Positions 1 through 64,000 of a DNA stretch of 64,000 nucleotides are shown here, piece by piece. The position numbers and the translations under genes were made by a program. Below the pieces are notes generated by a model that saw only the letters and a list, made by a program, of their open reading frames with translations, was not told where the DNA came from and made no database searches. The DNA is from Actinomycetes bacterium (GTDB lineage: Bacteria > Actinomycetota > Acidimicrobiia > Acidimicrobiales > Ilumatobacteraceae), in the NCBI GenBank assembly GCA_025359865.1, contig JANYDH010000140.1, positions 1 to 64,000 of the forward strand, read 5' to 3'. Position 1 is the first letter of the stretch; each line of letters opens with the position of its first letter.

Positions 1-2
1 TA

Positions 3-22
3 TCGTCAACACATGTTGACGA
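3..22. promoter_or_regulatory. Palindromic operator candidate upstream of toxin-antitoxin pair
   Basis: Arms TCGTCAACA (3-11) and TGTTGACGA (14-22) form a perfect 9-bp inverted repeat around a 2-nt centre. The right arm contains the TTGACG that serves as the -35 of the promoter at 16-44, so a dimeric repressor bound here would block RNA polymerase. The next gene pair encodes a helix-turn-helix protein, which fits the autoregulation usual for toxin-antitoxin operons. Binding is inferred. Confidence 0.5.
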
Positions 23-44
23 CGTGCGGCGGCGGGCGTAGCCT
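16..44 (+). promoter_or_regulatory. Predicted promoter giving a leaderless transcript
   Basis: TTGACG (16-21), a 17-nt spacer and TAGCCT (39-44). The expected transcription start, about 7 nt after the -10, falls on the GTG start codon at 51, so the first gene is probably translated from a leaderless mRNA, which is common in actinobacteria. There is no Shine-Dalgarno sequence. Confidence 0.5.
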
Positions 45-50
45 CGAGTC

Positions 51-287
51 GTGGACATCGATCCAACAGCACGCAAGCACAGCGTGTCCGACGACGACAT
101 GGTCCACGCCTTCCGGCACCACTGGAGGGCCTACGAGACGAACGATCCAGATGTGACGATGTTCATCGGTCCCTCAACGGGGGGAGAGCCGTTGGAGATC
201 GGTGTTGTCATCGACGACGAGGGCGTTGCGATTATCCACGCGATGCCCGCCAGAGCCAAGTTCCTGAAGGGATGGTGGACACGATGA
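51..287 (+). CDS. Small toxin-like protein of a two-gene TA-like operon
   Basis: A 78-residue protein starting at GTG. It is compact, with a central run TMFIGPSTGG-EPLEIGVVID and a conserved-looking IIHAMPAR near the C-terminus. This shape resembles small actinobacterial proteins usually annotated as putative toxins and paired with a downstream helix-turn-helix partner; I cannot place it in a named toxin family. It overlaps the next gene by 4 bp (ATGA), so the two are translationally coupled. A palindrome over the promoter suggests autoregulation. The toxin role is inferred from context; no catalytic residues can be named. Confidence 0.6.
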   Translation: MDIDPTARKHSVSDDDMVHAFRHHWRAYETNDPDVTMFIGPSTGGEPLEIGVVIDDEGVAIIHAMPARAKFLKGWWTR

Positions 288-544
288 GCGAAACAAGAGC
301 AAGGCGAGCAGCGACTCTGGAGGCATGGGCCGACGACGTCGACGAGATCGACCTCGTCCTCGCCAATACCGACGCGCTGAAGGCAATCGCGGAGTTCGCC
401 GACCGCCGCGATCGCGTCGAGGCGGCCTTGACCGAAGCGGTACGCGCTGCTCGGCACACAGGGCGATCGTGGAACGAGATCGGCACGATGCTCGGCGTCA
501 CAAAGCAGGCCGCTCAACGCAAGTACTCCAAGCTAGCCAGCTAG
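284..544 (+). CDS. Helix-turn-helix antitoxin-like protein
   Basis: An 86-residue protein. The ATG at 284 overlaps the upstream stop, which decides the start over a GTG at 272. Residues 1-55 are charged and helical, rich in Asp, Glu, Arg and Ala. Residues 62-86 (RSWNEIGTMLGVTKQAAQRK) are a clear helix-turn-helix of the type seen in small actinobacterial DNA-binding proteins. As second gene of a coupled pair behind a palindromic operator it is the likely antitoxin and autorepressor. The alternative is a plain transcriptional regulator with an unrelated small partner. The 130 bases after it (545-675) contain nothing I can support. Confidence 0.65.
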   Translation: MSETRARRAATLEAWADDVDEIDLVLANTDALKAIAEFADRRDRVEAALTEAVRAARHTGRSWNEIGTMLGVTKQAAQRKYSKLAS

Positions 545-675
545 CCCCGAACTGCCGATATCGCGCACCCCGATGGTCGCCGAATCCGCACATATCGGCG
601 AGCAGAACCACTCCGGCTCGCCGGAGGAGCGGGAGCACCGCTGCATCCAGGGTTTGGCTGAGGTCGGCGTTGACG

Positions 676-926
676 TCACTCGCACGACAGGTACGTGCGT
701 GAGTCGCCGTCCTCGTCGACCAGTGCACCCATCAGGCGCAACACCATCGACCCCGACGCTTGATCGAGCTCGACCACTTCGACCTGACAACTCCCCAGAT
801 GTCGTCGCCGACCACAGTGGTCTGGCCAACTTCGAGCTCGGTGCCGGTCACGGCTCGGCTGGCGTTCGCCCGAATCAGCGAGCCTTCGAGCACCCGGTTG
901 AAGTCGACCGTGGGCTGTCGGATCAT
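676..926 (-). pseudogene. Frameshifted small island protein, paralogue-like of the next two genes
   Basis: Reading from ATG at 926 gives VDFNRVLEGSLIRANASR...DDIWGVV, then the frame fails; the continuation VEVVELDQASGSMVLRLMGA is open in another frame to a stop at 676. Adding one base near 790-800 would join the two into a roughly 84-residue protein. The pattern (short lead, LEGS/EGAI turn, VVRV strand, acidic turn, LPG-like end) parallels the proteins at 945-1217 and 1223-1477. It is either a decayed gene or carries a one-base sequence error. Confidence 0.55.
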
Positions 927-944
927 CGTGATCGGCTCCCCGCC

Positions 945-1217
945 TCACGCAGTCAGAAGATGTGACCTGCGCATCGCTTCGACGTACTCCAGCGGATCAC
1001 CAGGAAGAATCTCGAGGTGCACCTTGACGCCCGTCGGCCGCTCGGTGAGCGAGGCAACGCGGGCGAACGCAGGGTCCTCAGCATCACCGGTGACGACGAT
1101 CGCTCCCTCCAGGATCCGGTCCGGGCGCGCCGCTTCGTCGAGGAATGTCCAGGGCATGCCGGTGTGGTCGATCTGGGTGGGGTCGCACGGAATGTCGACT
1201 TCGATAGGAGCCACCAC
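945..1217 (-). CDS. Hypothetical small island protein
   Basis: A 90-residue, acidic, probably cytoplasmic protein. After a 35-residue lead it has RILEGAIVVTGDAEDPAFAR then a strand VKVHLEILPGDPLEYVEAM. The same strand-turn-strand layout, ending in LPG, occurs in the genes on either side, so these look like tandem divergent paralogues. It sits 5 bp after the 84-residue gene and 18 bp before the frameshifted copy, in one run downstream of the broken integrase. I do not recognise a family and assign no function. Confidence 0.6.
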   Translation of the reverse strand: MVAPIEVDIPCDPTQIDHTGMPWTFLDEAARPDRILEGAIVVTGDAEDPAFARVASLTERPTGVKVHLEILPGDPLEYVEAMRRSHLLTA

Positions 1218-1222
1218 AGCTG

Positions 1223-1477
1223 TCAGCTTGCGGCGGCGTGGTCGAGCAGGTGACGGTTCTTGCCGATCGGGCCCGGGAGGATCGTGAAATGTACCTGGCC
1301 GTCGTCAGCGACCGCTACAACGCGCACAACAGCGATCGCTTGCGAGTTGCCCGCGAGGAGCATCGAGCCGACCTTGACCATGTCCGGATGACGCGCTCGC
1401 GACAGAGTCGACCACCCGTAGCCGTCATCGTCCTGGGCGTTGAGATCTGCCCGAATGTCGATCTGCTCATCGCTCAT
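1223..1477 (-). CDS. Hypothetical small island protein
   Basis: An 84-residue protein. The ATG at 1477 is chosen because AAAGGAGG lies just upstream, one of the best ribosome sites in the window; a longer upstream frame lacks this. It contains DMVKVGSMLLAGNSQAIAVV and VHFTILPG, matching the pattern of the two neighbours downstream. There is no signal peptide or membrane segment. It lies 26 bp after the 125-residue gene and is likely co-transcribed with the integrase remnant. Function unknown. Confidence 0.65.
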   Translation of the reverse strand: MSDEQIDIRADLNAQDDDGYGWSTLSRARHPDMVKVGSMLLAGNSQAIAVVRVVAVADDGQVHFTILPGPIGKNRHLLDHAAAS

Positions 1478-1503
1478 GCTCGGCCTCCTTTCGAAGCTCC
1501 ATC

Positions 1504-1881
1504 TCATGGAACATAATACGGGTTGACAACGGTCCGATGCTCGCACAACCGAAGCCGCGCGATTCCGTCGGGCAGGTCGTCGAACTCGATGCTGTGGTGC
1601 AGTGTGCGGCGACCGGTCGGCAGAAGGCGAAATCCCGCCCGACGAACCGTTCCTGCCGTCATCAACGTCAGACATTCGAATCGCACCAGAGGCGGCTCCT
1701 GCGCAAGTTCGTCCATCGTGGTGTCCACCAATGCGAACACGGAGAGCGCATACACGCCATACACCTCGAACGCGGCCAAGGCGTCGTCGAGCACAGCCTC
1801 GTCGGCCAGAGTTCCTCCACGTACGACGATCACGATCTCATCGCTGAGCTCATCTCCAAGGCGGACGAAGCGCTGCTTCAC
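1504..1881 (-). CDS. Conserved hypothetical cargo protein next to tyrosine recombinase
   Basis: A 125-residue protein whose GTG start at 1881 overlaps the integrase stop (GTGA), so coupling decides the start. Visible blocks are VVRGGTLADEAVLDDAL, FEVYGVYALSVFAL, PPLVRFECLTLM and a C-terminal EHRTVVNPYYVP. I associate this arrangement (GVYALSVFA ... VVNPYY at the end) with uncharacterised proteins carried beside phage-type integrases in actinobacterial islands, from memory only. There are no membrane segments. No function is proposed. Confidence 0.65.
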   Translation of the reverse strand: MKQRFVRLGDELSDEIVIVVRGGTLADEAVLDDALAAFEVYGVYALSVFALVDTTMDELAQEPPLVRFECLTLMTAGTVRRAGFRLLPTGRRTLHHSIEFDDLPDGIARLRLCEHRTVVNPYYVP

Positions 1882-2866
1882 GACTCTTCCTCCAATGCAT
1901 TCGCGAGGGTGGCCGCGACGCCGGCATCCGCTCCGTCCAATGCGTGCGCGTACGTCCGCAGGGTCATCGCCGGGTTGGCGTGTCCCAACCTTGCGGCCAC
2001 AGTACGGATGTCGTGGCCCCGGCCGATGGCCTCGGTGGCCGACCGGTGACGCAGGTCGTGCAGGCGCCACCGCGTATCGATTCCTGCGTCACGGCGAGCG
2101 AGGCGCCACCAGCCGGTCAGGCGCTCCGGGTTCAGCGGCCGCTCGCCCGGCTGCAGCATCCACGGGCCGTACCGCTCACGCTCGGCCCGAAGCGCCTCGA
2201 CGGCCTGCATCGTGCGCTCGTCGAGGCGCACAACCCGCTGGTTCCCCGTCTTCGTGGCTGCATCGACCAGCGCGGGCACCTGTCTGTCACTCACCGAACC
2301 GGTTCGCTCGATCGCGATGCTGGAGTCGATGGCCAGCCAGTCGCCGTCGAGATCGCGATAGACGAGTGCACAGAGCTCGGATCGGCGAGCGCCCGTGATC
2401 GCTGCGAGGCGGAACGCGAGGCCGGCTGCCGGGTCGAACTGCTCGCCGGCCTCGATGACGGCCCGTACGTCGGCCGCCGTCATCGCCGCACCGGGCTTGG
2501 TCGTGCGCCGGCCCAGGGTGGCGAGTGCGGCCACGTTGGTGCTGACCCAACCCCAACGGGCGGCCAGCGATCGACGTCGGCCACGGTCAGCCGACCCAAC
2601 GACGTGCGCACAAGACGATCAGCCTTCACAAGCGACGCCCGGCTGGTCTGATCGCGCACCGTGGAGGCCGCCCACGTGGGCGCGTTCGTCTCGATCCAGG
2701 CGTCCAGGGCATCGGCCACGGTGCGGCCATCGCTGGGCGCAGGGGGCGCGACGGTCAGCTCAGCGGCTGCCCGCAACGCATCTCGCTTGGTGCCACGCAC
2801 GGTTCGGCTGACCTGCTTCGGTCGGCCGCTGTCGTCGTTGCCGACGAACACGCGCACCTCCCACAC
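1878..2866 (-). pseudogene. Tyrosine recombinase/integrase, frameshifted
   Basis: Site-specific recombinase of the XerC/phage integrase type. The N-terminal frame from GTG at 2866 encodes an arm-type domain (WEVRVFVGNDDSGRPKQVSR) and a SAM-like core-binding domain to VADVDRW. The catalytic frame continues as RWGWVSTNVAALATLGRR and ends at 1878. The two join near 2556-2563 if one base is missing there. All catalytic residues are visible: Arg in TGARRSEL, His and Arg in LHDLRH, His in LGHANP, and Tyr in LRTYAH. An in-frame TAA shortly upstream also suggests a lost N-terminus, since such proteins usually start some ten residues earlier. It may be broken, or a sequencing error. Confidence 0.8.
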
Positions 2867-2992
2867 GCCGGGTTTGCGCTCACGGATCGTCGCCCTGCGA
2901 CGACGTTACCGCAGGGGTGTGACACTAGGGAAGCAACTAGGGAAGGACGACGAACACGACAACACGGGGCAACACTGGTGGTACAGAAAGAG

Positions 2993-4138
2993 CTAGCTGA
3001 ACAGCTTCTTTGCGATCACCATGCGTTGGATCTGGTTGGTGCCTTCGTAGATCTGGGTGATCTTTGCATCACGCATCATTCTCTCGACGGGGAACTCGTT
3101 GGTGTAGCCGTAGCCACCCAGGAACTGCACGGCATCCGTGGTGACCTGCATTGCCACGTCGCTCGCGAAGCACTTGGCCATCGCTCCGGCAACGGCCAAC
3201 TCTCCGTGCGGGTCGCCCTCGTCGACCATCGCGCACGCCCGGTAGACCAGCGCTCGCGCAGCCTCGATCCGCATCGCACAGTCGGCTGCCATCCACTGCA
3301 GGCCCTGATTCGATCCGATCGGACGACCGAATGTGGTCCGATTGTTCATGTAGCCGACGGCATAGTCGAGCGCACCCTGAGCAATGCCGACGGCCTGCGC
3401 GCCGATCGTGGGTCGGCTTCGATCGAGTGTGTGCATCGCAATGGCGAACCCCTCGCCGACCTCACCGATGCGATGCGAATCGGGCACCCGTACTTCATCG
3501 AGTCGGATGATGCCGGTGGGTGAACCCTTGATGCCGAGCTTGTGTTCGAGCTTGTCGATCTGCACGCCCCACTCGGCCTTCACCAAGAAGGCCGTGATGC
3601 CTTTGTGGCGGTCGGGCGACGTACGGGCGAAGACGGTGTAGATGTCGCTGATACCGGCGTTCGTGATCCAGCACTTCGTGCCGCTGAGGACCCAGTGATC
3701 GCCGTCAGGAACGGCCTTCATGATCATCGATGCCACATCACTGCCGGCGTCGGGCTCGCTCAGCGCATAGCTGCACTGACTCTCGCCGGAACAGATCCTG
3801 GGGATGTACGTCGACTTCAGCTTCTCCGACCCGAAGTTGAGCACCGGCAGCATCCCGAGCTTCGAGATGAGGATCTGCAGACTGGTCGATGCGCAACCGC
3901 GGGCGACCTCTTCAGCAGCGATGGCTTGATCCACCAGTGACGCACCCGAACCGCCGTACTGCTCCGGGTAGCCGAGGGCGGTGAGTTCCATCGCTTTCAG
4001 CGCTTCGAAGCTGGCCCACGAGTACTCACCGGTGCGATCGGTCTCCGCCGCTAGCGGGGTGATCTTCTCGGCGACGAACTGACGAAGGACGGCGCGGAAC
4101 TCGCGTTGTTCGTCGGTGAGTGTGATCGGCTGTGACAT
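2993..4138 (-). CDS. Acyl-CoA dehydrogenase
   Basis: A 381-residue flavoenzyme that oxidises acyl-CoA thioesters to enoyl-CoA, passing electrons to ETF. It has the normal length and the three family domains: helical N-domain, beta-domain with ALSEPDAGSDVA and CWITNAG, and a C-terminal helical domain with FLGGYGYTNEFPVERMMRDA. The catalytic base is the Glu in QIYEGTNQIQR, as in short- and medium-chain enzymes. It is third in a run cimA - hypothetical - acyl-CoA dehydrogenase with gaps of 79 and 37 bp, so it could share the cimA promoter and serve branched or short acyl chains. Substrate is not decided by sequence. Confidence 0.93.
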   Translation of the reverse strand: MSQPITLTDEQREFRAVLRQFVAEKITPLAAETDRTGEYSWASFEALKAMELTALGYPEQYGGSGASLVDQAIAAEEVARGCASTSLQILISKLGMLPVLNFGSEKLKSTYIPRICSGESQCSYALSEPDAGSDVASMIMKAVPDGDHWVLSGTKCWITNAGISDIYTVFARTSPDRHKGITAFLVKAEWGVQIDKLEHKLGIKGSPTGIIRLDEVRVPDSHRIGEVGEGFAIAMHTLDRSRPTIGAQAVGIAQGALDYAVGYMNNRTTFGRPIGSNQGLQWMAADCAMRIEAARALVYRACAMVDEGDPHGELAVAGAMAKCFASDVAMQVTTDAVQFLGGYGYTNEFPVERMMRDAKITQIYEGTNQIQRMVIAKKLFS

Positions 4139-4175
4139 CCCGCCATCGTGCCACGACGGCAGCGAATCTGCGAGA

Positions 4176-4700
4176 TCAGGCCCCGACGAGCGACGCCCAC
4201 GCGCCCGGAAACGCCGCCTGCACCTGTGCCGGGCTCATTCGCAAGGTGGCCTCGGGCATCATGTCGACGATCAGCCGGCCTTCGGCGTAATGATGCAGCG
4301 TGTTGGCAACACCCTCGAACAGCCGTGCCCGAAGGCGGACCAGTTCGGCGGGTGCGTCGCTGTGGAGATAGCCCCACGCCGTGAACGCAATGGTGAGGTC
4401 GTGCACGACTGGCGCACGGCTGAACAGCGATGCACGTCGTAGTGCGATGCCGAGGCAGCCACAAACGGCATCGTCGATGTTCTCACCGGGAGACACCTGC
4501 AGGCGCGATCGAAAAGTGTTGGCAATCTTGATGGCAAAGCCCTGGTCCGGACCTTGGAAACCGAGACGGCCACCTTCGGGTTGGAACCCGTGGATCTCAC
4601 CCGGGCGGTCGGGCATCCACGATGACGGCACATGATCGGGCGAGGAGTACCCGCGGGCATCGTCGACTGCGGGGGCGGGGGCGAACTTGGGAGCGGCCAT
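4176..4700 (-). CDS. Conserved hypothetical protein
   Basis: A 174-residue soluble protein starting MAAPKFAPAP at 4700; a longer frame to 4751 adds residues of poor coding character. It contains the stretch RPGEIHGFQPEGGRLGFQGP followed by DQGFAIKIANTFRSRLQ, then a helical domain with FSRAPVVHDLTIAFTAWGYL. No catalytic motif, signal peptide or membrane helix is visible. It lies between cimA and the acyl-CoA dehydrogenase on the same strand, so co-transcription is likely. I do not recognise the family. Confidence 0.75.
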   Translation of the reverse strand: MAAPKFAPAPAVDDARGYSSPDHVPSSWMPDRPGEIHGFQPEGGRLGFQGPDQGFAIKIANTFRSRLQVSPGENIDDAVCGCLGIALRRASLFSRAPVVHDLTIAFTAWGYLHSDAPAELVRLRARLFEGVANTLHHYAEGRLIVDMMPEATLRMSPAQVQAAFPGAWASLVGA

Positions 4701-4779
4701 ATCGACCTCAGTTCTAGCTGGTAACAGGCTGTTTGCAGCACCTGACAGCACCCGACAGCTCTTGACAGCTCCGCTTGGA

Positions 4780-6366
4780 TCAGCTGGCGTGAAGCAATCC
4801 GAACACGAGGCCCTCTTCGAGCGCCCGCCACGAGGCCTCGATGATGTTGGTGCTCACGCCGATCGTGGTCCAGGTGCGCTGGCCGTTGGTGAAATCGATG
4901 AGCACCCGAGTGACAGCACCTGTGGCGGTGGCGCCGTCGAGAATGCGGACTTTATAGTCGGTGAGGTGCACCCGCGCAAGGGCGGGAAATGCAGCGGTGA
5001 GCGCCGCCCGAAGCGCCGTGTCGATCGCGTTGACGGGACCGTTGCCTTCGGCTGTATGGACGAAGCGCCGCTCACCGATCCAGACCTTGACCGTGGCTTC
5101 CGTGGTGAACTCCCCATTCGCGGCCTCGTCGGTGATGACGCGCATGCTCTCCACACGGAAGTACTGCTGCTCCCATCCAGACGCACGCCGCATGAGCAGT
5201 TCGAGCGACGCATCAGCCACCTCGAAGTGGAAGCCCTCGTGCTCGAGCCGCTTGAGATCGTCGATCACCTGGTTCACGGCCGGACCATCCATCGAGATGC
5301 CGAGCTCGTCGACCTTCATCTGAATGGTGGCACGACCGGCCATTTCGCTGACAACGAACCTCGTGCGGTTGCCAACTGTTTCCGGGTCGACATGTTCGTA
5401 TGCATCTTTGGCGCGAACGATCGCACTGACGTGGAGCCCTGCTTTGTGAGCGAATGCCGAAGCGCCCACGTACGGCGCCTGCGGGTTGAGCGGACGGTTG
5501 AGCACCTCGGCCACATGATGACTGACCGCAGTGAGACGATCGAGGCGACCTTCGGGAAGACAGCGAAGCCCCATCTTGAGCTGCAGGTTCGGGATAACCG
5601 TGGTGAGGTTGCAGTTGCCGGTTCGCTCGCCGAGACCATTGAGGGTGCCCTGCACGTGACGCGCACCGGCGTTGACCGCTGCCATCGAATTGGCCACAGC
5701 GCACCCGGTGTCGTCATGGCAGTGGATCCCGATCGTGACGTCGGCTCCGATGTGGCGGTACACATCGGCAACGATCCGCTGCACGTCGTGGGGAAGCGAA
5801 CCGCCGTTGGTGTCGCACAGCACCACATGGGTCGCGCCATTGACGACTGCCGCTTCCAACGCTCGCAGGCTGAACTCAGGATTGTTCTTGTAGCCGTCGA
5901 AGAAATGCTCCATGTCGACCAGCACACGACGGCCAGCGCCATGGAGGAACCGAACGCTGTCGGCGATCATCGCCTCGCCCTCTTCGAGCGTGGTCTGCAA
6001 CGCCTGGAGCACGTGGTAATCCCAACTCTTCGCGACGATGCAGACCGCCGACGTATTTGCATCGAGCAGATTCCGCAAGGTCGGGTCGTCATCGACCTTT
6101 CCCTTCGGGCGACGAGTAGAACCGAACGCCACCAATGTGGACGCGTCGAGTCGCAGTTCACGCGTCGCTCGCGCGAAGAACTCGATGTCTTTGGGGTTGG
6201 CGCCAGGCCAGCCACCTTCGATGAAGTGCACCCCGAGATGGTCGAGTTGCTCGGCGATGCGCAGCTTGTCGTCCACTGTGGCCGACACGCCTTCAACCTG
6301 GAGACCGTCGCGCAAGGTGGTATCGAACACTTCGATGTCGGTCTGCTCGTCATGGAACGTGCTCAT
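4780..6366 (-). CDS. cimA: Citramalate synthase
   Basis: A 528-residue DRE-TIM metallolyase condensing pyruvate and acetyl-CoA to (R)-citramalate, the first step of the threonine-independent route to isoleucine. It opens with FDTTLRDGLQVEG (catalytic Arg-Asp), has HCHDDTG for metal binding, FIEGGWPGANPKD, and NGLGERTGNCNL. The C-terminal 130 residues form the LeuA/CimA allosteric domain. FIEGGWPG and the overall length favour citramalate synthase over isopropylmalate or homocitrate synthase. A leader peptide ending VILIL and two hairpins lie upstream, so transcription is probably attenuated by branched-chain aminoacyl-tRNA supply. The ribosome site is AGAGGA. Confidence 0.93.
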   Translation of the reverse strand: MSTFHDEQTDIEVFDTTLRDGLQVEGVSATVDDKLRIAEQLDHLGVHFIEGGWPGANPKDIEFFARATRELRLDASTLVAFGSTRRPKGKVDDDPTLRNLLDANTSAVCIVAKSWDYHVLQALQTTLEEGEAMIADSVRFLHGAGRRVLVDMEHFFDGYKNNPEFSLRALEAAVVNGATHVVLCDTNGGSLPHDVQRIVADVYRHIGADVTIGIHCHDDTGCAVANSMAAVNAGARHVQGTLNGLGERTGNCNLTTVIPNLQLKMGLRCLPEGRLDRLTAVSHHVAEVLNRPLNPQAPYVGASAFAHKAGLHVSAIVRAKDAYEHVDPETVGNRTRFVVSEMAGRATIQMKVDELGISMDGPAVNQVIDDLKRLEHEGFHFEVADASLELLMRRASGWEQQYFRVESMRVITDEAANGEFTTEATVKVWIGERRFVHTAEGNGPVNAIDTALRAALTAAFPALARVHLTDYKVRILDGATATGAVTRVLIDFTNGQRTWTTIGVSTNIIEASWRALEEGLVFGLLHAS

Positions 6367-6463
6367 GGAGATCCTCTGATCGGCTGGGGGTTTGATGGGT
6401 TGACGGCTTGGAGGGCTGAAGGCTTGACGGGTTGACGAATGGCGTTTTGTTCGGGAAATGAAA

Positions 6464-6485
6464 CAGCCGCCCCGGAGGGCGGCTG
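6464..6485 (-). terminator. Attenuator terminator hairpin upstream of cimA
   Basis: On the minus strand CAGCCGCCC, a TCCG loop and GGGCGGCTG form a perfect 9-bp GC-rich stem, followed by TTTCATTT. It stands 26 nt after the leader-peptide stop and about 100 nt before cimA. The spacer to cimA is C-rich and G-poor on the transcribed strand with two copies of CGTCAACCC, so it could also act as a Rho loading site. Confidence 0.65.
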
Positions 6486-6488
6486 GCA

Positions 6489-6512
6489 GCGCACGTGGAC
6501 AACCACGTGCGC
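6489..6512 (-). promoter_or_regulatory. Leader hairpin abutting the leader-peptide stop codon
   Basis: GCGCACGTGG, loop TTGT, CCACGTGCGC: a perfect 10-bp stem beginning at the G of the leader stop codon TAG. A ribosome terminating or stalled on the final codons would cover its 5' arm. The 3' arm GTGCGC can alternatively pair with GCGCAC inside the leader coding region (around 6555-6560), giving a possible switch. The exact mutually exclusive structures need folding to confirm. Confidence 0.6.
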
Positions 6513-6568
6513 TAGAGAATGAGAATGACGGTGCCGACGGTGCGGAGGGTTTGGTGCGCCGTCGTCAT
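6512..6568 (-). CDS. Branched-chain amino acid leader peptide of cimA
   Basis: An 18-codon ORF, MTTAHQTLRTVGTVILIL, ending TAG; it can also start at 6577 three codons earlier (MNV). Its last eight residues are V, G, T, V, I, L, I, L, exactly the products of the pathway that cimA feeds. The stop codon touches one hairpin and a terminator-like hairpin follows, the classical architecture of ribosome-mediated attenuation as in ilv and leu operons. ATG 6568 is favoured because the predicted transcription start falls on it, making a leaderless leader peptide. Too short for ordinary gene callers. Confidence 0.75.
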   Translation of the reverse strand: MTTAHQTLRTVGTVILIL

Positions 6569-6575
6569 GACGTTC

Positions 6576-6604
6576 ATTGTGGCCGACGGCGAGTGAATCG
6601 TCAA
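6576..6604 (-). promoter_or_regulatory. Predicted promoter of the cimA leader transcript
   Basis: On the minus strand TTGACG (6604-6599), a 17-nt spacer and CACAAT (6581-6576). Transcription would start around 6569, at the ATG of the leader peptide. The -35 is strong and the -10 weak but in the usual position. Confidence 0.45.
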
Positions 6605-6641
6605 CGTCGACCGCCTGAACGCGCCTTGAGGAGGGGCATGG

Positions 6642-6727
6642 TTGTGCACAACTCTGTGGTTTTCATGTGTATGACCAGTGGATGAACAGTCAACTTCTGT
6701 GGATGAACGGAAAGTTTCGTGGATAAC
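6642..6727 (+). repeat. Phased DnaA-box-like motifs
   Basis: GTGGTTTTC (6656), GTGGATGAAC (6678), GTGGATGAAC (6699) and GTGGATAACC (6719) lie on one strand at 20-22-bp spacing, two helical turns. With the preceding base, the third and fourth match the DnaA-box complement TGTGGATAA at 8 of 9 positions, and TTGTGCACAA (6642-6651) is a related palindrome. An AT-richer segment with GAATTCAAAAATA follows. No dnaA or dnaN is nearby, so this is either a DnaA-bound regulatory or titration site or an unrelated phased operator. Confidence 0.4.
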
Positions 6728-7120
6728 CCTGTGAATTCAAAAATACCTCTTGACCAGGCTAAACGTAGGGTGCACAGTGTGTGTTGTACCGAACAGCGCA
6801 CATCAACCGGCGCCTGTGGAACGGCTCAGAACGACGGATTCGCCAGCAATGGCAACGCTCAAGTGATGAGGACCAACCAGGGGCACGAGGTGGAAGCGAG
6901 AACGGTCATGAGATGGTTCGCCTGTCGGCGAGTGTGTACCGGGCAACTGGTACGTTGCGGACTGACAGTGTCGGCAAGCACCATCCGGTCCGCCGGGTGG
7001 TAGGAGCCAGCAAAAGCGAATCGCCCGCCGAAGCGCAAGCTCCGACGGGCGATTGAAGTTGTCCGATCCGAAGGTTAACGCCCGGAGTTCGGTCAGCGGT
7101 GGATCATCATCACTCGAAGT
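6728..7120. other. Gene-free stretch with a hairpin; possible noncoding transcript
   Basis: No convincing gene on either strand; the open frames here give low-complexity, Arg/Ser-rich translations without family features. One clear stem, AATCGCCCG (7019-7027) with CGGGCGATT (7046-7054), precedes the strong terminator at 7121-7176. This would fit the 3' part of a small RNA on the plus strand. It does not match signatures I know for tmRNA, RNase P RNA, SRP RNA or 6S RNA. Confidence 0.3.
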
Positions 7121-7176
7121 CGCCCCGAGAGGTGTGCCAGCCCAGCTGGAGCGCCACTCGGGGCGCTTCTTTTTTT
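7121..7176 (+). terminator. Strong intrinsic terminator with alternative stems
   Basis: CGCCCCGAG (7121-7129) pairs with CTCGGGGCG (7157-7165), extendable by GAAG/CTTC across a mismatch, and a run of seven T follows (7170-7176). A shorter local stem AGCGCC/GGCGCT (7150-7155/7162-7167) uses the same 3' arm, so two exclusive hairpins can precede the same T-tract. It ends 183 bases before the PAP2 gene, so it may stop an independent RNA or a leader of that gene. From 7177 to 7359 only weak promoter-like motifs (TAGACT near 7264) are seen. Confidence 0.7.
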
Positions 7177-7359
7177 CCTCGACCTCAATTCGTTGACGTT
7201 CGCTGCACCGCCTCGATCAGCGGAAAGTGACGTCTGTTCGAGACCGAGCACCACAAATCAACTAGACTTCGGTGATCTCATCGGTGCCTCCGGGTGCCAC
7301 GCCCCACGACGGACGACCAGTGCCATGGAAATCTCCCAGAAGCTCGAGCTGATCTGATC

Positions 7360-8259
7360 ATGGCCACGGTGTATCGCGCACCCGAGGCGCAGTCGTTCCG
7401 GCCGCACCGCCCACTGTCATGGAAGCGCGAATTCGTGCTCGTCGCCATCGTCTACGGCACCTACTCGATCGTGCGTAACCAGTTCGGTTCGGCACGCATC
7501 GATACCGGATCGCGCGAGAGCGCGTTTCGTAACGCGGTGCGCGTGATCGACCTCGAGCGCACCATGCGCATCTTCCACGAGCTCAGCGTCCAGCAATTCT
7601 TCCTCGACACGCCCGCCATCCCGTTCTTCAACCTCTACTACGGCATCGCCCATTTTCTCGTCACCGTCGCGGTGCTGCTCTGGTTGCTCATCAAACGGCC
7701 CACCAACTTTCGACGCTGGCGTTCAGCGTTACTGCTCACCACGGTGCTCGGCGTGGTCGGCTACTCAGCGCTTCCACTCATGCCACCACGGCTGCTAAAC
7801 GCTGGCGGCCGCTACGGCAGCGCCACTACCGCCGAAGTGGCGGACTACAGGTTTACCGACACGCTGCGTTCCGATGACGGCGCGTGGTCGTTCGACTCTG
7901 GCCCGGTCGATCAACTCTCCAACCAATATGCAGCGATGCCCAGCTTGCATGTCGCCTGGTCGGCCTGGTGCGCATGTGTGATCATCGCCTGCAGCCGACG
8001 GCGACGCCTGCGTTGGCTTGCACTCGCCCACCCGATTGTCACCCTCATCGCGATCGTGTCCACGGCGAACCATTTCTTTCTCGACGCAATCGGCGGCCTG
8101 GCCGTTCTCGCACTCGGATGTCTCGGCGCCTTAGCTATCGAACGGACAGCCACCTGGCGACACCGCAGGCTCGCGAGCAACGCCCCAACAGGGTCGACAT
8201 CTGCTGCCCACACAGCGGCGGCCAGCGTTCTCACAACCAGCGAACTGGTCGATGCCTAG
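7360..8259 (+). CDS. PAP2-superfamily membrane protein, inositol phosphorylceramide synthase-like
   Basis: A 299-residue membrane protein with about six hydrophobic helices. It carries the PAP2 catalytic elements MPSLHVAWSAW (His in the second motif) and NHFFLDAIGG (third motif His-Asp) in the spacing of the PAP2_3/Aur1 subgroup, which transfers or hydrolyses phospho-head groups on lipids. ATG 7360 is preferred over GTG 7294 because the intervening 22 residues look non-coding; neither has a good ribosome site. It overlaps the next gene by 8 bp, suggesting a joint role in membrane lipid or glycolipid synthesis. Substrate unknown. Confidence 0.8.
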   Translation: MATVYRAPEAQSFRPHRPLSWKREFVLVAIVYGTYSIVRNQFGSARIDTGSRESAFRNAVRVIDLERTMRIFHELSVQQFFLDTPAIPFFNLYYGIAHFLVTVAVLLWLLIKRPTNFRRWRSALLLTTVLGVVGYSALPLMPPRLLNAGGRYGSATTAEVADYRFTDTLRSDDGAWSFDSGPVDQLSNQYAAMPSLHVAWSAWCACVIIACSRRRRLRWLALAHPIVTLIAIVSTANHFFLDAIGGLAVLALGCLGALAIERTATWRHRRLASNAPTGSTSAAHTAAASVLTTSELVDA

Positions 8260-9817
8260 CCGTGTGAAAGTCCGCACCCGGGTAGCCGGGATGGCCACGG
8301 CCGGCACGCTCTGCCTGGCCTACGTCGTGCTGCGGCCTCCCTCGCAGGACTTCGCCAGCGGCGACTTCCGTGCCCACCTGTTTCGTCGCGGCACGTACCT
8401 GTGGAACAACCTGTGGTTCGGCGGACATTCTCTCCCCGGCTACGGGTTGGTCTCACCGATGCTCAGCGGAGTATTCGGCGTTATTCCCATCGCTGTCGTG
8501 TCCGTGCTCGTGGCGACATGGTGCTTTGTTCTGTTGGTCGAACGGTGGTGGGAAACGCACCCTGGCCTACCAGGCCCCACCCTCGGCGTCGTATTGTTCG
8601 CCTGCGGATGTGGTGTCAATATGTTGGGCGGCCGCCTCACGTTTGGTCCAGCAGTCATGTTCGGCACGGCGTGCGTCCTCGCCCTGCAGCGTGAGCGCAA
8701 GGTGCTGGTCGTTGTCCTCGCCGCGTTGTGTGGTCTCTCCTCGCCCGTCGGGGCGCTGTCGCTCGTCATCGTCCTCGCAGCGGTGTGGATCGCCAAGGCG
8801 GCACCCCGCGGCCTGCTCGCTTTCGCTGCAGCAGCAGCCGTAGTACCCATCGGGGTACTGATTGTCGTTTTTCCAGAGGGTGGCTGGTACCCGTTCACGT
8901 GGGGAAGCCTGGCACTGCTCTCGTCGGCACTCGCCATCGTCGGCTGGTTCGGGCGCGACATCCGCGCCGTGCGATGGATGGCGGTCATCTACGGCATCGT
9001 CGCGGTCAGCGCGTTCGTCGTCGAGTCGCCCCTCGGGGGCAACGTGGTTCGCCTCGGTTGGCTCGCGGCTGGCCCGGCAGTAGCCCTGAGCGTTCGCAAA
9101 CACCGGCGTGTGGTGGTGCCCGTGTTCGCCGCGTTCACCCTGATCTGGAGCGGTTCGTACGTGAAGATGGCGTTCTTGCCGCCAAACCAAACTGCGAGCG
9201 CCGAGTACTACGATTCGCTCGCCGCCTACCTGCAGACGCTGCCCCAACCCCTTCGCGTCGAGGTAGTGCCGACGGCCACGTTCGGCCAGGCCGATGGGCT
9301 GGCGCTGGAGATCAACGGTATCGCACGCGGGTGGGAGACTCAGATCGACCGTGAACTGAACCCAGTGTTCTACGGCGATGGTCTCACCGCCTCGACGTAC
9401 CATACGTGGCTACTCGACCATGCCGTTTCGATCGTCGCTCTTCCACTCGATGGGGTGCAGGACAAGTCCGGCGCGGAGGCCGACGTCATCCGTAGCGAGC
9501 CGTCCTATCTCCGGCCGGTGTGGTCGAACAAGGACTGGAAGGTGTACCGGGTTCGCGACTCCTCCCCGCTCGCCGACAATGACGCCACTGTCACCGAGGT
9601 GCAGCCCGAGTCGCTCACCATCCGGGCGTCGAAAGTCGGGTGGACTGTGGTCAAGTTCCGCTTCACCAGCCTGTACCAAGTAACGGCTGGCGCTGCATGT
9701 ATCGAGGAGTCACCCGACGGATGGATCCGCCTCCTCGTCAAGCAAGCGGGCGAGATCGAACTGACGGTCGCGCTGTCAGCCCACGACGTCTTGACCAGTG
9801 GACCCGACTGCGGCTGA
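8252..9817 (+). CDS. Polytopic membrane protein, GT-C glycosyltransferase-like
   Basis: A 521-residue protein: about ten hydrophobic helices (residues 10-310) followed by an extracytoplasmic soluble domain of about 200 residues. Near the N-terminus FASGDFRAHLFRRG and LWNNLWFGGHSLPGYG give the acidic first-loop signature of GT-C type, lipid-linked-sugar-using glycosyltransferases and of the related membrane family often labelled PTPS-related. The start overlaps the PAP2 gene. The pairing of a lipid head-group enzyme with a GT-C-like protein suggests glycolipid assembly; donor and acceptor cannot be read from sequence. Confidence 0.65.
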   Translation: MPSRVKVRTRVAGMATAGTLCLAYVVLRPPSQDFASGDFRAHLFRRGTYLWNNLWFGGHSLPGYGLVSPMLSGVFGVIPIAVVSVLVATWCFVLLVERWWETHPGLPGPTLGVVLFACGCGVNMLGGRLTFGPAVMFGTACVLALQRERKVLVVVLAALCGLSSPVGALSLVIVLAAVWIAKAAPRGLLAFAAAAAVVPIGVLIVVFPEGGWYPFTWGSLALLSSALAIVGWFGRDIRAVRWMAVIYGIVAVSAFVVESPLGGNVVRLGWLAAGPAVALSVRKHRRVVVPVFAAFTLIWSGSYVKMAFLPPNQTASAEYYDSLAAYLQTLPQPLRVEVVPTATFGQADGLALEINGIARGWETQIDRELNPVFYGDGLTASTYHTWLLDHAVSIVALPLDGVQDKSGAEADVIRSEPSYLRPVWSNKDWKVYRVRDSSPLADNDATVTEVQPESLTIRASKVGWTVVKFRFTSLYQVTAGAACIEESPDGWIRLLVKQAGEIELTVALSAHDVLTSGPDCG

Positions 9818-9831
9818 ACTGGCCGGGCGAA

Positions 9832-12800
9832 TCAGACCCCGATGATGTTCATACCGAGGTCGCCGAGCTGACGGTTCACGTCCGCGAGATCTGCGTCGAT
9901 CAGCGCAGTCAATGCCCTCAACTGTCCGTCTGCTTGGCCGGCGAGTTTGTGATACACGGCAAATGACTGGGTGGTGGGGCGAGCGTCGGCGCTACTGACC
10001 ACGGGTGGCAGGGCGCTGAGCTTCTCGAACAGCTTCTCGCGGTAGTTCAGCGAGTCGCCGTCGGAGGTGAACTCAGCCTGGACGAGCTCAGCCTCCACAG
10101 CTTCGAGGCGCTCGGTGAGCGCCTTGGCAGCAGAGATCGCAGCCACTGTCGACTCGTTGTCGGCCAACCGCTCGACCCACTCGCCGAGCTGCCGCTTCAA
10201 CGACTGGATCGTGTTGACGCCCGTGGCGATTTCGGACAGCTTGTCGCGGATCTGGATCAAGAAGTCGAACTGCTCGGCTAGATCCGCTTCGCTCGTGTCG
10301 ATTCGCGGGTCCTTGAGCAGCTCGAACGACTGGCCCATCGACCAGTCGCCGATGGTGAGGGTGACTCGATAGGTGCCGGGCTTCACGAGCGGACCACCGG
10401 GCCGCGTATGGAACTCGGTGTCGGACATCTTCACTCCGCTGGGGCATGTCATCGGCCACTGAAAGCTGTTCATGCCGGCCGCAGCGGTGATGTACAACCC
10501 GTGACGATCCTTTTTGGTCGCGGGGATGGTGCTGGAAAACGTCTCGATCTCCGTACCGGCGTGATCGCTGATTGTGAGGCTTGCCTCGCCGACCGCACCT
10601 TGGTCGAGGAAGTACATGATCCGCACACCACGCTCCAGATCCTCGCCGGCATCGATGACTCGTTTGCGTATGTGGCCGGTCTCGAGTTCCTCGACATAGA
10701 ACGTGGCGTTCTGACCGCTGGTGACGTGGTAGTTCTTACCACCTGGCGTACCACCCCACGACGCCGTGATGTGCGGGGGTGTGCGGACGACGTCGCGTGG
10801 CTTCAGCAGGTACCGGCTCGCTGCGAACAGGTCGTCGTGCATCTGATGCAGCGGCGTCAAGTCGTCGAGAATCCAGAACGAACGCCCGTGGGTTGCAACG
10901 ACGAGATCGGTGCCTTTGACGACGAAGTCGTAGATCGGCGTGACAGGAAGGTTGCATTGCAGGGATTGCCAACTGGCGCCATCGTCGAACGACACGTGGA
11001 TACCGAGCTCAGTGCCCACGTAGAGGAGACCTTGGCGGTTCGGGTCCTCTCGAATGACGCGGCAGAACTCGTTCTGCGGCAAACCGTTGTCGATCCGGTT
11101 CCACGTGACACCCAGGTCGTCGGTCTTGTAGACGTACGGCGCGTAGTCACCCGTCTTGTGACGGGCCGCGGTCATGTAGACCGTGCCGGGCGTATGCGGT
11201 GACTCGGCGATCATGGTCACTTGAGAGAACTTCGGGAGATCCGCTGGGGTGACGTTCGCCCAGTCGCCGCCGTCGTTCATCGACAGATGTACGAGTCCGT
11301 CGTCGGACCCGGCCATCAGCACACCCTGCTGGTGACAAGACACCATCAGCGAAAAGATCGTGGCGTACATCTCGGCACCCGCCGTGTCCATCGTGAGCGG
11401 GCCTGACACGCCCAAGGTGTCCGGGTCGGCGTAGGTCAGGTCGGGGCTGATGGCCTGCCAGCTGTGCCCCTCATCGGTCGTCCGGAACACCTTGTTGCCG
11501 GCCGCGTAGAGCACGTTGGCATCCTGCGGCGAGAACACGATCGGGTAGGTCCATTGGAAGCGGACCTCTGCGGTAGCGCCGTCGTGGTAGGCCTCTGGCC
11601 AGATGTTGACAAGCTGGATTTGCTTGGTGGTGTGGTCGTAGCGCTGGAGAGCGTCGCCGCCACCTGGCGAGCTACCGATCGCGCCCACATACACAATGTT
11701 CGGGTCGCCGGGCTTCGGCGCAACGTACCCGCTTTCGGCGGTACCGGGCGGGTAGCAGTCGCCCCAGTTGATCGCGCCGAGGCCGGTCTGGCTTGGCACC
11801 GCGATGCTCGAGTTGTCCTGCTGCGACCCGTACACCATGTAAGGGAACTGGTCGTCGGTGGCGACATGGTAGAACTGGGCGGTCAGTTGGTTGTAGATCG
11901 TCGACCACGACCTACCGGCGTTGAACGACACCCAGGCCCCGCCATCATCGCAGCCGATCATCCGGTCGGGATTCGCTGGGTCGATCCACAACGCGTGGTT
12001 GTCGCCGTGTGGTGTGTGGAACTCCTCGAACGTCTTGCCGCCGTCGATCGATCTCCACGCCTTCATGTTCATGACGAACACCTCGTCGGCATTGGTGGGG
12101 TGGGCGATGACGTGCTGGTAGTACCACGGTCGCCAGCCGAGGTCGGGGTTCGATGACACCTTCTCCCAGGTCTCACCGATGTCGTCAGACCGGTACAGGC
12201 CGCGCGTGCGACCCTCGGATTCGACCATCGCGAACACCCGGCCGGATCGCGCCGGTGAGACAGAGACGCCGATCTTGCCGAGAATCCCTCCAGGCAGACC
12301 GCTGCGATCGCTGATGTTCTCCCAGGTGTCGCCGCCATCGCGAGAACGCCACAGGCCACCGTCGGGGCCACCGCTATCGATCGACCAGAAGGTACGCCGG
12401 GCCTGCCACATGGTGGCGAAAATGATCCGTGGGTTGTTGGGGTCGAGTGACACGTCGACGGCGCCGGCGCGCTCGCTCACATGCAGCACCAGTTCCCAGT
12501 TCTCACCGCCATCTTTCGATCGGTACAACCCGCGCTCAGGGTTGTCCTTGGACGCGTGGCCGAGCGCAGCAACGTACACAAGGTCGGGATCGTCTGGGTG
12601 CACGCGAATCTCGCCGATATGGCGCGACTCGGTGAGGCCGATGTGTCGCCAAGTCACTCCGGCATCGGTCGATTTGTAGACGCCGTCGCCGTGGGTGACA
12701 TCGATCCGAATCGTCGATTCGCCCGTGCCCGCGTAGATGACGTTTCCATCGGACGGGGCGACCGCCAACGCTCCGATCGAACCGGTGGCGAGAAATCCAT

Positions 12801-12984
12801 CCGTCACGTTCTCCCAGTACTGTCCCGCGTCGTCGGTCTTCCACACCCCACCGGCGACAGCGCCGAAGTAGAACACCGACGGGTGCTTCGGGTCGGCTGC
12901 AACGGCAACAGCGCGGCCCCCACGGGTCGGCCCGATGCAGCGATAGCGGATCTGGCTCAGAAACTTTGGATCAACGGTCGGCAT
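9832..12984 (-). CDS. Large BNR/Asp-box repeat (sortilin-like beta-propeller) protein
   Basis: A 1050-residue protein with many Asp-box repeats of type SxDxGxTW (KSTDAGVTW, RSKDGGENW, RSRDGGDTW, RSDDIGETW, KTDDLGVTW, SFDDGASW), forming one or two propellers over residues 1-700. A beta-rich region and a helical coil (about 900-1000) follow. The family is called glycosyl hydrolase or VPS10/sortilin-like, but an enzymatic role is not established. Unlike most relatives, which are secreted, it has no signal peptide: it begins MPTVDPKFLSQIRYRCIG. ATG 12984 fits the first repeat well. It converges with the GT-C-like gene. Confidence 0.85.
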   Translation of the reverse strand: MPTVDPKFLSQIRYRCIGPTRGGRAVAVAADPKHPSVFYFGAVAGGVWKTDDAGQYWENVTDGFLATGSIGALAVAPSDGNVIYAGTGESTIRIDVTHGDGVYKSTDAGVTWRHIGLTESRHIGEIRVHPDDPDLVYVAALGHASKDNPERGLYRSKDGGENWELVLHVSERAGAVDVSLDPNNPRIIFATMWQARRTFWSIDSGGPDGGLWRSRDGGDTWENISDRSGLPGGILGKIGVSVSPARSGRVFAMVESEGRTRGLYRSDDIGETWEKVSSNPDLGWRPWYYQHVIAHPTNADEVFVMNMKAWRSIDGGKTFEEFHTPHGDNHALWIDPANPDRMIGCDDGGAWVSFNAGRSWSTIYNQLTAQFYHVATDDQFPYMVYGSQQDNSSIAVPSQTGLGAINWGDCYPPGTAESGYVAPKPGDPNIVYVGAIGSSPGGGDALQRYDHTTKQIQLVNIWPEAYHDGATAEVRFQWTYPIVFSPQDANVLYAAGNKVFRTTDEGHSWQAISPDLTYADPDTLGVSGPLTMDTAGAEMYATIFSLMVSCHQQGVLMAGSDDGLVHLSMNDGGDWANVTPADLPKFSQVTMIAESPHTPGTVYMTAARHKTGDYAPYVYKTDDLGVTWNRIDNGLPQNEFCRVIREDPNRQGLLYVGTELGIHVSFDDGASWQSLQCNLPVTPIYDFVVKGTDLVVATHGRSFWILDDLTPLHQMHDDLFAASRYLLKPRDVVRTPPHITASWGGTPGGKNYHVTSGQNATFYVEELETGHIRKRVIDAGEDLERGVRIMYFLDQGAVGEASLTISDHAGTEIETFSSTIPATKKDRHGLYITAAAGMNSFQWPMTCPSGVKMSDTEFHTRPGGPLVKPGTYRVTLTIGDWSMGQSFELLKDPRIDTSEADLAEQFDFLIQIRDKLSEIATGVNTIQSLKRQLGEWVERLADNESTVAAISAAKALTERLEAVEAELVQAEFTSDGDSLNYREKLFEKLSALPPVVSSADARPTTQSFAVYHKLAGQADGQLRALTALIDADLADVNRQLGDLGMNIIGV

Positions 12985-13123
12985 GGGCGGAATCCTGCCA
13001 CCTCCGAGCGATCATGATGTGACGACGTCGATGTGGTCGCTTTGGTCACCGTGGTGGTCGACCCTGGCGCCGCCGCCAGGTGTCGCTCGGGATCGGTGCC
13101 GAATTCAGCGTGGTCCCCGTTTG

Positions 13124-14491
13124 TCAGGTGGGGCGGAACTGGCGATGGGCTTGGGCGATCGCATCGATGCGGGGCGTGTCGAGGGTGGCCTTGTCGGCGA
13201 ACTCGCGCCAGCGGTCGACGGCTGCGAGCACGTCGGCGATTGCCTCGCGACAGCCGGGGACGGCGAATCGATCGGCGAGCGCCGTCAGGTCACGGAGGTC
13301 GATCCCGTCGCGCTTGGCACCGATGGACATCTGGTGCGTCGCTGTCCAGGCCCCGGTCGGGTTCCACGAGAACGTCACGTCGTAGGCCGGGGCCAATCGC
13401 CACGTACCGGCCTGATCGCACACGAAGGCGTGGTTTTTCGTGTGGTCGTCACGGTTAACCGCAGCGACGTTGAAGACGATGCGTCGGAACGCCTGCTCTC
13501 GCGCCGCCGGGCCGAGGTCGAGCGCGTCGATCGTCGTCAGGTACTGCTCGTAGCCGTGTGCACCGGCCATGTTGAAGTCGAGGTGGGCGAGACCGCACAG
13601 GGTGATCATGTGCAGACGGCCCGAGGAACCGACCCGGTCGAAGCGCTTGGTGAGGAAGTGCCGGCGGGGGCCCTCCGGCAGCAACCGGCACTCGGCCATC
13701 TCCACACCTGCCGCCACCGCCATGAGGTAGTAGGCATACTCGATCGCGCCGAAACCGAGGCCGAGCCCGACTCCCTGGCCGTCGCCCTGGCCGTCGCCGA
13801 GCGCATTCTCGCGTGTGGGATCGGCACCAACACCGTCGAGCTTGATCAGCCAGTGCTCGTAGCCCTCGGGCGCGGTCAGCTGGCCCGACCGGATCTGGCT
13901 CGTGGTCGGGTTGTAGGCGATGACGGCTTTCGCCCGTGCTCCGCCGGCGCTCGACCCGACGGCGATGAGCTGCGTGAGCGCCGCCTCAGCCTCGGGCCCA
14001 GCGATGAGCTCGCCGGTGAGCGCAGCGCGCGCCGAGGCCACTAGGTCCGCAAGGGCGATCGCCGAGCTGGTGATGGCAGTGCCACCAGCGGGCGGGTGGA
14101 ATTCGAGCGCGCCCATCGCCCGATCGGCCAAGTAGGCGAGTCGATCGAGTGGTGACACGGCTGCTGGATCGACGCCCCGGGCGGCCATCCACGAATTGAT
14201 CAACGCATTGCCAAACCGGTCGGGCAACGCATCGGCGAGCATCGGAGGCAGGTCATGGAAGGTCTCTCGGCACAACCCCGGGAACCCGAATACCCCGCGC
14301 CGCAGCGGCAGGTGCAACGGGGCGAGCTCGATGCCGGCGGCGATCCATCCGGGGTCGTACTCGAACACGTGGGTGCCCAGACCCGGATCGAACGCCATGG
14401 CGCCGACCGTGCGACCCCAGACGCGGACCTCGACGAGATCAGTGTGGACGAAGCCGCCCGAACCGCCCGAACCGCCCGACCCGGCAGTCAT
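13124..14491 (-). CDS. hipA: HipA-family serine/threonine kinase toxin
   Basis: A 455-residue protein of the HipA fold, the kinase toxin that in E. coli phosphorylates glutamyl-tRNA synthetase and causes persistence. Visible: the N-terminal small domain (VEVRVWGRTVGAMAFD), GSSAGGARAKAVI (the HipA glycine-rich loop region), HWLIKLDG (ATP-binding Lys), catalytic NRDDHTKNH and metal-binding APAYDVT. The ATG at 14491 overlaps the hipB stop (ATGA), so the pair is coupled. The protein starts with an odd Gly-Ser run (GSGGSGGSGG, a 9-bp DNA repeat) before the first strand. All key residues are present, so an active kinase is expected. Confidence 0.9.
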   Translation of the reverse strand: MTAGSGGSGGSGGFVHTDLVEVRVWGRTVGAMAFDPGLGTHVFEYDPGWIAAGIELAPLHLPLRRGVFGFPGLCRETFHDLPPMLADALPDRFGNALINSWMAARGVDPAAVSPLDRLAYLADRAMGALEFHPPAGGTAITSSAIALADLVASARAALTGELIAGPEAEAALTQLIAVGSSAGGARAKAVIAYNPTTSQIRSGQLTAPEGYEHWLIKLDGVGADPTRENALGDGQGDGQGVGLGLGFGAIEYAYYLMAVAAGVEMAECRLLPEGPRRHFLTKRFDRVGSSGRLHMITLCGLAHLDFNMAGAHGYEQYLTTIDALDLGPAAREQAFRRIVFNVAAVNRDDHTKNHAFVCDQAGTWRLAPAYDVTFSWNPTGAWTATHQMSIGAKRDGIDLRDLTALADRFAVPGCREAIADVLAAVDRWREFADKATLDTPRIDAIAQAHRQFRPT

Positions 14492-14811
14492 GCCTGCCGC
14501 CGACGTGGTGCTCGACGGCGCCGTTCGGCCTCCAGTCGTTGCCGCTCGCGCAGCATCGCCAACGGACTCACGGTGGCCGGCGGTGCGAGCGACTCGAGCC
14601 AGTCGGTGCGGTCGAGTGTGCGTAGCACACTGATCAGCGAGGCGAGACTCGAGCCGGCGCCATGTTCGAGCGAGTGCACCGCGGAGATCGACACGTTCGC
14701 AGCGCGAGCGACTTCGGCCTGTGTCGTGCCCCGACGCAGACGTAGATCGGCTACCTGGCGACCGAGTTCGGCCTGCCACTCTTCGATCGTTCTGCTCGAT
14801 GGTGTCGACAT
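14488..14811 (-). CDS. hipB: HipB-like Xre-family antitoxin
   Basis: A 107-residue DNA-binding protein. Residues 13-65 form an Xre/Cro helix-turn-helix (GRQVADLRLRRGTTQAEVAR, then ANVSISAVHSLEHG), followed by a short second helical part and a basic tail RRRRAPRRRQA. First gene of the coupled hipBA operon, it should bind HipA and repress the operon. ATG 14811 is chosen; 14835 in frame is possible. Upstream (14860-14950) the DNA is unusually AT-rich with CTATGG repeated at 14887 and 14928, the likely promoter and operator region. Confidence 0.85.
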   Translation of the reverse strand: MSTPSSRTIEEWQAELGRQVADLRLRRGTTQAEVARAANVSISAVHSLEHGAGSSLASLISVLRTLDRTDWLESLAPPATVSPLAMLRERQRLEAERRRRAPRRRQA

Positions 14812-14842
14812 GATGCATCCTCGGATGGATTCCAACGATCAT

Positions 14843-15148
14843 ATCAGCCCGCTGAGGCTCAAAGGTTGAACATCTCGATCAATACCTATGGAAAAGCAAA
14901 GAATAACGTAGGAATAGTCGTTTAGCTATGGATTCTCAGTGTGCACTACGCAGATAGCAGTCAAGTCTGAGCAAGACAAGTGGGATCACGGCCATGCCGT
15001 CGGTGCGGCGGTACGCATCGGGTCCGGTGCCCTCTGCTCGTCAACGCACTCGGCGACACCGACGTGGTCGCCGATGTCGTCGGCTAGTAGTGCGCCGCTT
15101 GGCCGTAGCCGTGAGCACCGCAGCAACGAAGGGGCGGGCGAGGCGAAA
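14843..15148. other. Intergenic region: hipBA upstream DNA and gene remnants
   Basis: The first 100 bases are AT-rich and probably carry hipBA control sites. From about 15000, short open stretches with coding character (for example LLVNALGDTDVVADVVG then a stop, plus strand) end after a few residues, as in a decayed gene. No intact gene is supported. Confidence 0.35.
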
Positions 15149-15210
15149 CCGCCCGACCTTTGGCGTTGGGCTGTCATTGACAGCAGCCCAACGCCAAAGC
15201 TCAGCCCTCG
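15149..15210 (+). repeat. Dispersed palindromic repeat A, copy 1
   Basis: CTTTGGCGTTGGGCTG (15158-15173) pairs perfectly with CAGCCCAACGCCAAAG (15184-15199) around a 10-nt loop. Nearly the same 55-60-bp unit, including the flank CCGCCCGAC and CTCAGCC, recurs inverted at 41289-41347, and one arm recurs at 62789-62816. This is REP/MITE-like behaviour; it lies here between a remnant and a small ORF. Confidence 0.75.
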
Positions 15211-15261
15211 TGTTGAGTTGGAGCGCCGGATGCCGACCGCGGCGACGAAACCCCGGCCAAA

Positions 15262-15405
15262 ATGATCGAGTTCCTCACCGGGTTGGATCCCGATGGTGGC
15301 AACGGGGCGCTCGAGGCGACCATTGCGTTCACACTGTTGGCCATCTCGGCTGCATCCATGTTCGCCGCTCGCCGCAACTACCAGCGTGCGGCCGTGCCCG
15401 CCTGA
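15262..15405 (+). CDS. Small membrane protein or C-terminal gene remnant
   Basis: A 47-codon frame with one hydrophobic helix (IAFTLLAISAASMFAARR) and a basic end, a type of tail seen in single-pass membrane proteins. The frame stays open about 14 codons upstream of the ATG without a start or ribosome site (reading GAPDADRGDETPAK), and repeat A stands before it. That suggests the end of a larger gene interrupted or truncated by the repeat, rather than an intact gene. Confidence 0.3.
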   Translation: MIEFLTGLDPDGGNGALEATIAFTLLAISAASMFAARRNYQRAAVPA

Positions 15406-15421
15406 ACCCCGCGTGACCGGC

Positions 15422-15470
15422 TGGTCTGTGAGGTTCGATGCAGACTGAACCGCCGCAACCTCACGGACCA
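15422..15470. repeat. 14-bp inverted repeat
   Basis: TGGTCTGTGAGGTT (15422-15435) and AACCTCACGGACCA (15457-15470) pair along 14 bases, with one G-U wobble as RNA, around a 21-nt loop that itself holds GGTTC/GAACC. No T-tract follows. It could be a Rho-assisted terminator or the end of a mobile element. Confidence 0.6.
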
Positions 15471-15529
15471 CCAAGGTGGACCAACTCGCCGAGCTTCAAC
15501 GACCGCGACAGCGCGAGCCGGTCGAGGCC

Positions 15530-15586
15530 GGCAACTCTGATACACCCCGGCAACTCTGATACACGTCGGCAACTCTGATACACCCC
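15530..15586 (+). repeat. Three tandem 19-bp repeats, transposase-end-like
   Basis: Three units starting at 15530, 15549 and 15568, each beginning with the identical 16 bases GGCAACTCTGATACAC and differing only in the last three. Regularly spaced copies of a short motif next to a small ORF resemble the multiple transposase-binding sites at the ends of IS21-type (IstA) elements. No istA/istB is present, so this would be a leftover end. A protein-binding operator for the next gene is the alternative. Confidence 0.6.
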
Positions 15587-15603
15587 TCAGGCACTCTTCA
15601 TGC

Positions 15604-15819
15604 ATGACCACTTCACGTCACGCACGCCCAGTCGCAACGCCTGGCCAGCCAGAGCAACTGACGCTGCTTTCGGCCAGCGATGTGCCTCTTCAGTTCCGCC
15701 TCGACGAGCGCACCCGCAACCGCGGGCTGGCCCATGTCCAACAGATCCGTACGCAACTCGCAGCTTTGGCTGAACAGCGCCCAACACCCGCCACACCGGT
15801 CCGGCGACGAGCGGCGTGA
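15604..15819 (+). CDS. Small hypothetical protein
   Basis: A 71-residue basic protein: LTLLSASDVPLQFRLDERTR then NRGLAHVQQIRTQLAALAEQ, ending in VRRRAA. From memory, short proteins with the FRLDERTRxxGLxHVxxIR pattern are widespread in actinobacteria, often near IS21-like elements, but I know no function. It starts 17 bp after the triple 19-bp repeat and ends directly against the stop of the convergent oxidoreductase gene. Confidence 0.5.
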   Translation: MTTSRHARPVATPGQPEQLTLLSASDVPLQFRLDERTRNRGLAHVQQIRTQLAALAEQRPTPATPVRRRAA

Positions 15820-16803
15820 TCAGCTTGCGTTGGGGGCCAGGGCGCGTACCGCGTCCCAATGCTTCAACTCCGGGTCCAATGCCAGGATCGCCAGCGAGCT
15901 GGTCGTCACGCCATTGTCGAAATACGCCTGGATCTTCGTCCTGCATTCCGCAGGCGAACCATGCACGATCAGTTCGTCCACGACGTGGTCGGGAATAGCC
16001 GCAAGCGCGGCCTTACGGTCTCCAGCCTTCCACGCATCCCACATCGGCTGCAGTACGCGTCCGCGACCGAGCCACTCATGAAACGCGGCGTAGACCGGCA
16101 CATTGAGATAGGCCGCAATGGCAAACTTGCCGGCGTCGCGTACCACCTGTGCGTTCTCGCTGGGGCAGACGAATATTCTGGCGACGATCTCTTTGTCGAC
16201 ACCTCCGGCGGCGTCGCGTACTACTGCCGCCACTTGGGCCACGTCGTGTGCGGACAGCCAATTGATGATCGCACCATCGCCTTCACGGGCGGCCAGCCTC
16301 AGCATGCCCTCGCGCAGTCCGGCCACCAGTATCGGCGGGACCTGCTCTGGCCGGATACCCATCCGGAAGCCCTGAATATCGAAGGTGTCATACGACTTGG
16401 CGACCTTCTCGCCGCTCAACGCATCACGCAGAAACCGCACCACGTCGCGGACCTTCTTGTACGGGTCCACGAACGGCACACCGTTCCACCGTTCGACAAT
16501 CACGTTGCTACTCGAACCGATACCGATCGCAAATCGGCCCGGAGCAGCATCGGCCAACGACGCGACGCTCTGCGCCAAGCAAGCCGGCGACCTGGTGTAG
16601 GCAGGCACGATCGCCGTGCCGAGCCGCAATCTCGGCTCCCAGGCAGCGGCGAGGGCCAAGGGAGTGAACGCGTCTGCGCCATCGGCTTCGGCCGACCAGA
16701 TATCGGTGTACCCCAGATCGGCCAGTTCGTTAAGTTTGTCGCGGTGGCTGTGCAACGGCCCCGGCAATGGCACCGTCATTCCCGGTCGGATCGGCATGGT
16801 CAT
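15820..16803 (-). CDS. LLM-class F420-dependent oxidoreductase
   Basis: A 327-residue TIM-barrel enzyme of the luciferase-like family using coenzyme F420 or flavin. It opens with a short strand and GYTDIWSAEADGADAFTPLA, then LRLGTAIVPAYTRSP (the bulge region near the deazaflavin) and GRFAIGIGSSSNVIVERWNG, a signature of the actinobacterial F420 subgroup. PPILVAGLREGMLRLAARE and a C-terminal ASPAECRTKI-like element (GSPAECRTKI) follow. Its ATG overlaps the stop of the thioesterase gene (ATGA), so the two form an operon. The substrate is unknown; F420 use suggests redox chemistry of an acyl or polycyclic compound. Confidence 0.85.
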   Translation of the reverse strand: MTMPIRPGMTVPLPGPLHSHRDKLNELADLGYTDIWSAEADGADAFTPLALAAAWEPRLRLGTAIVPAYTRSPACLAQSVASLADAAPGRFAIGIGSSSNVIVERWNGVPFVDPYKKVRDVVRFLRDALSGEKVAKSYDTFDIQGFRMGIRPEQVPPILVAGLREGMLRLAAREGDGAIINWLSAHDVAQVAAVVRDAAGGVDKEIVARIFVCPSENAQVVRDAGKFAIAAYLNVPVYAAFHEWLGRGRVLQPMWDAWKAGDRKAALAAIPDHVVDELIVHGSPAECRTKIQAYFDNGVTTSSLAILALDPELKHWDAVRALAPNAS

Positions 16804-17708
16804 CCGTGTGTGCTCCCCTGGTAGGTCGTGTTGGTGTAGGTCGTGCTGGTGTCGGTCGTGCTGGTGTCGGCTTCGGAAAAGCTGCTCGCCGATCGCACGG
16901 ACGGAACGTCATCGTTCCAGAACCGGACAATGCAGCTCTGGCTGGCCGTCGCGAGCAGCGTGCCGTCCTCCGCGAACATGTGGGCGAGGCCGTGGCCGAA
17001 GCCGCGCTCGACTGCGTGCGTGCGAATGTCGAGCAGCACCCATTCGGTCGGCCGCAGGTGCACCACCCGCAACGTGTTGTCGAGGCTGTTTCCGCCGCCG
17101 CGCACGCCGAGCGCTTGACCGACGCCCATCGGCACAAAGTCACCCAAGATCGCGAGCGCGGTTGCATCGACACCTTCGATCACGTCGGGAATGCGCGTCC
17201 ACATCAGGGTCTGACCATCACCGAGCGTTCCGTCCAACTCAGCCATCGGTCGACCCTTGGCCAGCCGCTGGTCGAGTCGGTTGTGGATGTGGTTCCCCTC
17301 GATGAGCGGCAACGGGCGGGCGGGGCAACGGGCGGGCGGCGGCACGTCGGGCATGGTCTCGAACTGGCCGGAGATCTCCAGCGGACGAAAGCCGAGCGCT
17401 GCATTTACCGTGAGGATCTCGCGGTTGCCCACGTGGCAGACAGCGCGAGCCTGGGTTATCTGGTGGCCCTCGACGGCAACGGTGACGTCGACGTCGAGCA
17501 CCTCGCCCGGCTTGGCATACGACAGGTACTGAGCTGTCGCCCAGATGCACTCACGCCCACTCGTCCCCTCCATCGCCGAGATCGCGGCCGCAAGACCGCA
17601 CCCCCCAAACAAGAAGTTGCCCGTCGTGCTCACGCCCTCGGTGACAGGCATGAACCACCGATACCGATTGTGGCTCTGCTCAAGGCCGAGGAAGGTGCGA
17701 CTGTCCAT
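16800..17708 (-). CDS. Acyl-CoA thioesterase-like double hot-dog protein
   Basis: A 302-residue protein with two hot-dog domains. The first has NFLFGGCGLAAAISAMEG and ATAQYLSYAKPGEVLDVDV; the second has LDNTLRVVHLRPTEWVLLDI and GFGHGLAHMFAEDGTLLATA, the pattern of TesB/PaaI-like acyl-CoA thioesterases or hydratases in actinobacteria. It likely hydrolyses an acyl-CoA. The tail is unusual: (D/Y)TSTT repeats encoded by a 15-bp tandem DNA repeat, probably disordered. It is the first gene of a two-gene operon with the F420 oxidoreductase. Confidence 0.75.
   Translation of the reverse strand: MDSRTFLGLEQSHNRYRWFMPVTEGVSTTGNFLFGGCGLAAAISAMEGTSGRECIWATAQYLSYAKPGEVLDVDVTVAVEGHQITQARAVCHVGNREILTVNAALGFRPLEISGQFETMPDVPPPARCPARPLPLIEGNHIHNRLDQRLAKGRPMAELDGTLGDGQTLMWTRIPDVIEGVDATALAILGDFVPMGVGQALGVRGGGNSLDNTLRVVHLRPTEWVLLDIRTHAVERGFGHGLAHMFAEDGTLLATASQSCIVRFWNDDVPSVRSASSFSEADTSTTDTSTTYTNTTYQGSTHG
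16821..16865 (-). repeat. 15-bp tandem repeat in the thioesterase 3' end
   Basis: Three 15-bp units (16821, 16836, 16851) differing at one or two positions encode the repeats in DTSTTDTSTTYTNTT. The unit is a multiple of three, so copy-number change would lengthen the tail without shifting frame. Confidence 0.8.
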
Positions 17709-17785
17709 GGTCGCCAGACTCTACGCGTCCGACCACTGGCGGAAGGCACCCGTCAAAGGCGTTTGGGTCACCCGCTGTCGCGCGG

Positions 17786-18586
17786 TCATGCCTGCGACAG
17801 TCGGGCCCATATCAGGATGCGACGAAACGGGAAGAAATGCGGCTCATGTCGCCCGAGTTCGTCAAGGAGTTGGTGCTCGTAGTCGACAAGGAACCGGTGG
17901 AACAGTTCTTCGGAAAGTCGAGTCTTGAACCGCGTGAGGGTCGTTCCCTTGACCCATTCGAATGCATCGCGACTGCTCGGCAGCACATGCGGGTACACGG
18001 TCATGCGGACATGTTGACGCTCGAAGCCGAGATCGTAGAGCAGTTGCGCGTACTGCTCAGGCCGCAGCACGTTGGTTTCGACGGGGTCGACAGGCGGGCC
18101 TGCTATCCCAAACGCCGAGAGGTACGGCTCGGCCGCCGCCAGCCTGGATGCGACACGGTGGGTCGGTGAGTCGGCATTGGCAGGCACCTGCACCGCGATC
18201 TGCCCGCCAGGTGCGAGCGCCCCGGTCCAGCGGCGCAGCACTTCGCCGTGGTCTGGCACCCATTGCAGGCTCGCTGCCGCAAGGATGAGGTCGTGCTCAT
18301 GGTTCGAGCTCCACGCCGAGATGTCGCCGTGGCTGAACTGCACAGAGGGCGTCGCGTGCAGTGAAGCAGCGCCAAGCATTGCGGCGGAGTGGTCGATCCC
18401 GAGGATCTCTTCGATTTCGAGTCGGTCTGCAGCGAGCGCGGTGAGTTCCCCGGTGCCACATCCCAGATCGACTGCCCGGAGGAACTTCGCGGGCTCGACC
18501 AGCGCGAGGAGGTCGTGAAACGGCTGTGCACGCTCGTTTGCAAAGCGCCGGTACTGCTCTGGATCCCAGCCGTCCATCGATGCCAT
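17786..18586 (-). CDS. tam: Trans-aconitate 2-methyltransferase
   Basis: A 266-residue class I SAM-dependent methyltransferase. SAM-binding motif I is AVDLGCGTGELTALAA, followed by ILGIDHSAAML (motif II acidic residue) and ASLQWVPDHGEVLRRW, which with NADSPTHRV and an aromatic-rich C-terminal half matches the Tam family. Tam methylates trans-aconitate, a side product inhibiting aconitase. It begins WDPEQYRRFANERAQPF, the usual Tam start. A TACAAT -10 with TTGCAA -35 places the transcription start at the ATG, so it is probably leaderless. It is divergent from the MFS gene. Confidence 0.88.
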   Translation of the reverse strand: MASMDGWDPEQYRRFANERAQPFHDLLALVEPAKFLRAVDLGCGTGELTALAADRLEIEEILGIDHSAAMLGAASLHATPSVQFSHGDISAWSSNHEHDLILAAASLQWVPDHGEVLRRWTGALAPGGQIAVQVPANADSPTHRVASRLAAAEPYLSAFGIAGPPVDPVETNVLRPEQYAQLLYDLGFERQHVRMTVYPHVLPSSRDAFEWVKGTTLTRFKTRLSEELFHRFLVDYEHQLLDELGRHEPHFFPFRRILIWARLSQA

Positions 18587-18593
18587 GACTTGT

Positions 18594-18621
18594 ATTGTAC
18601 TTGTATATACCCGCGTTGCAA
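18594..18621 (-). promoter_or_regulatory. Predicted leaderless promoter of tam
   Basis: On the minus strand TTGCAA (18621-18616), 16-nt spacer, TACAAT (18599-18594), with a predicted start at about 18587, next to the ATG at 18586. The TA-rich segment TTGTATTGTACTTGTATA is shared with the divergent MFS gene and may hold its promoter too. Confidence 0.5.
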
Positions 18622-18669
18622 GGCCCTCGCTCGGCGGCCCATGACGTTTCAGAAGTAGGCTCCATCACC

Positions 18670-20046
18670 ATGCCCAGGAGCGAGAACGCGCCGGCATTCA
18701 GTTCGAGCCAGCGACGGCTCGCGATCGGCCTCGTGCTCGGCGTCACACTCGTCGCGTTCGAAGCGACTGCGGTGATCACCGCCCTGCCAACGATCACCGA
18801 CGAATTGCACGGTGACTCGCTCTACGGGCTCACGCTCGCGTCGTACACATTGGCCGATCTTGCTGCTCTGGTCGCAGCCGGTGCGCTGTCGGATCGCAAG
18901 GGGCCACGGCTGCCATTCATCCTCAGCATCGGTGTTTTCGTGTTGGGCCTCGTCGTTGCAGGCGCGGCTGGGTCGATGCCGATCGTGGTGCTCGGGCGCA
19001 CCCTGCAGGGCGCTGGCACCGGCGGCCTGGCACCCATTGCGTATGTGCTGGTCAAACGGGCCTTTCCCGACAACCGCCAAGGCACGATGTATGCGGTCCT
19101 GTCGGCGGGTTGGGTACTGCCCAGCCTAGTGGCACCGTTTTTCGCCGGATTCGTCACCCAGCACTTCGGCTGGCGATGGGTGTTCCTCGGACTCATCCCC
19201 TTCGCCGTCGCGGTCGGGGCCCTCGCCAGCAGGCCGATGCGGGTATACGGCCCGGTGGATCATGCCCAACCACAAGCACCCTCACGAATCGCGTGGGCGG
19301 TCGCCGCAGCGGGAGGTATCGGCGCATTCGTGATTGGGCTGCGGTCGGCGAACCTGTTCGCTGCGGTCGCCGTTTCCGTCGGTGGCCTCACCATCGCTCT
19401 CCCATCGCTGCGTCGCCTCATGCCACCAGGCTTCCTCACCGCGCGTCGCGGAATACCCGCTGTACTCGTGTGCCGCACCCTTGCCACTGCCACGTTTCTC
19501 GGCATCGACAGCTTCGTGCCACTGGCTGCCGACCGCATCCATGGCGCAACTCCATTGGTGCAAGGCCTCGTCATCATCGGCGCCGCACTGGCGTGGACGG
19601 CCGGGCAGGCGATCATCGCCCGCCGACCGCATACTGAACCGCGTCGGGCCGTCGCTCTTGGCTACTGCCTGCTGATCATCGGGATCATCCTGGTGACACC
19701 CGTGCTCTGGGCGGGCTGGCCGCTCTGGGCAACGTTCCTGTCGTGGCCCATCGGCGGCCTCGGGATGGGCATTCTGTTCAATCCCACGACCGTTGTATCG
19801 ATGAGCTACGCCGACCCCGGCCAGGAGGGTAAGATCAGTGGCCAGATCCACCTCGCCGACTCGCTCGGCTTTTCGGTGATGGGCGGTCTCGGCGGCGCGA
19901 TCGTTGCGATAGCGGATCGAACGTCGATCGATCTCGCCAGTGCGCTCGGCGCGGTGTTCGGGCTGGCCATCTGCTTCGCCGTGGTCGGGCTCGTGGCGTC
20001 GAGACGGGTAGAGGGTCGGGGTGAGGGTCGGGGGGCACTGGCCTAA
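18670..20046 (+). CDS. MFS multidrug-type exporter
   Basis: A 458-residue membrane protein of the major facilitator superfamily, probable drug:proton antiporter of the DHA2/EmrB side. Motif A-like GALSDRKGPRLPF follows TM2, motif C-like GAGTGGLAPIAYVLVKRAFP and GWVLPSLVAPFFAGFV mark helices 4-5, and ITALPTITDELHG after TM1 is the typical DHA2 sequence. About 12 to 14 helices are expected. ATG 18670 is chosen as the first start matching the family N-terminus (MPRSENAPAF then helix 1). The C-terminal tail is a short basic VEGRGEGRG repeat. Sits divergent from tam and 15 bp before the CoA-transferase gene. Substrate unknown. Confidence 0.85.
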   Translation: MPRSENAPAFSSSQRRLAIGLVLGVTLVAFEATAVITALPTITDELHGDSLYGLTLASYTLADLAALVAAGALSDRKGPRLPFILSIGVFVLGLVVAGAAGSMPIVVLGRTLQGAGTGGLAPIAYVLVKRAFPDNRQGTMYAVLSAGWVLPSLVAPFFAGFVTQHFGWRWVFLGLIPFAVAVGALASRPMRVYGPVDHAQPQAPSRIAWAVAAAGGIGAFVIGLRSANLFAAVAVSVGGLTIALPSLRRLMPPGFLTARRGIPAVLVCRTLATATFLGIDSFVPLAADRIHGATPLVQGLVIIGAALAWTAGQAIIARRPHTEPRRAVALGYCLLIIGIILVTPVLWAGWPLWATFLSWPIGGLGMGILFNPTTVVSMSYADPGQEGKISGQIHLADSLGFSVMGGLGGAIVAIADRTSIDLASALGAVFGLAICFAVVGLVASRRVEGRGEGRGALA

Positions 20047-20061
20047 ACCGATAGGAGGTGA

Positions 20062-21288
20062 ATGACGACCCCCGATAGCGATGTTCCCCGGAGGAAGTGC
20101 CACGATGCGCCGATGGGGCCACTGTCTGGTGTGAACGTCGTCGACATGTCTGTGATGATCTCGGGGCCGCTCGCCGGGATGATGCTTGCGGACCAGGGTG
20201 CTTCGGTGGTGAAAGTCGAGTCGCCCGGACTGGGCGACATCATGCGGTTCCTCGGCTCCAGTAAAGGCGGGATGACCGGGATCTTCGCGAACAACAACCG
20301 TGGCAAGCGCAGCCTGGTGGTCGATCTCAAGAATCCGGTCGGGGTCGAGATGATGCAGGCACTGGTCTCCCGAGCAGATGTGCTCATCCAGAACTTCCGG
20401 CCAGGAGCAGTCGAGCGGCTCGGCCTCGGCTACCACGACATGGCGGCGATCAACCCAGACCTCATCTACGTCAGCATCAGTGGATACGGACCGGACGGGC
20501 CGAACAGCCACCGGCGCGTGTACGACAACGTGATCCAGGCCGCGTCCGGCCTGGCCTCCGTGCAGGGTGATCCTGTTACCGGCGTGCCGTCGCTGTTTCG
20601 CACATTGCTGTGCGACAAGGTCACGTCGTACACGGCGATCCAGGCGATCACGGCAGCGTTGTATGCCCGCGCCACAGGCAAGGCTCGCGGGCAGCACATC
20701 GTGCTCGCCATGCTCGATGCAGCGGTTGCGTTCATGTGGCCCGACTCGGCGATGGACGCAATGCTCGTCGACGACGATGCCAACCGATCTCCGACGATCG
20801 GCTCCAACTACTCGATCACATCATTGGCCGATGGGTTCATCAGCGCGAGCGCAGTGACCGATGCCGAGTTCCATGGTCTGTGTGCCGCATTTGGACATCC
20901 CGAATTGGGCGATGATCCACGCTTTGCGACGGCACTCGCGCGCAGCCAGCACATCTCGGAACTCGTGGCCATGATGGTTCAGTACGCGTCGGAGATCACC
21001 CTCGATCAGTTCCTCGTCGGTGCCGAGGCGCACGATGTACCGGCGTCGCAGATCAACACCCTCGCCGGTCTGCCGCATGACCCACAGGTGATCCACAACG
21101 AGATCTTCATCGAACGGCAGCACCCGCTTGCGGGTTCGGTGCGCGAGCCGCGGCCCGCGCCACGATTCTCGGCCACCCCGGCCACGGTGTCGTCACACGC
21201 ACCGTCGTTCGGTCAGCACAGCGACGAAATCGCCACCGAGTTGGGCTTCGATGCGGCTGTGCTGCGAGCCGCTGGCGTCATCCACTGA
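20062..21288 (+). CDS. CaiB/BaiF family (class III) CoA transferase
   Basis: A 408-residue enzyme that moves CoA between carboxylic acids or racemises acyl-CoAs. AGGAGG lies 4 nt before ATG 20062, fixing the start, although the conserved domain begins near residue 19 (GPLSGVNVVDMSVMISGPLA). The family blocks are complete: ADQGASVVKVESPGLGD, NNNRGKRSLVVDLKN, VLIQNFRPGAVERLGLGY, YVSISGYGPDGP. The probable catalytic Asp is D185 in LLCDKVTSYTAIQAI. It follows the MFS gene closely, so they may be one operon. Substrates cannot be told; formyl-CoA transferase and racemase members look alike at this level. Confidence 0.9.
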   Translation: MTTPDSDVPRRKCHDAPMGPLSGVNVVDMSVMISGPLAGMMLADQGASVVKVESPGLGDIMRFLGSSKGGMTGIFANNNRGKRSLVVDLKNPVGVEMMQALVSRADVLIQNFRPGAVERLGLGYHDMAAINPDLIYVSISGYGPDGPNSHRRVYDNVIQAASGLASVQGDPVTGVPSLFRTLLCDKVTSYTAIQAITAALYARATGKARGQHIVLAMLDAAVAFMWPDSAMDAMLVDDDANRSPTIGSNYSITSLADGFISASAVTDAEFHGLCAAFGHPELGDDPRFATALARSQHISELVAMMVQYASEITLDQFLVGAEAHDVPASQINTLAGLPHDPQVIHNEIFIERQHPLAGSVREPRPAPRFSATPATVSSHAPSFGQHSDEIATELGFDAAVLRAAGVIH

Positions 21289-21305
21289 TCTTCGGCGATT
21301 CGGCG

Positions 21306-23123
21306 ATGGGAACCGAACGCGCCGGTTGGACGTGTATGGGCGTGCGGACTTCTGCGCTGCTGCTCGGCGCGCTCGTCATCGGAGCGGTGGTCACGTTCGA
21401 TCCGGGCGGATGGTCGCCGTTCGGTCCGGCGAAGTGGCTGGCGGTCTCGACGCTGTCGCTCGCCGGTGGTGGGCTGGCACTGTGGACCGGCCGAGCGACC
21501 GTCGATCGTAGTACGGCTCGATGCTGGACCGCTCTGCTGGTGATGCTGTGCCTCGGCGCAGTGGCAAACGGTGATGTCCGGACGGCACTGCTTGGGCACC
21601 CCGAACGCCATCTCGGGCTGGCGACCTGGTTGTTGTTCGCATTGCTCTTCGCCGCTGGTCAGCAGTTGCGCGACGTCCGTGAGAGGCGGGTCATCGAGCG
21701 GGCGCTCGCGATCTCGGCAGTCGCCCTCGGTGCGTACGCGATGTGGGAGTTACTCGTCGGACGACCCGTCGCGATCGCTGCCATCACGAGTCGTCTCACC
21801 GGGTCGTTCGGGTCCGCCGCCTACCTGGGAGCGGCAGCATGCCTGCTCGTCCCAGCAGCGGGCGGTCTGGCCTTCGACCGTAACGAACGACGTGAGTGGC
21901 GCCTGGTCGCAGCCGCCGGGGTCGGGCTCGGACTCGTTGCATTGATCGGCTCCGGAGCCCGCGCTGCATGGCTAGGCGGGCTGAGCGTGTTGATCGTTGC
22001 GATGGTCAAACTGCGCCCCAGCCGCCGCCTTGTACTCGGCGTGTTCACGCTTGTCGCGATCGGGTTCGCGGTGATCGCACCTCGCTTGGGTGCTATCACC
22101 ACTCGCTCGGTCGGCGCGGCTTCACGACTGGACGAGTGGGCGGTCGCTGCCCGCGTGATCGGCGATCATCCGCTGATCGGTGTGGGGCCTGAGGGCTACC
22201 GGATCGCCGTCGCGGAGGGAATCGACCGCAACTACGAACGCACCTACGGGCGCGACCGCGTACTTCCAGATCGCGCGCATAGCGCACCGATCGACGTGGC
22301 TCTGGCGGGTGGCCTTCCCGCCGGAATCGCCTACGTCGTGTTGCTAGCGCTGCTCGGCAAACGGATGTGGTCCAGCATCCGCCGGGATGGTCCTGCCACC
22401 ACCGTCGGAGTCGCCGCAGGCGTGCTCGCGTATGGCGTTCAACAACTTCTGCTGTTCCCACTGGCCGAAATCGACCCGGTTGCGTGGCTGTGTTGCGGGA
22501 TGGTGATCGCATCTACCGCGAACCCGGCGTCGCCCGAGCGCGCCTCGCGGTGGACGTTCACGGCCCGTCGCGTTGCAGGAGGACTGATGCTGCTGCTCGT
22601 TCCGGTCGCCTTCATCGCCGGGGTGCTTGACGTTGCCGCCGACCGATTGGCGAGGGGGTCGATCCTCGCACTTGCGGCCGGCGAGTCTGCAAATGCGGTC
22701 GACGATGCCGCGCGGGCCGTGCGGTTACGCCCCGACAACATCCGGTATCGCGTGATTGCCGCAGATGCGTACGCCGCTTCGGCAACACTTGCCGACATCG
22801 ACGACGCCATCACCGACATCAACGCGGCGCTCTCCTGGTCGCCGCACGACCTCATCGCAGGCGAAGCACTCGGATCGCTGATGCTGCAACGCGCCCGAAT
22901 CACCGGCGATCAGCGCGACACCTTCGCAGCGCTGCAGCAATGGGAGCACTTGGTTGCACGCGACCCGCATCGCGCATTTTGGCAAGTTCAGCTCGGCCGG
23001 GTCGCGGTCCTGACCGGTGATCGTGATCTGGCCAGAACGGCATGGACAACCGCCGCCGACCTGTCGCCCAACGACCCAACAGCCGTTGAGCTGCTCGCTG
23101 CGCTGGATCAATCGACCCCGTGA
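21306..23123 (+). CDS. O-antigen ligase/Wzy-like membrane protein with C-terminal TPR region
   Basis: A 605-residue protein with 10-12 membrane helices (to about residue 450) and a soluble C-terminal helical region with tetratricopeptide-like repeats (AAGESANAVDDAARAVRLRP, then a pair ending AADLSPNDPTAVELLAAL). The Wzy_C region is marked by TGSFGSAAYLGAAACLLVPA, GSGARAAWLGG and AARVIGDHPLIGVGPEGYR followed by DRAHSAPIDVALAGG, the periplasmic loop of O-antigen ligases and polymerases. It likely joins or polymerises surface glycans. It overlaps the sigma-factor gene (GTGA), an unusual pairing. A second start at 21336 is possible. Confidence 0.8.
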   Translation: MGTERAGWTCMGVRTSALLLGALVIGAVVTFDPGGWSPFGPAKWLAVSTLSLAGGGLALWTGRATVDRSTARCWTALLVMLCLGAVANGDVRTALLGHPERHLGLATWLLFALLFAAGQQLRDVRERRVIERALAISAVALGAYAMWELLVGRPVAIAAITSRLTGSFGSAAYLGAAACLLVPAAGGLAFDRNERREWRLVAAAGVGLGLVALIGSGARAAWLGGLSVLIVAMVKLRPSRRLVLGVFTLVAIGFAVIAPRLGAITTRSVGAASRLDEWAVAARVIGDHPLIGVGPEGYRIAVAEGIDRNYERTYGRDRVLPDRAHSAPIDVALAGGLPAGIAYVVLLALLGKRMWSSIRRDGPATTVGVAAGVLAYGVQQLLLFPLAEIDPVAWLCCGMVIASTANPASPERASRWTFTARRVAGGLMLLLVPVAFIAGVLDVAADRLARGSILALAAGESANAVDDAARAVRLRPDNIRYRVIAADAYAASATLADIDDAITDINAALSWSPHDLIAGEALGSLMLQRARITGDQRDTFAALQQWEHLVARDPHRAFWQVQLGRVAVLTGDRDLARTAWTTAADLSPNDPTAVELLAALDQSTP

Positions 23124-23809
23124 CCCCGGCTCCTGGGGATCTGCCGATATTGACGGAACCGAATCAGCTCGCTGGGGGTGTACCAGACGTGCAGATCGCG
23201 ATCGACCTCCCAGTAATGGAGCGCCGAGTGATGGAGCGCCCGGCGATGGAGCTTCCAGCGGGGATCACGCACACTTCGTGCGTAGCCGAAGTGTCCGTGG
23301 TCCCAGCCTTCGACGACTTCTATCGAGCGCATCGTGGCACTGTAGGACGGGCGCTGGCGATCACCCTTCGCGACAGCGACTTGGCATCTGACGCAGTCGA
23401 CGAGGCGATGGCCCGCGCGTACCAGCACTGGGCCAAGGTCGGGGTCCTCGACAGTCCTGCCGGCTGGGTCTACCGCGTCGGGTTGAACTGGAGTCGCTCG
23501 TTTCTTCGGCGGGCACTGCGGCCGGCGCCGATCTGGGTGAGCGGACCCACATCAACAGCTGCTCCGTCGATGGCCGACCCGGCCATCGACCACGCCATCA
23601 GCCAGCTCTCCATCGACCAGCGATCGGTGATCGTGTGCCGGTTCCTGATCGGCTACTCCGAGGCGCAGACCGCCGCGGCGCTGCACATTCGACCTGGCAC
23701 CGTGAAGAGCCGCCTCCACCGGGCCACCGCCCAGTTACGGGTGCTGCTGGGCCACCTCGAAGAACCCGCCAGCACGACGACCAGCACGACCGAACAGGAC
23801 CCGTCATGA
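23120..23809 (+). CDS. ECF-type RNA polymerase sigma factor
   Basis: A 229-residue sigma-70-family protein. Region 2 is FDDFYRAHRGTVGRALAITL with DLASDAVDEAMARAYQHWAK; region 4 is ISQLSIDQRSVIVCRFLIGY then SEAQTAAALHIRPGTVKSRL, a textbook sigma4 helix-turn-helix. The GTG overlaps the upstream stop, but the first 70 residues look non-homologous; a later ATG among three repeated ATGGAGC motifs (23217-23255) could be the true start. A 4-bp overlap couples it to a membrane protein with a cytosolic N-terminus, its probable anti-sigma partner. Target genes are not known. Confidence 0.85.
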   Translation: MTPAPGDLPILTEPNQLAGGVPDVQIAIDLPVMERRVMERPAMELPAGITHTSCVAEVSVVPAFDDFYRAHRGTVGRALAITLRDSDLASDAVDEAMARAYQHWAKVGVLDSPAGWVYRVGLNWSRSFLRRALRPAPIWVSGPTSTAAPSMADPAIDHAISQLSIDQRSVIVCRFLIGYSEAQTAAALHIRPGTVKSRLHRATAQLRVLLGHLEEPASTTTSTTEQDPS

Positions 23810-25719
23810 ACGACTTCTCCATCACTGACTCACCCGGGGCGGCAGATCCGGCGCCGACATCCGAGCCAGCTCTCGACCAGCAGCTCCGCCGCCACCTCGA
23901 TGTGCAGGCGTCGATGGTTCCGGTTGGCGACACTCCTGTCGAGACGGTGATACGACGCGGAGTAGAGCGACGCAATCGCCGACGCGCCACGGGCGGTGTA
24001 CTCGGCGTAGCCGCTATGGCGGTCACCGCCATCGTCGGCGTACAGGTGCTCTCGCAACCGACACCCCGGCGGATCACCACGGCCGCACCGGCAATCGACA
24101 CGAGCTCCACGCTGGACACGAACGCAACGCTGGACACAACACCTCGCGTTGACGAAACCACTCCCGAAATCAGCCAGGGTGTCTCCACCGCCAAGGCGTC
24201 GAATCTGGTGTGGAACCACGTCGTGCCCAACAGTGCTGAGGCGTTGGGCTTCACCTACTCGTTCCCCTTCGCCAGTGCGGCCACACCCGGCCCGTACTAC
24301 TCGTTCTCCACACAGCCAGGCGTGCAGAGTGATGTCGCGTACATCCCCACGATGTACCGGTCACAAGACGGGATCGCGTGGCAGGTGGTCTCCGATACTC
24401 CGGCCGCCAGCTCGTCGCGTACCTTCGACAGCTACGACGGCCACCTCTACTCGTTCGGCACGTCAGCCGCTAGCGGCGCGCTGGCAGATCAACCAGCCGG
24501 GCTCGACATCGAGTCCAGCGACGACCAGGGTCTCACCTGGACCAACACAACGCTGCCCGTCGACCTGCAAGCGCTCGCCGCGCTTCCCGGTGTGCAGCGC
24601 GTGAGCGGGGGATATCTCAGCATCGCTTCAGGCAGCGGCGGCGTGCTGGTAGCGGCCAAGCCGAACCTCGAGTTCGACCTCCACCTCCTTCGCCCTGATC
24701 AGGAAAGCAGCGGAGCCACGTACATGCCCGACGGTGTGCAAATCACGTCCGACGCGTTGTACGCATGGAGCGAGCTCGGCGTCGACCAGCAAGCCGTCGA
24801 CGCGTACTTCGCTCCGCCCCATCTGTTCTTCAGTCCGGACGGCTCATCGTTCACTGAGACGCTGTTCCCTCCGATCCCGAGCGGCCTACGCGCAGTGAGC
24901 GCGACGGTTTTCGCACTGTCTGACGGCTTTGCTCTGTCGACCGAGGAGAACGTTCCCGGACAGGACGTGTTCGTGTCGGAGCTGTCAATCAGCACCGATG
25001 GAACAACCTGGCATCCGGCAACCTCGCCGTTCGAGTACGTCCGCAAGATCAGCGAACTCGACGATGGCACGCTCGTTGCCTTTGCCTCCAGTGGGCCAGA
25101 TGGCATCGCCACCTCCACCGACCGTGGCATCACGTGGACGACGACCGAGACGCAATCGTTCCTCGCCACCGGTGATGGTGCATCGGCGAGCATCTACAGC
25201 GAGGATGGGGTGGTCGGCCCCAGCGGCATCACCGTGGTTGCGTCGATCAACCTTGATCCGTTCATCGCCGGTGGTCCGGTGTCGCTCACCCAGGATGGCA
25301 TCACCATGTCGCTGATCAGCAACGACGGCGAGTTCTTGTTCACCGACGCGGCCACCGATGCCGAACTCGGCAGGATGGACAACGCTTCCAACGTCAACAC
25401 CCGGGTCAACGACCAGACGGGCTCGATCGATCTACTCGCCATCGACGGCACCGTGCGTACCACGCTCACCAGCGACCAACAGAACCAACTGTGGAACGAG
25501 TCGAGCATCAGGTTTCCAGCGCGGCTGGTCTTGCTGCATTCGGCCGACGGTGTACAGTGGACACGAGACGACATCGATGAGATCGCCGGATTCACCGCCG
25601 TGTTCTCGAGCCTGCTGGCTACGCCGAGCGGTGTCTTGTTGACCGTGACTGACCCTGCCACGCGAAATGCTGACGGCTCGCCGCGCACCGTAGTGCTGGT
25701 GGGTACTCCCGGTAGCTGA
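23806..25719 (+). CDS. Single-pass membrane protein with extracellular BNR-like domain; putative anti-sigma partner
   Basis: A 637-residue protein. Residues 1-60 are cytosolic and charged, 62-83 form a membrane helix (GGVLGVAAMAVTAIVGVQVL), 88-125 a Thr-rich linker, and the remainder a beta-rich exterior domain with propeller-like repeats (IESSDDQGLTW, FFSPDGSSF, ISTDGTTWHP, ATSTDRGITWT). ATG 23806 overlaps the sigma-factor stop. The layout matches ECF sigma/membrane anti-sigma pairs, but the cytosolic part has no His-Cys-Cys zinc anti-sigma motif, so binding to the sigma factor is inference from coupling only. It could sense an extracellular ligand. Confidence 0.7.
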   Translation: MNDFSITDSPGAADPAPTSEPALDQQLRRHLDVQASMVPVGDTPVETVIRRGVERRNRRRATGGVLGVAAMAVTAIVGVQVLSQPTPRRITTAAPAIDTSSTLDTNATLDTTPRVDETTPEISQGVSTAKASNLVWNHVVPNSAEALGFTYSFPFASAATPGPYYSFSTQPGVQSDVAYIPTMYRSQDGIAWQVVSDTPAASSSRTFDSYDGHLYSFGTSAASGALADQPAGLDIESSDDQGLTWTNTTLPVDLQALAALPGVQRVSGGYLSIASGSGGVLVAAKPNLEFDLHLLRPDQESSGATYMPDGVQITSDALYAWSELGVDQQAVDAYFAPPHLFFSPDGSSFTETLFPPIPSGLRAVSATVFALSDGFALSTEENVPGQDVFVSELSISTDGTTWHPATSPFEYVRKISELDDGTLVAFASSGPDGIATSTDRGITWTTTETQSFLATGDGASASIYSEDGVVGPSGITVVASINLDPFIAGGPVSLTQDGITMSLISNDGEFLFTDAATDAELGRMDNASNVNTRVNDQTGSIDLLAIDGTVRTTLTSDQQNQLWNESSIRFPARLVLLHSADGVQWTRDDIDEIAGFTAVFSSLLATPSGVLLTVTDPATRNADGSPRTVVLVGTPGS

Positions 25720-25732
25720 CCGCGCAAGAGGT

Positions 25733-26893
25733 TCAGCCGCCGACGAGCGACCGGCCGACGATTTCTTTCATGATCTCGGTGGTTCCGCCGTAAATGGTCT
25801 GGATTCGGCTGTCGGCCCATGCCCGCGCAATGGGGTACTCGCGCATGTATCCGTAGCCGCCGTGCAACTGCACACAACGATCGACCACCTTGTTCTGTAG
25901 CTCGGTACACCAGTATTTGGCAGCGGCCGACTGCTCAGCTGTGAGCGCTCGGTCGCCGTGCAACTCGATGCATCGGTCGACGTACACCTGTGCGGTCTGG
26001 GTCTCGGTGTGCAGTTCGGCGAGTAGGAACTTCGAATGCTGGAACTGGGCGACCGGTTGACCGAACGCGATTCGGTTCTTGGTGTAGTCGATTGTCCACT
26101 CGATGGCTGCCTTCGCCACTGCTACCGCGCCGACCGCAATGCCGAGTCGCTCCTGGGCCAGGTTGGTCATCAGATAGAAGAAGCCCTTGCCCTCCTCGCC
26201 CAGCAGGTTCGCGACAGGAACCTCCACATCGCTGAAGAACAGCTCTGCGGTGTCTTGCGCGTGCATGCCGATCTTGTCCAGGTTCCGGCCACGCTCGAAC
26301 CCGGGCATTCCACGCTCGAGGATCAGCAAACTCATCCCCCGATGTGCCTGTGCCGGATCGGTCTTGACGACGGTGATCACGAGGTCGCTGTTGATCCCAT
26401 TGGAGATGAACGTCTTGGAACCATTCACCACAAAGGTGTCACCGTGGCGCTTCGCTGTGGACTTCACACCCGCCAGGTCGCTGCCGGTGTTCGGTTCGGT
26501 CATTGCGATGGCGCCGATCAGTTGACCATTCACCATCCCCGGGAGCCACCGCCGCTTCTGCTCGTCGGTGCACAGTTCGATGAAGTACGGCAGCACGATG
26601 TCGTTGTGCAGCGTCATCCCGTTGGCGCTGCCGATCACCCCGGTGTAGCCGATCTCCTCGGCCATGATCGCCGCAAACCGGTAGTCGGCGGTCCCTCCCC
26701 CGCCGTACTGCTCCGGCACCGTCAATCCGAGGAACCCGTGAGCACCGGCCTCCAGCCAGATGCTGCGCGGTGTGATCTGGTCGAGCTCCCATTGCTCATG
26801 ATTGGGTACTACTTCGTGGTCGAGCCAGTTGCGGAACGCGGTGCGGAACTGGTGGTGCTCGTCGGCAAAGAGTGTTCGGGGGATCGCCTGCAT
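25733..26893 (-). CDS. Acyl-CoA dehydrogenase
   Basis: A 386-residue member of the family, oxidising acyl-CoA with FAD and ETF. Family blocks: LTVPEQYGGGGTADYRFAAI, AMTEPNTGSDLAGV, NGSKTFISNGINSDLVI, LDKIGMHAQDTAELFFSDV, LHGGYGYMREYPIARAWADS and IYGGTTEIMKEIVGRSL. The position of the short-chain catalytic Glu is Gly here (IYGGT), as in long-chain and isovaleryl types, where the base is an earlier Glu. That and QDTAELFF suggest a long or branched substrate. It stands alone, convergent with the sigma-factor operon. 44 bp separate it from the membrane protein gene upstream on the same strand. Confidence 0.92.
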   Translation of the reverse strand: MQAIPRTLFADEHHQFRTAFRNWLDHEVVPNHEQWELDQITPRSIWLEAGAHGFLGLTVPEQYGGGGTADYRFAAIMAEEIGYTGVIGSANGMTLHNDIVLPYFIELCTDEQKRRWLPGMVNGQLIGAIAMTEPNTGSDLAGVKSTAKRHGDTFVVNGSKTFISNGINSDLVITVVKTDPAQAHRGMSLLILERGMPGFERGRNLDKIGMHAQDTAELFFSDVEVPVANLLGEEGKGFFYLMTNLAQERLGIAVGAVAVAKAAIEWTIDYTKNRIAFGQPVAQFQHSKFLLAELHTETQTAQVYVDRCIELHGDRALTAEQSAAAKYWCTELQNKVVDRCVQLHGGYGYMREYPIARAWADSRIQTIYGGTTEIMKEIVGRSLVGG

Positions 26894-26937
26894 ACGGCCA
26901 CGCTATGCGTCGCAGCGCAGGTTCGCGGGTCTCGGTC

Positions 26938-27804
26938 TCAGCCGGCGAGGACCGCCCGTGCGACCAGGTCGGTGCCGAACGCCGTGAGGATCGCCAGGTA
27001 GAGCAACCCGGTAGCCGCCATGACGGCCGAGTAGTACCGCTCCTTCAACGCGGCGCGGGTGACGAACACCAACACGATGGTAGTGATCGCGCATGCGGCC
27101 CAGAACCAGCCGAGCGTGCCATTCCACCCGTCATCGATGGTGCCGGACCACACCGAGAACATACCGATCGGCAACAGCAGCGAGACCACTTCGATCGGCC
27201 AGACGAAGCCGAGCGCACGGACGAGTTCGTTGAGGTGCTTGCGCGGTAGGCCGGGCTGTACGAGGTACCAGTGGCCGAGCAGCATTGCATCGGTGACGGC
27301 GCCAAGAAACGCCGCACCGGCGAACGTACGCAGCAGCGACACTGAGAGATGGCCCGCTCCCCCGGAACTGGCATCGATGCCAGCGGCGACCAGACCGACA
27401 CAGCCGATCAGCGGGGCAGCCAGGTCGGCCGAAGGCGGAAACTCGCGCCCGCTTCGCGATCCGGTATTTCCTTCGCGGTCGATTCCCGTCATCACCGCAA
27501 CCCGCTCGGTGCGACGGTCGTGCTCGGCATCGCCTCCCGTGACACCTGCACGACGGCGAACGACCGACAGCACGAACGCAGCAAGCGCAGCAAACGCCAC
27601 ACCGGCACCGGCTAGTTCACGTACGGGCACCGTACCGAACCGAAGGCCGCTGGCGACCCCGGCGGCGGCCAGCAGCATGAACGTGGCGCGCAGCAGCCAG
27701 CCGTATCCGATACCGACTTCGCGGTGCCGGGTAGTGACCCACAGGAAGAACAGGCCGCCGACCGACCACTGCAGCAGTACCGTGGCGGCATCGAGACGAA
27801 TCAC
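26938..27804 (-). CDS. Conserved membrane protein of unknown function
   Basis: A 288-residue protein with about eight hydrophobic helices and a polar, Arg/Glu-rich loop at residues 88-123. GTG at 27804 is the only start giving the full first helix (LLQWSVGGLFFLWVTTRH). Notable is AVTDAMLLGHWYLVQPGLPR in a helix-loop, with His and Trp that could bind a cofactor, and KERYYSAVMAATGLLYLAIL in the last hairpin. I do not recognise a named family. It may be co-transcribed with the acyl-CoA dehydrogenase downstream. Divergent from a lipoprotein gene. Confidence 0.7.
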   Translation of the reverse strand: MIRLDAATVLLQWSVGGLFFLWVTTRHREVGIGYGWLLRATFMLLAAAGVASGLRFGTVPVRELAGAGVAFAALAAFVLSVVRRRAGVTGGDAEHDRRTERVAVMTGIDREGNTGSRSGREFPPSADLAAPLIGCVGLVAAGIDASSGGAGHLSVSLLRTFAGAAFLGAVTDAMLLGHWYLVQPGLPRKHLNELVRALGFVWPIEVVSLLLPIGMFSVWSGTIDDGWNGTLGWFWAACAITTIVLVFVTRAALKERYYSAVMAATGLLYLAILTAFGTDLVARAVLAG

Positions 27805-27904
27805 GGCTGGCAGGTTAACTGGCGGCCCCGGAAGCGGTCGATGCGACCATCGGCATGGCCAAACGGGTGCGATGGGTCCGCCGCTCCCCTACGATCCCCC
27901 GGTG

Positions 27905-28597
27905 ATGTCACGTCGCGCCTCGTCGATCACCGTTGCCCGTGTCGTTCGGCGAGACTGCCTCCTGCCCTTCGTAGCGGCGGTACTGGCGGCGCTGATGATG
28001 CTGGCCATGACCGGGTGCATGACTGGTGAGCGGCCGACGCTCAACACTGCTCCCACCGCTGCTGGCGTCGCCACGGGTGACCCTGCGATCGACGCTGTGC
28101 TGACGCTGCTCGACGGTGTGTCGAACGCGGTGCTCACTGCCGACTACACCTCCACCTTGGCGTTCAACGGTGCAGTCACTCGGTTACAGGTGTCGCAGTC
28201 GTCGCCCACGCGGCGCAGCGTCACCATCGGCGACGTCCGCTATCACGTCGACGGTGGCGACACCCAGACCTGTCATGTGTCCACCGGTGCCTGCCGGCCG
28301 GGCACGGATACTGCAGCGGTCAGCGATACCGGGGTCACCGTCGACTTCGCGTTCGGCGACATAGCCAGACGATTGCGCCGCGATGCGTCGGCACGAGTTG
28401 CGGCTACCGAGGGTTCGCAATCGACGATCGGTGGCCAGAACGCCACATGCGTTGGCGTTCCGGTCACCGGTGGCACAAAGACCTACTGCGTGTTCGCCGA
28501 TGGTGTGCTGGCCAGGTTCGTCGGCGGCGATGTCACCATCGAACTGTCGGGCTACCTACCAACGGCAACCGAAAGTCTGTTCACCACCGACGGCTGA
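27905..28597 (+). CDS. Predicted lipoprotein
   Basis: A 230-residue exported protein: basic N-terminus, hydrophobic stretch (LLPFVAAVLAALMMLA) and lipobox MTGC near residue 38, so lipid anchoring to the membrane is expected. The mature part is a beta-rich domain with paired cysteines (QTCHVSTGACRPG; ATCVGVPV ... KTYCVFAD), resembling the LppX/LprG-like arrangement only in general outline. An upstream frame remains open but is non-coding in character; ATG 27905 (or GTG 27902) is the sensible start. Function unknown. Confidence 0.7.
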   Translation: MSRRASSITVARVVRRDCLLPFVAAVLAALMMLAMTGCMTGERPTLNTAPTAAGVATGDPAIDAVLTLLDGVSNAVLTADYTSTLAFNGAVTRLQVSQSSPTRRSVTIGDVRYHVDGGDTQTCHVSTGACRPGTDTAAVSDTGVTVDFAFGDIARRLRRDASARVAATEGSQSTIGGQNATCVGVPVTGGTKTYCVFADGVLARFVGGDVTIELSGYLPTATESLFTTDG

Positions 28598-28611
28598 CCC
28601 GTTCCGCCGAA

Positions 28612-29988
28612 TCAGTCCGCGATCCAGCTGCCGTGGAAGCCGTGCGGCACGCGCTGGGGCAACGGGACGCGCGCAATCGGTGCGGCGTCCATGTGATTCG
28701 CGTCGAGCACGACGAAGTCGGACGAGTCGGTGGCCTTGTCGTAGACGAACGTGACAAGGTATCCCTCATCTTCGCCAGCAGCGTCGCTTGCCGGCACGAA
28801 CACCGGCTCTCCCGACGAAGAAGAGGGGCCGAAGTCATGTCGTGTCTGTGTACCGGTCTGGAGGTCGTACTTCACCAGGCCGGTCGGTGAGTCCATCCCC
28901 TCCGCAGCGCCAGGGCGCGGGCCGACGGCCCATCCGAATCGATTCGTCAGGCCGGTACGGCGATCGTCGATCCGTGGAAACGCGTGTGCTGCATCGTCGA
29001 GTTGCTCCTCGTGCACTTGGCCTGTGGCAAGGTCGAACCGCCACCGCCACAGGTAGCACGGCTCGAACGCATCGGGTCCGCCCTTCCACATCGAGGCATG
29101 CCGGCCAGCATCGAGGTACACATGCTCGCCTTGATCGTCGATCGTGTCCCACGCGTTCATGATGTGGAACACGTAGCACAGGTCGACATCAAACCAACGC
29201 GGCTGCTCGCCCCGTAACGCCCGGTCACGATGCAGCAACCCGATGCGCGCGCCGTAGCTCTCGCGCCACATGAATGGCATCGAACCCTTCAGTGCTTCGT
29301 CGAGATCGAACACCACGGGCATGTCGAGGAAGATCGCGTAGTTCCGGCTGATCGCGAAGTCGTGCACCATCGTCGGTCCTGGCACGTCGATCGGCTGACA
29401 GTGGATCAGGTTTCCGGCCGCATCGGCAATGTGATAGGTGACGTATGGCGCGCTGATCAGTTCGTATCCGAAGAAGTGCATCTCGCCGGTCTCGGGGCAC
29501 ACGTGCGGATGAGCGGTGAACGGGGTGTGCAGCTTTCCGCCGAAATCGTACGGTCCCATTGTGTCGAGGTCGGGCGAGATCTCGTTGGGCAGGCTGCCCT
29601 CTTCAAGCGCAAGAATCCGCCCGGCGTGACGCACGACATGGGTGTTGGCCAGGCCAACGGTGAGGTCGGCCGTGCCGGTCGACATGTCCATCCGGTCGGC
29701 GCCCGCAAGCGTCTTGGTCTGCACCCAACGGTTGCGGTACCACTCGGCTTTGCCGTCGAGCAGGCGGATCCCGTGCAGCATCCCGTCGCCGGCGAACCAG
29801 TGCATGGTCGGGCCGTTCTTCGGATTGGCACCGTTGCGGATGTAGCGGCCATTCAACTCGGCGGGAATGGCGCCTTGGACGGCAAGGTCGAACGCTTCGA
29901 CCTCGGCCATGACGGGCGCGTAGTTCCCGCGCATGTGGAACGGCAGCGAAGCGGCCTCGGACGTGGATACATCATCAAGTGCTGTCAT
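28612..29988 (-). CDS. Carotenoid cleavage oxygenase family protein
   Basis: A 458-residue non-heme iron dioxygenase of the RPE65/CCD family that cleaves carotenoids or other conjugated double bonds. Near the N-terminus are GRYIRNGANPKNG and HWFAGDGMLHGI. The four iron-binding His can be seen as HPHVCPETGE, MVHDFAISRNY, FHIMNAWD and the final GFHGSWI; the second-shell Glu follows. Length matches the family. ATG 29988 is preferred to 30018, which adds a Cys-rich non-family extension. No carotenoid synthesis genes lie nearby except an FAD amine oxidase at 42.4 kb. Substrate unknown. Confidence 0.9.
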   Translation of the reverse strand: MTALDDVSTSEAASLPFHMRGNYAPVMAEVEAFDLAVQGAIPAELNGRYIRNGANPKNGPTMHWFAGDGMLHGIRLLDGKAEWYRNRWVQTKTLAGADRMDMSTGTADLTVGLANTHVVRHAGRILALEEGSLPNEISPDLDTMGPYDFGGKLHTPFTAHPHVCPETGEMHFFGYELISAPYVTYHIADAAGNLIHCQPIDVPGPTMVHDFAISRNYAIFLDMPVVFDLDEALKGSMPFMWRESYGARIGLLHRDRALRGEQPRWFDVDLCYVFHIMNAWDTIDDQGEHVYLDAGRHASMWKGGPDAFEPCYLWRWRFDLATGQVHEEQLDDAAHAFPRIDDRRTGLTNRFGWAVGPRPGAAEGMDSPTGLVKYDLQTGTQTRHDFGPSSSSGEPVFVPASDAAGEDEGYLVTFVYDKATDSSDFVVLDANHMDAAPIARVPLPQRVPHGFHGSWIAD

Positions 29989-30052
29989 CGTGCAAGTGTC
30001 GCACCCTGTGTCAAGCAATGGATAGTCGGAGCCGGTCGCACGCCGTCTCCCA

Positions 30053-31165
30053 TCAGAGGGCGACGAGCGCGTGGTTGGCGTGGTTCAGCGCCAACGGACC
30101 GTCGTTCGTGGCAACGACGATGTCTTCCAGCCGCATGCCCCACCGACCTGGAATGTAGATCCCGGGCTCGACACTGAACGCGTGTCCGGCGGCCAACGGC
30201 AACTCGTTGCCCTCCACCATGTACGGGTCCTCGTGGGCCTCCATGCCGATGCCGTGCCCAGTGCGATGCACGAAGTAGTCGCCGAATCCGGCCGCAGCAA
30301 TGATCCGACGCGAGGCCCGGTCGACCTCTTGGCACGGCGCCCCGACCACGCCGGCCGCAACTCCGGCGGCCTGCGCCTCGTGTAGCACTGCGTATGCCTC
30401 GGCGATCTCGGCTGACGGCTCGCCGGTGTAGACGCACCGAGTGATGTCGCTGCAGTAGCCGGCCATGGTGCCACCGAAGTCGGTGAGCACGATCTCGCCT
30501 TCGCGGATCACACGGTCGCCCGCATGATGATGCGGCGACGCTGCATTCTCGCCAGCCGCGACGATTGCAAAGTTGACCTTGTCGTGGCCCTCGGCAATGA
30601 GACGGGCAGAGATGTCGGCACTGACTGCTGCCTCGGTCCGACCCACGAGCGCGATCTCGCCCGCGTGCAGTTGTGCTGCCACACGATCGGCCGCCGCACC
30701 CGCCGCCTGCAGTGCCGCCACCTCAGCTGCGTCTTTGCGCATCCGTAACTCGTTCATCACGAGGTTCGATCGCACATACCGGGTGCCTTGCCACAGTGGC
30801 AGCAGGTCGACCAGGAACCTCGCCCACATCGTGTCACCGATTGCGGCAACTGCGGGCGCTGCCACCAGTGTGCTGACGATTGCGACCGGGTCGTCGGTCT
30901 CGCCCCACGTGAGCATCGTGAACACACCAGGCTGGGCGACAACCCGTGGGGCCTCGAGCCGCGGAATCACCAATGTCGCGTCACCGTCGCGCGGAACCAC
31001 GAGCATGGTCAGCCGTTCCAACGGCATCGCCTCGTAGCCGGTGAGGTACGGCAAGTCGCTCCCGACCGACACGAGCAACACGTCGGCACCAGCACTAGCG
31101 AGGGCGTGGCGAGCGCGCCGAACCCTGTCGGCGAACACGATGGTGGTAGCGGCTGCGAGCGTCAT
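30053..31165 (-). CDS. M24-family metallopeptidase, Xaa-Pro aminopeptidase-like
   Basis: A 370-residue protein with an N-terminal creatinase-type domain (residues 1-130) and a C-terminal pita-bread catalytic domain. The five metal ligands are visible: Asp in LTDFGGTMAG, Asp in CSDITRCVY, His in GHGIGMEAHEDPY, Glu in EPGIYIPGRWG and Glu in MRLEDIVVA. This matches dinuclear-metal prolidases and Xaa-Pro aminopeptidases, releasing an N-terminal residue before Pro or cleaving X-Pro dipeptides. It lies 64 bp from the carotenoid oxygenase gene on the same strand and 41 bp from pirin upstream. Confidence 0.88.
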   Translation of the reverse strand: MTLAAATTIVFADRVRRARHALASAGADVLLVSVGSDLPYLTGYEAMPLERLTMLVVPRDGDATLVIPRLEAPRVVAQPGVFTMLTWGETDDPVAIVSTLVAAPAVAAIGDTMWARFLVDLLPLWQGTRYVRSNLVMNELRMRKDAAEVAALQAAGAAADRVAAQLHAGEIALVGRTEAAVSADISARLIAEGHDKVNFAIVAAGENAASPHHHAGDRVIREGEIVLTDFGGTMAGYCSDITRCVYTGEPSAEIAEAYAVLHEAQAAGVAAGVVGAPCQEVDRASRRIIAAAGFGDYFVHRTGHGIGMEAHEDPYMVEGNELPLAAGHAFSVEPGIYIPGRWGMRLEDIVVATNDGPLALNHANHALVAL

Positions 31166-31206
31166 CTACCCAGTGTGCCAGCGCGCACGGGTACCACGAC
31201 GACTTG

Positions 31207-32103
31207 TCAGCCCGCGTTGTCGAGTGGGGCGATGCTGCCGAGGCGACCGGCCGAGTAATCGTCGAATGCTTGCTCGATCTCGTCGCGGGTGTTCATCACG
31301 AACGGGCCGTAGCGAGCGATCGGCTCACCGAGCGGCTGGCCGCCGAGTAGGAGCACTTCGGCGCCAGTGCCCTTACCTGCGTCGGACCGCACGACGACCG
31401 ATCCGGCCGACCGTTCGAGCACCACCATCTGTCCGTCGACCACTTCGACGTCGTTGACCCAGACGGTGCCACCGAACACGTGCACCAACGCAGTGTGACC
31501 ATCTGCGGGCGTCCATTCGATCGAGTCGCCCGGGGCCACTGTCACGTGCGCGTACGTCACCGGACTCGTCGATTCGACCGGGCCCGTCGCACCGCCAACC
31601 TCGCCGGCAACGACACGAACTGTCGACCCCCCGGCCGTCGAAGTAGTGGCCAGTTCGTCGGGCCCGAAACCCTGATATCGCGGCCGGATCATCTTGTCGG
31701 CGGCACGCAAGTTGACCCACAACTGAAAGCCATGTACCCGTCCTCCGTTGAGTTGGATCTCGGTCGTCGGCATCTCGCTGTGCACAACGCCGGATCCAGC
31801 CGTCATCCACTGAACCCCACCGGGCACGATCACCCCATGGCCGCCGGTGGAGTCACGGTGTTCCATCGCTCCATCCAGCAGATACGTCACGGTCTCGAAT
31901 CCGCGATGCGGATGGTCGGGCGCCCCGACGGCTTTGCCCGGTGCGTAGTCGGTGGGGCCCATCTCGTCGAGCAACAGGAATGGGTCGATCTGCTCGAGCG
32001 AGGCCGATGGGAACGGGCGGCGGACGATGAATCCCCCGCCCTCGGTCTGACGGTGTGCCGTGACGACGCCGGCAACCGGCCGAGTTTGTAGTGATGTACT
32101 CAT
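31207..32103 (-). CDS. Pirin family protein
   Basis: A 298-residue double-cupin protein. The metal site in the N-terminal cupin is intact: HPHRGFETVTYLLDG supplies two His and VVHSEMPT the third His and the Glu. LWVNLRAADKMIRPRYQGF starts the second half, as in other pirins. Bacterial pirins act as quercetinase-like dioxygenases or bind metabolic enzymes such as pyruvate dehydrogenase E1; the nearby E2/E3/lipoyl operon makes that second role worth noting, as inference only. Followed downstream by the M24 peptidase. Confidence 0.9.
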   Translation of the reverse strand: MSTSLQTRPVAGVVTAHRQTEGGGFIVRRPFPSASLEQIDPFLLLDEMGPTDYAPGKAVGAPDHPHRGFETVTYLLDGAMEHRDSTGGHGVIVPGGVQWMTAGSGVVHSEMPTTEIQLNGGRVHGFQLWVNLRAADKMIRPRYQGFGPDELATTSTAGGSTVRVVAGEVGGATGPVESTSPVTYAHVTVAPGDSIEWTPADGHTALVHVFGGTVWVNDVEVVDGQMVVLERSAGSVVVRSDAGKGTGAEVLLLGGQPLGEPIARYGPFVMNTRDEIEQAFDDYSAGRLGSIAPLDNAG

Positions 32104-32132
32104 GAGTACAGGCTAGCTGAATATCATTGCGC

Positions 32133-32170
32133 CCGCAACTAGTTGGCGCCGCTTCTGCTCAGTGCAGCGT
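32133..32170 (-). repeat. Partial duplication of the lipA 3' end
   Basis: 38 bp matching 32349-32386 with about four mismatches, offset by 216 bp in direct orientation. Read on the minus strand it encodes ALSRSGAN and a stop, against ALSRRGAN and a stop in the real gene, so the reading frame and stop are kept. Between the two copies lies dispersed repeat B. This is the pattern left when an element integrates at a gene end and carries a replacement 3' end. Confidence 0.7.
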
Positions 32171-32191
32171 CGGCGACTGACAGCCCGCCTT

Positions 32192-32265
32192 CCGGACCTT
32201 CCCGTTGTTGCGGTGCCGAGTCGCGTCGAGTTATCGGGGCTGGCGACATGAAAATCGACGCGATC
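32192..32265 (+). repeat. Dispersed repeat B, copy 1
   Basis: 74 bp identical at about 70 positions to 62570-62643, with weaker similarity continuing about 40 bp further (GGTCACTGA block). The core includes GTCGCGTCGAGTTATCGGGG. Conservation is strongest before an ATG shared by both copies, so it is not coding conservation. It is bracketed here by the duplicated lipA end. Function unknown: a mobile repeat or a structured RNA. Confidence 0.75.
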
Positions 32266-32348
32266 AGCCCTGCAGGGGCGGGGCCGCGGTCACTGATGCA
32301 GGCCGGTCTCCATCACGAGCAATCTGCGCGCAACGAAGCCGCATGCAA

Positions 32349-32386
32349 CCGCAACTAGTTGGCGCCACGTCGGCTCAGTGCAGCCT
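32349..32386 (-). repeat. lipA 3' end, second member of the direct repeat
   Basis: Contains the last codons and stop of lipBA (stop at 32355-32357) and the bases just after it. Pairs with 32133-32170. The identical cores are GCAACTAGTTGGCGCC and GCTCAGTGCAGC. Confidence 0.7.
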
Positions 32387-34067
32387 GGCGAGCATGGTAG
32401 CTCGACCTGGTGAGCGGGCTCGCTTCGACATGGCCGATTCCGAATGCCTCGCCGATCTGCTTCCACCGGTCGAACCGAGCAGGCTCGACCCACTCAGCCA
32501 CCGGCAGATGGTTCGAAGTTGGACGGAGGTACTGACCGATCGTGACGATGTCGACACCGATGCCGGCAAGATCGGCCAGGCAGCCGTCGACCTCGGCGTC
32601 GGTCTCGCCCATACCCACGATGAGGCCCGACTTCGTGACCAGCCCAGCGGCCTTGGCACGAGCGAGCACACCCAGGCTGCGCGCGTACCCTGCAGACGGC
32701 CGAACCGCGCGCTGCAAACGTGCCACGGTCTCGATGTTGTGATTCATCACGTCGGGGCGCGAAGCGAACAGCACCTCGAGCGAGCTGGCATCACCCTTCG
32801 CATCGGAGATCAGCGTCTCGATCGCCGTAGTGGGGCACAGGTCGCGAATCGCAGCCACGCAGGCGGCCACGTGCGTCATGCCTCCATCGTTCAGATCGTC
32901 ACGTGCCACCATCGTCAGCACCGCGTGCGCGAGCCTCATGCGGGCGACGGCTGCGGCAACGCGAGCGGGTTCGTCGGCGGCGGGCAGATCCGGCTTGCGA
33001 GTATCGATGAGACAGAACCCGCACGCCCGCGTGCAGCGCTCGCCGAGCACCATGAACGTCGCCGTCCCATCGGCCCAGCACTCGCTGAGGTTCGGGCAAC
33101 CGGCCTCTTCGCAGACGGTGACGAGACCGAGATCGCGGACCGTCTTCTTCAACGTCAGCACCTCGGGCCCGTGGACCACCTTGGGGCGCAACCACTCGGG
33201 CTTGCGAGTGTTGATGGTGAGACCAGCGCTCACACCCGCGTCGGCCAGACGACCGAGTAGACGGACCGGCTCGGCATCGGCACCAGGACTGGCACCGGCA
33301 CCATGATCAGCACCGGTTCGCACGGTTCGGCCTGGACCTTCGCCACGGCTGAACGCCGACAGATCATCGGGCCGCTGCCGCCATGCCACGTCCTGACGGT
33401 CGCCAGAGCCGCCGCCCCACTCAATGGCCGCATGCCGGGCGACAACGTCGACCACGTCGTGCATCGATACCTCGATACCTTCCTCAGCGAGCGACGTCAC
33501 AGGCTTGTCACTGATGCCGCACGGCACGATGTAGTCGCGCAGATAGCGCATGTCGGTGCTGACATTGAGTGCGAAGCCGTGCATGGTTCGCCCTCTGCCG
33601 AGACGGATGCCGATGGCTGCGATCTTGCGCGGGTTCTGTCCACCGGGCTCGACCCACACGCCGGGGTAGGCGGGCAGGCTGCCCACATCGGCCAAACCGA
33701 GTTCCTGCAAGCTGTACACAAGCACGCGTTGCACCGCCGCAACGTGCTCGGCGGCACCAAGGGAGTTGGCCACCGAGACGACCGGATAGCCGACCAATTG
33801 GCCTGGCCCGTGATACGTCACGTCGCCGCCGCGCTTCACCGACACCAGTTCGGCACCCACCGAGGCCGGGTCGACGAGCACATTGACCGACAGGTCGGCT
33901 CGCGGACCATGTGTGAACACATGCGGATGCTCGAGCAACAACAGATGGTGCTCTGCGCCATAGCGGAACACTGCCTGTTGGACAGCGAGCGCCTCACCGT
34001 ACGGAACACGGCCGAGCCACCGGATACGCAGCGGCGCAGCCTCTGGTCGCTGCTCGGTGAACGCCAC
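32355..34067 (-). CDS. lipB-lipA: Fused LipB octanoyltransferase - LipA lipoyl synthase
   Basis: A 570-residue single polypeptide containing both enzymes of de novo lipoylation. Residues 1-220 are LipB: KRGGDVTYHGPGQLVGYPV, catalytic Lys148 in PRKIAAIGI and Cys183 in IVPCGISD transfer octanoate from acyl carrier protein to the E2 lysine. A polar linker spans about 220-265. Residues 270-570 are LipA: Cys319, 324 and 330 bind the auxiliary cluster, CTRACGFC (345-352) binds the radical-SAM cluster, and the C-terminal RSSYHA supplies the Ser ligand. No stop or frameshift separates them. It starts 5 bp after sucB, so the E2 substrate and its modifying enzyme are co-expressed. Confidence 0.95.
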   Translation of the reverse strand: MAFTEQRPEAAPLRIRWLGRVPYGEALAVQQAVFRYGAEHHLLLLEHPHVFTHGPRADLSVNVLVDPASVGAELVSVKRGGDVTYHGPGQLVGYPVVSVANSLGAAEHVAAVQRVLVYSLQELGLADVGSLPAYPGVWVEPGGQNPRKIAAIGIRLGRGRTMHGFALNVSTDMRYLRDYIVPCGISDKPVTSLAEEGIEVSMHDVVDVVARHAAIEWGGGSGDRQDVAWRQRPDDLSAFSRGEGPGRTVRTGADHGAGASPGADAEPVRLLGRLADAGVSAGLTINTRKPEWLRPKVVHGPEVLTLKKTVRDLGLVTVCEEAGCPNLSECWADGTATFMVLGERCTRACGFCLIDTRKPDLPAADEPARVAAAVARMRLAHAVLTMVARDDLNDGGMTHVAACVAAIRDLCPTTAIETLISDAKGDASSLEVLFASRPDVMNHNIETVARLQRAVRPSAGYARSLGVLARAKAAGLVTKSGLIVGMGETDAEVDGCLADLAGIGVDIVTIGQYLRPTSNHLPVAEWVEPARFDRWKQIGEAFGIGHVEASPLTRSSYHARQAALSRRGAN

Positions 34068-34072
34068 GTCGG

Positions 34073-35473
34073 CTACAACTCCGCGGACCAGTCGCGGGTT
34101 TCGAGGACCTGCTTGATCTTCACGAGGAACCCTGCGGCGTAGGCACCGTCGAACGCACGGTGGTCCCAGCTCATCGCGAGATTGCCAACGGGGTGGATCA
34201 CGATTGCCTCGCTGCCATCGGGCAGGTTCGCCACAACCGGCCTGCGCGCGATCGCATCGGTGGAAAGGATCGCGACCTGGGGCTGGTTGATGATCGGCAT
34301 CGTGAGCACGCTGCCAGCCGAGCCATTGTTCGAGATCGTGAACGTGCCACCTTGGATCTCGTCAGGGCTGAGCTTGCGCGTGCGGGCACGGTTGGCGAGG
34401 TCGTTGATCTCTCGCGCTATGGCCCGCAACCGCTTGGTCTCAGCCGAGCGCACCACCGGCACCAACAGACCTTGGAAGTCGAGGTCGACTGCCACGCCGA
34501 TGTCGACGAAGTTGTGTACGACCAGATCGTCGGCACCGACGCTCGCGTTGAGGTGAGGGAACACGGCAAGCGCTTCGATCACGGCACGAGTGATGAACGG
34601 CAGATATGTGAGGCTGAAGCCCTCGTTCGCTTTCCAGGTGCCCTTGACAGCAGCCCGGGCCCGATCGACGTTGGCGTAGTCCACCTCGACCACGCTGAAT
34701 GCATGCGGACTGATCGCCAAGCTGCCGATCATGTGACTGCCCGTGAGCGTACGGATCTTGCTGAGCTTCACCGAGGTGTCGCGCTCACCCATCGCAACCG
34801 GGGAGATCACGGGCGCAACACTGGCGGCCGGTGCCTGGGCTGCTACGGGAGCCGGGGCTGCTTCGACCACTGCTGCTACGGGAACCGGCGCTGGCGACGT
34901 TCGGGGGCTGCTTGCGATTTTGTCGATGTGATCGAGCACATCATCACGCGTGATCCGTCCACCGGGACCGGTACCGGCGATGTCGTCCGGGTTCAATTGG
35001 TGCTCACCGACAAGGCGGCGTACCACCGGCGAGAGCAACCGGTTGTCGCCCGCGAGCGATGCGGCCGGCATCGGGGCCGCCGCCACTTCGGCGACTTCGG
35101 CAACGGCGACTTCGGCAACGGGGACTTCGGCGACGGGGACTTCGGCCACCTCGGCGACGGAAACTTCCGCAACCGGGACGTCGGCGACCTCGACCTCAAC
35201 CTCGGCAGTCGGCGTTAGGACCGGCGCTGGTTCAGCATCGGCAGAGCCGATCACTGCGATGACGGCGCCGACCGGAACGGTGTCACCTTCCTGGGCGCGG
35301 ATCTCGGTCAGGGTGCCGGCCATCGGGCTCGGCACCTCGGTATCGACCTTGTCGGTGCTGACCTCGAACAGCGGCTCGTCAGCAGCGACAGTGTCGCCGA
35401 CCTTCTTGAACCATCGAGTGATGGTTCCTTCGGTCACGGTCTCGCCCAATTGGGGCAGTGTCACATCGGCCAT
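34073..35473 (-). CDS. sucB: 2-oxoacid dehydrogenase E2 (actinobacterial SucB/DlaT type)
   Basis: A 466-residue dihydrolipoamide acyltransferase. Residues 1-76 are one lipoyl domain with lipoylated Lys42 in STDKVDTEV. Residues 85-130 are a linker of VAEV-type repeats, then a peripheral subunit-binding domain (LLSPVVRRLVGEHQLNPDDI) and the catalytic core ending with SWDHRAFDGAYAAGF (active His). In actinobacteria the E2 named SucB in databases commonly serves pyruvate dehydrogenase with AceE, and aceE is present at 48.5 kb. It has one lipoyl domain where many actinobacterial E2 have two or three. Ribosome site AGAAGGA. Middle gene of lpd-sucB-lipBA. Confidence 0.92.
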   Translation of the reverse strand: MADVTLPQLGETVTEGTITRWFKKVGDTVAADEPLFEVSTDKVDTEVPSPMAGTLTEIRAQEGDTVPVGAVIAVIGSADAEPAPVLTPTAEVEVEVADVPVAEVSVAEVAEVPVAEVPVAEVAVAEVAEVAAAPMPAASLAGDNRLLSPVVRRLVGEHQLNPDDIAGTGPGGRITRDDVLDHIDKIASSPRTSPAPVPVAAVVEAAPAPVAAQAPAASVAPVISPVAMGERDTSVKLSKIRTLTGSHMIGSLAISPHAFSVVEVDYANVDRARAAVKGTWKANEGFSLTYLPFITRAVIEALAVFPHLNASVGADDLVVHNFVDIGVAVDLDFQGLLVPVVRSAETKRLRAIAREINDLANRARTRKLSPDEIQGGTFTISNNGSAGSVLTMPIINQPQVAILSTDAIARRPVVANLPDGSEAIVIHPVGNLAMSWDHRAFDGAYAAGFLVKIKQVLETRDWSAEL

Positions 35474-35536
35474 CGTGGGTGTCCTTCTCGCGTTACGGAT
35501 AGGCGGATTGATCGGCAGTGGATTGAGCGGGGCGGC

Positions 35537-36958
35537 TCAGGCGTTGAGGCTGCGTCCGGTGAGCGAGAGCACGGTCTCGCCGAACAACTCGGTCAGGCTG
35601 GGGTGCGGCTGGATGAACTCGGCAACTTCGGCAACAGTGGCCTCCCAGTTGACAGCAAGGTAGCCGCCGCTCAACTGCTCGGTCACCCACGGACCGACCA
35701 TGTGGACACCCAGGATCTGGCCAGCGGACCCGTCGGCGTTCCTCTTGGCGATGATCTTGACCAGGCCATCCAGTTCACCGAGGATCTGGGCGCGACTGTT
35801 CGCCCTGAACTGATGCTTGGCCACGACCACCTCGTAGCCAGCCGCAACCGCCGCCTCTTCGCTCGGGCCGGCCCACGCCACCTCCGGGTGTGAGTAGATG
35901 GCCCACGGCACTCGGTCATAATTGATCGGTGTCGGCGATTCGCCCAGGATGTGCTTAGTGACCAAGATCGCCTCGGCATAGCCCACGTGAGCGAGCTGTG
36001 GGGTATTGATCAGGTCGCCGATCGCATAGACGCCGTCTTCGTCCGTACGGCAGTACTCATCGACCTCGACGAATCCTCGATCGGTCACCACCACTGCGGT
36101 ACCGGCAAGGCCAAGTTCGTCGGAGTACGGCCTGCGGCCGACGCTGACCACGACCGCATCGACCTCGACGTTTTCACCTTCACCGAAGTGGACGACCGTA
36201 CCGCCGCTGCCGTTGGGTGTGTGCCCGAGAACCTTGACCCCCGCGCGGATGTCGATGTTCTTCTTCTTGAAGCTGCGTACGACGACGTTGGCGAGATCAC
36301 TGTCGAGGCCCGGCAGAATCTTCGGCAGTCCCTCCAAGATCGTGACCTGTGAACCGAGGTCGGCGAAGGTACTGGCGAACTCACAGCCGATGGCACCGCC
36401 GCCGACGACGGCCAACCGGGCGGGCACCTGATCGAGCATGAGCACTTCGTCGCTGGTCATGATGGGTCCACCGGCATCGAATCCGGGGATGGTCCGCGGG
36501 ACAGATCCCGACGCGAGCAACACGTTGGTGCCGGTGAGCGTGGTGGATCCGCCCTCGGTGAGCCGCACTGACACCGTGCGGTTGGGCCCGAGCGAAGCAG
36601 TACCCGACAAGATGGTGATCTGCTTCGACTTCATGAAGCCCGTGAGACTCTTGACGATGCCGTCAACAATTCGTTGCTTGCGAGCCTGCGCAGTAACGAA
36701 GTTGACCACCGGCGCGCTCGATTCGATGCCGAACTCGGCTGCGTGAGCGACGTGGCGTTGCACTGCCGCGGTCTCGAGGAATGCCTTTGCCGGGATGCAA
36801 CCACGGTTGAGACAGGTACCCCCGATGGAATCTTTCTCGATCAATGCGACCCGCAGCCCGGCCGAGGTTGCATACAGGGCGGCACCGTACCCTCCAGGCC
36901 CCCCACCGATGATCACGAGATCGAACTGGGAATCGCTGCTACTGGTGGCGTCTGACAT
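35537..36958 (-). CDS. lpd: Dihydrolipoamide dehydrogenase (E3)
   Basis: A 473-residue flavoprotein disulfide reductase that reoxidises the E2 lipoyl group with NAD. FAD-binding IIGGGPGGYGAALYA, redox-active Cys49 and Cys54 in GGTCLNRGCIPAK, NAD-binding VVGGGAIGCEFAS, second FAD motif VYAIGDLINTPQLAH, and the interface block IQPHPSLTELFGE with the catalytic His. AGGAG precedes the ATG. It is first of the operon lpd - sucB - lipBA with gaps of 63 and 5 bp. Glycine-cleavage use is also possible, as E3 is shared. Confidence 0.95.
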   Translation of the reverse strand: MSDATSSSDSQFDLVIIGGGPGGYGAALYATSAGLRVALIEKDSIGGTCLNRGCIPAKAFLETAAVQRHVAHAAEFGIESSAPVVNFVTAQARKQRIVDGIVKSLTGFMKSKQITILSGTASLGPNRTVSVRLTEGGSTTLTGTNVLLASGSVPRTIPGFDAGGPIMTSDEVLMLDQVPARLAVVGGGAIGCEFASTFADLGSQVTILEGLPKILPGLDSDLANVVVRSFKKKNIDIRAGVKVLGHTPNGSGGTVVHFGEGENVEVDAVVVSVGRRPYSDELGLAGTAVVVTDRGFVEVDEYCRTDEDGVYAIGDLINTPQLAHVGYAEAILVTKHILGESPTPINYDRVPWAIYSHPEVAWAGPSEEAAVAAGYEVVVAKHQFRANSRAQILGELDGLVKIIAKRNADGSAGQILGVHMVGPWVTEQLSGGYLAVNWEATVAEVAEFIQPHPSLTELFGETVLSLTGRSLNA

Positions 36959-37092
36959 CGGATCGCTCCTGTGAGAGGTTCGGCACGATCCGTCCCGGAC
37001 GTGCGTTGGTCACGGTAGCGGGTCGGTACGGAACTCGCATGCAGTCGGCGTCAAGGCTCGCGATCTCAGTGAGGTCAGCGGCAGTCCGTTCA

Positions 37093-37533
37093 TCACATCA
37101 GTACCCAGCGTTGCTGGTCCTCGCCACGGCGTAGCAGGAGCACCCTGGCCGATCCCTGCACATCGGTGGTCGGGAACGCCAACGTGCAGGTCTGTTCGAC
37201 AACAGTGACAGCGACGCAACGATCGCTCGACGCGGCGTCCGAGCCTGCAGGCAGGAAAGGCGCGAGTGCGGCACCCGGCACGATCAGACGAAAGCCGTCG
37301 ATGGCCGCCGGATCGTCGACGCCGCCCACGCGGATATCGACCTCCAACGTCGAGTCGGTCGCGTCGACCGAAACCACCGTGACCTTCATGTCGCCCGCTT
37401 GTGCTGTGTCGCCAACCGAGAGATCCGCCCCCCGTGGCACATCACCGCTGACCCGCAGCAGTTGAATCCCCCCAGCAAGCAGGATCACCAGCCCGCAGGC
37501 AACGGCCAGGAGTAAGAGGGTCCGCGTGCGCAT
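37093..37533 (-). CDS. Membrane-anchored or secreted hypothetical protein
   Basis: A 146-residue protein. Residues 5-26 are one hydrophobic helix (LLLLAVACGLVILLAGGIQL) acting as anchor or uncleaved signal. The exterior part is a beta-sandwich-like domain of about 110 residues with MKVTVVSVDATDSTLEVDIR, a pattern common to telomeric-repeat-like and DUF4352-type secreted domains, and two Cys (SSDRCVAVTVVEQTCTL). Not assigned. It lies 134 bp upstream of lpd on the same strand and divergent from the OB-fold gene. Confidence 0.65.
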   Translation of the reverse strand: MRTRTLLLLAVACGLVILLAGGIQLLRVSGDVPRGADLSVGDTAQAGDMKVTVVSVDATDSTLEVDIRVGGVDDPAAIDGFRLIVPGAALAPFLPAGSDAASSDRCVAVTVVEQTCTLAFPTTDVQGSARVLLLRRGEDQQRWVLM

Positions 37534-37572
37534 CGAGACGACAGACTACGACCGGTCCGGTAGTGTCGCTGC

Positions 37573-37929
37573 ATGGGGTTACGAGACCTGAAGAAACGGC
37601 TGACCACCACGGTCGAAGAACTCGACGACCGTCGCCTGCATGAACGCTTCCACGGCTTGGACCTCACCGAACTGGCGCAGGTGGTACCTCGCACACCCGC
37701 CCGAATCGGTGGTGAGGTGGTTCGGATGAAGATCCAACCCCGTTCCGGAGTGCCGGCCGTGGTGGTCACGGTCTCCGACGGAACCGGCACGGCCATTGCC
37801 GTGTTCACCGGCCGTCGCCGCCTGGCGGGGCTCGAACAGAGCCGTGCTGTCGTGCTCGAAGGGGTCCCGTTCCTCGAGCACGGCCACCTGACGTTGCTCA
37901 ACCCGGCCTACACCCTGTTGCCGTACTGA
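37573..37929 (+). CDS. OB-fold nucleic-acid-binding-like protein (Rv2694c-like)
   Basis: A 118-residue protein with a helical start (LKKRLTTTVEELDDRRLHER) and an OB-fold: RIGGEVVRMKIQPRSGVPAV, VTVSDGTGTAIAVFTGRRRL, then AVVLEGVPFLEHGHLTLLNP and a terminal aromatic. In mycobacteria a protein of this kind (Rv2694c) lies beside the TrkA pair and an APC transporter, the same neighbours found here, so the cluster is conserved. RNA or DNA binding is likely by fold. How it connects with potassium transport is not known. Confidence 0.8.
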   Translation: MGLRDLKKRLTTTVEELDDRRLHERFHGLDLTELAQVVPRTPARIGGEVVRMKIQPRSGVPAVVVTVSDGTGTAIAVFTGRRRLAGLEQSRAVVLEGVPFLEHGHLTLLNPAYTLLPY

Positions 37930-37965
37930 GTTGCCGCAGCAAATTGCCGGACCGGTGACGGTGCT

Positions 37966-38637
37966 TCAGTCGCCGACGAGTATCGAACGGACAAGGTCCT
38001 CGCTGTCGCCCGTGACCAGCACCACTACTTCGTCGCCGACACGCACGATTGTGTCCCCGCGGGGAACCACCACATGATCTTCTCGCAGCACGGCAACCAC
38101 GGTCGCTCCACGAGGGAAGCCGAGTTCACCAACCTCTCGGTCGATCGCCGGAGAGTTCGGTGCCAGCGTCACTTCACACAACTTCGCCTTGCCATGCTCG
38201 AATGCGAGCAGGCGTACGAACGATCCAACGGTGACGGCTTCTTGTACCAATCCGGTGATCAGGTGCGGAGTGCTGACCGCCACGTCGACGCCCCACATCT
38301 CGGTGAACATCCACTCGTTCTTGGGATTGTTGACCCTAGCGACAACACGCGGTACACCGAACTCCTGCTTCGCGAGGAGTGACACGACCAGGTTGTCCTC
38401 GTCGTCGCCGGTGACGGCGGCCATCACGTCGGCATCAGCGAGCCCCGACAGCGTGAGCGTGTCGAGGCTGCACGCGTCGCCTTGGATCCAAACTGCACCC
38501 TTGGGCTCACCGCGCTCGCGGTAACCAGCGACCAGTGCGGAGTCGTTGTCGATGATGGTGACGGTGTGACCGGCCCCCGCGAGTTGCTCGGCGATGAATC
38601 GTCCGACGCTTCCGCCTCCTGCAAGCACGATCTTCAT
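37966..38637 (-). CDS. TrkA-type potassium uptake regulatory protein
   Basis: A 223-residue protein: RCK N-domain with Rossmann motif VLAGGGSVGRFIAEQLAGAG and TVTIIDND, GDACSLDTLTLSGLADADV, then an RCK C-domain (residues 145-220) with VVVPRGDTIVRVGDEVVVLV. It binds nucleotide and ions and gates a potassium transporter. It is the CeoC/TrkB-like member of a pair with the next gene, 43 bp apart on the same strand. The partner transporter gene starts just beyond, in the divergent direction. Confidence 0.9.
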   Translation of the reverse strand: MKIVLAGGGSVGRFIAEQLAGAGHTVTIIDNDSALVAGYRERGEPKGAVWIQGDACSLDTLTLSGLADADVMAAVTGDDEDNLVVSLLAKQEFGVPRVVARVNNPKNEWMFTEMWGVDVAVSTPHLITGLVQEAVTVGSFVRLLAFEHGKAKLCEVTLAPNSPAIDREVGELGFPRGATVVAVLREDHVVVPRGDTIVRVGDEVVVLVTGDSEDLVRSILVGD

Positions 38638-38680
38638 GACAGTGTTGATCTCCCGGTTGTTGGGTGATGAATGGAGTGAA

Positions 38681-39334
38681 TCATGAGGGTGGACCGGCCG
38701 TGACTTGATCGAGTGTTGGCAGCAGGCTCGCAGCTACTGCGAGGTACATCACGTCACCTTCTTGCACGACGAGTGCCGCCGTTGGCAACGAGGACTCACC
38801 CAGTCGGCGTACAGCCACCACCTTGAGATCTGCGCGATCGAGTTCGGACACCTTCCGGCCTACCCAGCGCCGACCAAGTTCGCACTCCACCAGCGACACC
38901 CGGGCGCTCGGGTCGACCCACTCTACGGCCGGACCGTCGTTGACGATTCGGCGCTGCACCCGCTCGACCGTCCACAACGCAGTGGCGACGGTGGTGATGC
39001 CCAGTCGCTGATAGATCGCAGCCCGGCGCGGGTCGTAGATACGAGCCACGACCCGCTCGACGCCGAACGTCTCTCGGGCCACCCGGGCGACCAGGATGTT
39101 GGAGTTGTCGCCGCTGGTGACGGCTGCCACGGCGTCGGCCCGCTCGATACCAGCGTCGATCAATCGGTCGCGGTCAAAGCCGATGCCCAGCACCGTTCGA
39201 CCGGAGAAGTCCGGACCAAGGCGTTCGAAGGCCCCGGCTCGCTTGTCGATGATCGAGACGGTGTGGTCGTCGGCGATCAGATTCTTCGCCAGGGTCGACC
39301 CGACTCTGCCACAGCCGACGATCACTACGTGCAC
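38681..39334 (-). CDS. TrkA-type potassium uptake regulatory protein
   Basis: A 217-residue RCK protein beginning at GTG 39334 (VHVVIVGCGRVGSTLAKNLI), which places the Rossmann motif at the N-terminus as in the family; a longer in-frame extension does not look coding. NAD-binding IIDKRAGAFERLG and GIGFDRDRLIDAGIERADAV are followed by an RCK C-domain ending VVQEGDVMYLAVAASLLPTL. CeoB/TrkA-like member of the pair. Its start is 72 bp from the divergent transporter start, too short for a c-di-AMP riboswitch. Confidence 0.88.
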   Translation of the reverse strand: MHVVIVGCGRVGSTLAKNLIADDHTVSIIDKRAGAFERLGPDFSGRTVLGIGFDRDRLIDAGIERADAVAAVTSGDNSNILVARVARETFGVERVVARIYDPRRAAIYQRLGITTVATALWTVERVQRRIVNDGPAVEWVDPSARVSLVECELGRRWVGRKVSELDRADLKVVAVRRLGESSLPTAALVVQEGDVMYLAVAASLLPTLDQVTAGPPS

Positions 39335-39406
39335 GAATGCTCCTCTGGTTGCGGTTCCTACGATGTCCGTTGCCGGGCAAGTGAGCACATAGGATGCCAC
39401 ACTGTT

Positions 39407-41281
39407 ATGTCGTTGCTGAAACGCGTCCTCATCGGAAACCCCATCTCTACTGCGGACGAGGGTCACCAGCGCATCCCCAAGAAAGTCGCATTGCCGGTCT
39501 TTGCGAGCGATGCGATCTCGTCCACAGCGTATGCGACCGACGAGATCCTGGTGGTGCTGCTCGGTCAGGCCGCCATCGGCTACGCAGCCTTCACCAAGCT
39601 GATCCCTATCGCCGTGATCGTCGCGATCTTGCTGGTGATCGTGATCACGAGTTACCGCCAGACCATCTTTGCGTACCCGAGCGGTGGCGGCAGCTACATC
39701 GTCAGCAAGGAGAACCTCGGCAGCATCCCGTCGCTCGTCGCCGGTTCGTCGTTGTTGGTCGACTACATCCTCACCGTGGCCGTCAGCGTGGCCGGCGGGA
39801 CATTGGCAATTCGCTCGGCCTTTGGCTTCGACAACAAGTGGACCGTTCCGATCTGTCTGGCATGCGTGCTGGTGATGACCATTGCCAACCTTCGCGGGTT
39901 GAAGGAGTCGGGCGCAGTGTTTGCGCCGCCCACCTACATCTATGTGATCTCTCTGCTCGCGTTGATCGTCGTCGGTCTGGTCCGCATCTTCATCTTGAAG
40001 AACATCTCCGAGATCGACCCCGCCAAGGTGAGCGAAGAGGCCAAGAAGCTTTCGCAGGGCGCGAAGGGTGTCACGCTCATTTTACTGCTCCGGGCTTTTT
40101 CATCGGGCGCTGTCGCATTGTCGGGGGTCGAGGCCGTCAGTAACGGAGTGCCAGCGTTCAAGAAGCCTGAATCGAAGAATGCGGCAACCACGCTCATCTG
40201 GATGGGTGCGATTCTCGGGTCGTGCTTTCTTGGTCTGTCGGTCATCGCAGCCAGGTTGAAGCCGTTTCGCGGCGAGAGCGACGCCACCGGCATTGCGCTC
40301 ATGGCCGAGCAGATCTACAACGGCAAGGGCGTGCTGTTTTGGATCATGCAGATCTCCACGTTTGCGATCTTGATCCTTGCCGCCAACACCGCATATGCCG
40401 ACTTCCCGCGTTTGTCCTCGATCATCGCGAAGGACGGATATCTGCCGCGGCAGTTCTCGAACCGTGGCGATCGGCTGGTCTACTCGAACGGCGTCATCTT
40501 CCTCGCCGTGATCGCGAGCGGCCTGATCGTCATCTTCAAGGGCAACATCTCGGCGTTGATTCCCCTGTACGCGTTCGGGGTGTTCACCGGTTTCACACTC
40601 AGCCAAGCCGGCATGGTGGTGCATCACGTCAGGCTGAAAGAACCGCGCTGGCGGATCAGCCTTGCTGTCAATGCCGTCGGGGCGGTCACCACCTTCGTGA
40701 TCGCGTTGATCGTGGTGGTCTCCAAGTTCACCGAGGGTGCGTGGATCCCGGCGGCCCTGATCCCGATCATGGTCGTGTTCTTCCGGGGTATCGGCAACCA
40801 CTACGACCGGGTGCGCGAGAAGCTGCGTGCCGAGCCCGGCTACCGCGCCCAACGCCACACGCACTACGCCGTGGTATTGGTCGGCAAGCTGAACAAAGGA
40901 GTGCTCAACGCGATTCAGTACGCCATCAGCCTGGCACCCGAGCGAATCATTGCCGTCTGTGTGGTCACCACACCGGAAGAAGAACGAGACATCCAGGATC
41001 AATGGGTTACGTTCGACGTGCCCATCGAACTGCACACCATCTCGTCGCCATACCGGGAACTCACCCAGCCGGTGCTGAAATACCTCGACGAGATCGACGC
41101 CGAGCGCGCTGACGACATCATCACGGTCGTCATTCCCGAGTCGGTCACCAAGGTGAGCAGCCAGTGGCTGCACAACCAGTCGGCATTCGCGCTGAAGGCC
41201 CGCCTGCTGTACCGGCCGCACACCGTCGTGGTATCAGTCCCGATCCATGTCGACGCCGAGGACGACATCGACCTGGTGTAG
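39407..41281 (+). CDS. APC-superfamily transporter, KimA/Rv2690c-like potassium importer
   Basis: A 624-residue protein with 12 membrane helices (residues 20-480) and a cytosolic C-terminal domain of about 140 residues with a universal-stress-like fold (HYAVVLVGKLNKGVLNAIQY, ERIIAVCVVTTPEEE). N-terminal VALPVFASDAISSTAYATDE and YPSGGGSYIVSKENLG match the KimA/YdaO group of high-affinity K+/H+ importers controlled by c-di-AMP, and the mycobacterial Rv2690c. ATG 39407 precedes MSLLKRVLIGNPI, the family start. It is divergent from two TrkA genes that probably regulate it. Confidence 0.88.
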   Translation: MSLLKRVLIGNPISTADEGHQRIPKKVALPVFASDAISSTAYATDEILVVLLGQAAIGYAAFTKLIPIAVIVAILLVIVITSYRQTIFAYPSGGGSYIVSKENLGSIPSLVAGSSLLVDYILTVAVSVAGGTLAIRSAFGFDNKWTVPICLACVLVMTIANLRGLKESGAVFAPPTYIYVISLLALIVVGLVRIFILKNISEIDPAKVSEEAKKLSQGAKGVTLILLLRAFSSGAVALSGVEAVSNGVPAFKKPESKNAATTLIWMGAILGSCFLGLSVIAARLKPFRGESDATGIALMAEQIYNGKGVLFWIMQISTFAILILAANTAYADFPRLSSIIAKDGYLPRQFSNRGDRLVYSNGVIFLAVIASGLIVIFKGNISALIPLYAFGVFTGFTLSQAGMVVHHVRLKEPRWRISLAVNAVGAVTTFVIALIVVVSKFTEGAWIPAALIPIMVVFFRGIGNHYDRVREKLRAEPGYRAQRHTHYAVVLVGKLNKGVLNAIQYAISLAPERIIAVCVVTTPEEERDIQDQWVTFDVPIELHTISSPYRELTQPVLKYLDEIDAERADDIITVVIPESVTKVSSQWLHNQSAFALKARLLYRPHTVVVSVPIHVDAEDDIDLV

Positions 41282-41288
41282 CACGCGA

Positions 41289-41347
41289 AGGCTGAGCTTT
41301 GGCGTTAGGCCGTTGTCAATGACAGCCCAACGCCAAAGGTCGGGCGG
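41289..41347 (-). repeat. Dispersed palindromic repeat A, copy 2
   Basis: Inverted copy of 15149-15210. CTTTGGCGTTAGGC (41297-41310) pairs with GCCCAACGCCAAAG (41325-41338), one mismatch. It lies just after the stop of the transporter gene, where it could act as a transcription terminator or mRNA-stabilising hairpin. Confidence 0.75.
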
Positions 41348-41391
41348 ATTTGCCTGTCGTAGGTACTCGGCGTCGGGTTAGCGTTGGGTCC

Positions 41392-42366
41392 GTGCGCATC
41401 ATCATCGCCGGTTCCAGCGGCCTCATCGGCAGCGCCCTCGTCGACCACCTTTGCGGCCACGGCCACCAGGCGGTCCGCCTCGTCCGCCGATCGGTCGATG
41501 CCAGTGCCAGTGCCAGTGCCAGTGCCAGTGCCAGTGCCAGTGCCAGTGCCAGTGCCAGTGCCAGTGCCAGTGCCAGTGGTCCAGAGGAGCACGAGTGGGA
41601 TCCTGTCGGCGGCACGCTCGATCCCGTCGTGATCGATGGTGCCGACGCCGTGATCAATCTGTCGGGAGCCGGCATCGGCGACCACCGCTGGACCGACGAG
41701 TACAAACGCGAGTTGCTCGACAGCCGCGTACAGACCACAAGTCTGCTGGCCAGCACCATTGCCGCCGTCGACCACCCGCCCACCGTCTTTCTTTCCGGAT
41801 CGGCGATCGGTGTCTACGGTCCACGCGGTAGCGACGTCCTCGACGAACATGGTGCATTGGGCGACAGCTTTCTCGCCGACATCTGTGTGCAATGGGAGCG
41901 GGCCACGGCTGCGGCCGAGAGCGCCGGGGTACGCACGGTCCACCTCCGTACCGGCATCGTGTTGGCAGCCGAGGGCGGTGCGTTGAAGAAGCAGCTCCCG
42001 TTGTTCAAGCTCGGCCTCGGCGGCAAGTTCGCGAAGGGCACTCAGTGGCAGAGTTGGATCGCGATCACCGACGAAATTCGCGCGATCGAGCATCTCCTCA
42101 CAGCAGACGTCAGTGGTGCGGTCAACCTGACAGCACCGAACCCCGTCACCAATGCCGACTTCGCCAAAGTGCTCGCAGCAGTGCTCAAGCGACCGTCGTT
42201 CCTGCGGGTCCCGTCGTTCGGACCGAAGCTCCTGCTCGGCAGCGAACTGGCCGACGCACTGCTGTTCACCGGGCAACGGGTCGTGCCGACGAAACTACAG
42301 GCGAGCGGCTACGTGTTCCAGTACAGCACGCTCGAGGTGGCGCTGCGCGCGATCCTCAGCCGATGA
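41392..42366 (+). CDS. TIGR01777/SDR39U1-family epimerase with (Ala-Ser)13 insert
   Basis: A 324-residue extended SDR. GTG 41392 gives IIIAGSSGLIGSALVDHL, the NAD(P)-binding GxxGxxG, at the N-terminus. VINLSGAGIGDHRWTDEYKR and LLDSRVQTT, then FLSGSAIGVYGPRG, and a C-terminal DUF1731-like part (VTNADFAKVLAAVLKRPSFL, LASGY-type end QASGYVFQY) identify the family, sometimes linked to cell division or heme biology. Between beta-2 and beta-3, 26 residues of strictly alternating Ala-Ser are encoded by 13 copies of GCCAGT, absent from ordinary members. It overlaps the next gene (ATGA). Confidence 0.88.
   Translation: MRIIIAGSSGLIGSALVDHLCGHGHQAVRLVRRSVDASASASASASASASASASASASASASGPEEHEWDPVGGTLDPVVIDGADAVINLSGAGIGDHRWTDEYKRELLDSRVQTTSLLASTIAAVDHPPTVFLSGSAIGVYGPRGSDVLDEHGALGDSFLADICVQWERATAAAESAGVRTVHLRTGIVLAAEGGALKKQLPLFKLGLGGKFAKGTQWQSWIAITDEIRAIEHLLTADVSGAVNLTAPNPVTNADFAKVLAAVLKRPSFLRVPSFGPKLLLGSELADALLFTGQRVVPTKLQASGYVFQYSTLEVALRAILSR
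41500..41577 (+). repeat. Hexanucleotide microsatellite (GCCAGT)13
   Basis: Thirteen perfect copies of GCCAGT in the epimerase coding region. The perfection implies recent slippage or strong mutation dynamics. Because six is a multiple of three, copy number can vary without frameshift, only lengthening the Ala-Ser arm in a surface loop. Confidence 0.95.
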
Positions 42367-43631
42367 CCGACACCCGGCGTGTCGATCAACTCGACGCGGT
42401 CATCGTGGGGGCCGGCCTGGCAGGGCTGACTGCGGCCCGCACGCTGCAGCGCGCCGGCCGACGGATCAGTGTGCTCGAGGCATCCGACGGGATCGGTGGG
42501 AGGGTGCGAACCGACGAGGTAGACGGGTTCCTCCTCGACCGCGGGTTTCAGGTGCTCCTCACGGCGTATCCCGAGGCCCGCCGGCAACTCGATTACGAAC
42601 GGCTGCAGTTGCAGACCTTCGCTCCGGGTGCTGTGGCGTGGCGGGGCGGGGCTGGCCACGTTGTCGCCGATCCATTCCGGGCACCGGCCGGGATCGTGTC
42701 GACAGCGTTGGCGCCGATTGGCACCCCGTTCGACAAGGCCCGCATCGCGCTCATGCGGCGTCGCGTTTGCCGGACGGACGCGTTACGACTGCTGACGGGT
42801 CCTGATACCCAAACGGGCGCCGCGTTGCGGGCAAGGGGGTTTTCCGACCGGATGATCGACCGGTTTTTCCGCCCCTTGTTCGGAGGGATCCAGCTCGATC
42901 CGTCGCTCTCCACATCGAGTCGCATGCTCGACGTGATGTTCAAGATGCTCGCCGAAGGCGATTCAGCAGTTCCCGCTGCGGGGATGGGACAGATCCCTGC
43001 GCAGATCGCTGCTGATCTTTCGCCCGGAACCGTTCGGCTCGGTGCCAGCGTCGATGCCGTCGATGGCACGACGGTCATCACCACTGATGGTCAGCGAATC
43101 GAGGCACGGACCATGATCATTGCGACCGAGGGCCCAGAAGCCGGTCGACTCCTCGGTCTGCGCAGGGTCGGGTCGCGGTCGGTGGCATGCCTCTACTTCG
43201 ACGCTGCGGCGGCCCCGACCTCTCATCGTTACGTGGTGATCAACGCAGAGGGCGCCGGGCCGGTCTTGAACGTCGCAGTGATGAGCAACGTCGCCCAGGG
43301 TTATGCACCCCCTGGGCGACACCTCGTTGCGGCCGTCGTGCCGGGAGAACTGGCCGTCGATGCCACGCTGGACGACGCAGAGCTCGAGTTCCGAGTCAGG
43401 CGTCAGCTACGTGGTTGGTGGGGACCGCAGATCGATTCGTGGCGACATCTGCGTACCTACCGCATCGCCCACGGTCAGCCCGATCAGTCGCCGCCATTTC
43501 TGCCGAAGCGACGGGTCTCTCTCGGGGGTGACCGATTCGTGTGCGGCGACCACCGTGACACGGGCTCGATCCAGGGGGCGCTGTATTCGGGACGCCGCTG
43601 TGCCGAAGCAGTCATCCTGGCGACAGCCTGA
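42363..43631 (+). CDS. FAD-dependent amine oxidase-family protein
   Basis: A 422-residue flavoprotein. FAD-binding AVIVGAGLAGLTAARTLQRA, VLEASDGIGGRVRTDEVDGF, then LDRGFQVLLTAYPEARRQLD, and a C-terminal FAD block RFVCGDHRDTGSIQGALYSG. The fold is that of amine oxidases, protoporphyrinogen oxidases and carotenoid desaturases. YPE-type region and length fit a group often labelled NAD(P)/FAD-dependent oxidoreductase with unknown substrate. The ATG at 42363 overlaps the epimerase stop, so the two are coupled; an isoprenoid or heme-linked role is possible but unproved. Confidence 0.82.
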   Translation: MTDTRRVDQLDAVIVGAGLAGLTAARTLQRAGRRISVLEASDGIGGRVRTDEVDGFLLDRGFQVLLTAYPEARRQLDYERLQLQTFAPGAVAWRGGAGHVVADPFRAPAGIVSTALAPIGTPFDKARIALMRRRVCRTDALRLLTGPDTQTGAALRARGFSDRMIDRFFRPLFGGIQLDPSLSTSSRMLDVMFKMLAEGDSAVPAAGMGQIPAQIAADLSPGTVRLGASVDAVDGTTVITTDGQRIEARTMIIATEGPEAGRLLGLRRVGSRSVACLYFDAAAAPTSHRYVVINAEGAGPVLNVAVMSNVAQGYAPPGRHLVAAVVPGELAVDATLDDAELEFRVRRQLRGWWGPQIDSWRHLRTYRIAHGQPDQSPPFLPKRRVSLGGDRFVCGDHRDTGSIQGALYSGRRCAEAVILATA

Positions 43632-43634
43632 CGG

Positions 43635-44177
43635 TCAGGTTCTCACGGCTTCGATCTCGAGCTGGATCTTCACCTTTTCGCCGACGACCACCCCACCGGT
43701 CTCGAGCGCTGCGTTCCACTCAAGTCCCCAGTCCTTCCGGTTGATCTCCGTCTCGGCCGAGAAACCGGCGCGGGTTCCACCCCAAGGGTCACCGGCCACA
43801 CCGTTGAATTCGAGCGTCAGCCCGACCGGCTTGGTGACGCCCTTGATCGTCAGGTCACCGGTCAACAGGTAGTCCTCCCCCGAAGCGGTCACCGCTGTTG
43901 TGGCGAAGGTGATCGTCGGGAAGTTCTCGGTATCGAAGAAGTCGGGCGACTTCAGATGTCCGTCGCGGTTCGCGTCGCTGGTGTTCACGCTCGATGCGTC
44001 GAGCGTTGCATCGACGCGCGACTGCAGTCGGTCTTCGGCCACGGTGATCGAGCCCGCGATGGAGTCGAAACGACCACGGACCTTGCTGACCATGAGGTGA
44101 CGGACGGTGAACCCAGCCGACGAGTGCGAGGCATCGATGTTCCAGATTCCGGGGGTGAGCGTGTCGAGTGCGGACAT
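43635..44177 (-). CDS. YceI-family protein
   Basis: A 180-residue lipocalin-like beta-barrel. It begins IWNIDASHSSAGFTVRHLMV and has KVRGRFDSIAGSITVAEDRL, SPDFFDTENFPTITFATTAV, and GDLTIKGVTKPVGLTLEFNG, the complete YceI signature. The family binds long isoprenoid lipids; this one has no signal peptide, so it is cytoplasmic, as in many actinobacteria. AAAGGAG lies before ATG 44177. It is divergent from a MarR regulator with two palindromes between, so MarR control is likely. Confidence 0.92.
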   Translation of the reverse strand: MSALDTLTPGIWNIDASHSSAGFTVRHLMVSKVRGRFDSIAGSITVAEDRLQSRVDATLDASSVNTSDANRDGHLKSPDFFDTENFPTITFATTAVTASGEDYLLTGDLTIKGVTKPVGLTLEFNGVAGDPWGGTRAGFSAETEINRKDWGLEWNAALETGGVVVGEKVKIQLEIEAVRT

Positions 44178-44226
44178 GTGGTGTTCTCCTTTGTCGGGGT
44201 GCGTCCCACGTCGGTGAGCGCATTTC

Positions 44227-44270
44227 GTTGAGTCAACAACTATTGTAAGTGCAACTACTTGCGTACGCAA
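44227..44270. promoter_or_regulatory. Two palindromes between yceI and marR
   Basis: GTTGAGTCAAC (44227-44237) is an 11-bp palindrome with a central G, and TTGCGTACGCAA (44259-44270) a perfect 12-bp palindrome. They lie between divergent starts where a MarR-family dimer would repress both directions. Between them are further half-sites (GCAACTA, CAACTA). Confidence 0.55.
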
Positions 44271-44289
44271 CCTTCGCGGCATTGAGCCG

Positions 44290-44295
44290 TAGAAT
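44290..44295 (+). promoter_or_regulatory. -10 element of marR, leaderless
   Basis: TAGAAT six bases before ATG 44302, so transcription would start at or next to the start codon. No good -35 is seen; the 12-bp palindrome lies where it would be. Confidence 0.5.
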
Positions 44296-44301
44296 CGCAG
44301 C

Positions 44302-44808
44302 ATGAAGACCGAGACCCGGCGCACCCCACCCGAACCGCGATGGCTCGACGACGTCGAGATGGCGGCATGGCGGGGATACATCGAGACCGTGGCCGCCTTA
44401 GGTGCCGCGCTCGACGCCGATCTCGCCCCCCACGGGCTTGCGATCGGCGACTATGAGGTGCTGGTCCGCCTGTCCGACGCACCCGGCCATCAACTGCGGA
44501 TGTGTGATCTCGCCGGGAAGTTGCGGCTTTCGCCGAGCGGTCTCACGCGGCGTCTCGACGGGTTGGTGAAGGGGGGACTGGTACAACGCGACCCATCGTC
44601 AGACGACCGACGGGTGATGCTGGCCACGCTCACCGAACGCGGGCTACAGACACTGACGCAGGCTGCGCCTGATCATGTCGAAAGCGTGCGGAGCAGGTTT
44701 CTCGACCAGCTCTCCCTCACCGAGATCGAGGTGCTTGCCGGGGCGTTCAACAAGCTGCGCGCCTCGCTCGAAACCGGGTCGTGCTCAGCTCCCCGTGACC
44801 CTCAATGA
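44302..44808 (+). CDS. MarR-family transcriptional regulator
   Basis: A 168-residue winged helix-turn-helix repressor. LAPHGLAIGDYEVLVRLSDA opens the DNA-binding part; RMCDLAGKLRLSPSGLTRRL is the recognition helix region, DPSSDDRRVMLATLTERG the wing. Terminal helices form the dimer. It is divergent from yceI and overlaps argJ by 4 bp (stop 44806-44808, next start 44805). Ligand unknown; YceI regulators of this kind often respond to oxidants or phenolics, as inference. Confidence 0.92.
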   Translation: MKTETRRTPPEPRWLDDVEMAAWRGYIETVAALGAALDADLAPHGLAIGDYEVLVRLSDAPGHQLRMCDLAGKLRLSPSGLTRRLDGLVKGGLVQRDPSSDDRRVMLATLTERGLQTLTQAAPDHVESVRSRFLDQLSLTEIEVLAGAFNKLRASLETGSCSAPRDPQ

Positions 44809-46010
44809 GCGCTGAACTGCGACTCCCCCATGGCTTTCACGCCTATGTCGCCAACATCGGCATCAAGGATCACACCGACGATTTCGTCGTGGTCGCCTCT
44901 CAGCGTCCGTGCGCTGCAGCCGGGGTGTTCACGCTCAGCAGCTTCGCCGGCCCCAGTGTGTTAGTCAGCCGCGACCACCTCGCCAACCTGTCGGCAAGAG
45001 CGATAGTGGTGATCTCGAAGAACGCCAACGTCGCCACCGGTGCCGCCGGATTGGCCGATGCCCATGAAGTCGTGGCTGGCGTTGCCACCGCACTCGGGCT
45101 CACGCCTGACGAGGTACTGATCGCCTCGACTGGAGTCATCGGCCGCCAGTATCCGATGGACCGCGTGCGCGCCGGCCTGGATGCCATGCCATCGGTGCTG
45201 CCCGGCACCGACGCCGGCGCTGTGGCGCGCGGGATCATGACCACCGACACGGTGGCAAAGACCGCTTCGGCCACAGTCGGCACGGCCACTATCGTCGGCG
45301 TCGCCAAGGGTGTCGGGATGATCGAGCCCGATATGGCGACGCTGATCACGTTGTTCTTCACCGACGCAGCGGTTGACCCAGGTCAACTCGACGCCATTTT
45401 CCGGCGAGTGATCGATCAGACGTTCAACTGCGTGTCGGTCGATACCGACACCTCCACCAGTGACACCGCCGTGATTCTCGCCAACGGCACGGCAGGCCAG
45501 GTGGATCTTGTCGACTTCGAATCGGCGTTGCATGATGTGGCACTCTCGTTGACCAAGCAAGTGGCCCGTGACGGCGAAGGCGCCGAGAAGCTGATCGAGG
45601 TCACCGTTGATGCCGCCGCCGATTCCGCACAGGCCAAGCGTGTCGCCAAAGCCATCGTCAACTCGCCGCTCGTCAAGACCGCGGTACACGGTGCCGACCC
45701 CAACTGGGGCCGAGTCGCCATGGCGATCGGCAAGAGCACTCGCGCCGACGAAGTCGACCAGACCAAGGTGGTCATCCGATTCGGCGAACAAGAGGTGTAC
45801 CCCGTGCAACTCGACGATGCAGGTCTTGCCGCGCTCGCGATCTACATGCGTGGCGACACCATCCGCATCCATGTCAGCCTGTCGCCCGGACAGACCGTAC
45901 CCGCCGGACAGACCGGACAGACCGAAGCCGCCGGGCAAGCCGTTGCCACCGTATGGGGCTGCGACCTGACCGACGGCTACGTGCGGATCAACGCCGACTA
46001 CACCACCTGA
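44805..46010 (+). CDS. argJ: Glutamate N-acetyltransferase / ornithine acetyltransferase-like ArgJ
   Basis: A 401-residue Ntn-type acetyltransferase, made as a proenzyme and cut before a Thr. The cleavage region is GVGMIEPDMATLITLFFTDA, with nucleophile Thr after Ala. ADPNWGRVAMAIGKS and the C-terminal DGYVRINADYTT are the other ArgJ blocks. It recycles acetyl from N-acetylornithine to glutamate in arginine synthesis. Unusually, no other arg gene is here; it is translationally coupled to a MarR regulator, so a paralogue with a different amino acceptor is possible. A short PAGQTGQTEAAGQA insert is present near the end. Confidence 0.88.
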   Translation: MSAELRLPHGFHAYVANIGIKDHTDDFVVVASQRPCAAAGVFTLSSFAGPSVLVSRDHLANLSARAIVVISKNANVATGAAGLADAHEVVAGVATALGLTPDEVLIASTGVIGRQYPMDRVRAGLDAMPSVLPGTDAGAVARGIMTTDTVAKTASATVGTATIVGVAKGVGMIEPDMATLITLFFTDAAVDPGQLDAIFRRVIDQTFNCVSVDTDTSTSDTAVILANGTAGQVDLVDFESALHDVALSLTKQVARDGEGAEKLIEVTVDAAADSAQAKRVAKAIVNSPLVKTAVHGADPNWGRVAMAIGKSTRADEVDQTKVVIRFGEQEVYPVQLDDAGLAALAIYMRGDTIRIHVSLSPGQTVPAGQTGQTEAAGQAVATVWGCDLTDGYVRINADYTT

Positions 46011-46052
46011 GCGCCGCCGGCATCACTCACGCCGGCATCACTCACGACAGCA

Positions 46053-46829
46053 TTACTTCGGTGGCATCCGGATGCCGCCGTCGACCCGAATGGTCTCGGC
46101 GTTCATGTAGCTGTTGGTGATGCACTCGACCACCATCGACGCCAACTCTTCCTGCGAGCCGAGGCGCTGTGGGAACAGCACACCTTTTTGAAGGTTCGAC
46201 TTGAACGCTTCGCTTGAGTCTCCTTCGCCATAGATCGGAGTGTCGATCAGGCCTGGAGCGACGGTGTTGACGCGAACCCCGATGGCCGCAAGGTCGCGGG
46301 CGATCGGCAACGTCATGCCGACCACGCCGCCCTTCGACGCCGAGTACGACGCCTGGCCGATCTGGCCGTCGAATGCTGCGACCGAAGCGATGTTAACGAT
46401 CGCGCCGCGCTCGCCGTATTCCAGCGGCTCGGTGGTGCTCATCGCCGTAGCAGCGATACGGATGCAGTCGAAACTGCCGATCAAGTTGATCGCAACGACC
46501 TTCTTGAACGCATCAAGGTTGGCGGCCGAGTCGTAGCTACCGTCCTTACCGACCGTGCGTTGCGCCCAGCCGATGCCGGCCGAGTTGACCAGCACCCGCA
46601 ACGGCCCCATGCTCTTGGCCATTTCGACCGCATCGATGATGTCCTCGGTCTTGGTGACATCCACCTTGCAGAACGATCCGCCGATCTCGGCGGCCAGCGC
46701 CGAGCCTTTCGCCTCCTGCAGGTCGGCCACGACCACCTTCGCGCCCTTCGATGCGAGCAGGCGTGCCGCTGCTGCACCGATTCCAGATGCTCCGCCTGTG
46801 ACAATTGCACTTACGCCATTGATATCCAT
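46053..46829 (-). CDS. Short-chain dehydrogenase, 3-hydroxyacyl-CoA dehydrogenase type 2-like
   Basis: A 258-residue classical SDR. Cofactor motif [19 protein letters not shown] with VVADLQEA (Asp, so NAD preference), NSAGIGWAQ, catalytic Ser in [10 protein letters not shown], Tyr-Lys in [14 protein letters not shown], and [25 protein letters not shown] resembles the HSD17B10/FadB2-like group oxidising 3-hydroxyacyl-CoA. ATG 46829 is chosen over a TTG two codons earlier. It is single, convergent with argJ. A duplicated GCCGGCATCACTCAC stands between the two stops. Confidence 0.9.
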
Positions 46830-46933
46830 GGTCAAACGTTAGGCCGGGTTCCACGGTTGACGCCAAGTGAGCGGCTTCGGCCCTCAATTCAACGAAGTGA
46901 CGAACCGAGTGGCGCAAACTCGGACCTCCTTCG

Positions 46934-47941
46934 TCACTTCTGGGTGAATCCGAGGTTTGGACGCGCCGCGATCTCGGATCGGCGCAGCGCCACCAGTTGC
47001 TCGAGATAGCGGCGAGCTTGACCTGGTGTCTTGCGATCGGCCCAGCCGAAGTAGAGGAACTGCCACCCTTCGAGCATGGCGCGATTCTCCCGCCGCTGGT
47101 CGATGACTTCCCGGTGTGTGCCGGTATGGAACTTGCGGCTGTGTGCTTCGATCGCCAGGCGTACGTCAGGAAAGGCGAGATCGACCCGCGCGATGAAGTC
47201 ACCCGTTGCGCTACGGATCTCGAACTGGCTTTGCGGTGCCGGCAGCTTCGGCGAACGAATGCACTCCTCGATGAGCTTTTCGAACCACGACCCGCGTACA
47301 ACGCCGCGTCGCTGCCGTTCATCGACCTCTCCAAGGATGAACTTCGTCCCCTTCTGGCCTGGCCGATGCAACCTCATCGCCGCGCTAGCGAGAGCGTCGA
47401 GGTCGCCCCCGACGCGTTCGAAGTCGTCGAGGACACGCTCCATCACCCGCAGGGATACCACTCCAGGGAGATCAACCATCGTTCGGACGATCGTCGTACA
47501 GCGGATGCCGTCGACATAGACCTGGTCGATCGCTTCGAGGCACCTCGATTGGTGTTGGACGGTGCCGGGCATCAGCAGTCTTGCCCCGCGCTTCGTCGTC
47601 ACTTCGACGATTCCTTCCGCCATCCCATCGAGTCGATGAAGAGCTGCGGCGGATCGATGCGAGATGACCCCGGAACCGCCCCCCGTCATCGTGGCGACCG
47701 TGAGGCGTTGACGCCACGTCGCGGGCGCGCCATGGGCCACCAGAACATTTGGCGCAACTTCTCGAAAGACTGAAGCGCGCGTCAGCGAACGACGACGGTA
47801 GGCGGAGAGCCCGAGTGCGGCGGCCTGGCGCTTGGAGAGAGCGGCGTGGTGCGAGGCGGCAACGTCACCGACGCCGTCCATCGGGACAGATGCGGTCACG
47901 TTCGCGAAGCTACGGCGCGCGGGCAAGAACTGCACCGACAA
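46934..47941 (-). CDS. AbiEi-antitoxin-like / DUF559 protein
   Basis: A 335-residue protein. The N-terminal 170 residues resemble the AbiEi/type IV TA domain: a winged helix with ALSKRQAAALGLSAYRRR, then ISHRSAAALHRLDGM and VDGIRCTTIVRTMVDL. The C-terminal 120 residues have the DUF559/Vsr-like nuclease fold: QFEIRSATGDFIARVDLAFP, VRLAIEAHSRKFHTG, and WQFLYFGWAD, containing the PD-(D/E)xK-type Asp and Glu. Actinobacterial genomes hold many such proteins, usually orphan, with unproved defence or TA roles. There is no toxin gene beside it. Confidence 0.7.
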   Translation of the reverse strand: MSVQFLPARRSFANVTASVPMDGVGDVAASHHAALSKRQAAALGLSAYRRRSLTRASVFREVAPNVLVAHGAPATWRQRLTVATMTGGGSGVISHRSAAALHRLDGMAEGIVEVTTKRGARLLMPGTVQHQSRCLEAIDQVYVDGIRCTTIVRTMVDLPGVVSLRVMERVLDDFERVGGDLDALASAAMRLHRPGQKGTKFILGEVDERQRRGVVRGSWFEKLIEECIRSPKLPAPQSQFEIRSATGDFIARVDLAFPDVRLAIEAHSRKFHTGTHREVIDQRRENRAMLEGWQFLYFGWADRKTPGQARRYLEQLVALRRSEIAARPNLGFTQK

Positions 47942-47967
47942 CGTGCCACCAACCGCGAAGTGACGAA

Positions 47968-48489
47968 TCAGATCTGAAAAAGCCGCAGCTCGTTCGTCAC
48001 TTCGGTCCGGGCCGGGGCCGCGGCCGGAGTTGAGGGTGAGGGTGCGGGCGCGGGTGACAGACGCGGCTGAAACGCAGCTTTGGCGGCTGCTACGGCGAGT
48101 ACGTCGACGAGATCGTTCATCGGGTCACCCGAATGACCCTTCACCCACCGGAACTCCGGGCGACGGGCGACTACCAACTCGATCAGCGGCTTCCACAGGT
48201 CGGTATTGGCAACCGGTTCTCGTTTGGAGTTCTTCCAGCCGTTCTTTTCCCACCTCACCCACCACCGGTCACGAAAACAGTTGACCACGTAGGTGGAGTC
48301 GGAGACGATCACCAGCGGGCCATCGTTGGAACGCAACGCATCGAGCACGGCAAACACCTCCATCCGCTGGTTCGTACTATGCGCCTCGCCGCCTGAACCG
48401 TGTACCTCACCGGTGGGGGCAATGGCCCACGCCCAGCCACCCGGCCCAGGGTTTCCGGAGCATGCACCATCGGTATAGATGACCGTCAT
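47968..48489 (-). CDS. rnhA: Ribonuclease HI
   Basis: A 173-residue endonuclease cleaving RNA in RNA-DNA hybrids. Active-site acidic residues: Asp in YTDGACSGNPGPGGWAW, Glu in NQRMEVFAVLDAL, Asp in IVSDSTYVVN, and Asp in NDLVDVLA; the basic region WWVRWEKNGWKNSKREPV and WVKGHSGDPMN fit E. coli-type RNase HI. ATG 48489 puts TDG near the N-terminus. The tail of about 35 residues is Pro/Ala-rich (SPAPAPSPSTPAAAPA). In the domain the usual A in GHAG is S. It is divergent from aceE, 60 bp away. Confidence 0.93.
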   Translation of the reverse strand: MTVIYTDGACSGNPGPGGWAWAIAPTGEVHGSGGEAHSTNQRMEVFAVLDALRSNDGPLVIVSDSTYVVNCFRDRWWVRWEKNGWKNSKREPVANTDLWKPLIELVVARRPEFRWVKGHSGDPMNDLVDVLAVAAAKAAFQPRLSPAPAPSPSTPAAAPARTEVTNELRLFQI

Positions 48490-48549
48490 CTCGAACACTG
48501 TAGGGAGACTCGCCACATACCCGCCGGTAACGATGCGAGACTGTCGCTC

Positions 48550-51267
<2,718 letters not shown>

Positions 51268-51288
51268 GAGCGTGTCAGCGGGACTGCG

Positions 51289-51336
51289 GATCTGGGCACC
51301 GGTGGTGCCATATACGCCACTGCCGGTGCCCAGATC
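51289..51336 (+). terminator. Stem-loop after aceE
   Basis: GATCTGGGCACCGG (51289-51302) pairs perfectly with CCGGTGCCCAGATC (51323-51336); GGTTTG follows. A 14-bp stem this close to the stop is the likely aceE terminator, though the T-run is weak. A high-GC organism may tolerate that. Confidence 0.7.
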
Positions 51337-51397
51337 GGTTTGACTCGACGCCGCGTAGTCGGCAGGTAGTCGGCGGGAACCCGCAGGTGTTTCGCTG

Positions 51398-51430
51398 CGG
51401 CCGGCCCCATCGGCGGAATGGGGCCGGCCG
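51398..51430 (-). terminator. Stem-loop after the CAP-domain gene
   Basis: CGGCCGGCCCCAT (51398-51410) and ATGGGGCCGGCCG (51418-51430) form a perfect 13-bp stem with a 7-nt loop, 25 bp beyond the stop of the minus-strand gene. There is no T-tract. Confidence 0.65.
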
Positions 51431-51454
51431 CGCGATCTTCTCGAGCTGGGAGCG

Positions 51455-53527
51455 TCAACTCCACCAGCCGTTCACGTCGACGATGACGTGAGCGCTCGAC
51501 AGGGTGTAGATGCACAGTTGGCCCGTACTGGACAGTGGCAGTTGAGCCCCATTGGAGATGGGGGTCTCGACTTCGTAGTTCACGTTCGCGGTGGTGGGGC
51601 GTGCCCCACATGGCCAGGCGGTGATGAACCCGGGCGCCGCAGCATTGGTCACGGCGATGTTAATCGACACTGCCCGAGTGCCGGCGGGGACACCGCGTTG
51701 CCCGGCGATCTGCAGCGTGAGCATCTGGCCGGCACCGAGCGCATTGCCGATCGTGCCAGCGTTCACCTCAGGGCGGGTCTTGTCTCGGGTGTCGGTGAAC
51801 CGGAACGGCACCGTTGCGGTGAAGTTCACGTTCGATGTCGTCGACATGTAGCCCGTAACGTCGACCACCAGGTCCACGTCGTGCAGTGAGTAGAAGCACA
51901 CGGTGCCATCGGCGGCAAGTGGGGTCAGTGCCAGGTTCGGCCTGATGTGACCGGGCTGCGGGTTCAGGCTGGCAGCAAGCGGGCGAGGCTGGTCGCAGGG
52001 AAAGACGGTGACGAATCCCGTTTCACTTGCATCGACGCTCGTGACATTCAATGTCACGGCGGTGGCGGTCGTCGGAATGTCGGCCACACCGCCAACCTGC
52101 AGCGAGACGGTGTCGCCGCTGTAGAGTCGCCCGGCAGCGCCGAACGGTACGCGAGTGTCCATTAAGCGCACCGGCGAAAGACTCGTGAACTTCCCGAGTC
52201 CGGATCGATCGTAGTAGCCGCTCACGTCGATGATGAGATCACTGTTGGCGAGCGAGAAGACGCAGATTCCGCCGGCAGCATCAAGCGGTACCGTCGCCGC
52301 GTTGGGCACGGTTTCGCCCGTCGCATAGTTGACCGACGCCACGACAGGGCGGTTCGGCGAGCAGTTCCAGACGGTCAGGTAGCCGGGGCCGGAGGTGTTC
52401 GTGACCGTGAAGTTGGCACTGATCGCCGAGGACCCAGGAGCGACCCCACCTTGGCCGGTGAGCTGGATCCGCTTCAACATCCCACCGGTCAACCTGGTCG
52501 CCCCGAAGCCCTCACGGGTATCGGTCAGACGGGTTGGACTGATGGCTGTGAACCCGACGGACGTGCCGGTGGGACCCGACGGACTCGCCGTCGGTGCGGG
52601 AACGGGCGCAACCGGTGCCGCCGGTGCCGATGCAGTGCCTGTGGCCGCTGCGGGGTCGACCGTGAACGACCACTGCACTGTGCGGGATCCGGTGACGACA
52701 GTCACCGTGTAGGTGCCGGCAAACAGCGGCGCCTTCGGGATTGCAACCACCACGTTGTTGCCCGCGAGGATCGCCTGGGCGACACCATTGGTGTTCAGGC
52801 CAGAGAGCGCACATGTCTCCAGCGGGCCGTCGGGACCGGTAATCGATGCAGACACCGCCCCGGTCACGGTCTCGGGCATCAGTGCCATCACCGGCAGGCC
52901 GGCGGTTCCACTCCAGCCACAGAACGGCAGCGGATCGGGGGTCTCGACGACGAACTTGCTCAGGTTGGTGGTGGTGCCGTCACCCGGGAACAGGATCGGT
53001 GTGGTCTGCTTGACGTTCGGGCCGAGGCCGTGCAGCACATCGAGGGTGGCACCGGAATGCCATTGCGGTGTTTCCTTCAGGTCGCACTTTCCGAACCCGA
53101 CCGTCTTGAGATTCGGGCGAAGCACGCCGACAGCGTGGAACGGGCCGGTCATCCACAGTTCGACGTGGCCCCGAGCCGAAGCGCCAAAGCCGCTCGACAC
53201 GGCGACGTTGCCGTTGTTGCCTGCTGCGTCACCCTCCACGGTGTAGCCCTGCTTACCAGGCAACTCGTCGTGGGAGATGCCGTTGTAGAGCATGTAGCAC
53301 GAATGCTTGGTCGCGCCGTCGGACAAGCTCGCGTCCTCTGCCACAGCAGGGAGGCCGGCCATTGCCCGGTAGTAGTTGACGGTGGTCAACCAGTCCGCGT
53401 CGGCGGGGATGAACGGCGGGCTGGCATCTGCGTGGGCAGTGAGCGCCAGGCCCGTTGAAGCGAGCACGGAGATGGCAGCAACGAGGCCGATAGCGGCCCG
53501 TCGCACGTTCCTTCGTCCGTGATGCAT
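51455..53527 (-). CDS. Secreted CAP-domain protein with three C-terminal beta repeats
   Basis: A 690-residue exoprotein. Residues 1-33 are a signal peptide (LVAAISVLASTGLALTAHAD). About 40-170 is a CAP/SCP domain: NYYRAMAGLPAVAEDASLS, HSCYMLYNGISHDE, HVELWMTGPFHAVGVLRP with the His/Glu residues of the family. Then an Ig-like segment, a Pro/Ala linker, and three repeats of about 120 residues, each with RLTDTRE/RLMDTRV/RFTDTRD near the start, a GV(A/P) turn, a Cys, and (I/V)DVxGYY or VDVNGWW at the end. AGGAGG six bases before ATG 53527 fixes the start. Probably cell-surface or extracellular; substrate unknown. Confidence 0.85.
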   Translation of the reverse strand: MHHGRRNVRRAAIGLVAAISVLASTGLALTAHADASPPFIPADADWLTTVNYYRAMAGLPAVAEDASLSDGATKHSCYMLYNGISHDELPGKQGYTVEGDAAGNNGNVAVSSGFGASARGHVELWMTGPFHAVGVLRPNLKTVGFGKCDLKETPQWHSGATLDVLHGLGPNVKQTTPILFPGDGTTTNLSKFVVETPDPLPFCGWSGTAGLPVMALMPETVTGAVSASITGPDGPLETCALSGLNTNGVAQAILAGNNVVVAIPKAPLFAGTYTVTVVTGSRTVQWSFTVDPAAATGTASAPAAPVAPVPAPTASPSGPTGTSVGFTAISPTRLTDTREGFGATRLTGGMLKRIQLTGQGGVAPGSSAISANFTVTNTSGPGYLTVWNCSPNRPVVASVNYATGETVPNAATVPLDAAGGICVFSLANSDLIIDVSGYYDRSGLGKFTSLSPVRLMDTRVPFGAAGRLYSGDTVSLQVGGVADIPTTATAVTLNVTSVDASETGFVTVFPCDQPRPLAASLNPQPGHIRPNLALTPLAADGTVCFYSLHDVDLVVDVTGYMSTTSNVNFTATVPFRFTDTRDKTRPEVNAGTIGNALGAGQMLTLQIAGQRGVPAGTRAVSINIAVTNAAAPGFITAWPCGARPTTANVNYEVETPISNGAQLPLSSTGQLCIYTLSSAHVIVDVNGWWS

Positions 53528-53661
53528 TCCATGCCTCCTGTGTGCGCACTCCTTGCGCATGCAGGTGGAAACATCGGTTGGAAATATCTTGGGCGTGAGT
53601 CGAGTCGCGCCCACCGGCACTCGGCGTCGGCGTCTAGATCAACTCTTGAGAAAGCGGAAAC

Positions 53662-54540
53662 TCAATGCCGACGGACGCGCGCCACCATCAAGCGAGGCAC
53701 GGAACCGAGTCCGGCCGCCAAGGCTCGTGCGTGCACCCTGCGCGGTGGGTGACGTAGGCGGCGGACCGACAGCCATACCCCACGTACTACGTCACCGAAC
53801 GGGCGATAGCGCAACAGTATCCAGAGTCGGTTGCGTTCACGAAGGAACGTAACCCGGTTGGCGACCTCCGCCGAGGAGGTCGAGGCGCTGCCGCGGTGAC
53901 GTACGACCGATGCCGGTACACAGCGGTACGTCCATCCCGCTCGACGACCGCGCAACCCCAGATCGACGTCTTCGTAGTACAAGAAGTAGCGCTCGTCGAA
54001 TCGGCCGACCGTGCGCAGGAACTCGGCTCGCAGCAGCACCGCACCGCCGGTGAACAGTCCGATCTCACGAGTCTCTTCGAACGATGGGCCATCAGGCTCG
54101 CCGATCCCGATGTCGCGACCTGCACCGTCACGACCGAGCTCGACCCCAACGCTGTTGATGATCGGCGGTCCCTGCGTGGCAAACAGCAGCTTCGGTTGAA
54201 CCGCTCCAATACTGGTGCCGTTCGCCATCTCGACGACGAGCGGGGTCACGAAACCCCGGTCCACGACAACATCGTCGTTGAGTAGGACTACGTGGTCGGC
54301 ACCCGCATCCAGGGCGCGCGCAATGCCGATGTTCATCCCACCCGCATAGCCGAGATTGGCACCCGTGACGATCAGTTCAACCTGCAGAGTCCGCCGACGA
54401 TCGGTCGCCAGTCGACTACTGGCCAAGGTGCCGTTGTCGACCACGATCACGCGGTCGATGCCCTGCGCGGCAAGCAGTGAATCGACACACGCCTCGAGCA
54501 TGTCCGCAGGCGCGCTGAAGGTGAGTACGACGGCGGCCAT
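53662..54540 (-). CDS. Glycosyltransferase family 2
   Basis: A 292-residue GT-A enzyme. Nucleotide-sugar binding VVDNGTLASSR and NLGYAGGMNIGIARAL, metal-binding LLNDDVVVDRGFV (DxD-like), FTGGAVLLRAEFL and YYEDVDLGLRGRRAGW, then VRHRGSAS: the set found in rhamnosyltransferase-type enzymes acting on wall polysaccharides. ATG 54540 is chosen; a GTG stands directly before it. It ends with a basic amphipathic tail (VARVRRH). Together with the O-antigen-ligase-like gene it suggests surface glycan synthesis, but the two are 30 kb apart. Confidence 0.88.
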   Translation of the reverse strand: MAAVVLTFSAPADMLEACVDSLLAAQGIDRVIVVDNGTLASSRLATDRRRTLQVELIVTGANLGYAGGMNIGIARALDAGADHVVLLNDDVVVDRGFVTPLVVEMANGTSIGAVQPKLLFATQGPPIINSVGVELGRDGAGRDIGIGEPDGPSFEETREIGLFTGGAVLLRAEFLRTVGRFDERYFLYYEDVDLGLRGRRAGWTYRCVPASVVRHRGSASTSSAEVANRVTFLRERNRLWILLRYRPFGDVVRGVWLSVRRLRHPPRRVHARALAAGLGSVPRLMVARVRRH

Positions 54541-54631
54541 CACGACGATCAGCGTACGTCAGGGTTGCAACCGGTGAGATTCACGGCGTAGCGATCTGCC
54601 AGCGCAGGGCCGGAACGCCCTGCATGACGGC

Positions 54632-55180
54632 TCAGAACACGACGTCGGCGGAGGGCGGCGGCGCGTTCAGGCGGCGGCCCATGTCGAGCACCGAATCAAC
54701 CAATCCTGCGACACGGGCCTGCGTACGGTCGTCGAGTCCGTTCTTCACATCGTTGCTGTTCAGTGCGCACAACTCCGGCGCCACCCACGCACCGAGCGAC
54801 CTGGCCACGACCGACATGCCGTTGAGCGTGTTCAGCGCCGCCATCGCGCCGCCTGCGAGCGCGACCAGGCCAATCACGTCGCCGGCCATCGGTTCTTTCG
54901 CCAGGTAGTCGAACAGGTTCTTCATCGCTCCGGTCATGCCGCTGTGATACTCCGGTGACACCCAGATGTGGGCGTGGGTGGCTGCCACCCGCTGCTGCCA
55001 CAACAACGCAGCGGGCAAGTCATCGGGCACCAGACCGTCGTTGGGCGGCACGCCGACATTCGCCGGCGTAGCAAAATCGACCTCGACTCCACGCTCGCGA
55101 CACAACTCGAAGATATTGCGCGCCAGGATGTAGCAACTGGACGCCTCGCGGCTGATGGCCGACACGATCATGACCCGCAT
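54632..55180 (-). CDS. NADPH-dependent FMN reductase-like protein
   Basis: A 182-residue flavodoxin-fold protein. SAISREASSCYILARNIFEL is the phosphate-binding loop region, VSPEYHSGMTGAMKNLFDYL the flavin-binding block of the NADPH_dep_FMN_red family, and IGLVALAGGAMAALNTLNGM the second loop. Members reduce FMN, quinones, azo dyes or chromate. It lies 22 bp from the cyclic-nucleotide-binding protein gene on the same strand, thus co-transcription and a link with the electron-transfer locus beyond it are possible. Confidence 0.88.
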   Translation of the reverse strand: MRVMIVSAISREASSCYILARNIFELCRERGVEVDFATPANVGVPPNDGLVPDDLPAALLWQQRVAATHAHIWVSPEYHSGMTGAMKNLFDYLAKEPMAGDVIGLVALAGGAMAALNTLNGMSVVARSLGAWVAPELCALNSNDVKNGLDDRTQARVAGLVDSVLDMGRRLNAPPPSADVVF

Positions 55181-55202
55181 GTTGTTGCCTGCCTGTTCTG
55201 GT

Positions 55203-56051
55203 TCACCTGCACGAGATCAGCCCCTGTTGGCTGACCCACCCGACCCACCCGTCCTCGACGCGCACGTGTGACCAGCCGGGTAGCGATTCGAACACCTGCA
55301 CCTCGGTACCCGTCGAGAGTACACGTGTCGGTTGAGCCCCCTCTGGCAAGATGTACCCGGCGAGGTCAACGGTGGCGCGGTGGGTAGCGGGTGACCATCG
55401 CGGGCCGGTGGGCACGGGTGCACTGGGCGCAGCGAACCCACCAGCGCCCTCGGGTGCGGGTGCTGTGAGATACCGGGCGAGCGCGTGAACCACGAAGTCG
55501 TCGTCCCCGTCGCTCATCCCTAGAGCCACTCCGGCGAGGTAGTCCTGCGCATCGAGCAAGACGATCTCGCTGGGAGCGGTCGCGCGGACCATCACGTCGT
55601 ACGGGGCCCGTCGCAGAATACTGTCAGCGCCGAATGTGGTTCCTGGCTTGACGACCGACGACACGCCCGCCCTGTCGATCTGCTCGGCTGCACCCGACGT
55701 GAGCATGACGAACATGGTGGCCAGGTCACCCGCCTCGACGATGACCTCTCCCGGCGCCACTTTGCGCGCCTTCATGTAGTGGTTGAGATCACGAGCGATC
55801 GTGGGATCGAGGCCTGGAAAGTGCTTGGCGACATGAGTCCCGGACTCGGCCCATAACACCTCGCTCGGTGTGAGCGGCTCATTTGCAGGCCACCTCTTGT
55901 CGACGAACTTGCCGCCCACCTGGCTGAGCGCTGCCACTACCACCAGGCTGATGATGCTCAGCACGACCCCGACGATGAGGATCGCGACCGGCGTTGGCCC
56001 GAACGAGAACGACCCGACATCGAACCCGAGACAAGCCGCAGCATCCGACAC
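55203..56051 (-). CDS. Membrane protein with cyclic-nucleotide-binding and SH3-like domains
   Basis: A 282-residue protein. Residues 10-35 form a membrane helix (VAILIVGVVLSIISLVVVAA). About 60-165 is a Crp-type ligand-binding beta-roll: FPGLDPTIARDLNHYMKARK, APGEVIVEAGDLATMFVMLT, GTTFGADSILRRAPYDVMVR; the usual phosphate-binding Arg-Ala pair is only partly kept. There is no DNA-binding helix-turn-helix. The C-terminal 60 residues are SH3-like, ending GWSHVRVEDGWVGWVSQQGL. GTG 56051 is the only start fitting, 58 bp from the divergent multiheme gene. It may sense a nucleotide and modulate the membrane electron-transfer protein. Confidence 0.72.
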   Translation of the reverse strand: MSDAAACLGFDVGSFSFGPTPVAILIVGVVLSIISLVVVAALSQVGGKFVDKRWPANEPLTPSEVLWAESGTHVAKHFPGLDPTIARDLNHYMKARKVAPGEVIVEAGDLATMFVMLTSGAAEQIDRAGVSSVVKPGTTFGADSILRRAPYDVMVRATAPSEIVLLDAQDYLAGVALGMSDGDDDFVVHALARYLTAPAPEGAGGFAAPSAPVPTGPRWSPATHRATVDLAGYILPEGAQPTRVLSTGTEVQVFESLPGWSHVRVEDGWVGWVSQQGLISCR

Positions 56052-56109
56052 GAGCGTGATGGTAGCGTACGAATGTGTCGCGTGTGAGCGGAATCGGGGG
56101 AGGGCACTG

Positions 56110-58908
56110 GTGGCAAAGCCGCAACTGAAGTCGCGGGCGTGGAATCTGATCGTCATCATCGGCTCGCTGGCGCTCGTCGCCATCGGATTCGGCGGGCTGT
56201 TCGTACTGCAGGCCGGCAAGGCCGGCGCCACCACGACCTTGTGGTTCGTGGTCGGAATCGGCGTCATCACCTTCCTCTGTTTCGCTGGGCCAGGCATCGC
56301 CTTCGTCGCCCGCAAACGAATCGCGTTCGTGAAGAAGCACATTCCTGGTGGTTCGCTCTCGTGGGTACGCGCTCACCTCTACATGCCGGTCCTCGCGCTT
56401 GTGGCGGCTTGGGTGCATGCCAGTACCGTGCCGTTTCGGACCGTGCTCAGTTCCGGCAAGGTTCTCCTCGCGATCGCGATCGTGGTCTCGGTGTGTGGCA
56501 TCGCACGACACCACCTGATCGGGGTCACGAAGTCGGCCATCAATGCCGACGCTCAGATCTCCAAAGTTGCGGCGAGTCGGTCGCGCGTATTTCGCCAGTT
56601 GGTCATCGACTACAAGCAACTTCGCCGCCCTCTCGCCGACATCCAGGCCGATGTCGCCGCCTTGTCGGCAGCCGACCAGGCGGCTTGGGCCAAGGTGCTC
56701 GAGACGCAGACCAAAATCGACGCCGACTTCCCTCGCGGCGGCGGCCAATCCGGCTCTGTTCGCGCATACAAACTCCTGCGAGCGACCCACGCCCCGCTCA
56801 CGATCGTGTTGTTCCTCTCACTGTCGTTTCATCTCGTCGACGTGCTCGGTGCCACCGACAAGGTGCTAGCCGATTCGAAAGAACGCATCGCGTCCGTACA
56901 GAACTGCGCCGACTGTCACAGTGACATCGTCAAAGAGTTCCGGCAGTCGTCGATGGGAAACGCTCAGATCGGCACGATCATGGAGGCACAGCTTCCGGTC
57001 ACGCTGGCCCGTAACGAGGAACTGGCGAAGCTGCTCGGGCAAGATCAGCAGGATCTGCTCGATTCGTCGGCCCAGGTGTGCATCAACTGTCATGCCCCGA
57101 TCGGCGCAAGGTTCGTCGACAGTCCTACGGCTGTGCTTCCGTTCGACGAGGCAGTGCCGGACGGGCATCCGGCGGTTAGCAATGCCGGTGATGCGGTCAA
57201 CAAAGACGGTGTCAGCTGCACTGTCTGCCACAGCCAGAGCGCGCCCCTCGGCGAATTGGCCGGCGCTGGCCCGATCAACGTCAATGGCGGCACCCGAGAC
57301 GACTACGGCACGGTGTTCGGTCCGATTTTTTCCGACCCGAACCCCTTGCCGGTGCGTGTTCACGACTTTGGCAGCACCTCGGCGGATGGGTTTTGGAACG
57401 ACACCATCGCCACGTCGATCGCGTGCGGTGCGTGCCACAACGTCAAACTCGACCTGAACGGCAACGGGGTTTCAGCGCCGACCGCCGACCCCAATGCTGA
57501 CCCTGAGGGCGACGACAACGGCAACTTCCAGCTCAACGAGAATGAACTCGACATCACCAAAGACGCCAGCGGCAAGGACCAATTGAACGACCTGGTGCTG
57601 CAGACCACGTTCGATGAATGGCAAGACTACGTGGCGGGGTTCGACGCACAAATCGCCACCAAGAACCCGTTGGTCGACAAACCGCTCGGCTGCATCGACT
57701 GCCACATGCCTGCCAACCCCGGTAACGCTCAAGAGCCGGTCGTCGACCAGGCACCGGGCTTTCTCGTCGTCCCGGATCGGCCCCACCGATCGCACAGTTT
57801 CATCGGCGTCGACTACGACCTCGATCCATCCACATACGCACGGGCCGGTCTCGACCAGTCCGTCATCAACGACATCCTTGCCGAGCGCAAGGCTCTGCTC
57901 GCCTCGGCAGTGTCGCTCGAGGTACTCGACGCAGGCGCTGTGGCCGGGCCCGAGCAGACCGTCGACGTCGTCGTCACCAACAACCTACTCGGCCACGTCT
58001 TTCCCACCGGATTCGCGTTCGCTCGCCAGTTCTGGCTCGAGGTCAGCGCCAAAGACTCCAAGGGCAACACCATCTGTTTACAGGACCCGTTCCCCGGTAT
58101 CGACTCGCCGTGCAGTTCCGGGGTGGTGCCGTTGGTCGATGCTGTCCTGCCGCAATGTGATCCTGCGAGTGTGGCCACTGCAACGGGTACCGATCTGTCG
58201 GCGGTTCCGAATGGCGACATCGTGTTCAGCGAGCCCGTTGCAGCGGCCACGTGCGATCCGTGGTTGGCGAACTTTCAGAAGATCCTCACCGATGGCGACC
58301 CGCTGAAGACCGGCAGGTTCACCGAGGTGGCATACCAATCCTTCCTGCCCGACATCGTCAAGACCCGCAAGCGGATCGTCGACGGGAAGGTGATGGCCCC
58401 GCTGCAGTCGGTGCGCAGAGTGCTCGACCCCGCAACCGGCCAATTCGTCGATGCTGACAGCACCACCATCCCGTATGCGTTCGATACCAGCGCACTGCCA
58501 GCTGGCGACCACCTCACGGTCACCGTCACGATGCATTTCCGGCATTTGCCGCCCGAGTTCGTCCGCTCGCTCGCAAGGGAACAAGAGGGCCTCGACAACA
58601 TCACCCCCTCTGCCCTCATCGGTGATCCCGACGATCTCACCAAACACCTCACGATCACTGATGTGGTCACGGCCATCACCGGTGATGGTCCGATCATCGG
58701 GTGCGAAGGCCCCCAGAATGATGCTCGACGGACGATCCTCGAATGCGTCGAGCCGGTGACCGGCAATGAAGCGGTCGACCTCAGCGCCGGCGCAGCGATG
58801 AGCAACCCACCGCTCGCGCTCGGTACGGCCCAGCCGCTTATGTCCGGGATGGCTGTGGGTGGGCTCACGGCCATCGGCGGCTTCCTGGGATTTCGGCGCC
58901 GCCGCTAA
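56110..58908 (+). CDS. Membrane b-type domain fused to pentaheme c-type cytochrome
   Basis: A 932-residue protein. GTG 56110 follows GGGGGAGGG. Residues 11-250 have five membrane helices; His89/His103 and His227/His241 form two HX13H pairs on separate helices, the two-heme pattern of ferric-reductase-like and cytochrome b domains. Five CXXCH motifs follow at Cys266 (CADCH), 324 (CINCH), 370 (CTVCH), 439 (CGACH) and 528 (CIDCH); CADCHSDIVKEFRQSSMGNA resembles cytochrome c554-type multiheme proteins. Residues 600-890 are beta-rich, with Cys pairs, and a helix plus RRRR anchors the C-terminus (910-932). It should carry electrons across the membrane between quinol or flavin and an outside acceptor. 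ccmF, ccmH and ccmG follow directly. Confidence 0.88.
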   Translation: MAKPQLKSRAWNLIVIIGSLALVAIGFGGLFVLQAGKAGATTTLWFVVGIGVITFLCFAGPGIAFVARKRIAFVKKHIPGGSLSWVRAHLYMPVLALVAAWVHASTVPFRTVLSSGKVLLAIAIVVSVCGIARHHLIGVTKSAINADAQISKVAASRSRVFRQLVIDYKQLRRPLADIQADVAALSAADQAAWAKVLETQTKIDADFPRGGGQSGSVRAYKLLRATHAPLTIVLFLSLSFHLVDVLGATDKVLADSKERIASVQNCADCHSDIVKEFRQSSMGNAQIGTIMEAQLPVTLARNEELAKLLGQDQQDLLDSSAQVCINCHAPIGARFVDSPTAVLPFDEAVPDGHPAVSNAGDAVNKDGVSCTVCHSQSAPLGELAGAGPINVNGGTRDDYGTVFGPIFSDPNPLPVRVHDFGSTSADGFWNDTIATSIACGACHNVKLDLNGNGVSAPTADPNADPEGDDNGNFQLNENELDITKDASGKDQLNDLVLQTTFDEWQDYVAGFDAQIATKNPLVDKPLGCIDCHMPANPGNAQEPVVDQAPGFLVVPDRPHRSHSFIGVDYDLDPSTYARAGLDQSVINDILAERKALLASAVSLEVLDAGAVAGPEQTVDVVVTNNLLGHVFPTGFAFARQFWLEVSAKDSKGNTICLQDPFPGIDSPCSSGVVPLVDAVLPQCDPASVATATGTDLSAVPNGDIVFSEPVAAATCDPWLANFQKILTDGDPLKTGRFTEVAYQSFLPDIVKTRKRIVDGKVMAPLQSVRRVLDPATGQFVDADSTTIPYAFDTSALPAGDHLTVTVTMHFRHLPPEFVRSLAREQEGLDNITPSALIGDPDDLTKHLTITDVVTAITGDGPIIGCEGPQNDARRTILECVEPVTGNEAVDLSAGAAMSNPPLALGTAQPLMSGMAVGGLTAIGGFLGFRRRR

Positions 58909-58942
58909 CCCGCGGGTCTAGCTGTGTGGTTGACTGCACGAG

Positions 58943-60964
58943 ATGGTGCTACTCGGGCGACTGCTGCTGATGCTGGCCCTGGCTGGCGCGCTCGGCACCG
59001 GCTACACGCACATCTGGATGACCCGCGGCCGACCCGCCGGCCGACTGCTACGCAACGCTCACGCCGCCATGATGGTGGGCCTCATCGGTGCGTTCACCGT
59101 GCTCGAAGTCGCTCTTGTCACCAATGACTTTTCGGTCAAGTTCGTGGCCGAGCACCATCGCAGCACGACGCCACTGTTGTTCACGCTGACGGGAGCATGG
59201 GCGGGGCTCGAGGGCAGCCTGCTGCTGTGGGCCACCGTCATCGGCGGCTACCTGTTCGTCGTGGCCCACCGGGTCGCCCGCACCACGCGAGACAACGGAT
59301 CGATCGATCGTTTGGGGGCTGCAGCCACGGTGGTGATGTCGTCCATCGCGGCGTTCTTCATCGGGCTCGTGCTCTTCGTTTCCCCCACGTTCGTGCAGGT
59401 CGCGGATCGAACTGATGGATTCGGCGCAAATCCGCTGTTGCAAGACAACGTGCTGATGGCGATCCACCCACCGTTGCTGTATCTCGGCTACGTCGGATTT
59501 ATGGTGCCGTTCTCGTTCGCCGTTGCGGCGCTGTACCTGCGCGAGCGGGGCCCGCGGTGGGTGTTACGCACCCAGAACTGGGCGGTAGTGGCGTGGTCGT
59601 TTCTCAGCGCCGGCATCGTGATCGGCGGATGGTGGAGCTACGAGGTGCTCGGATGGGGCGGCTACTGGGCATGGGATCCGGTGGAGAACGCGTCGTTCCT
59701 ACCGTGGCTGGTCGGCACGGCGTACCTTCACTCCGCTGTCATGCAGGCTCGGCGCGGTCTGCTGCCGGCATGGAGCGTCGGCTTGGTGCTCTCGACCTTC
59801 ATCTTTACGTTGCTCGGCGCGTTTCTCGCCCGGTCCGGCGTGATCGCGTCGGTGCATGCGTTCTCCGGTTCATCGCTCGGGCCGGTGCTGCTCGCCTACC
59901 TCGTCATCGTCGTCATCTCGGTCGGCTGGTTGTTCGTCACCCGCATGCGCGACGTCGTTGCCGGTCCGCCACTCGAGTCGTTCGCCAGCAAGGAGGGGGC
60001 GTTCCTGCTGAACAACCTGCTGCTGGCGGTGTTCGCCGTGGTGGTGCTGATCGGCACCGCGTATCCGATCGTCGTCGAAGCGCTCACGAACGACCGGATC
60101 TCGGTCGGGCGCCCGTTCTTCGACCGCTTCGCGGTCGTCATCTCGCTCGTCTTGTTGGTCGCGATGCTGGTCGGTGTTGCCGCACCGCACCATCACGCCA
60201 CCCTCCGCCAAGTCTGGGGCACCCTGCGGTTCCCAGCCCAGACCGGCCTGGGCGCAGCGGCCGTCGCGATCGTGGCCTTTCACCTGCGGGCGCCGTACGT
60301 GATCGTCGTGTTGTGCCTCGCCGTCACAATTGCAGCCAATGCGGCGAAGGAGTTGGTCAATGCAACGCTGCAGCGACGCGACCACCGGGGCGCGACGCTC
60401 GCGCTCGTAGGCGCGTTGCGCAGCAAGCCCGGATTCTGGGGTGGCCAGTTGGCGCACACCGGTCTTGCCGTCCTGGCGCTCGGCATCACGGCATCGTCCA
60501 ACCTTGCCGAGCGTTCCACCGTCACGCTCCAGCCAGGTGCTTCGACGACGGCGTCTGGCTACACCATCACGTATCTCGGGCCGACGGCGCGTCAATCATC
60601 GACATTCACCGCGCGCGGCGCCGAGCTTCGATTCGATCGAGCGGGAATGAGCAAGATCCTTCGCCCGGAGTTCCACCAATACCCGAATCAAGTTCAACCG
60701 GTGGGTGTTCCCGACATCTGGACTACGCCAAGGGGCGATGACGCCTATGTCGCACTACTGCAACTCGACGAGCGCGGCGCCACCGTGCACATCTACCGGT
60801 ACCCGTGGATCATGCTCGTATGGATCGGCGGTTTGTTGATGGCCTCCGGCGGGGCGTTCGGGCTCGTGCTACGCCGAATGCGCAGCACGAGCGACCGGGC
60901 CGGCCTGGTTGCCGCATTGGGCATCAATGAACCGGCGCTCGAGACAGACGCGGCAAGCGAATGA
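58943..60964 (+). CDS. ccmF: Cytochrome c-type biogenesis protein CcmF
   Basis: A 673-residue polytopic protein, the heme lyase core of System I cytochrome c maturation. The tryptophan-rich WWD motif is WGGYWAWDPVENAS; conserved His lie in the helices around it (VLMAIHPPLLYLGYVG before it). About 14-15 helices and a large exterior domain near residues 520-610 (TVTLQPGASTTASGYTITYL) match the family. It starts 34 bp after the multiheme cytochrome gene and overlaps ccmH (ATGA), so its product probably attaches heme to that cytochrome. CcmA, B, C, D and E are not in this window. Confidence 0.93.
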   Translation: MVLLGRLLLMLALAGALGTGYTHIWMTRGRPAGRLLRNAHAAMMVGLIGAFTVLEVALVTNDFSVKFVAEHHRSTTPLLFTLTGAWAGLEGSLLLWATVIGGYLFVVAHRVARTTRDNGSIDRLGAAATVVMSSIAAFFIGLVLFVSPTFVQVADRTDGFGANPLLQDNVLMAIHPPLLYLGYVGFMVPFSFAVAALYLRERGPRWVLRTQNWAVVAWSFLSAGIVIGGWWSYEVLGWGGYWAWDPVENASFLPWLVGTAYLHSAVMQARRGLLPAWSVGLVLSTFIFTLLGAFLARSGVIASVHAFSGSSLGPVLLAYLVIVVISVGWLFVTRMRDVVAGPPLESFASKEGAFLLNNLLLAVFAVVVLIGTAYPIVVEALTNDRISVGRPFFDRFAVVISLVLLVAMLVGVAAPHHHATLRQVWGTLRFPAQTGLGAAAVAIVAFHLRAPYVIVVLCLAVTIAANAAKELVNATLQRRDHRGATLALVGALRSKPGFWGGQLAHTGLAVLALGITASSNLAERSTVTLQPGASTTASGYTITYLGPTARQSSTFTARGAELRFDRAGMSKILRPEFHQYPNQVQPVGVPDIWTTPRGDDAYVALLQLDERGATVHIYRYPWIMLVWIGGLLMASGGAFGLVLRRMRSTSDRAGLVAALGINEPALETDAASE

Positions 60965-61983
60965 ACGGGCCTCGTTCGGTTGGCCGCACTCTTTTGACCA
61001 CCGTCTTGGCTGCGATTGTACTGTTCGGCATCGGACTCGGCATCCGCCACGGCGGCGGAACCGACCGAGTGCGCGACATCACGACACGGCTGCGGTGCCC
61101 GGTATGCCAGGGCGAATCGGTGGCCGACTCACCGTCGAAGAACGCGCAGGAAATCGCCGTACTGGTACGTCAGCAAGTCGATGCCGGTTGGACCACACCG
61201 CAGATCGAGCAGTACTTCGTCGACCGGTACGGCTCATTCATCCTGCTCGACCCACCGCGCTCCGGCAGCACACTGTGGCTGTGGATCGCCCCTGTCGTAG
61301 CGGTGACGGTCGGGTTGATCGCAGTAATCAGCAGGCTCGGCCGGTCGCGGCGTCGAACGTGGACCATGAGCAGCGCAGCCGCACTAGGTCTTTCCAGCAT
61401 GGTGTTGCTTGTCATACTCGGCGCCGGCGAACGTACCGGCCGCGCCGGCGACATGCCCGCGGCACCACCCGTCACGATCCCTGGGGCCACGAGTGACGGC
61501 AGCGGACGTGACCTGTCAACGGTGACCGAGACCGAGATGGAAGCCGTGATCGCGAAGAACCCGAACGTGATCGGAATGCGCTTGGCACTGGTCGAGCGGT
61601 ACCTGAACGCGGGAGACATCGATGCCGCGTATCACCACACCTCGGTGGCGATCGATCTGCCGGCGAGCGACCAGGAGTACGAACACGCTCTGCGACTGCA
61701 CGGCTGGACCACTGCCCTGAAGGGTGCACCTGCGTCGGGCGCCGAGTATCTGCGGGCCGCCCTCACACTCAGCCCCGACGACCGCGACGCGCGCTGGTTC
61801 CTCGCCAACGTGGAGTGGCACGGCCTGGGCAACGCGGCAGGCGCCAAGGAGCAACTCGCCACGTTGACAGCAGCGTCCGTCGGTGCGGATCAGCAACGCA
61901 AGATCGACGCTCTCGTGGCCGACATCACCAGCGGTACGGGCGGCGGAATCATGACCGCCACACCTGCGGCCTCCGCCCCATGA
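60961..61983 (+). CDS. ccmH: CcmH/CycL heme lyase subunit fused to CcmI-like TPR domain
   Basis: A 340-residue protein. Residues 10-28 are a signal/anchor helix; LRCPVCQGESVADS carries the redox Cys46 and Cys49 that handle apocytochrome thiols. NAQEIAVLVRQQVDAGWT and YFVDRYGSFILLDPP complete CcmH. Two more membrane helices (about 105-150) lead to a C-terminal tetratricopeptide part (residues 185-325; IGMRLALVERYLNAGDIDAA, LTLSPDDRDARWFLANVEW) as in CcmI/CycH, which hands over apocytochrome. Such CcmH-CcmI fusions are known. ATGA overlaps on both sides show tight coupling with ccmF and ccmG. Confidence 0.92.
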   Translation: MNGPRSVGRTLLTTVLAAIVLFGIGLGIRHGGGTDRVRDITTRLRCPVCQGESVADSPSKNAQEIAVLVRQQVDAGWTTPQIEQYFVDRYGSFILLDPPRSGSTLWLWIAPVVAVTVGLIAVISRLGRSRRRTWTMSSAAALGLSSMVLLVILGAGERTGRAGDMPAAPPVTIPGATSDGSGRDLSTVTETEMEAVIAKNPNVIGMRLALVERYLNAGDIDAAYHHTSVAIDLPASDQEYEHALRLHGWTTALKGAPASGAEYLRAALTLSPDDRDARWFLANVEWHGLGNAAGAKEQLATLTAASVGADQQRKIDALVADITSGTGGGIMTATPAASAP

Positions 61984-62543
61984 GGCGCGGTCGCCTACTC
62001 GTCGCACTGCTCTGTGGCGCGGCGGTCATGCTGCTCGCCCTCGCGGGGTTCGTTGCGCTCGGCCGCCGTGACCAGTCGGCGGCCTCGCGGCTGATCGGCA
62101 AGCCGATGCCGACATTGGTGATGACCGACGCCGAGTCCGGTGAATCGTTCGCGCTCGCGGCACCCGGGCGGATCTTGGTGGTCAACTTCTGGGCACCATG
62201 GTGTGTGCCATGCCTCGGTGAACATCGGATGTTGAATGCTGCTGCCGCCACGCTCGACTCCGACCACGTGGCCCTCGTCGGCATCGCGTACCAATCGGAC
62301 CAGGCCGCTATCTCGACGTTCCTGAACAAGGTCGGCCGCACTGTCCGGTCGTTGCAAGACGTCGACGGCCGAGCCTCGATCGAGTTCGGGGTCACCGGTG
62401 TGCCCGAGACGTTCGTGGTCGACCAGTACGGCATCGTCCGCGGTCAGATCAGCGGTCCGATCTCGCAGTCACAACTGCTCGACCTGATCGCTGCGGTGAC
62501 CAACACCCCGGCCACGGGATCCTCAGCCAACGTCGCTCCCTGA
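61980..62543 (+). CDS. ccmG: Thioredoxin-like CcmG/DsbE
   Basis: A 187-residue membrane-anchored thioredoxin-fold reductant for heme attachment. Residues 6-28 form the anchor; the active site is WAPWCVPC with Cys75 and Cys78. GVPETFVVDQYGIVRGQISG includes the cis-Pro loop and is typical of CcmG rather than general thioredoxins. It would keep the CXXCH Cys of the upstream cytochrome reduced, with CcmH. ATG overlaps the ccmH stop. Last gene of the cytochrome operon; dispersed repeats A and B follow. Confidence 0.92.
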   Translation: MRRGRLLVALLCGAAVMLLALAGFVALGRRDQSAASRLIGKPMPTLVMTDAESGESFALAAPGRILVVNFWAPWCVPCLGEHRMLNAAAATLDSDHVALVGIAYQSDQAAISTFLNKVGRTVRSLQDVDGRASIEFGVTGVPETFVVDQYGIVRGQISGPISQSQLLDLIAAVTNTPATGSSANVAP

Positions 62544-62569
62544 TGTAGACGGCACCCTGTCGAGCCGGC

Positions 62570-62643
62570 CGGACCTACCCGTTGTCGCGGTGCCGAGTCG
62601 CGTCGAGTTATCGGGGCTGGCGACATGAACGTCGACGCGATCC
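62570..62643 (+). repeat. Dispersed repeat B, copy 2
   Basis: 74 bp, about 95% identical to 32192-32265, in the spacer after ccmG. Similarity continues weakly to about 62680 (GTGGTCACTGACGCAG). No credible gene is present between 62544 and 62836. Confidence 0.75.
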
Positions 62644-62788
62644 TCCCCGTTTCGCCGTCGTGGTCACTGACGCAGACGTCCACCACACACAACTGCCATT
62701 CGACGAACGTTCACAGCCGCGACGCGAGCGCACCGGCGGAGTCGAGGTCGGGTGTCGCCAACCCCACCCACATTTTGCGACAGCCTGC

Positions 62789-62816
62789 TGACAGCAGCCC
62801 AACGCCAAACGTCAGC
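62789..62816 (+). repeat. Dispersed repeat A, partial copy 3
   Basis: 28 bp matching 15178-15205 at 26 positions (TGACAGCAGCCCAACGCC core): one arm of the palindrome only. It lies 20 bp beyond the stop of the Hsp70-like gene. Confidence 0.65.
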
Positions 62817-62836
62817 GCTACACGACGGTCTGCGAG

Positions 62837-64000
62837 TTACACGTTGTTGGTGACGAAACTGTTGACCACGCCGACGATTGCCTCAGGGGTAGCGAAGACC
62901 ATCGTTACCGTCGCGCCGTCGACGGCTACCCAGCCAGCGACGTTGTCGTTACGAGTGAACTGGGTTCCGGCGAACCGGTCGACCTGCAACGGCTGTGTCG
63001 ACACGACCCGAGCATCCTCGGTTGTGACGCTGACGACAAGGCTGTCGGAGACCGCTGTCGGCAACGGATCGTCGGATGAACCGAAGAAGATCGTGACCTG
63101 ACCAACCACAGTGCCACTTCCGTCGACCAGTTGGGCGCCTCCGATGCGCCCGAGCGACGGCGCCACCGCTAGCTGCTGTTGCCATGGATCGATGATCTGT
63201 TGTTGCAGAACGGCGGGGTCGAATGGTGTGAACGTGAAGCCATCGGGCGCTACGAACACCGTCGACAGGTCGAAGCCTTCGATCACCGCAGGAGGCGGGG
63301 CGACAGTGGCTGCAGACGCCGTCGTGGGCGTGACGGTGGGCGTGACGGTGTCCGGCACAGCCGTTGGCGCAACCGTGACCGGTAGATCCGTCACCGGTAC
63401 GACCGTGGTGCGCTCGGACGTGTCGATCGGCAAGGTGGCAGACGCCGCTGAATCGCTGTTGTTACCGAACGCCAACCAAGCTCCGCCGCCCAGCAGGAGC
63501 ACCACGACGACGGCCACCGCAAAGAGCAGCGCTCGACGACTGCCAGCCGGGCCCACAGCGCTGGACGGCACTGGCGAGACGAACGGCACTGGTGCAGGCG
63601 CGATCGGCTGCGACTCACGGACAGGAGCAGGAGCAGGAGCAGCAGCAGGAGCAGGAACCGGCGGAACCGGCGGAGGCGGAGGAGGCGGAGGAGGTGACAA
63701 CGAGGGAGGAAGCGGCGCGGCCGGAGGCGGAGTCATGACGGCAGGTACAGCAGAAGCAGCCCTCGGCGACGCAAGCGCATATGCATGGCGAGCCGCTCCG
63801 AGTGCCGTCGCGGTTTCGGGATCAGCATCGACAGCGATGGGGCGCCCCGTGGCCTCGGCCACCATTACGCGCACGAGCGGAATCCGTGACGTCCCGCCGA
63901 CCATCAGGATTCGCGAAACGTCTGCCATGAGCAGACCTGCCGATTCAACAGCGCGCTGCAAGGTGCGCACCGTGTCGACCAGTCGAGGTCTAACCATGCT
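62837..64000 (-). CDS. Hsp70-like membrane protein, 5' end outside the window
   Basis: At least 387 residues; the frame runs off the window at 64000, so the true start and most of the Hsp70 ATPase domain are missing. The visible part begins with the end of that domain: ADVSRILMVGGTSRIPLVRV and AVDADPETATALGAARHAYA, the adenosine-binding signature. Then follow a Pro/Ala-rich linker (about 90-150, with nine consecutive Pro), a membrane helix (ALLFAVAVVVVLLLGGGAW), a Thr/Val-rich stretch and a beta-rich exterior domain. No substrate-binding domain of DnaK is present. Actinobacterial Hsp70-like proteins with this layout are of unknown role. Confidence 0.85.
   Translation of the reverse strand, partial: SMVRPRLVDTVRTLQRAVESAGLLMADVSRILMVGGTSRIPLVRVMVAEATGRPIAVDADPETATALGAARHAYALASPRAASAVPAVMTPPPAAPLPPSLSPPPPPPPPPVPPVPAPAAAPAPAPVRESQPIAPAPVPFVSPVPSSAVGPAGSRRALLFAVAVVVVLLLGGGAWLAFGNNSDSAASATLPIDTSERTTVVPVTDLPVTVAPTAVPDTVTPTVTPTTASAATVAPPPAVIEGFDLSTVFVAPDGFTFTPFDPAVLQQQIIDPWQQQLAVAPSLGRIGGAQLVDGSGTVVGQVTIFFGSSDDPLPTAVSDSLVVSVTTEDARVVSTQPLQVDRFAGTQFTRNDNVAGWVAVDGATVTMVFATPEAIVGVVNSFVTNNV

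Follow-up and report, generated by a model that had tools for sequence, protein, structure and literature searches.

The leader region ahead of cimA

The window analysed here is the whole 64,000-nucleotide stretch of DNA, and on its minus strand, at positions 4780–6366, lies cimA, the gene for citramalate synthase, which scores 681 bits with TIGR00977 (cut-off 450) and is the putative regulated gene of this study. Citramalate synthase catalyses the entry step on the route from pyruvate to isoleucine; because an IlvA-like protein, scoring slightly under its family cut-off, is also encoded in the window's own genome, cimA may not be the sole isoleucine entry there. All of the parts of a putative leader are found upstream of cimA on the minus strand, where the sequence-only reading of this DNA had placed them. 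A predicted promoter consists of a −35 element TTGACG (6599–6604), which is also present in relatives, and a −10 element CACAAT (6576–6581), with a 17-nt spacer between the two and 7 nt between the latter and the ATG of a short open reading frame. This ORF, MTTAHQTLRTVGTVILIL plus its stop codon (6512–6568, ATG at 6568), has 18 codons, is probably leaderless, and has homologous ORFs at 46 of 56 cimA loci of the family. Its codons −5 to −2, counted back from the stop (6518–6529), are GTC ATT CTC ATT (Val Ile Leu Ile), and the 18-codon leaderless peptide with a VILIL end that the sequence-only reading had proposed ahead of cimA is indeed present.

Two hairpins follow on the minus strand. P1 (6487–6514), identified by folding and covariation, has 12 bp by folding (6514–6503 with 6498–6487) and a loop at 6499–6502; the stop codon TAG (6514–6512) forms its 5' base, with the U and A of the TAG within the stem according to the folding. 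The hairpin and its contact with the stop codon had been recognized from the sequence before, as a perfect stem of 10 bp. P2 (6464–6485) is a terminator-like hairpin of 9 bp by folding (6485–6477 with 6472–6464) that lies 1 nt past P1 and is followed by a U-rich tail, UUUCAUUUC (6455–6463, the end being approximate), in agreement with the 9-bp terminator-like stem described there earlier, and the TIGR00977 gene begins at 6366, 145 nt from the TAG. When folded, the 210-nt leader of the window reaches −65.9 kcal/mol, compared with −50.7 kcal/mol (sd 4.2) for shuffled sequences (z −3.63; none of 200 shuffles equals it). Rfam 15, which includes the T-box, the ppGpp riboswitch and the known leaders, has no match anywhere in the window at gathering score, and at E values up to 5 the region 6300–6900 matches just RNAI and a microRNA family, both far under their gathering scores.

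Conserved codons and covarying hairpins in relatives

Our analysis of the regions upstream of cimA covers 89 loci from 89 genomes (the window's own included), of which 56 belong to the same family and 33 to other families of the order. A leader stands immediately upstream of cimA at 46 of the 56 family loci and at one of the 33 others. At seven of the ten family loci without a leader, cimA comes after a branched-chain aminotransferase gene (ilvE); no leader was found before cimA at the other three (L049–L051, all of genus g13). Forty of the resulting 47 cimA leaders were collected by a script that required three Ile/Leu/Val-type codons before a TAG plus a hairpin and that treated Ile, Leu and Val equally, and another seven (L014, L017, L024, L038, L045, L047 and L063) were included manually. 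The peptide drifts in its N-terminal part, both in sequence and in length (11–39 codons as assigned), and its end is nearly constant, Ile-Ile-Ile-Ile-X-TAG. Isoleucine occupies codons −2, −3, −4 and −5 in 47, 42, 46 and 39 of the 47 leaders, respectively (174 of 188 cells in total), and the stop is TAG in all 47. The window's copy keeps isoleucine at −2 and −4 and has leucine at −3 and valine at −5. Because the relatives are nearly constant at Ile-Ile-Ile-Ile-X, the sensor of cimA is, by this codon comparison, isoleucine and not valine, isoleucine and leucine generally, and the VILIL of the window is a divergent, unusual copy of it. The conservation of branched-chain codons that the sequence-only reading had suggested looking for is present, and its VIL-rich sensor was modelled on an atypical member. 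It had also named what would speak against it, namely relatives that lack the peptide or have random codons while the hairpins remain; this is not what is seen, as the isoleucine codons (174/188) and the hairpins are kept together, and ten of the 56 family loci have no leader at all.

The best promoter upstream of each leader was picked without regard to the start codon. Its predicted −10 box falls 5–9 nt ahead of an in-frame ATG or GTG in 40 of the 47 cimA leaders, which fits the leaderless start proposed earlier, and a distance of exactly 7 nt is the commonest (23/47); in the other three leader groups (below) the distance also peaks, at 7–8 nt, with a wider scatter. The leader mRNA probably starts at the leader ATG, as judged from these predicted promoters, and leaderless leader peptides have been reported in Actinomycetota, in Corynebacterium (PMC11857589) and Streptomyces lividans (PMC8079986).

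A covariance alignment was built from 34 cimA leaders, the other 13 of the 47 being omitted as near copies or because of poor alignment. The sequence of P1 varies among the leaders: eight of its ten aligned pairs have changes on both sides while 97.3% of the cells remain paired, and P1 and P2 together contain 48 double-change cells, as against 10.0 (sd 2.5) in shuffled alignments, none of 500 of which is as high. The signal is gone when the partner is slid by 1–3 columns. The G of the TAG is in a G-C pair in 34 of 34 leaders. Covariation says little for P2 because P2 hardly varies, and the evidence for that hairpin is its stem and U tract. In a larger set of 107 leaders (47 before cimA, 20 before ilvB and 40 from the order-level search below), folding finds two hairpins past the stop in all 107; P1 begins inside the stop codon (at base 1–3) in 103, the gap between P1 and P2 is 0–6 nt, the distance from the stop to P2 is 21–33 nt with a median of 27, and at least four T's occur within 8 nt past P2 in 105. 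With its recurrence at 46 of the 56 family cimA loci and the covariation of P1, the arrangement is, on this comparative evidence, beyond chance.

Similar leaders before ilvB, leuB and leuA

A covariance model built from the leader alignment was searched across genomes of the family, the order and the phylum, where it matches 136 of 150 family genomes (E ≤ 1), 192 of 298 order genomes (E ≤ 0.01) and 24 of 296 phylum genomes (E ≤ 0.001; 18 of these in the order, three more in the class and three elsewhere). Twenty family matches away from cimA, including one in the window's own genome, were taken for comparison, and ilvB is the next gene in all 20; 15 of these ilvB genes (the own one and 14 others) were identified by HMM, and the other five (L125, L129, L130, L136 and L141), which are below the strict HMM thresholds, were called from their N-terminal sequences. 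These leaders mostly have Val/Leu ends (V 54, I 13 and L 12 of 80 sensor cells). The own-genome copy, MRADANLVLSLVVLVV followed by a stop, is outside the window (L143, G000:C91, near 30.95 kb). Forty order-level matches precede a leuB-type gene (29), cimA (1) or ilvB (10), all HMM-confirmed, and here the leuB/cimA leaders have I 70, V 27 and L 0 of 120 sensor cells and the ilvB leaders V 18, L 14 and I 7 of 40. Fourteen of the order-level leaders were chosen for being near cimA; they have the same orientation as that gene and lie 1.2–2.3 kb upstream. Elsewhere in the order, outside the window's family (L224–L237 and others), an Ile-type leader precedes a leuB-type gene 1.2–2.3 kb before cimA; the genes of the citramalate branch thus seem to form a single operon in those families, the window's family having its leader directly at cimA. 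In the four that were inspected of the six phylum-level matches outside the order, the peptides end in LVVLLIE, RVIIIP, SLVVVP and SIIIIA before a TAG, although for the SLVVVP leader the folding program favoured a different structure.

A third leader in the same genome precedes leuA. Its peptide is MRTIGLLLLM followed by the stop; it is leaderless-looking and has both P1 and P2 (L281, G000:C152, near 76.1 kb), and this leuA is on the same contig about 12 kb past the window end. Among 61 genomes leuA was located in 46, and 30 loci were examined; a relaxed script finds Leu codons, stop, P1 and P2 at 27 of the 30, with the leaders 83–191 nt before leuA, and stricter hairpin rules combined with a cruder way of finding leuA gave 10 of 30. 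One locus (L314) is similar by eye, with LLGLLT, and no leader was found at two leuA loci, L292 and L294. As far as their sequences go, three operons of one genome (cimA, ilvB and leuA) have a common layout in which the sensor codons match the product. Crude patterns of this layout with other codons gave, in the same genome, five matches for His, against 15 in the reversed control, and none for Trp.

A codon swap on a single architecture would allow operon control to be predicted, by a readable rule, for uncultured genomes, and the three operons would place one genome of an environmental actinobacterial lineage under one device.

Proposed mechanism of attenuation and known leaders

The leader has control codons for the operon's amino acid and a terminator-like hairpin between the leader ORF and the gene. 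These sensor codons and the terminator, together with the stop-codon register, argue for ribosome-mediated attenuation, and we consider it very probable that transcription of cimA is under attenuation control, as the sequence-only reading had proposed, and that the signal sensed is charged isoleucyl-tRNA; we infer the regulation itself from the codons, the hairpins, their register and their conservation. Each of the genes, cimA and its sister genes alike, is probably switched by the progress of a ribosome along a short message. With ample isoleucine the ribosome would reach the TAG, where its footprint would lie over the 5' arm of P1 and hold P1 open; P2 would then be completed inside RNA polymerase, and transcription would stop ahead of cimA. 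In starvation a ribosome stalled at the Ile codons would allow P1, which completion of the peptide would forbid, and the intact P1, 0–6 nt from P2, would sit in or at the RNA exit channel and hinder the last pairs of P2. In a footprint model, with the footprint length assumed, 97–98% of the P1 pairs are kept when the A site is at codon −5 or −4 and 74% at −3; the share drops to 34% at −2, and a ribosome at the stop leaves no pair. P1 occupies the place of a textbook antiterminator, yet it has no strand in common with P2. That an intact P1 hinders closure of P2 by its position is a tentative proposal, which we hold with some doubt. Steric hindrance is thinkable because of results in which the last 2–3 hairpin pairs must close and a nearby bulky ribosome represses termination in E. 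coli at distances up to about 27 nt (reported in PMC4824070), and in which a protein that plugs the exit channel blocks termination (reported in PMC6624301); the median distance of 27 nt from stop to P2 fits a need for the finishing ribosome not itself to block P2. The step is weakened because stalling at codon −2, which is Ile in 47/47 leaders, already opens most of P1. With a similar reserve, at somewhat less than an even chance, we suggest a class of attenuators without strand exchange, in which the ribosome's position would set a stop-anchored hairpin that sterically blocks an abutting terminator, and which would be modular, with the codons swapped (Ile for cimA or leuB-ilvE-cimA, Val/Leu for ilvB, Leu for leuA), across this Acidimicrobiales-type order and beyond it in Actinomycetota. 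The fixed geometry, with sensor codons at −5 to −2, the stop as the base of P1 and a terminator about 27 nt on, would make a clean test of ribosome gating without an evident antiterminator strand.

Classical attenuation, in which a helix sharing a strand with the terminator (the 3' arm of P1 with the 5' arm of P2, or some other upstream partner) would form on stalling and prevent P2, is the textbook mechanism, and mutually exclusive structures were what the sequence-only reading had suggested looking for by RNA folding. Of 134 leaders, 130 were used for the computation of duplex energies and truncated transcripts and 128 for that of pre-pairing at the 5' arm of P2. The best duplex between the 3' side of P1 and the 5' arm of P2 averages −3.8 kcal/mol, as against −17.8 for P2, and comes within 5 kcal/mol of it in none of 130 leaders; with partner RNA allowed from 24 nt before the stop the means are −7.0 and −18.2 (ratio 0.39). 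In favour of a shared strand, the alternative helix reaches at least 0.7 of the terminator energy in three leaders (1.02 in L048, a cimA leader, 0.83 in L237 and 0.74 in L234), and the mean ratio of 0.39 is in effect no lower than those of E. coli leuL (0.40) and hisL (0.42), so that the ratio does not discriminate. Ensemble folding under ribosome masks predicts that P2 forms at every ribosome position, and because of this folding alone shows no switch; full-length equilibrium folding of the E. coli controls behaves alike, with a terminator probability of 0.92–0.97 throughout. Since equilibrium folding missed the E. coli switch too, only the pre-pairing measure carries weight. By that measure thrL, trpL and leuL of E. 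coli stand at 0.75, 0.62 and 0.60 while the ribosome is on the control codons and drop to 0.00, 0.01 and 0.01 at the stop, and hisL gives a mixed picture, going from 0.64 through a dip to 0.62. Pre-pairing in our leaders falls by at least 0.3 from codons −5 to −2 to the stop, in the manner of the controls, in 11 of 128 and rises by at least 0.3 in 61; averaged over the leader set it is 0.14 with the ribosome at codon −5 and 0.35 with the ribosome at the stop, and the window's leader rises from 0.03 to 0.61. A strand-sharing antiterminator that is lost at the stop, for which thrL, trpL and leuL served as positive controls, is thus not evident in these leaders generally; nor are mutually exclusive structures in these models, and we think the classical mechanism unlikely here.

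Two other readings also need to be weighed. The hairpins might be a plain tandem terminator, or an operator palindrome in the DNA, to which the short ORF is irrelevant; double hairpins do occur at terminators generally, and P1 of the window is nearly a DNA palindrome. That would leave unexplained why the sensor amino acid varies with the downstream gene at fixed positions, why the hairpins are in register with the stop codon, why a promoter stands immediately ahead of the ORF, and why the sequence of P1 is varied with covariation, and we regard it as very improbable. P1 might instead serve only to make the polymerase pause until the first ribosome has caught up, P2 being read out through ribosome-polymerase coupling and not through a block by P1. 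The end of P1 is so placed that a polymerase which it held would be within P2, and leaderless 70S loading together with pausing has been proposed for Corynebacterium ilvBNC (PMC11857589). Pausing by itself, however, gives no reason for read-through when the ribosome stalls, and judging from PMC4824070, a ribosome at the stop should repress only terminators less than about 27 nt away, an effect that would have the wrong sign if it operated here. This reading, too, has a low probability in our estimate.

Attenuation at isoleucine codons as proposed here has several relatives among described systems. Leader peptides of ilvB and leuA are already known in Actinobacteria (PMC1262725, PMC10272879, PMC8079986), and evidence for ilvB1 attenuation is reported for Mycobacterium tuberculosis (PMC13236596). 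The Corynebacterium ilvBNC/ilvB-II leader (PMC10272879, PMC11857589) is like ours in the excerpts of these papers, in that the peptide starts about 1 nt from the mRNA start, has branched-chain codons, and is associated with two consecutive hairpins and a U tract after the second; the antiterminator and terminator are described as adjacent with a common GCC. In Corynebacterium, however, most of P1 falls within the ORF, and the P1 loop is able to pair alternatively with the right side of P2, whereas here the sensor codons precede P1, whose base marks the end of the ORF, and a shared strand is not evident; moreover the Corynebacterium-type motif is, in those excerpts, known for ilvB only. Membership in the ilvB-II motif, which has the ORF within P1, was considered and rejected, as in 103 of the 107 leaders P1 does not start before the stop codon. 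The ilvB1 leader of M. tuberculosis is similar in having a leader ORF with LVVI codons, an intrinsic terminator and reporter evidence for codon dependence, but a mutually exclusive antiterminator and terminator are proposed for it (PMC13236596), which are not found here. The LEU element and the leuA leaders of Actinobacteria (PMC1262725, PMC8079986) likewise have a Leu-run peptide before leuA, leaderless in Streptomyces lividans (MRFGLLLLSCRGEGL); as described in the accessible text of PMC1262725, that element is a pseudoknot at whose base the Leu codons pair with the leuA ribosome-binding site, with no typical terminator, whereas in our leuA leaders a single codon separates the Leu codons from the stop, after which a terminator-like hairpin lies 83–191 nt before leuA. 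On their P1 and P2 and this distance (27 of 30 loci) we do not assign them to the LEU element. Enterobacterial trpL, thrL, leuL and hisL are alike in that their leader peptides have control codons and an intrinsic terminator precedes the structural gene, but in the same computation thrL, trpL and leuL lose antiterminator-type pairing at the stop and most leaders here do not. The mycobacterial poly-cysteine short ORFs (Canestrari et al. 2020, as cited in PMC13236596) are also leaderless with a one-codon sensor run near the stop, but the codon is cysteine and, in the excerpt of PMC13236596, they are described as translation attenuation. In the open-access literature searched, judged by title and abstract among the matches listed, we found no attenuator or leader peptide for cimA or citramalate synthase, in keeping with the earlier remark that none was known, and no match for a leader peptide in Ilumatobacter; the paper matched for citramalate together with leader peptides concerns a methanogen. 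As far as these searches show, this would be the first description of attenuation at a citramalate synthase gene.

Some observations concern the stretches around the leader. At L050, which has no cimA leader, a TTGACG-like and a CAGACT-like stretch stand immediately before the cimA ATG, so placed that cimA itself may be leaderless there. Upstream of the leader, positions 6610–6780 of the window (read on the minus strand) are a conserved noncoding stretch, also found in relatives (L005–L010, L022–L024 and L049–L051 among others), with the DnaA-box-like words GTTATCCAC, TTCATCCACAG and TTGTGCACA and the core GGTCAAGAGGTATT. Such words average 1.04 per leader in 255 nt over the 47 leaders, as against 0.06 in shuffled sequences, and the GGTCAAGAGGTATT core is present in 18 of the 47 and also in the leader-less L049–L051. 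We rejected a replication origin as the explanation of this cluster: dnaA is on another contig, and in three single-contig relatives it is about 1.4–2.0 Mb from cimA (by subtraction of coordinates). DnaA has been reported to act on his attenuation in E. coli (PMC10989985). Farther upstream, near 7120–7180 on the plus strand, a hairpin of GCCCCGAG and CTCGGGGC followed by eight T's precedes the ORF at 7294–8259; the leader model matches it weakly (E 1.3), and it is probably an ordinary terminator.
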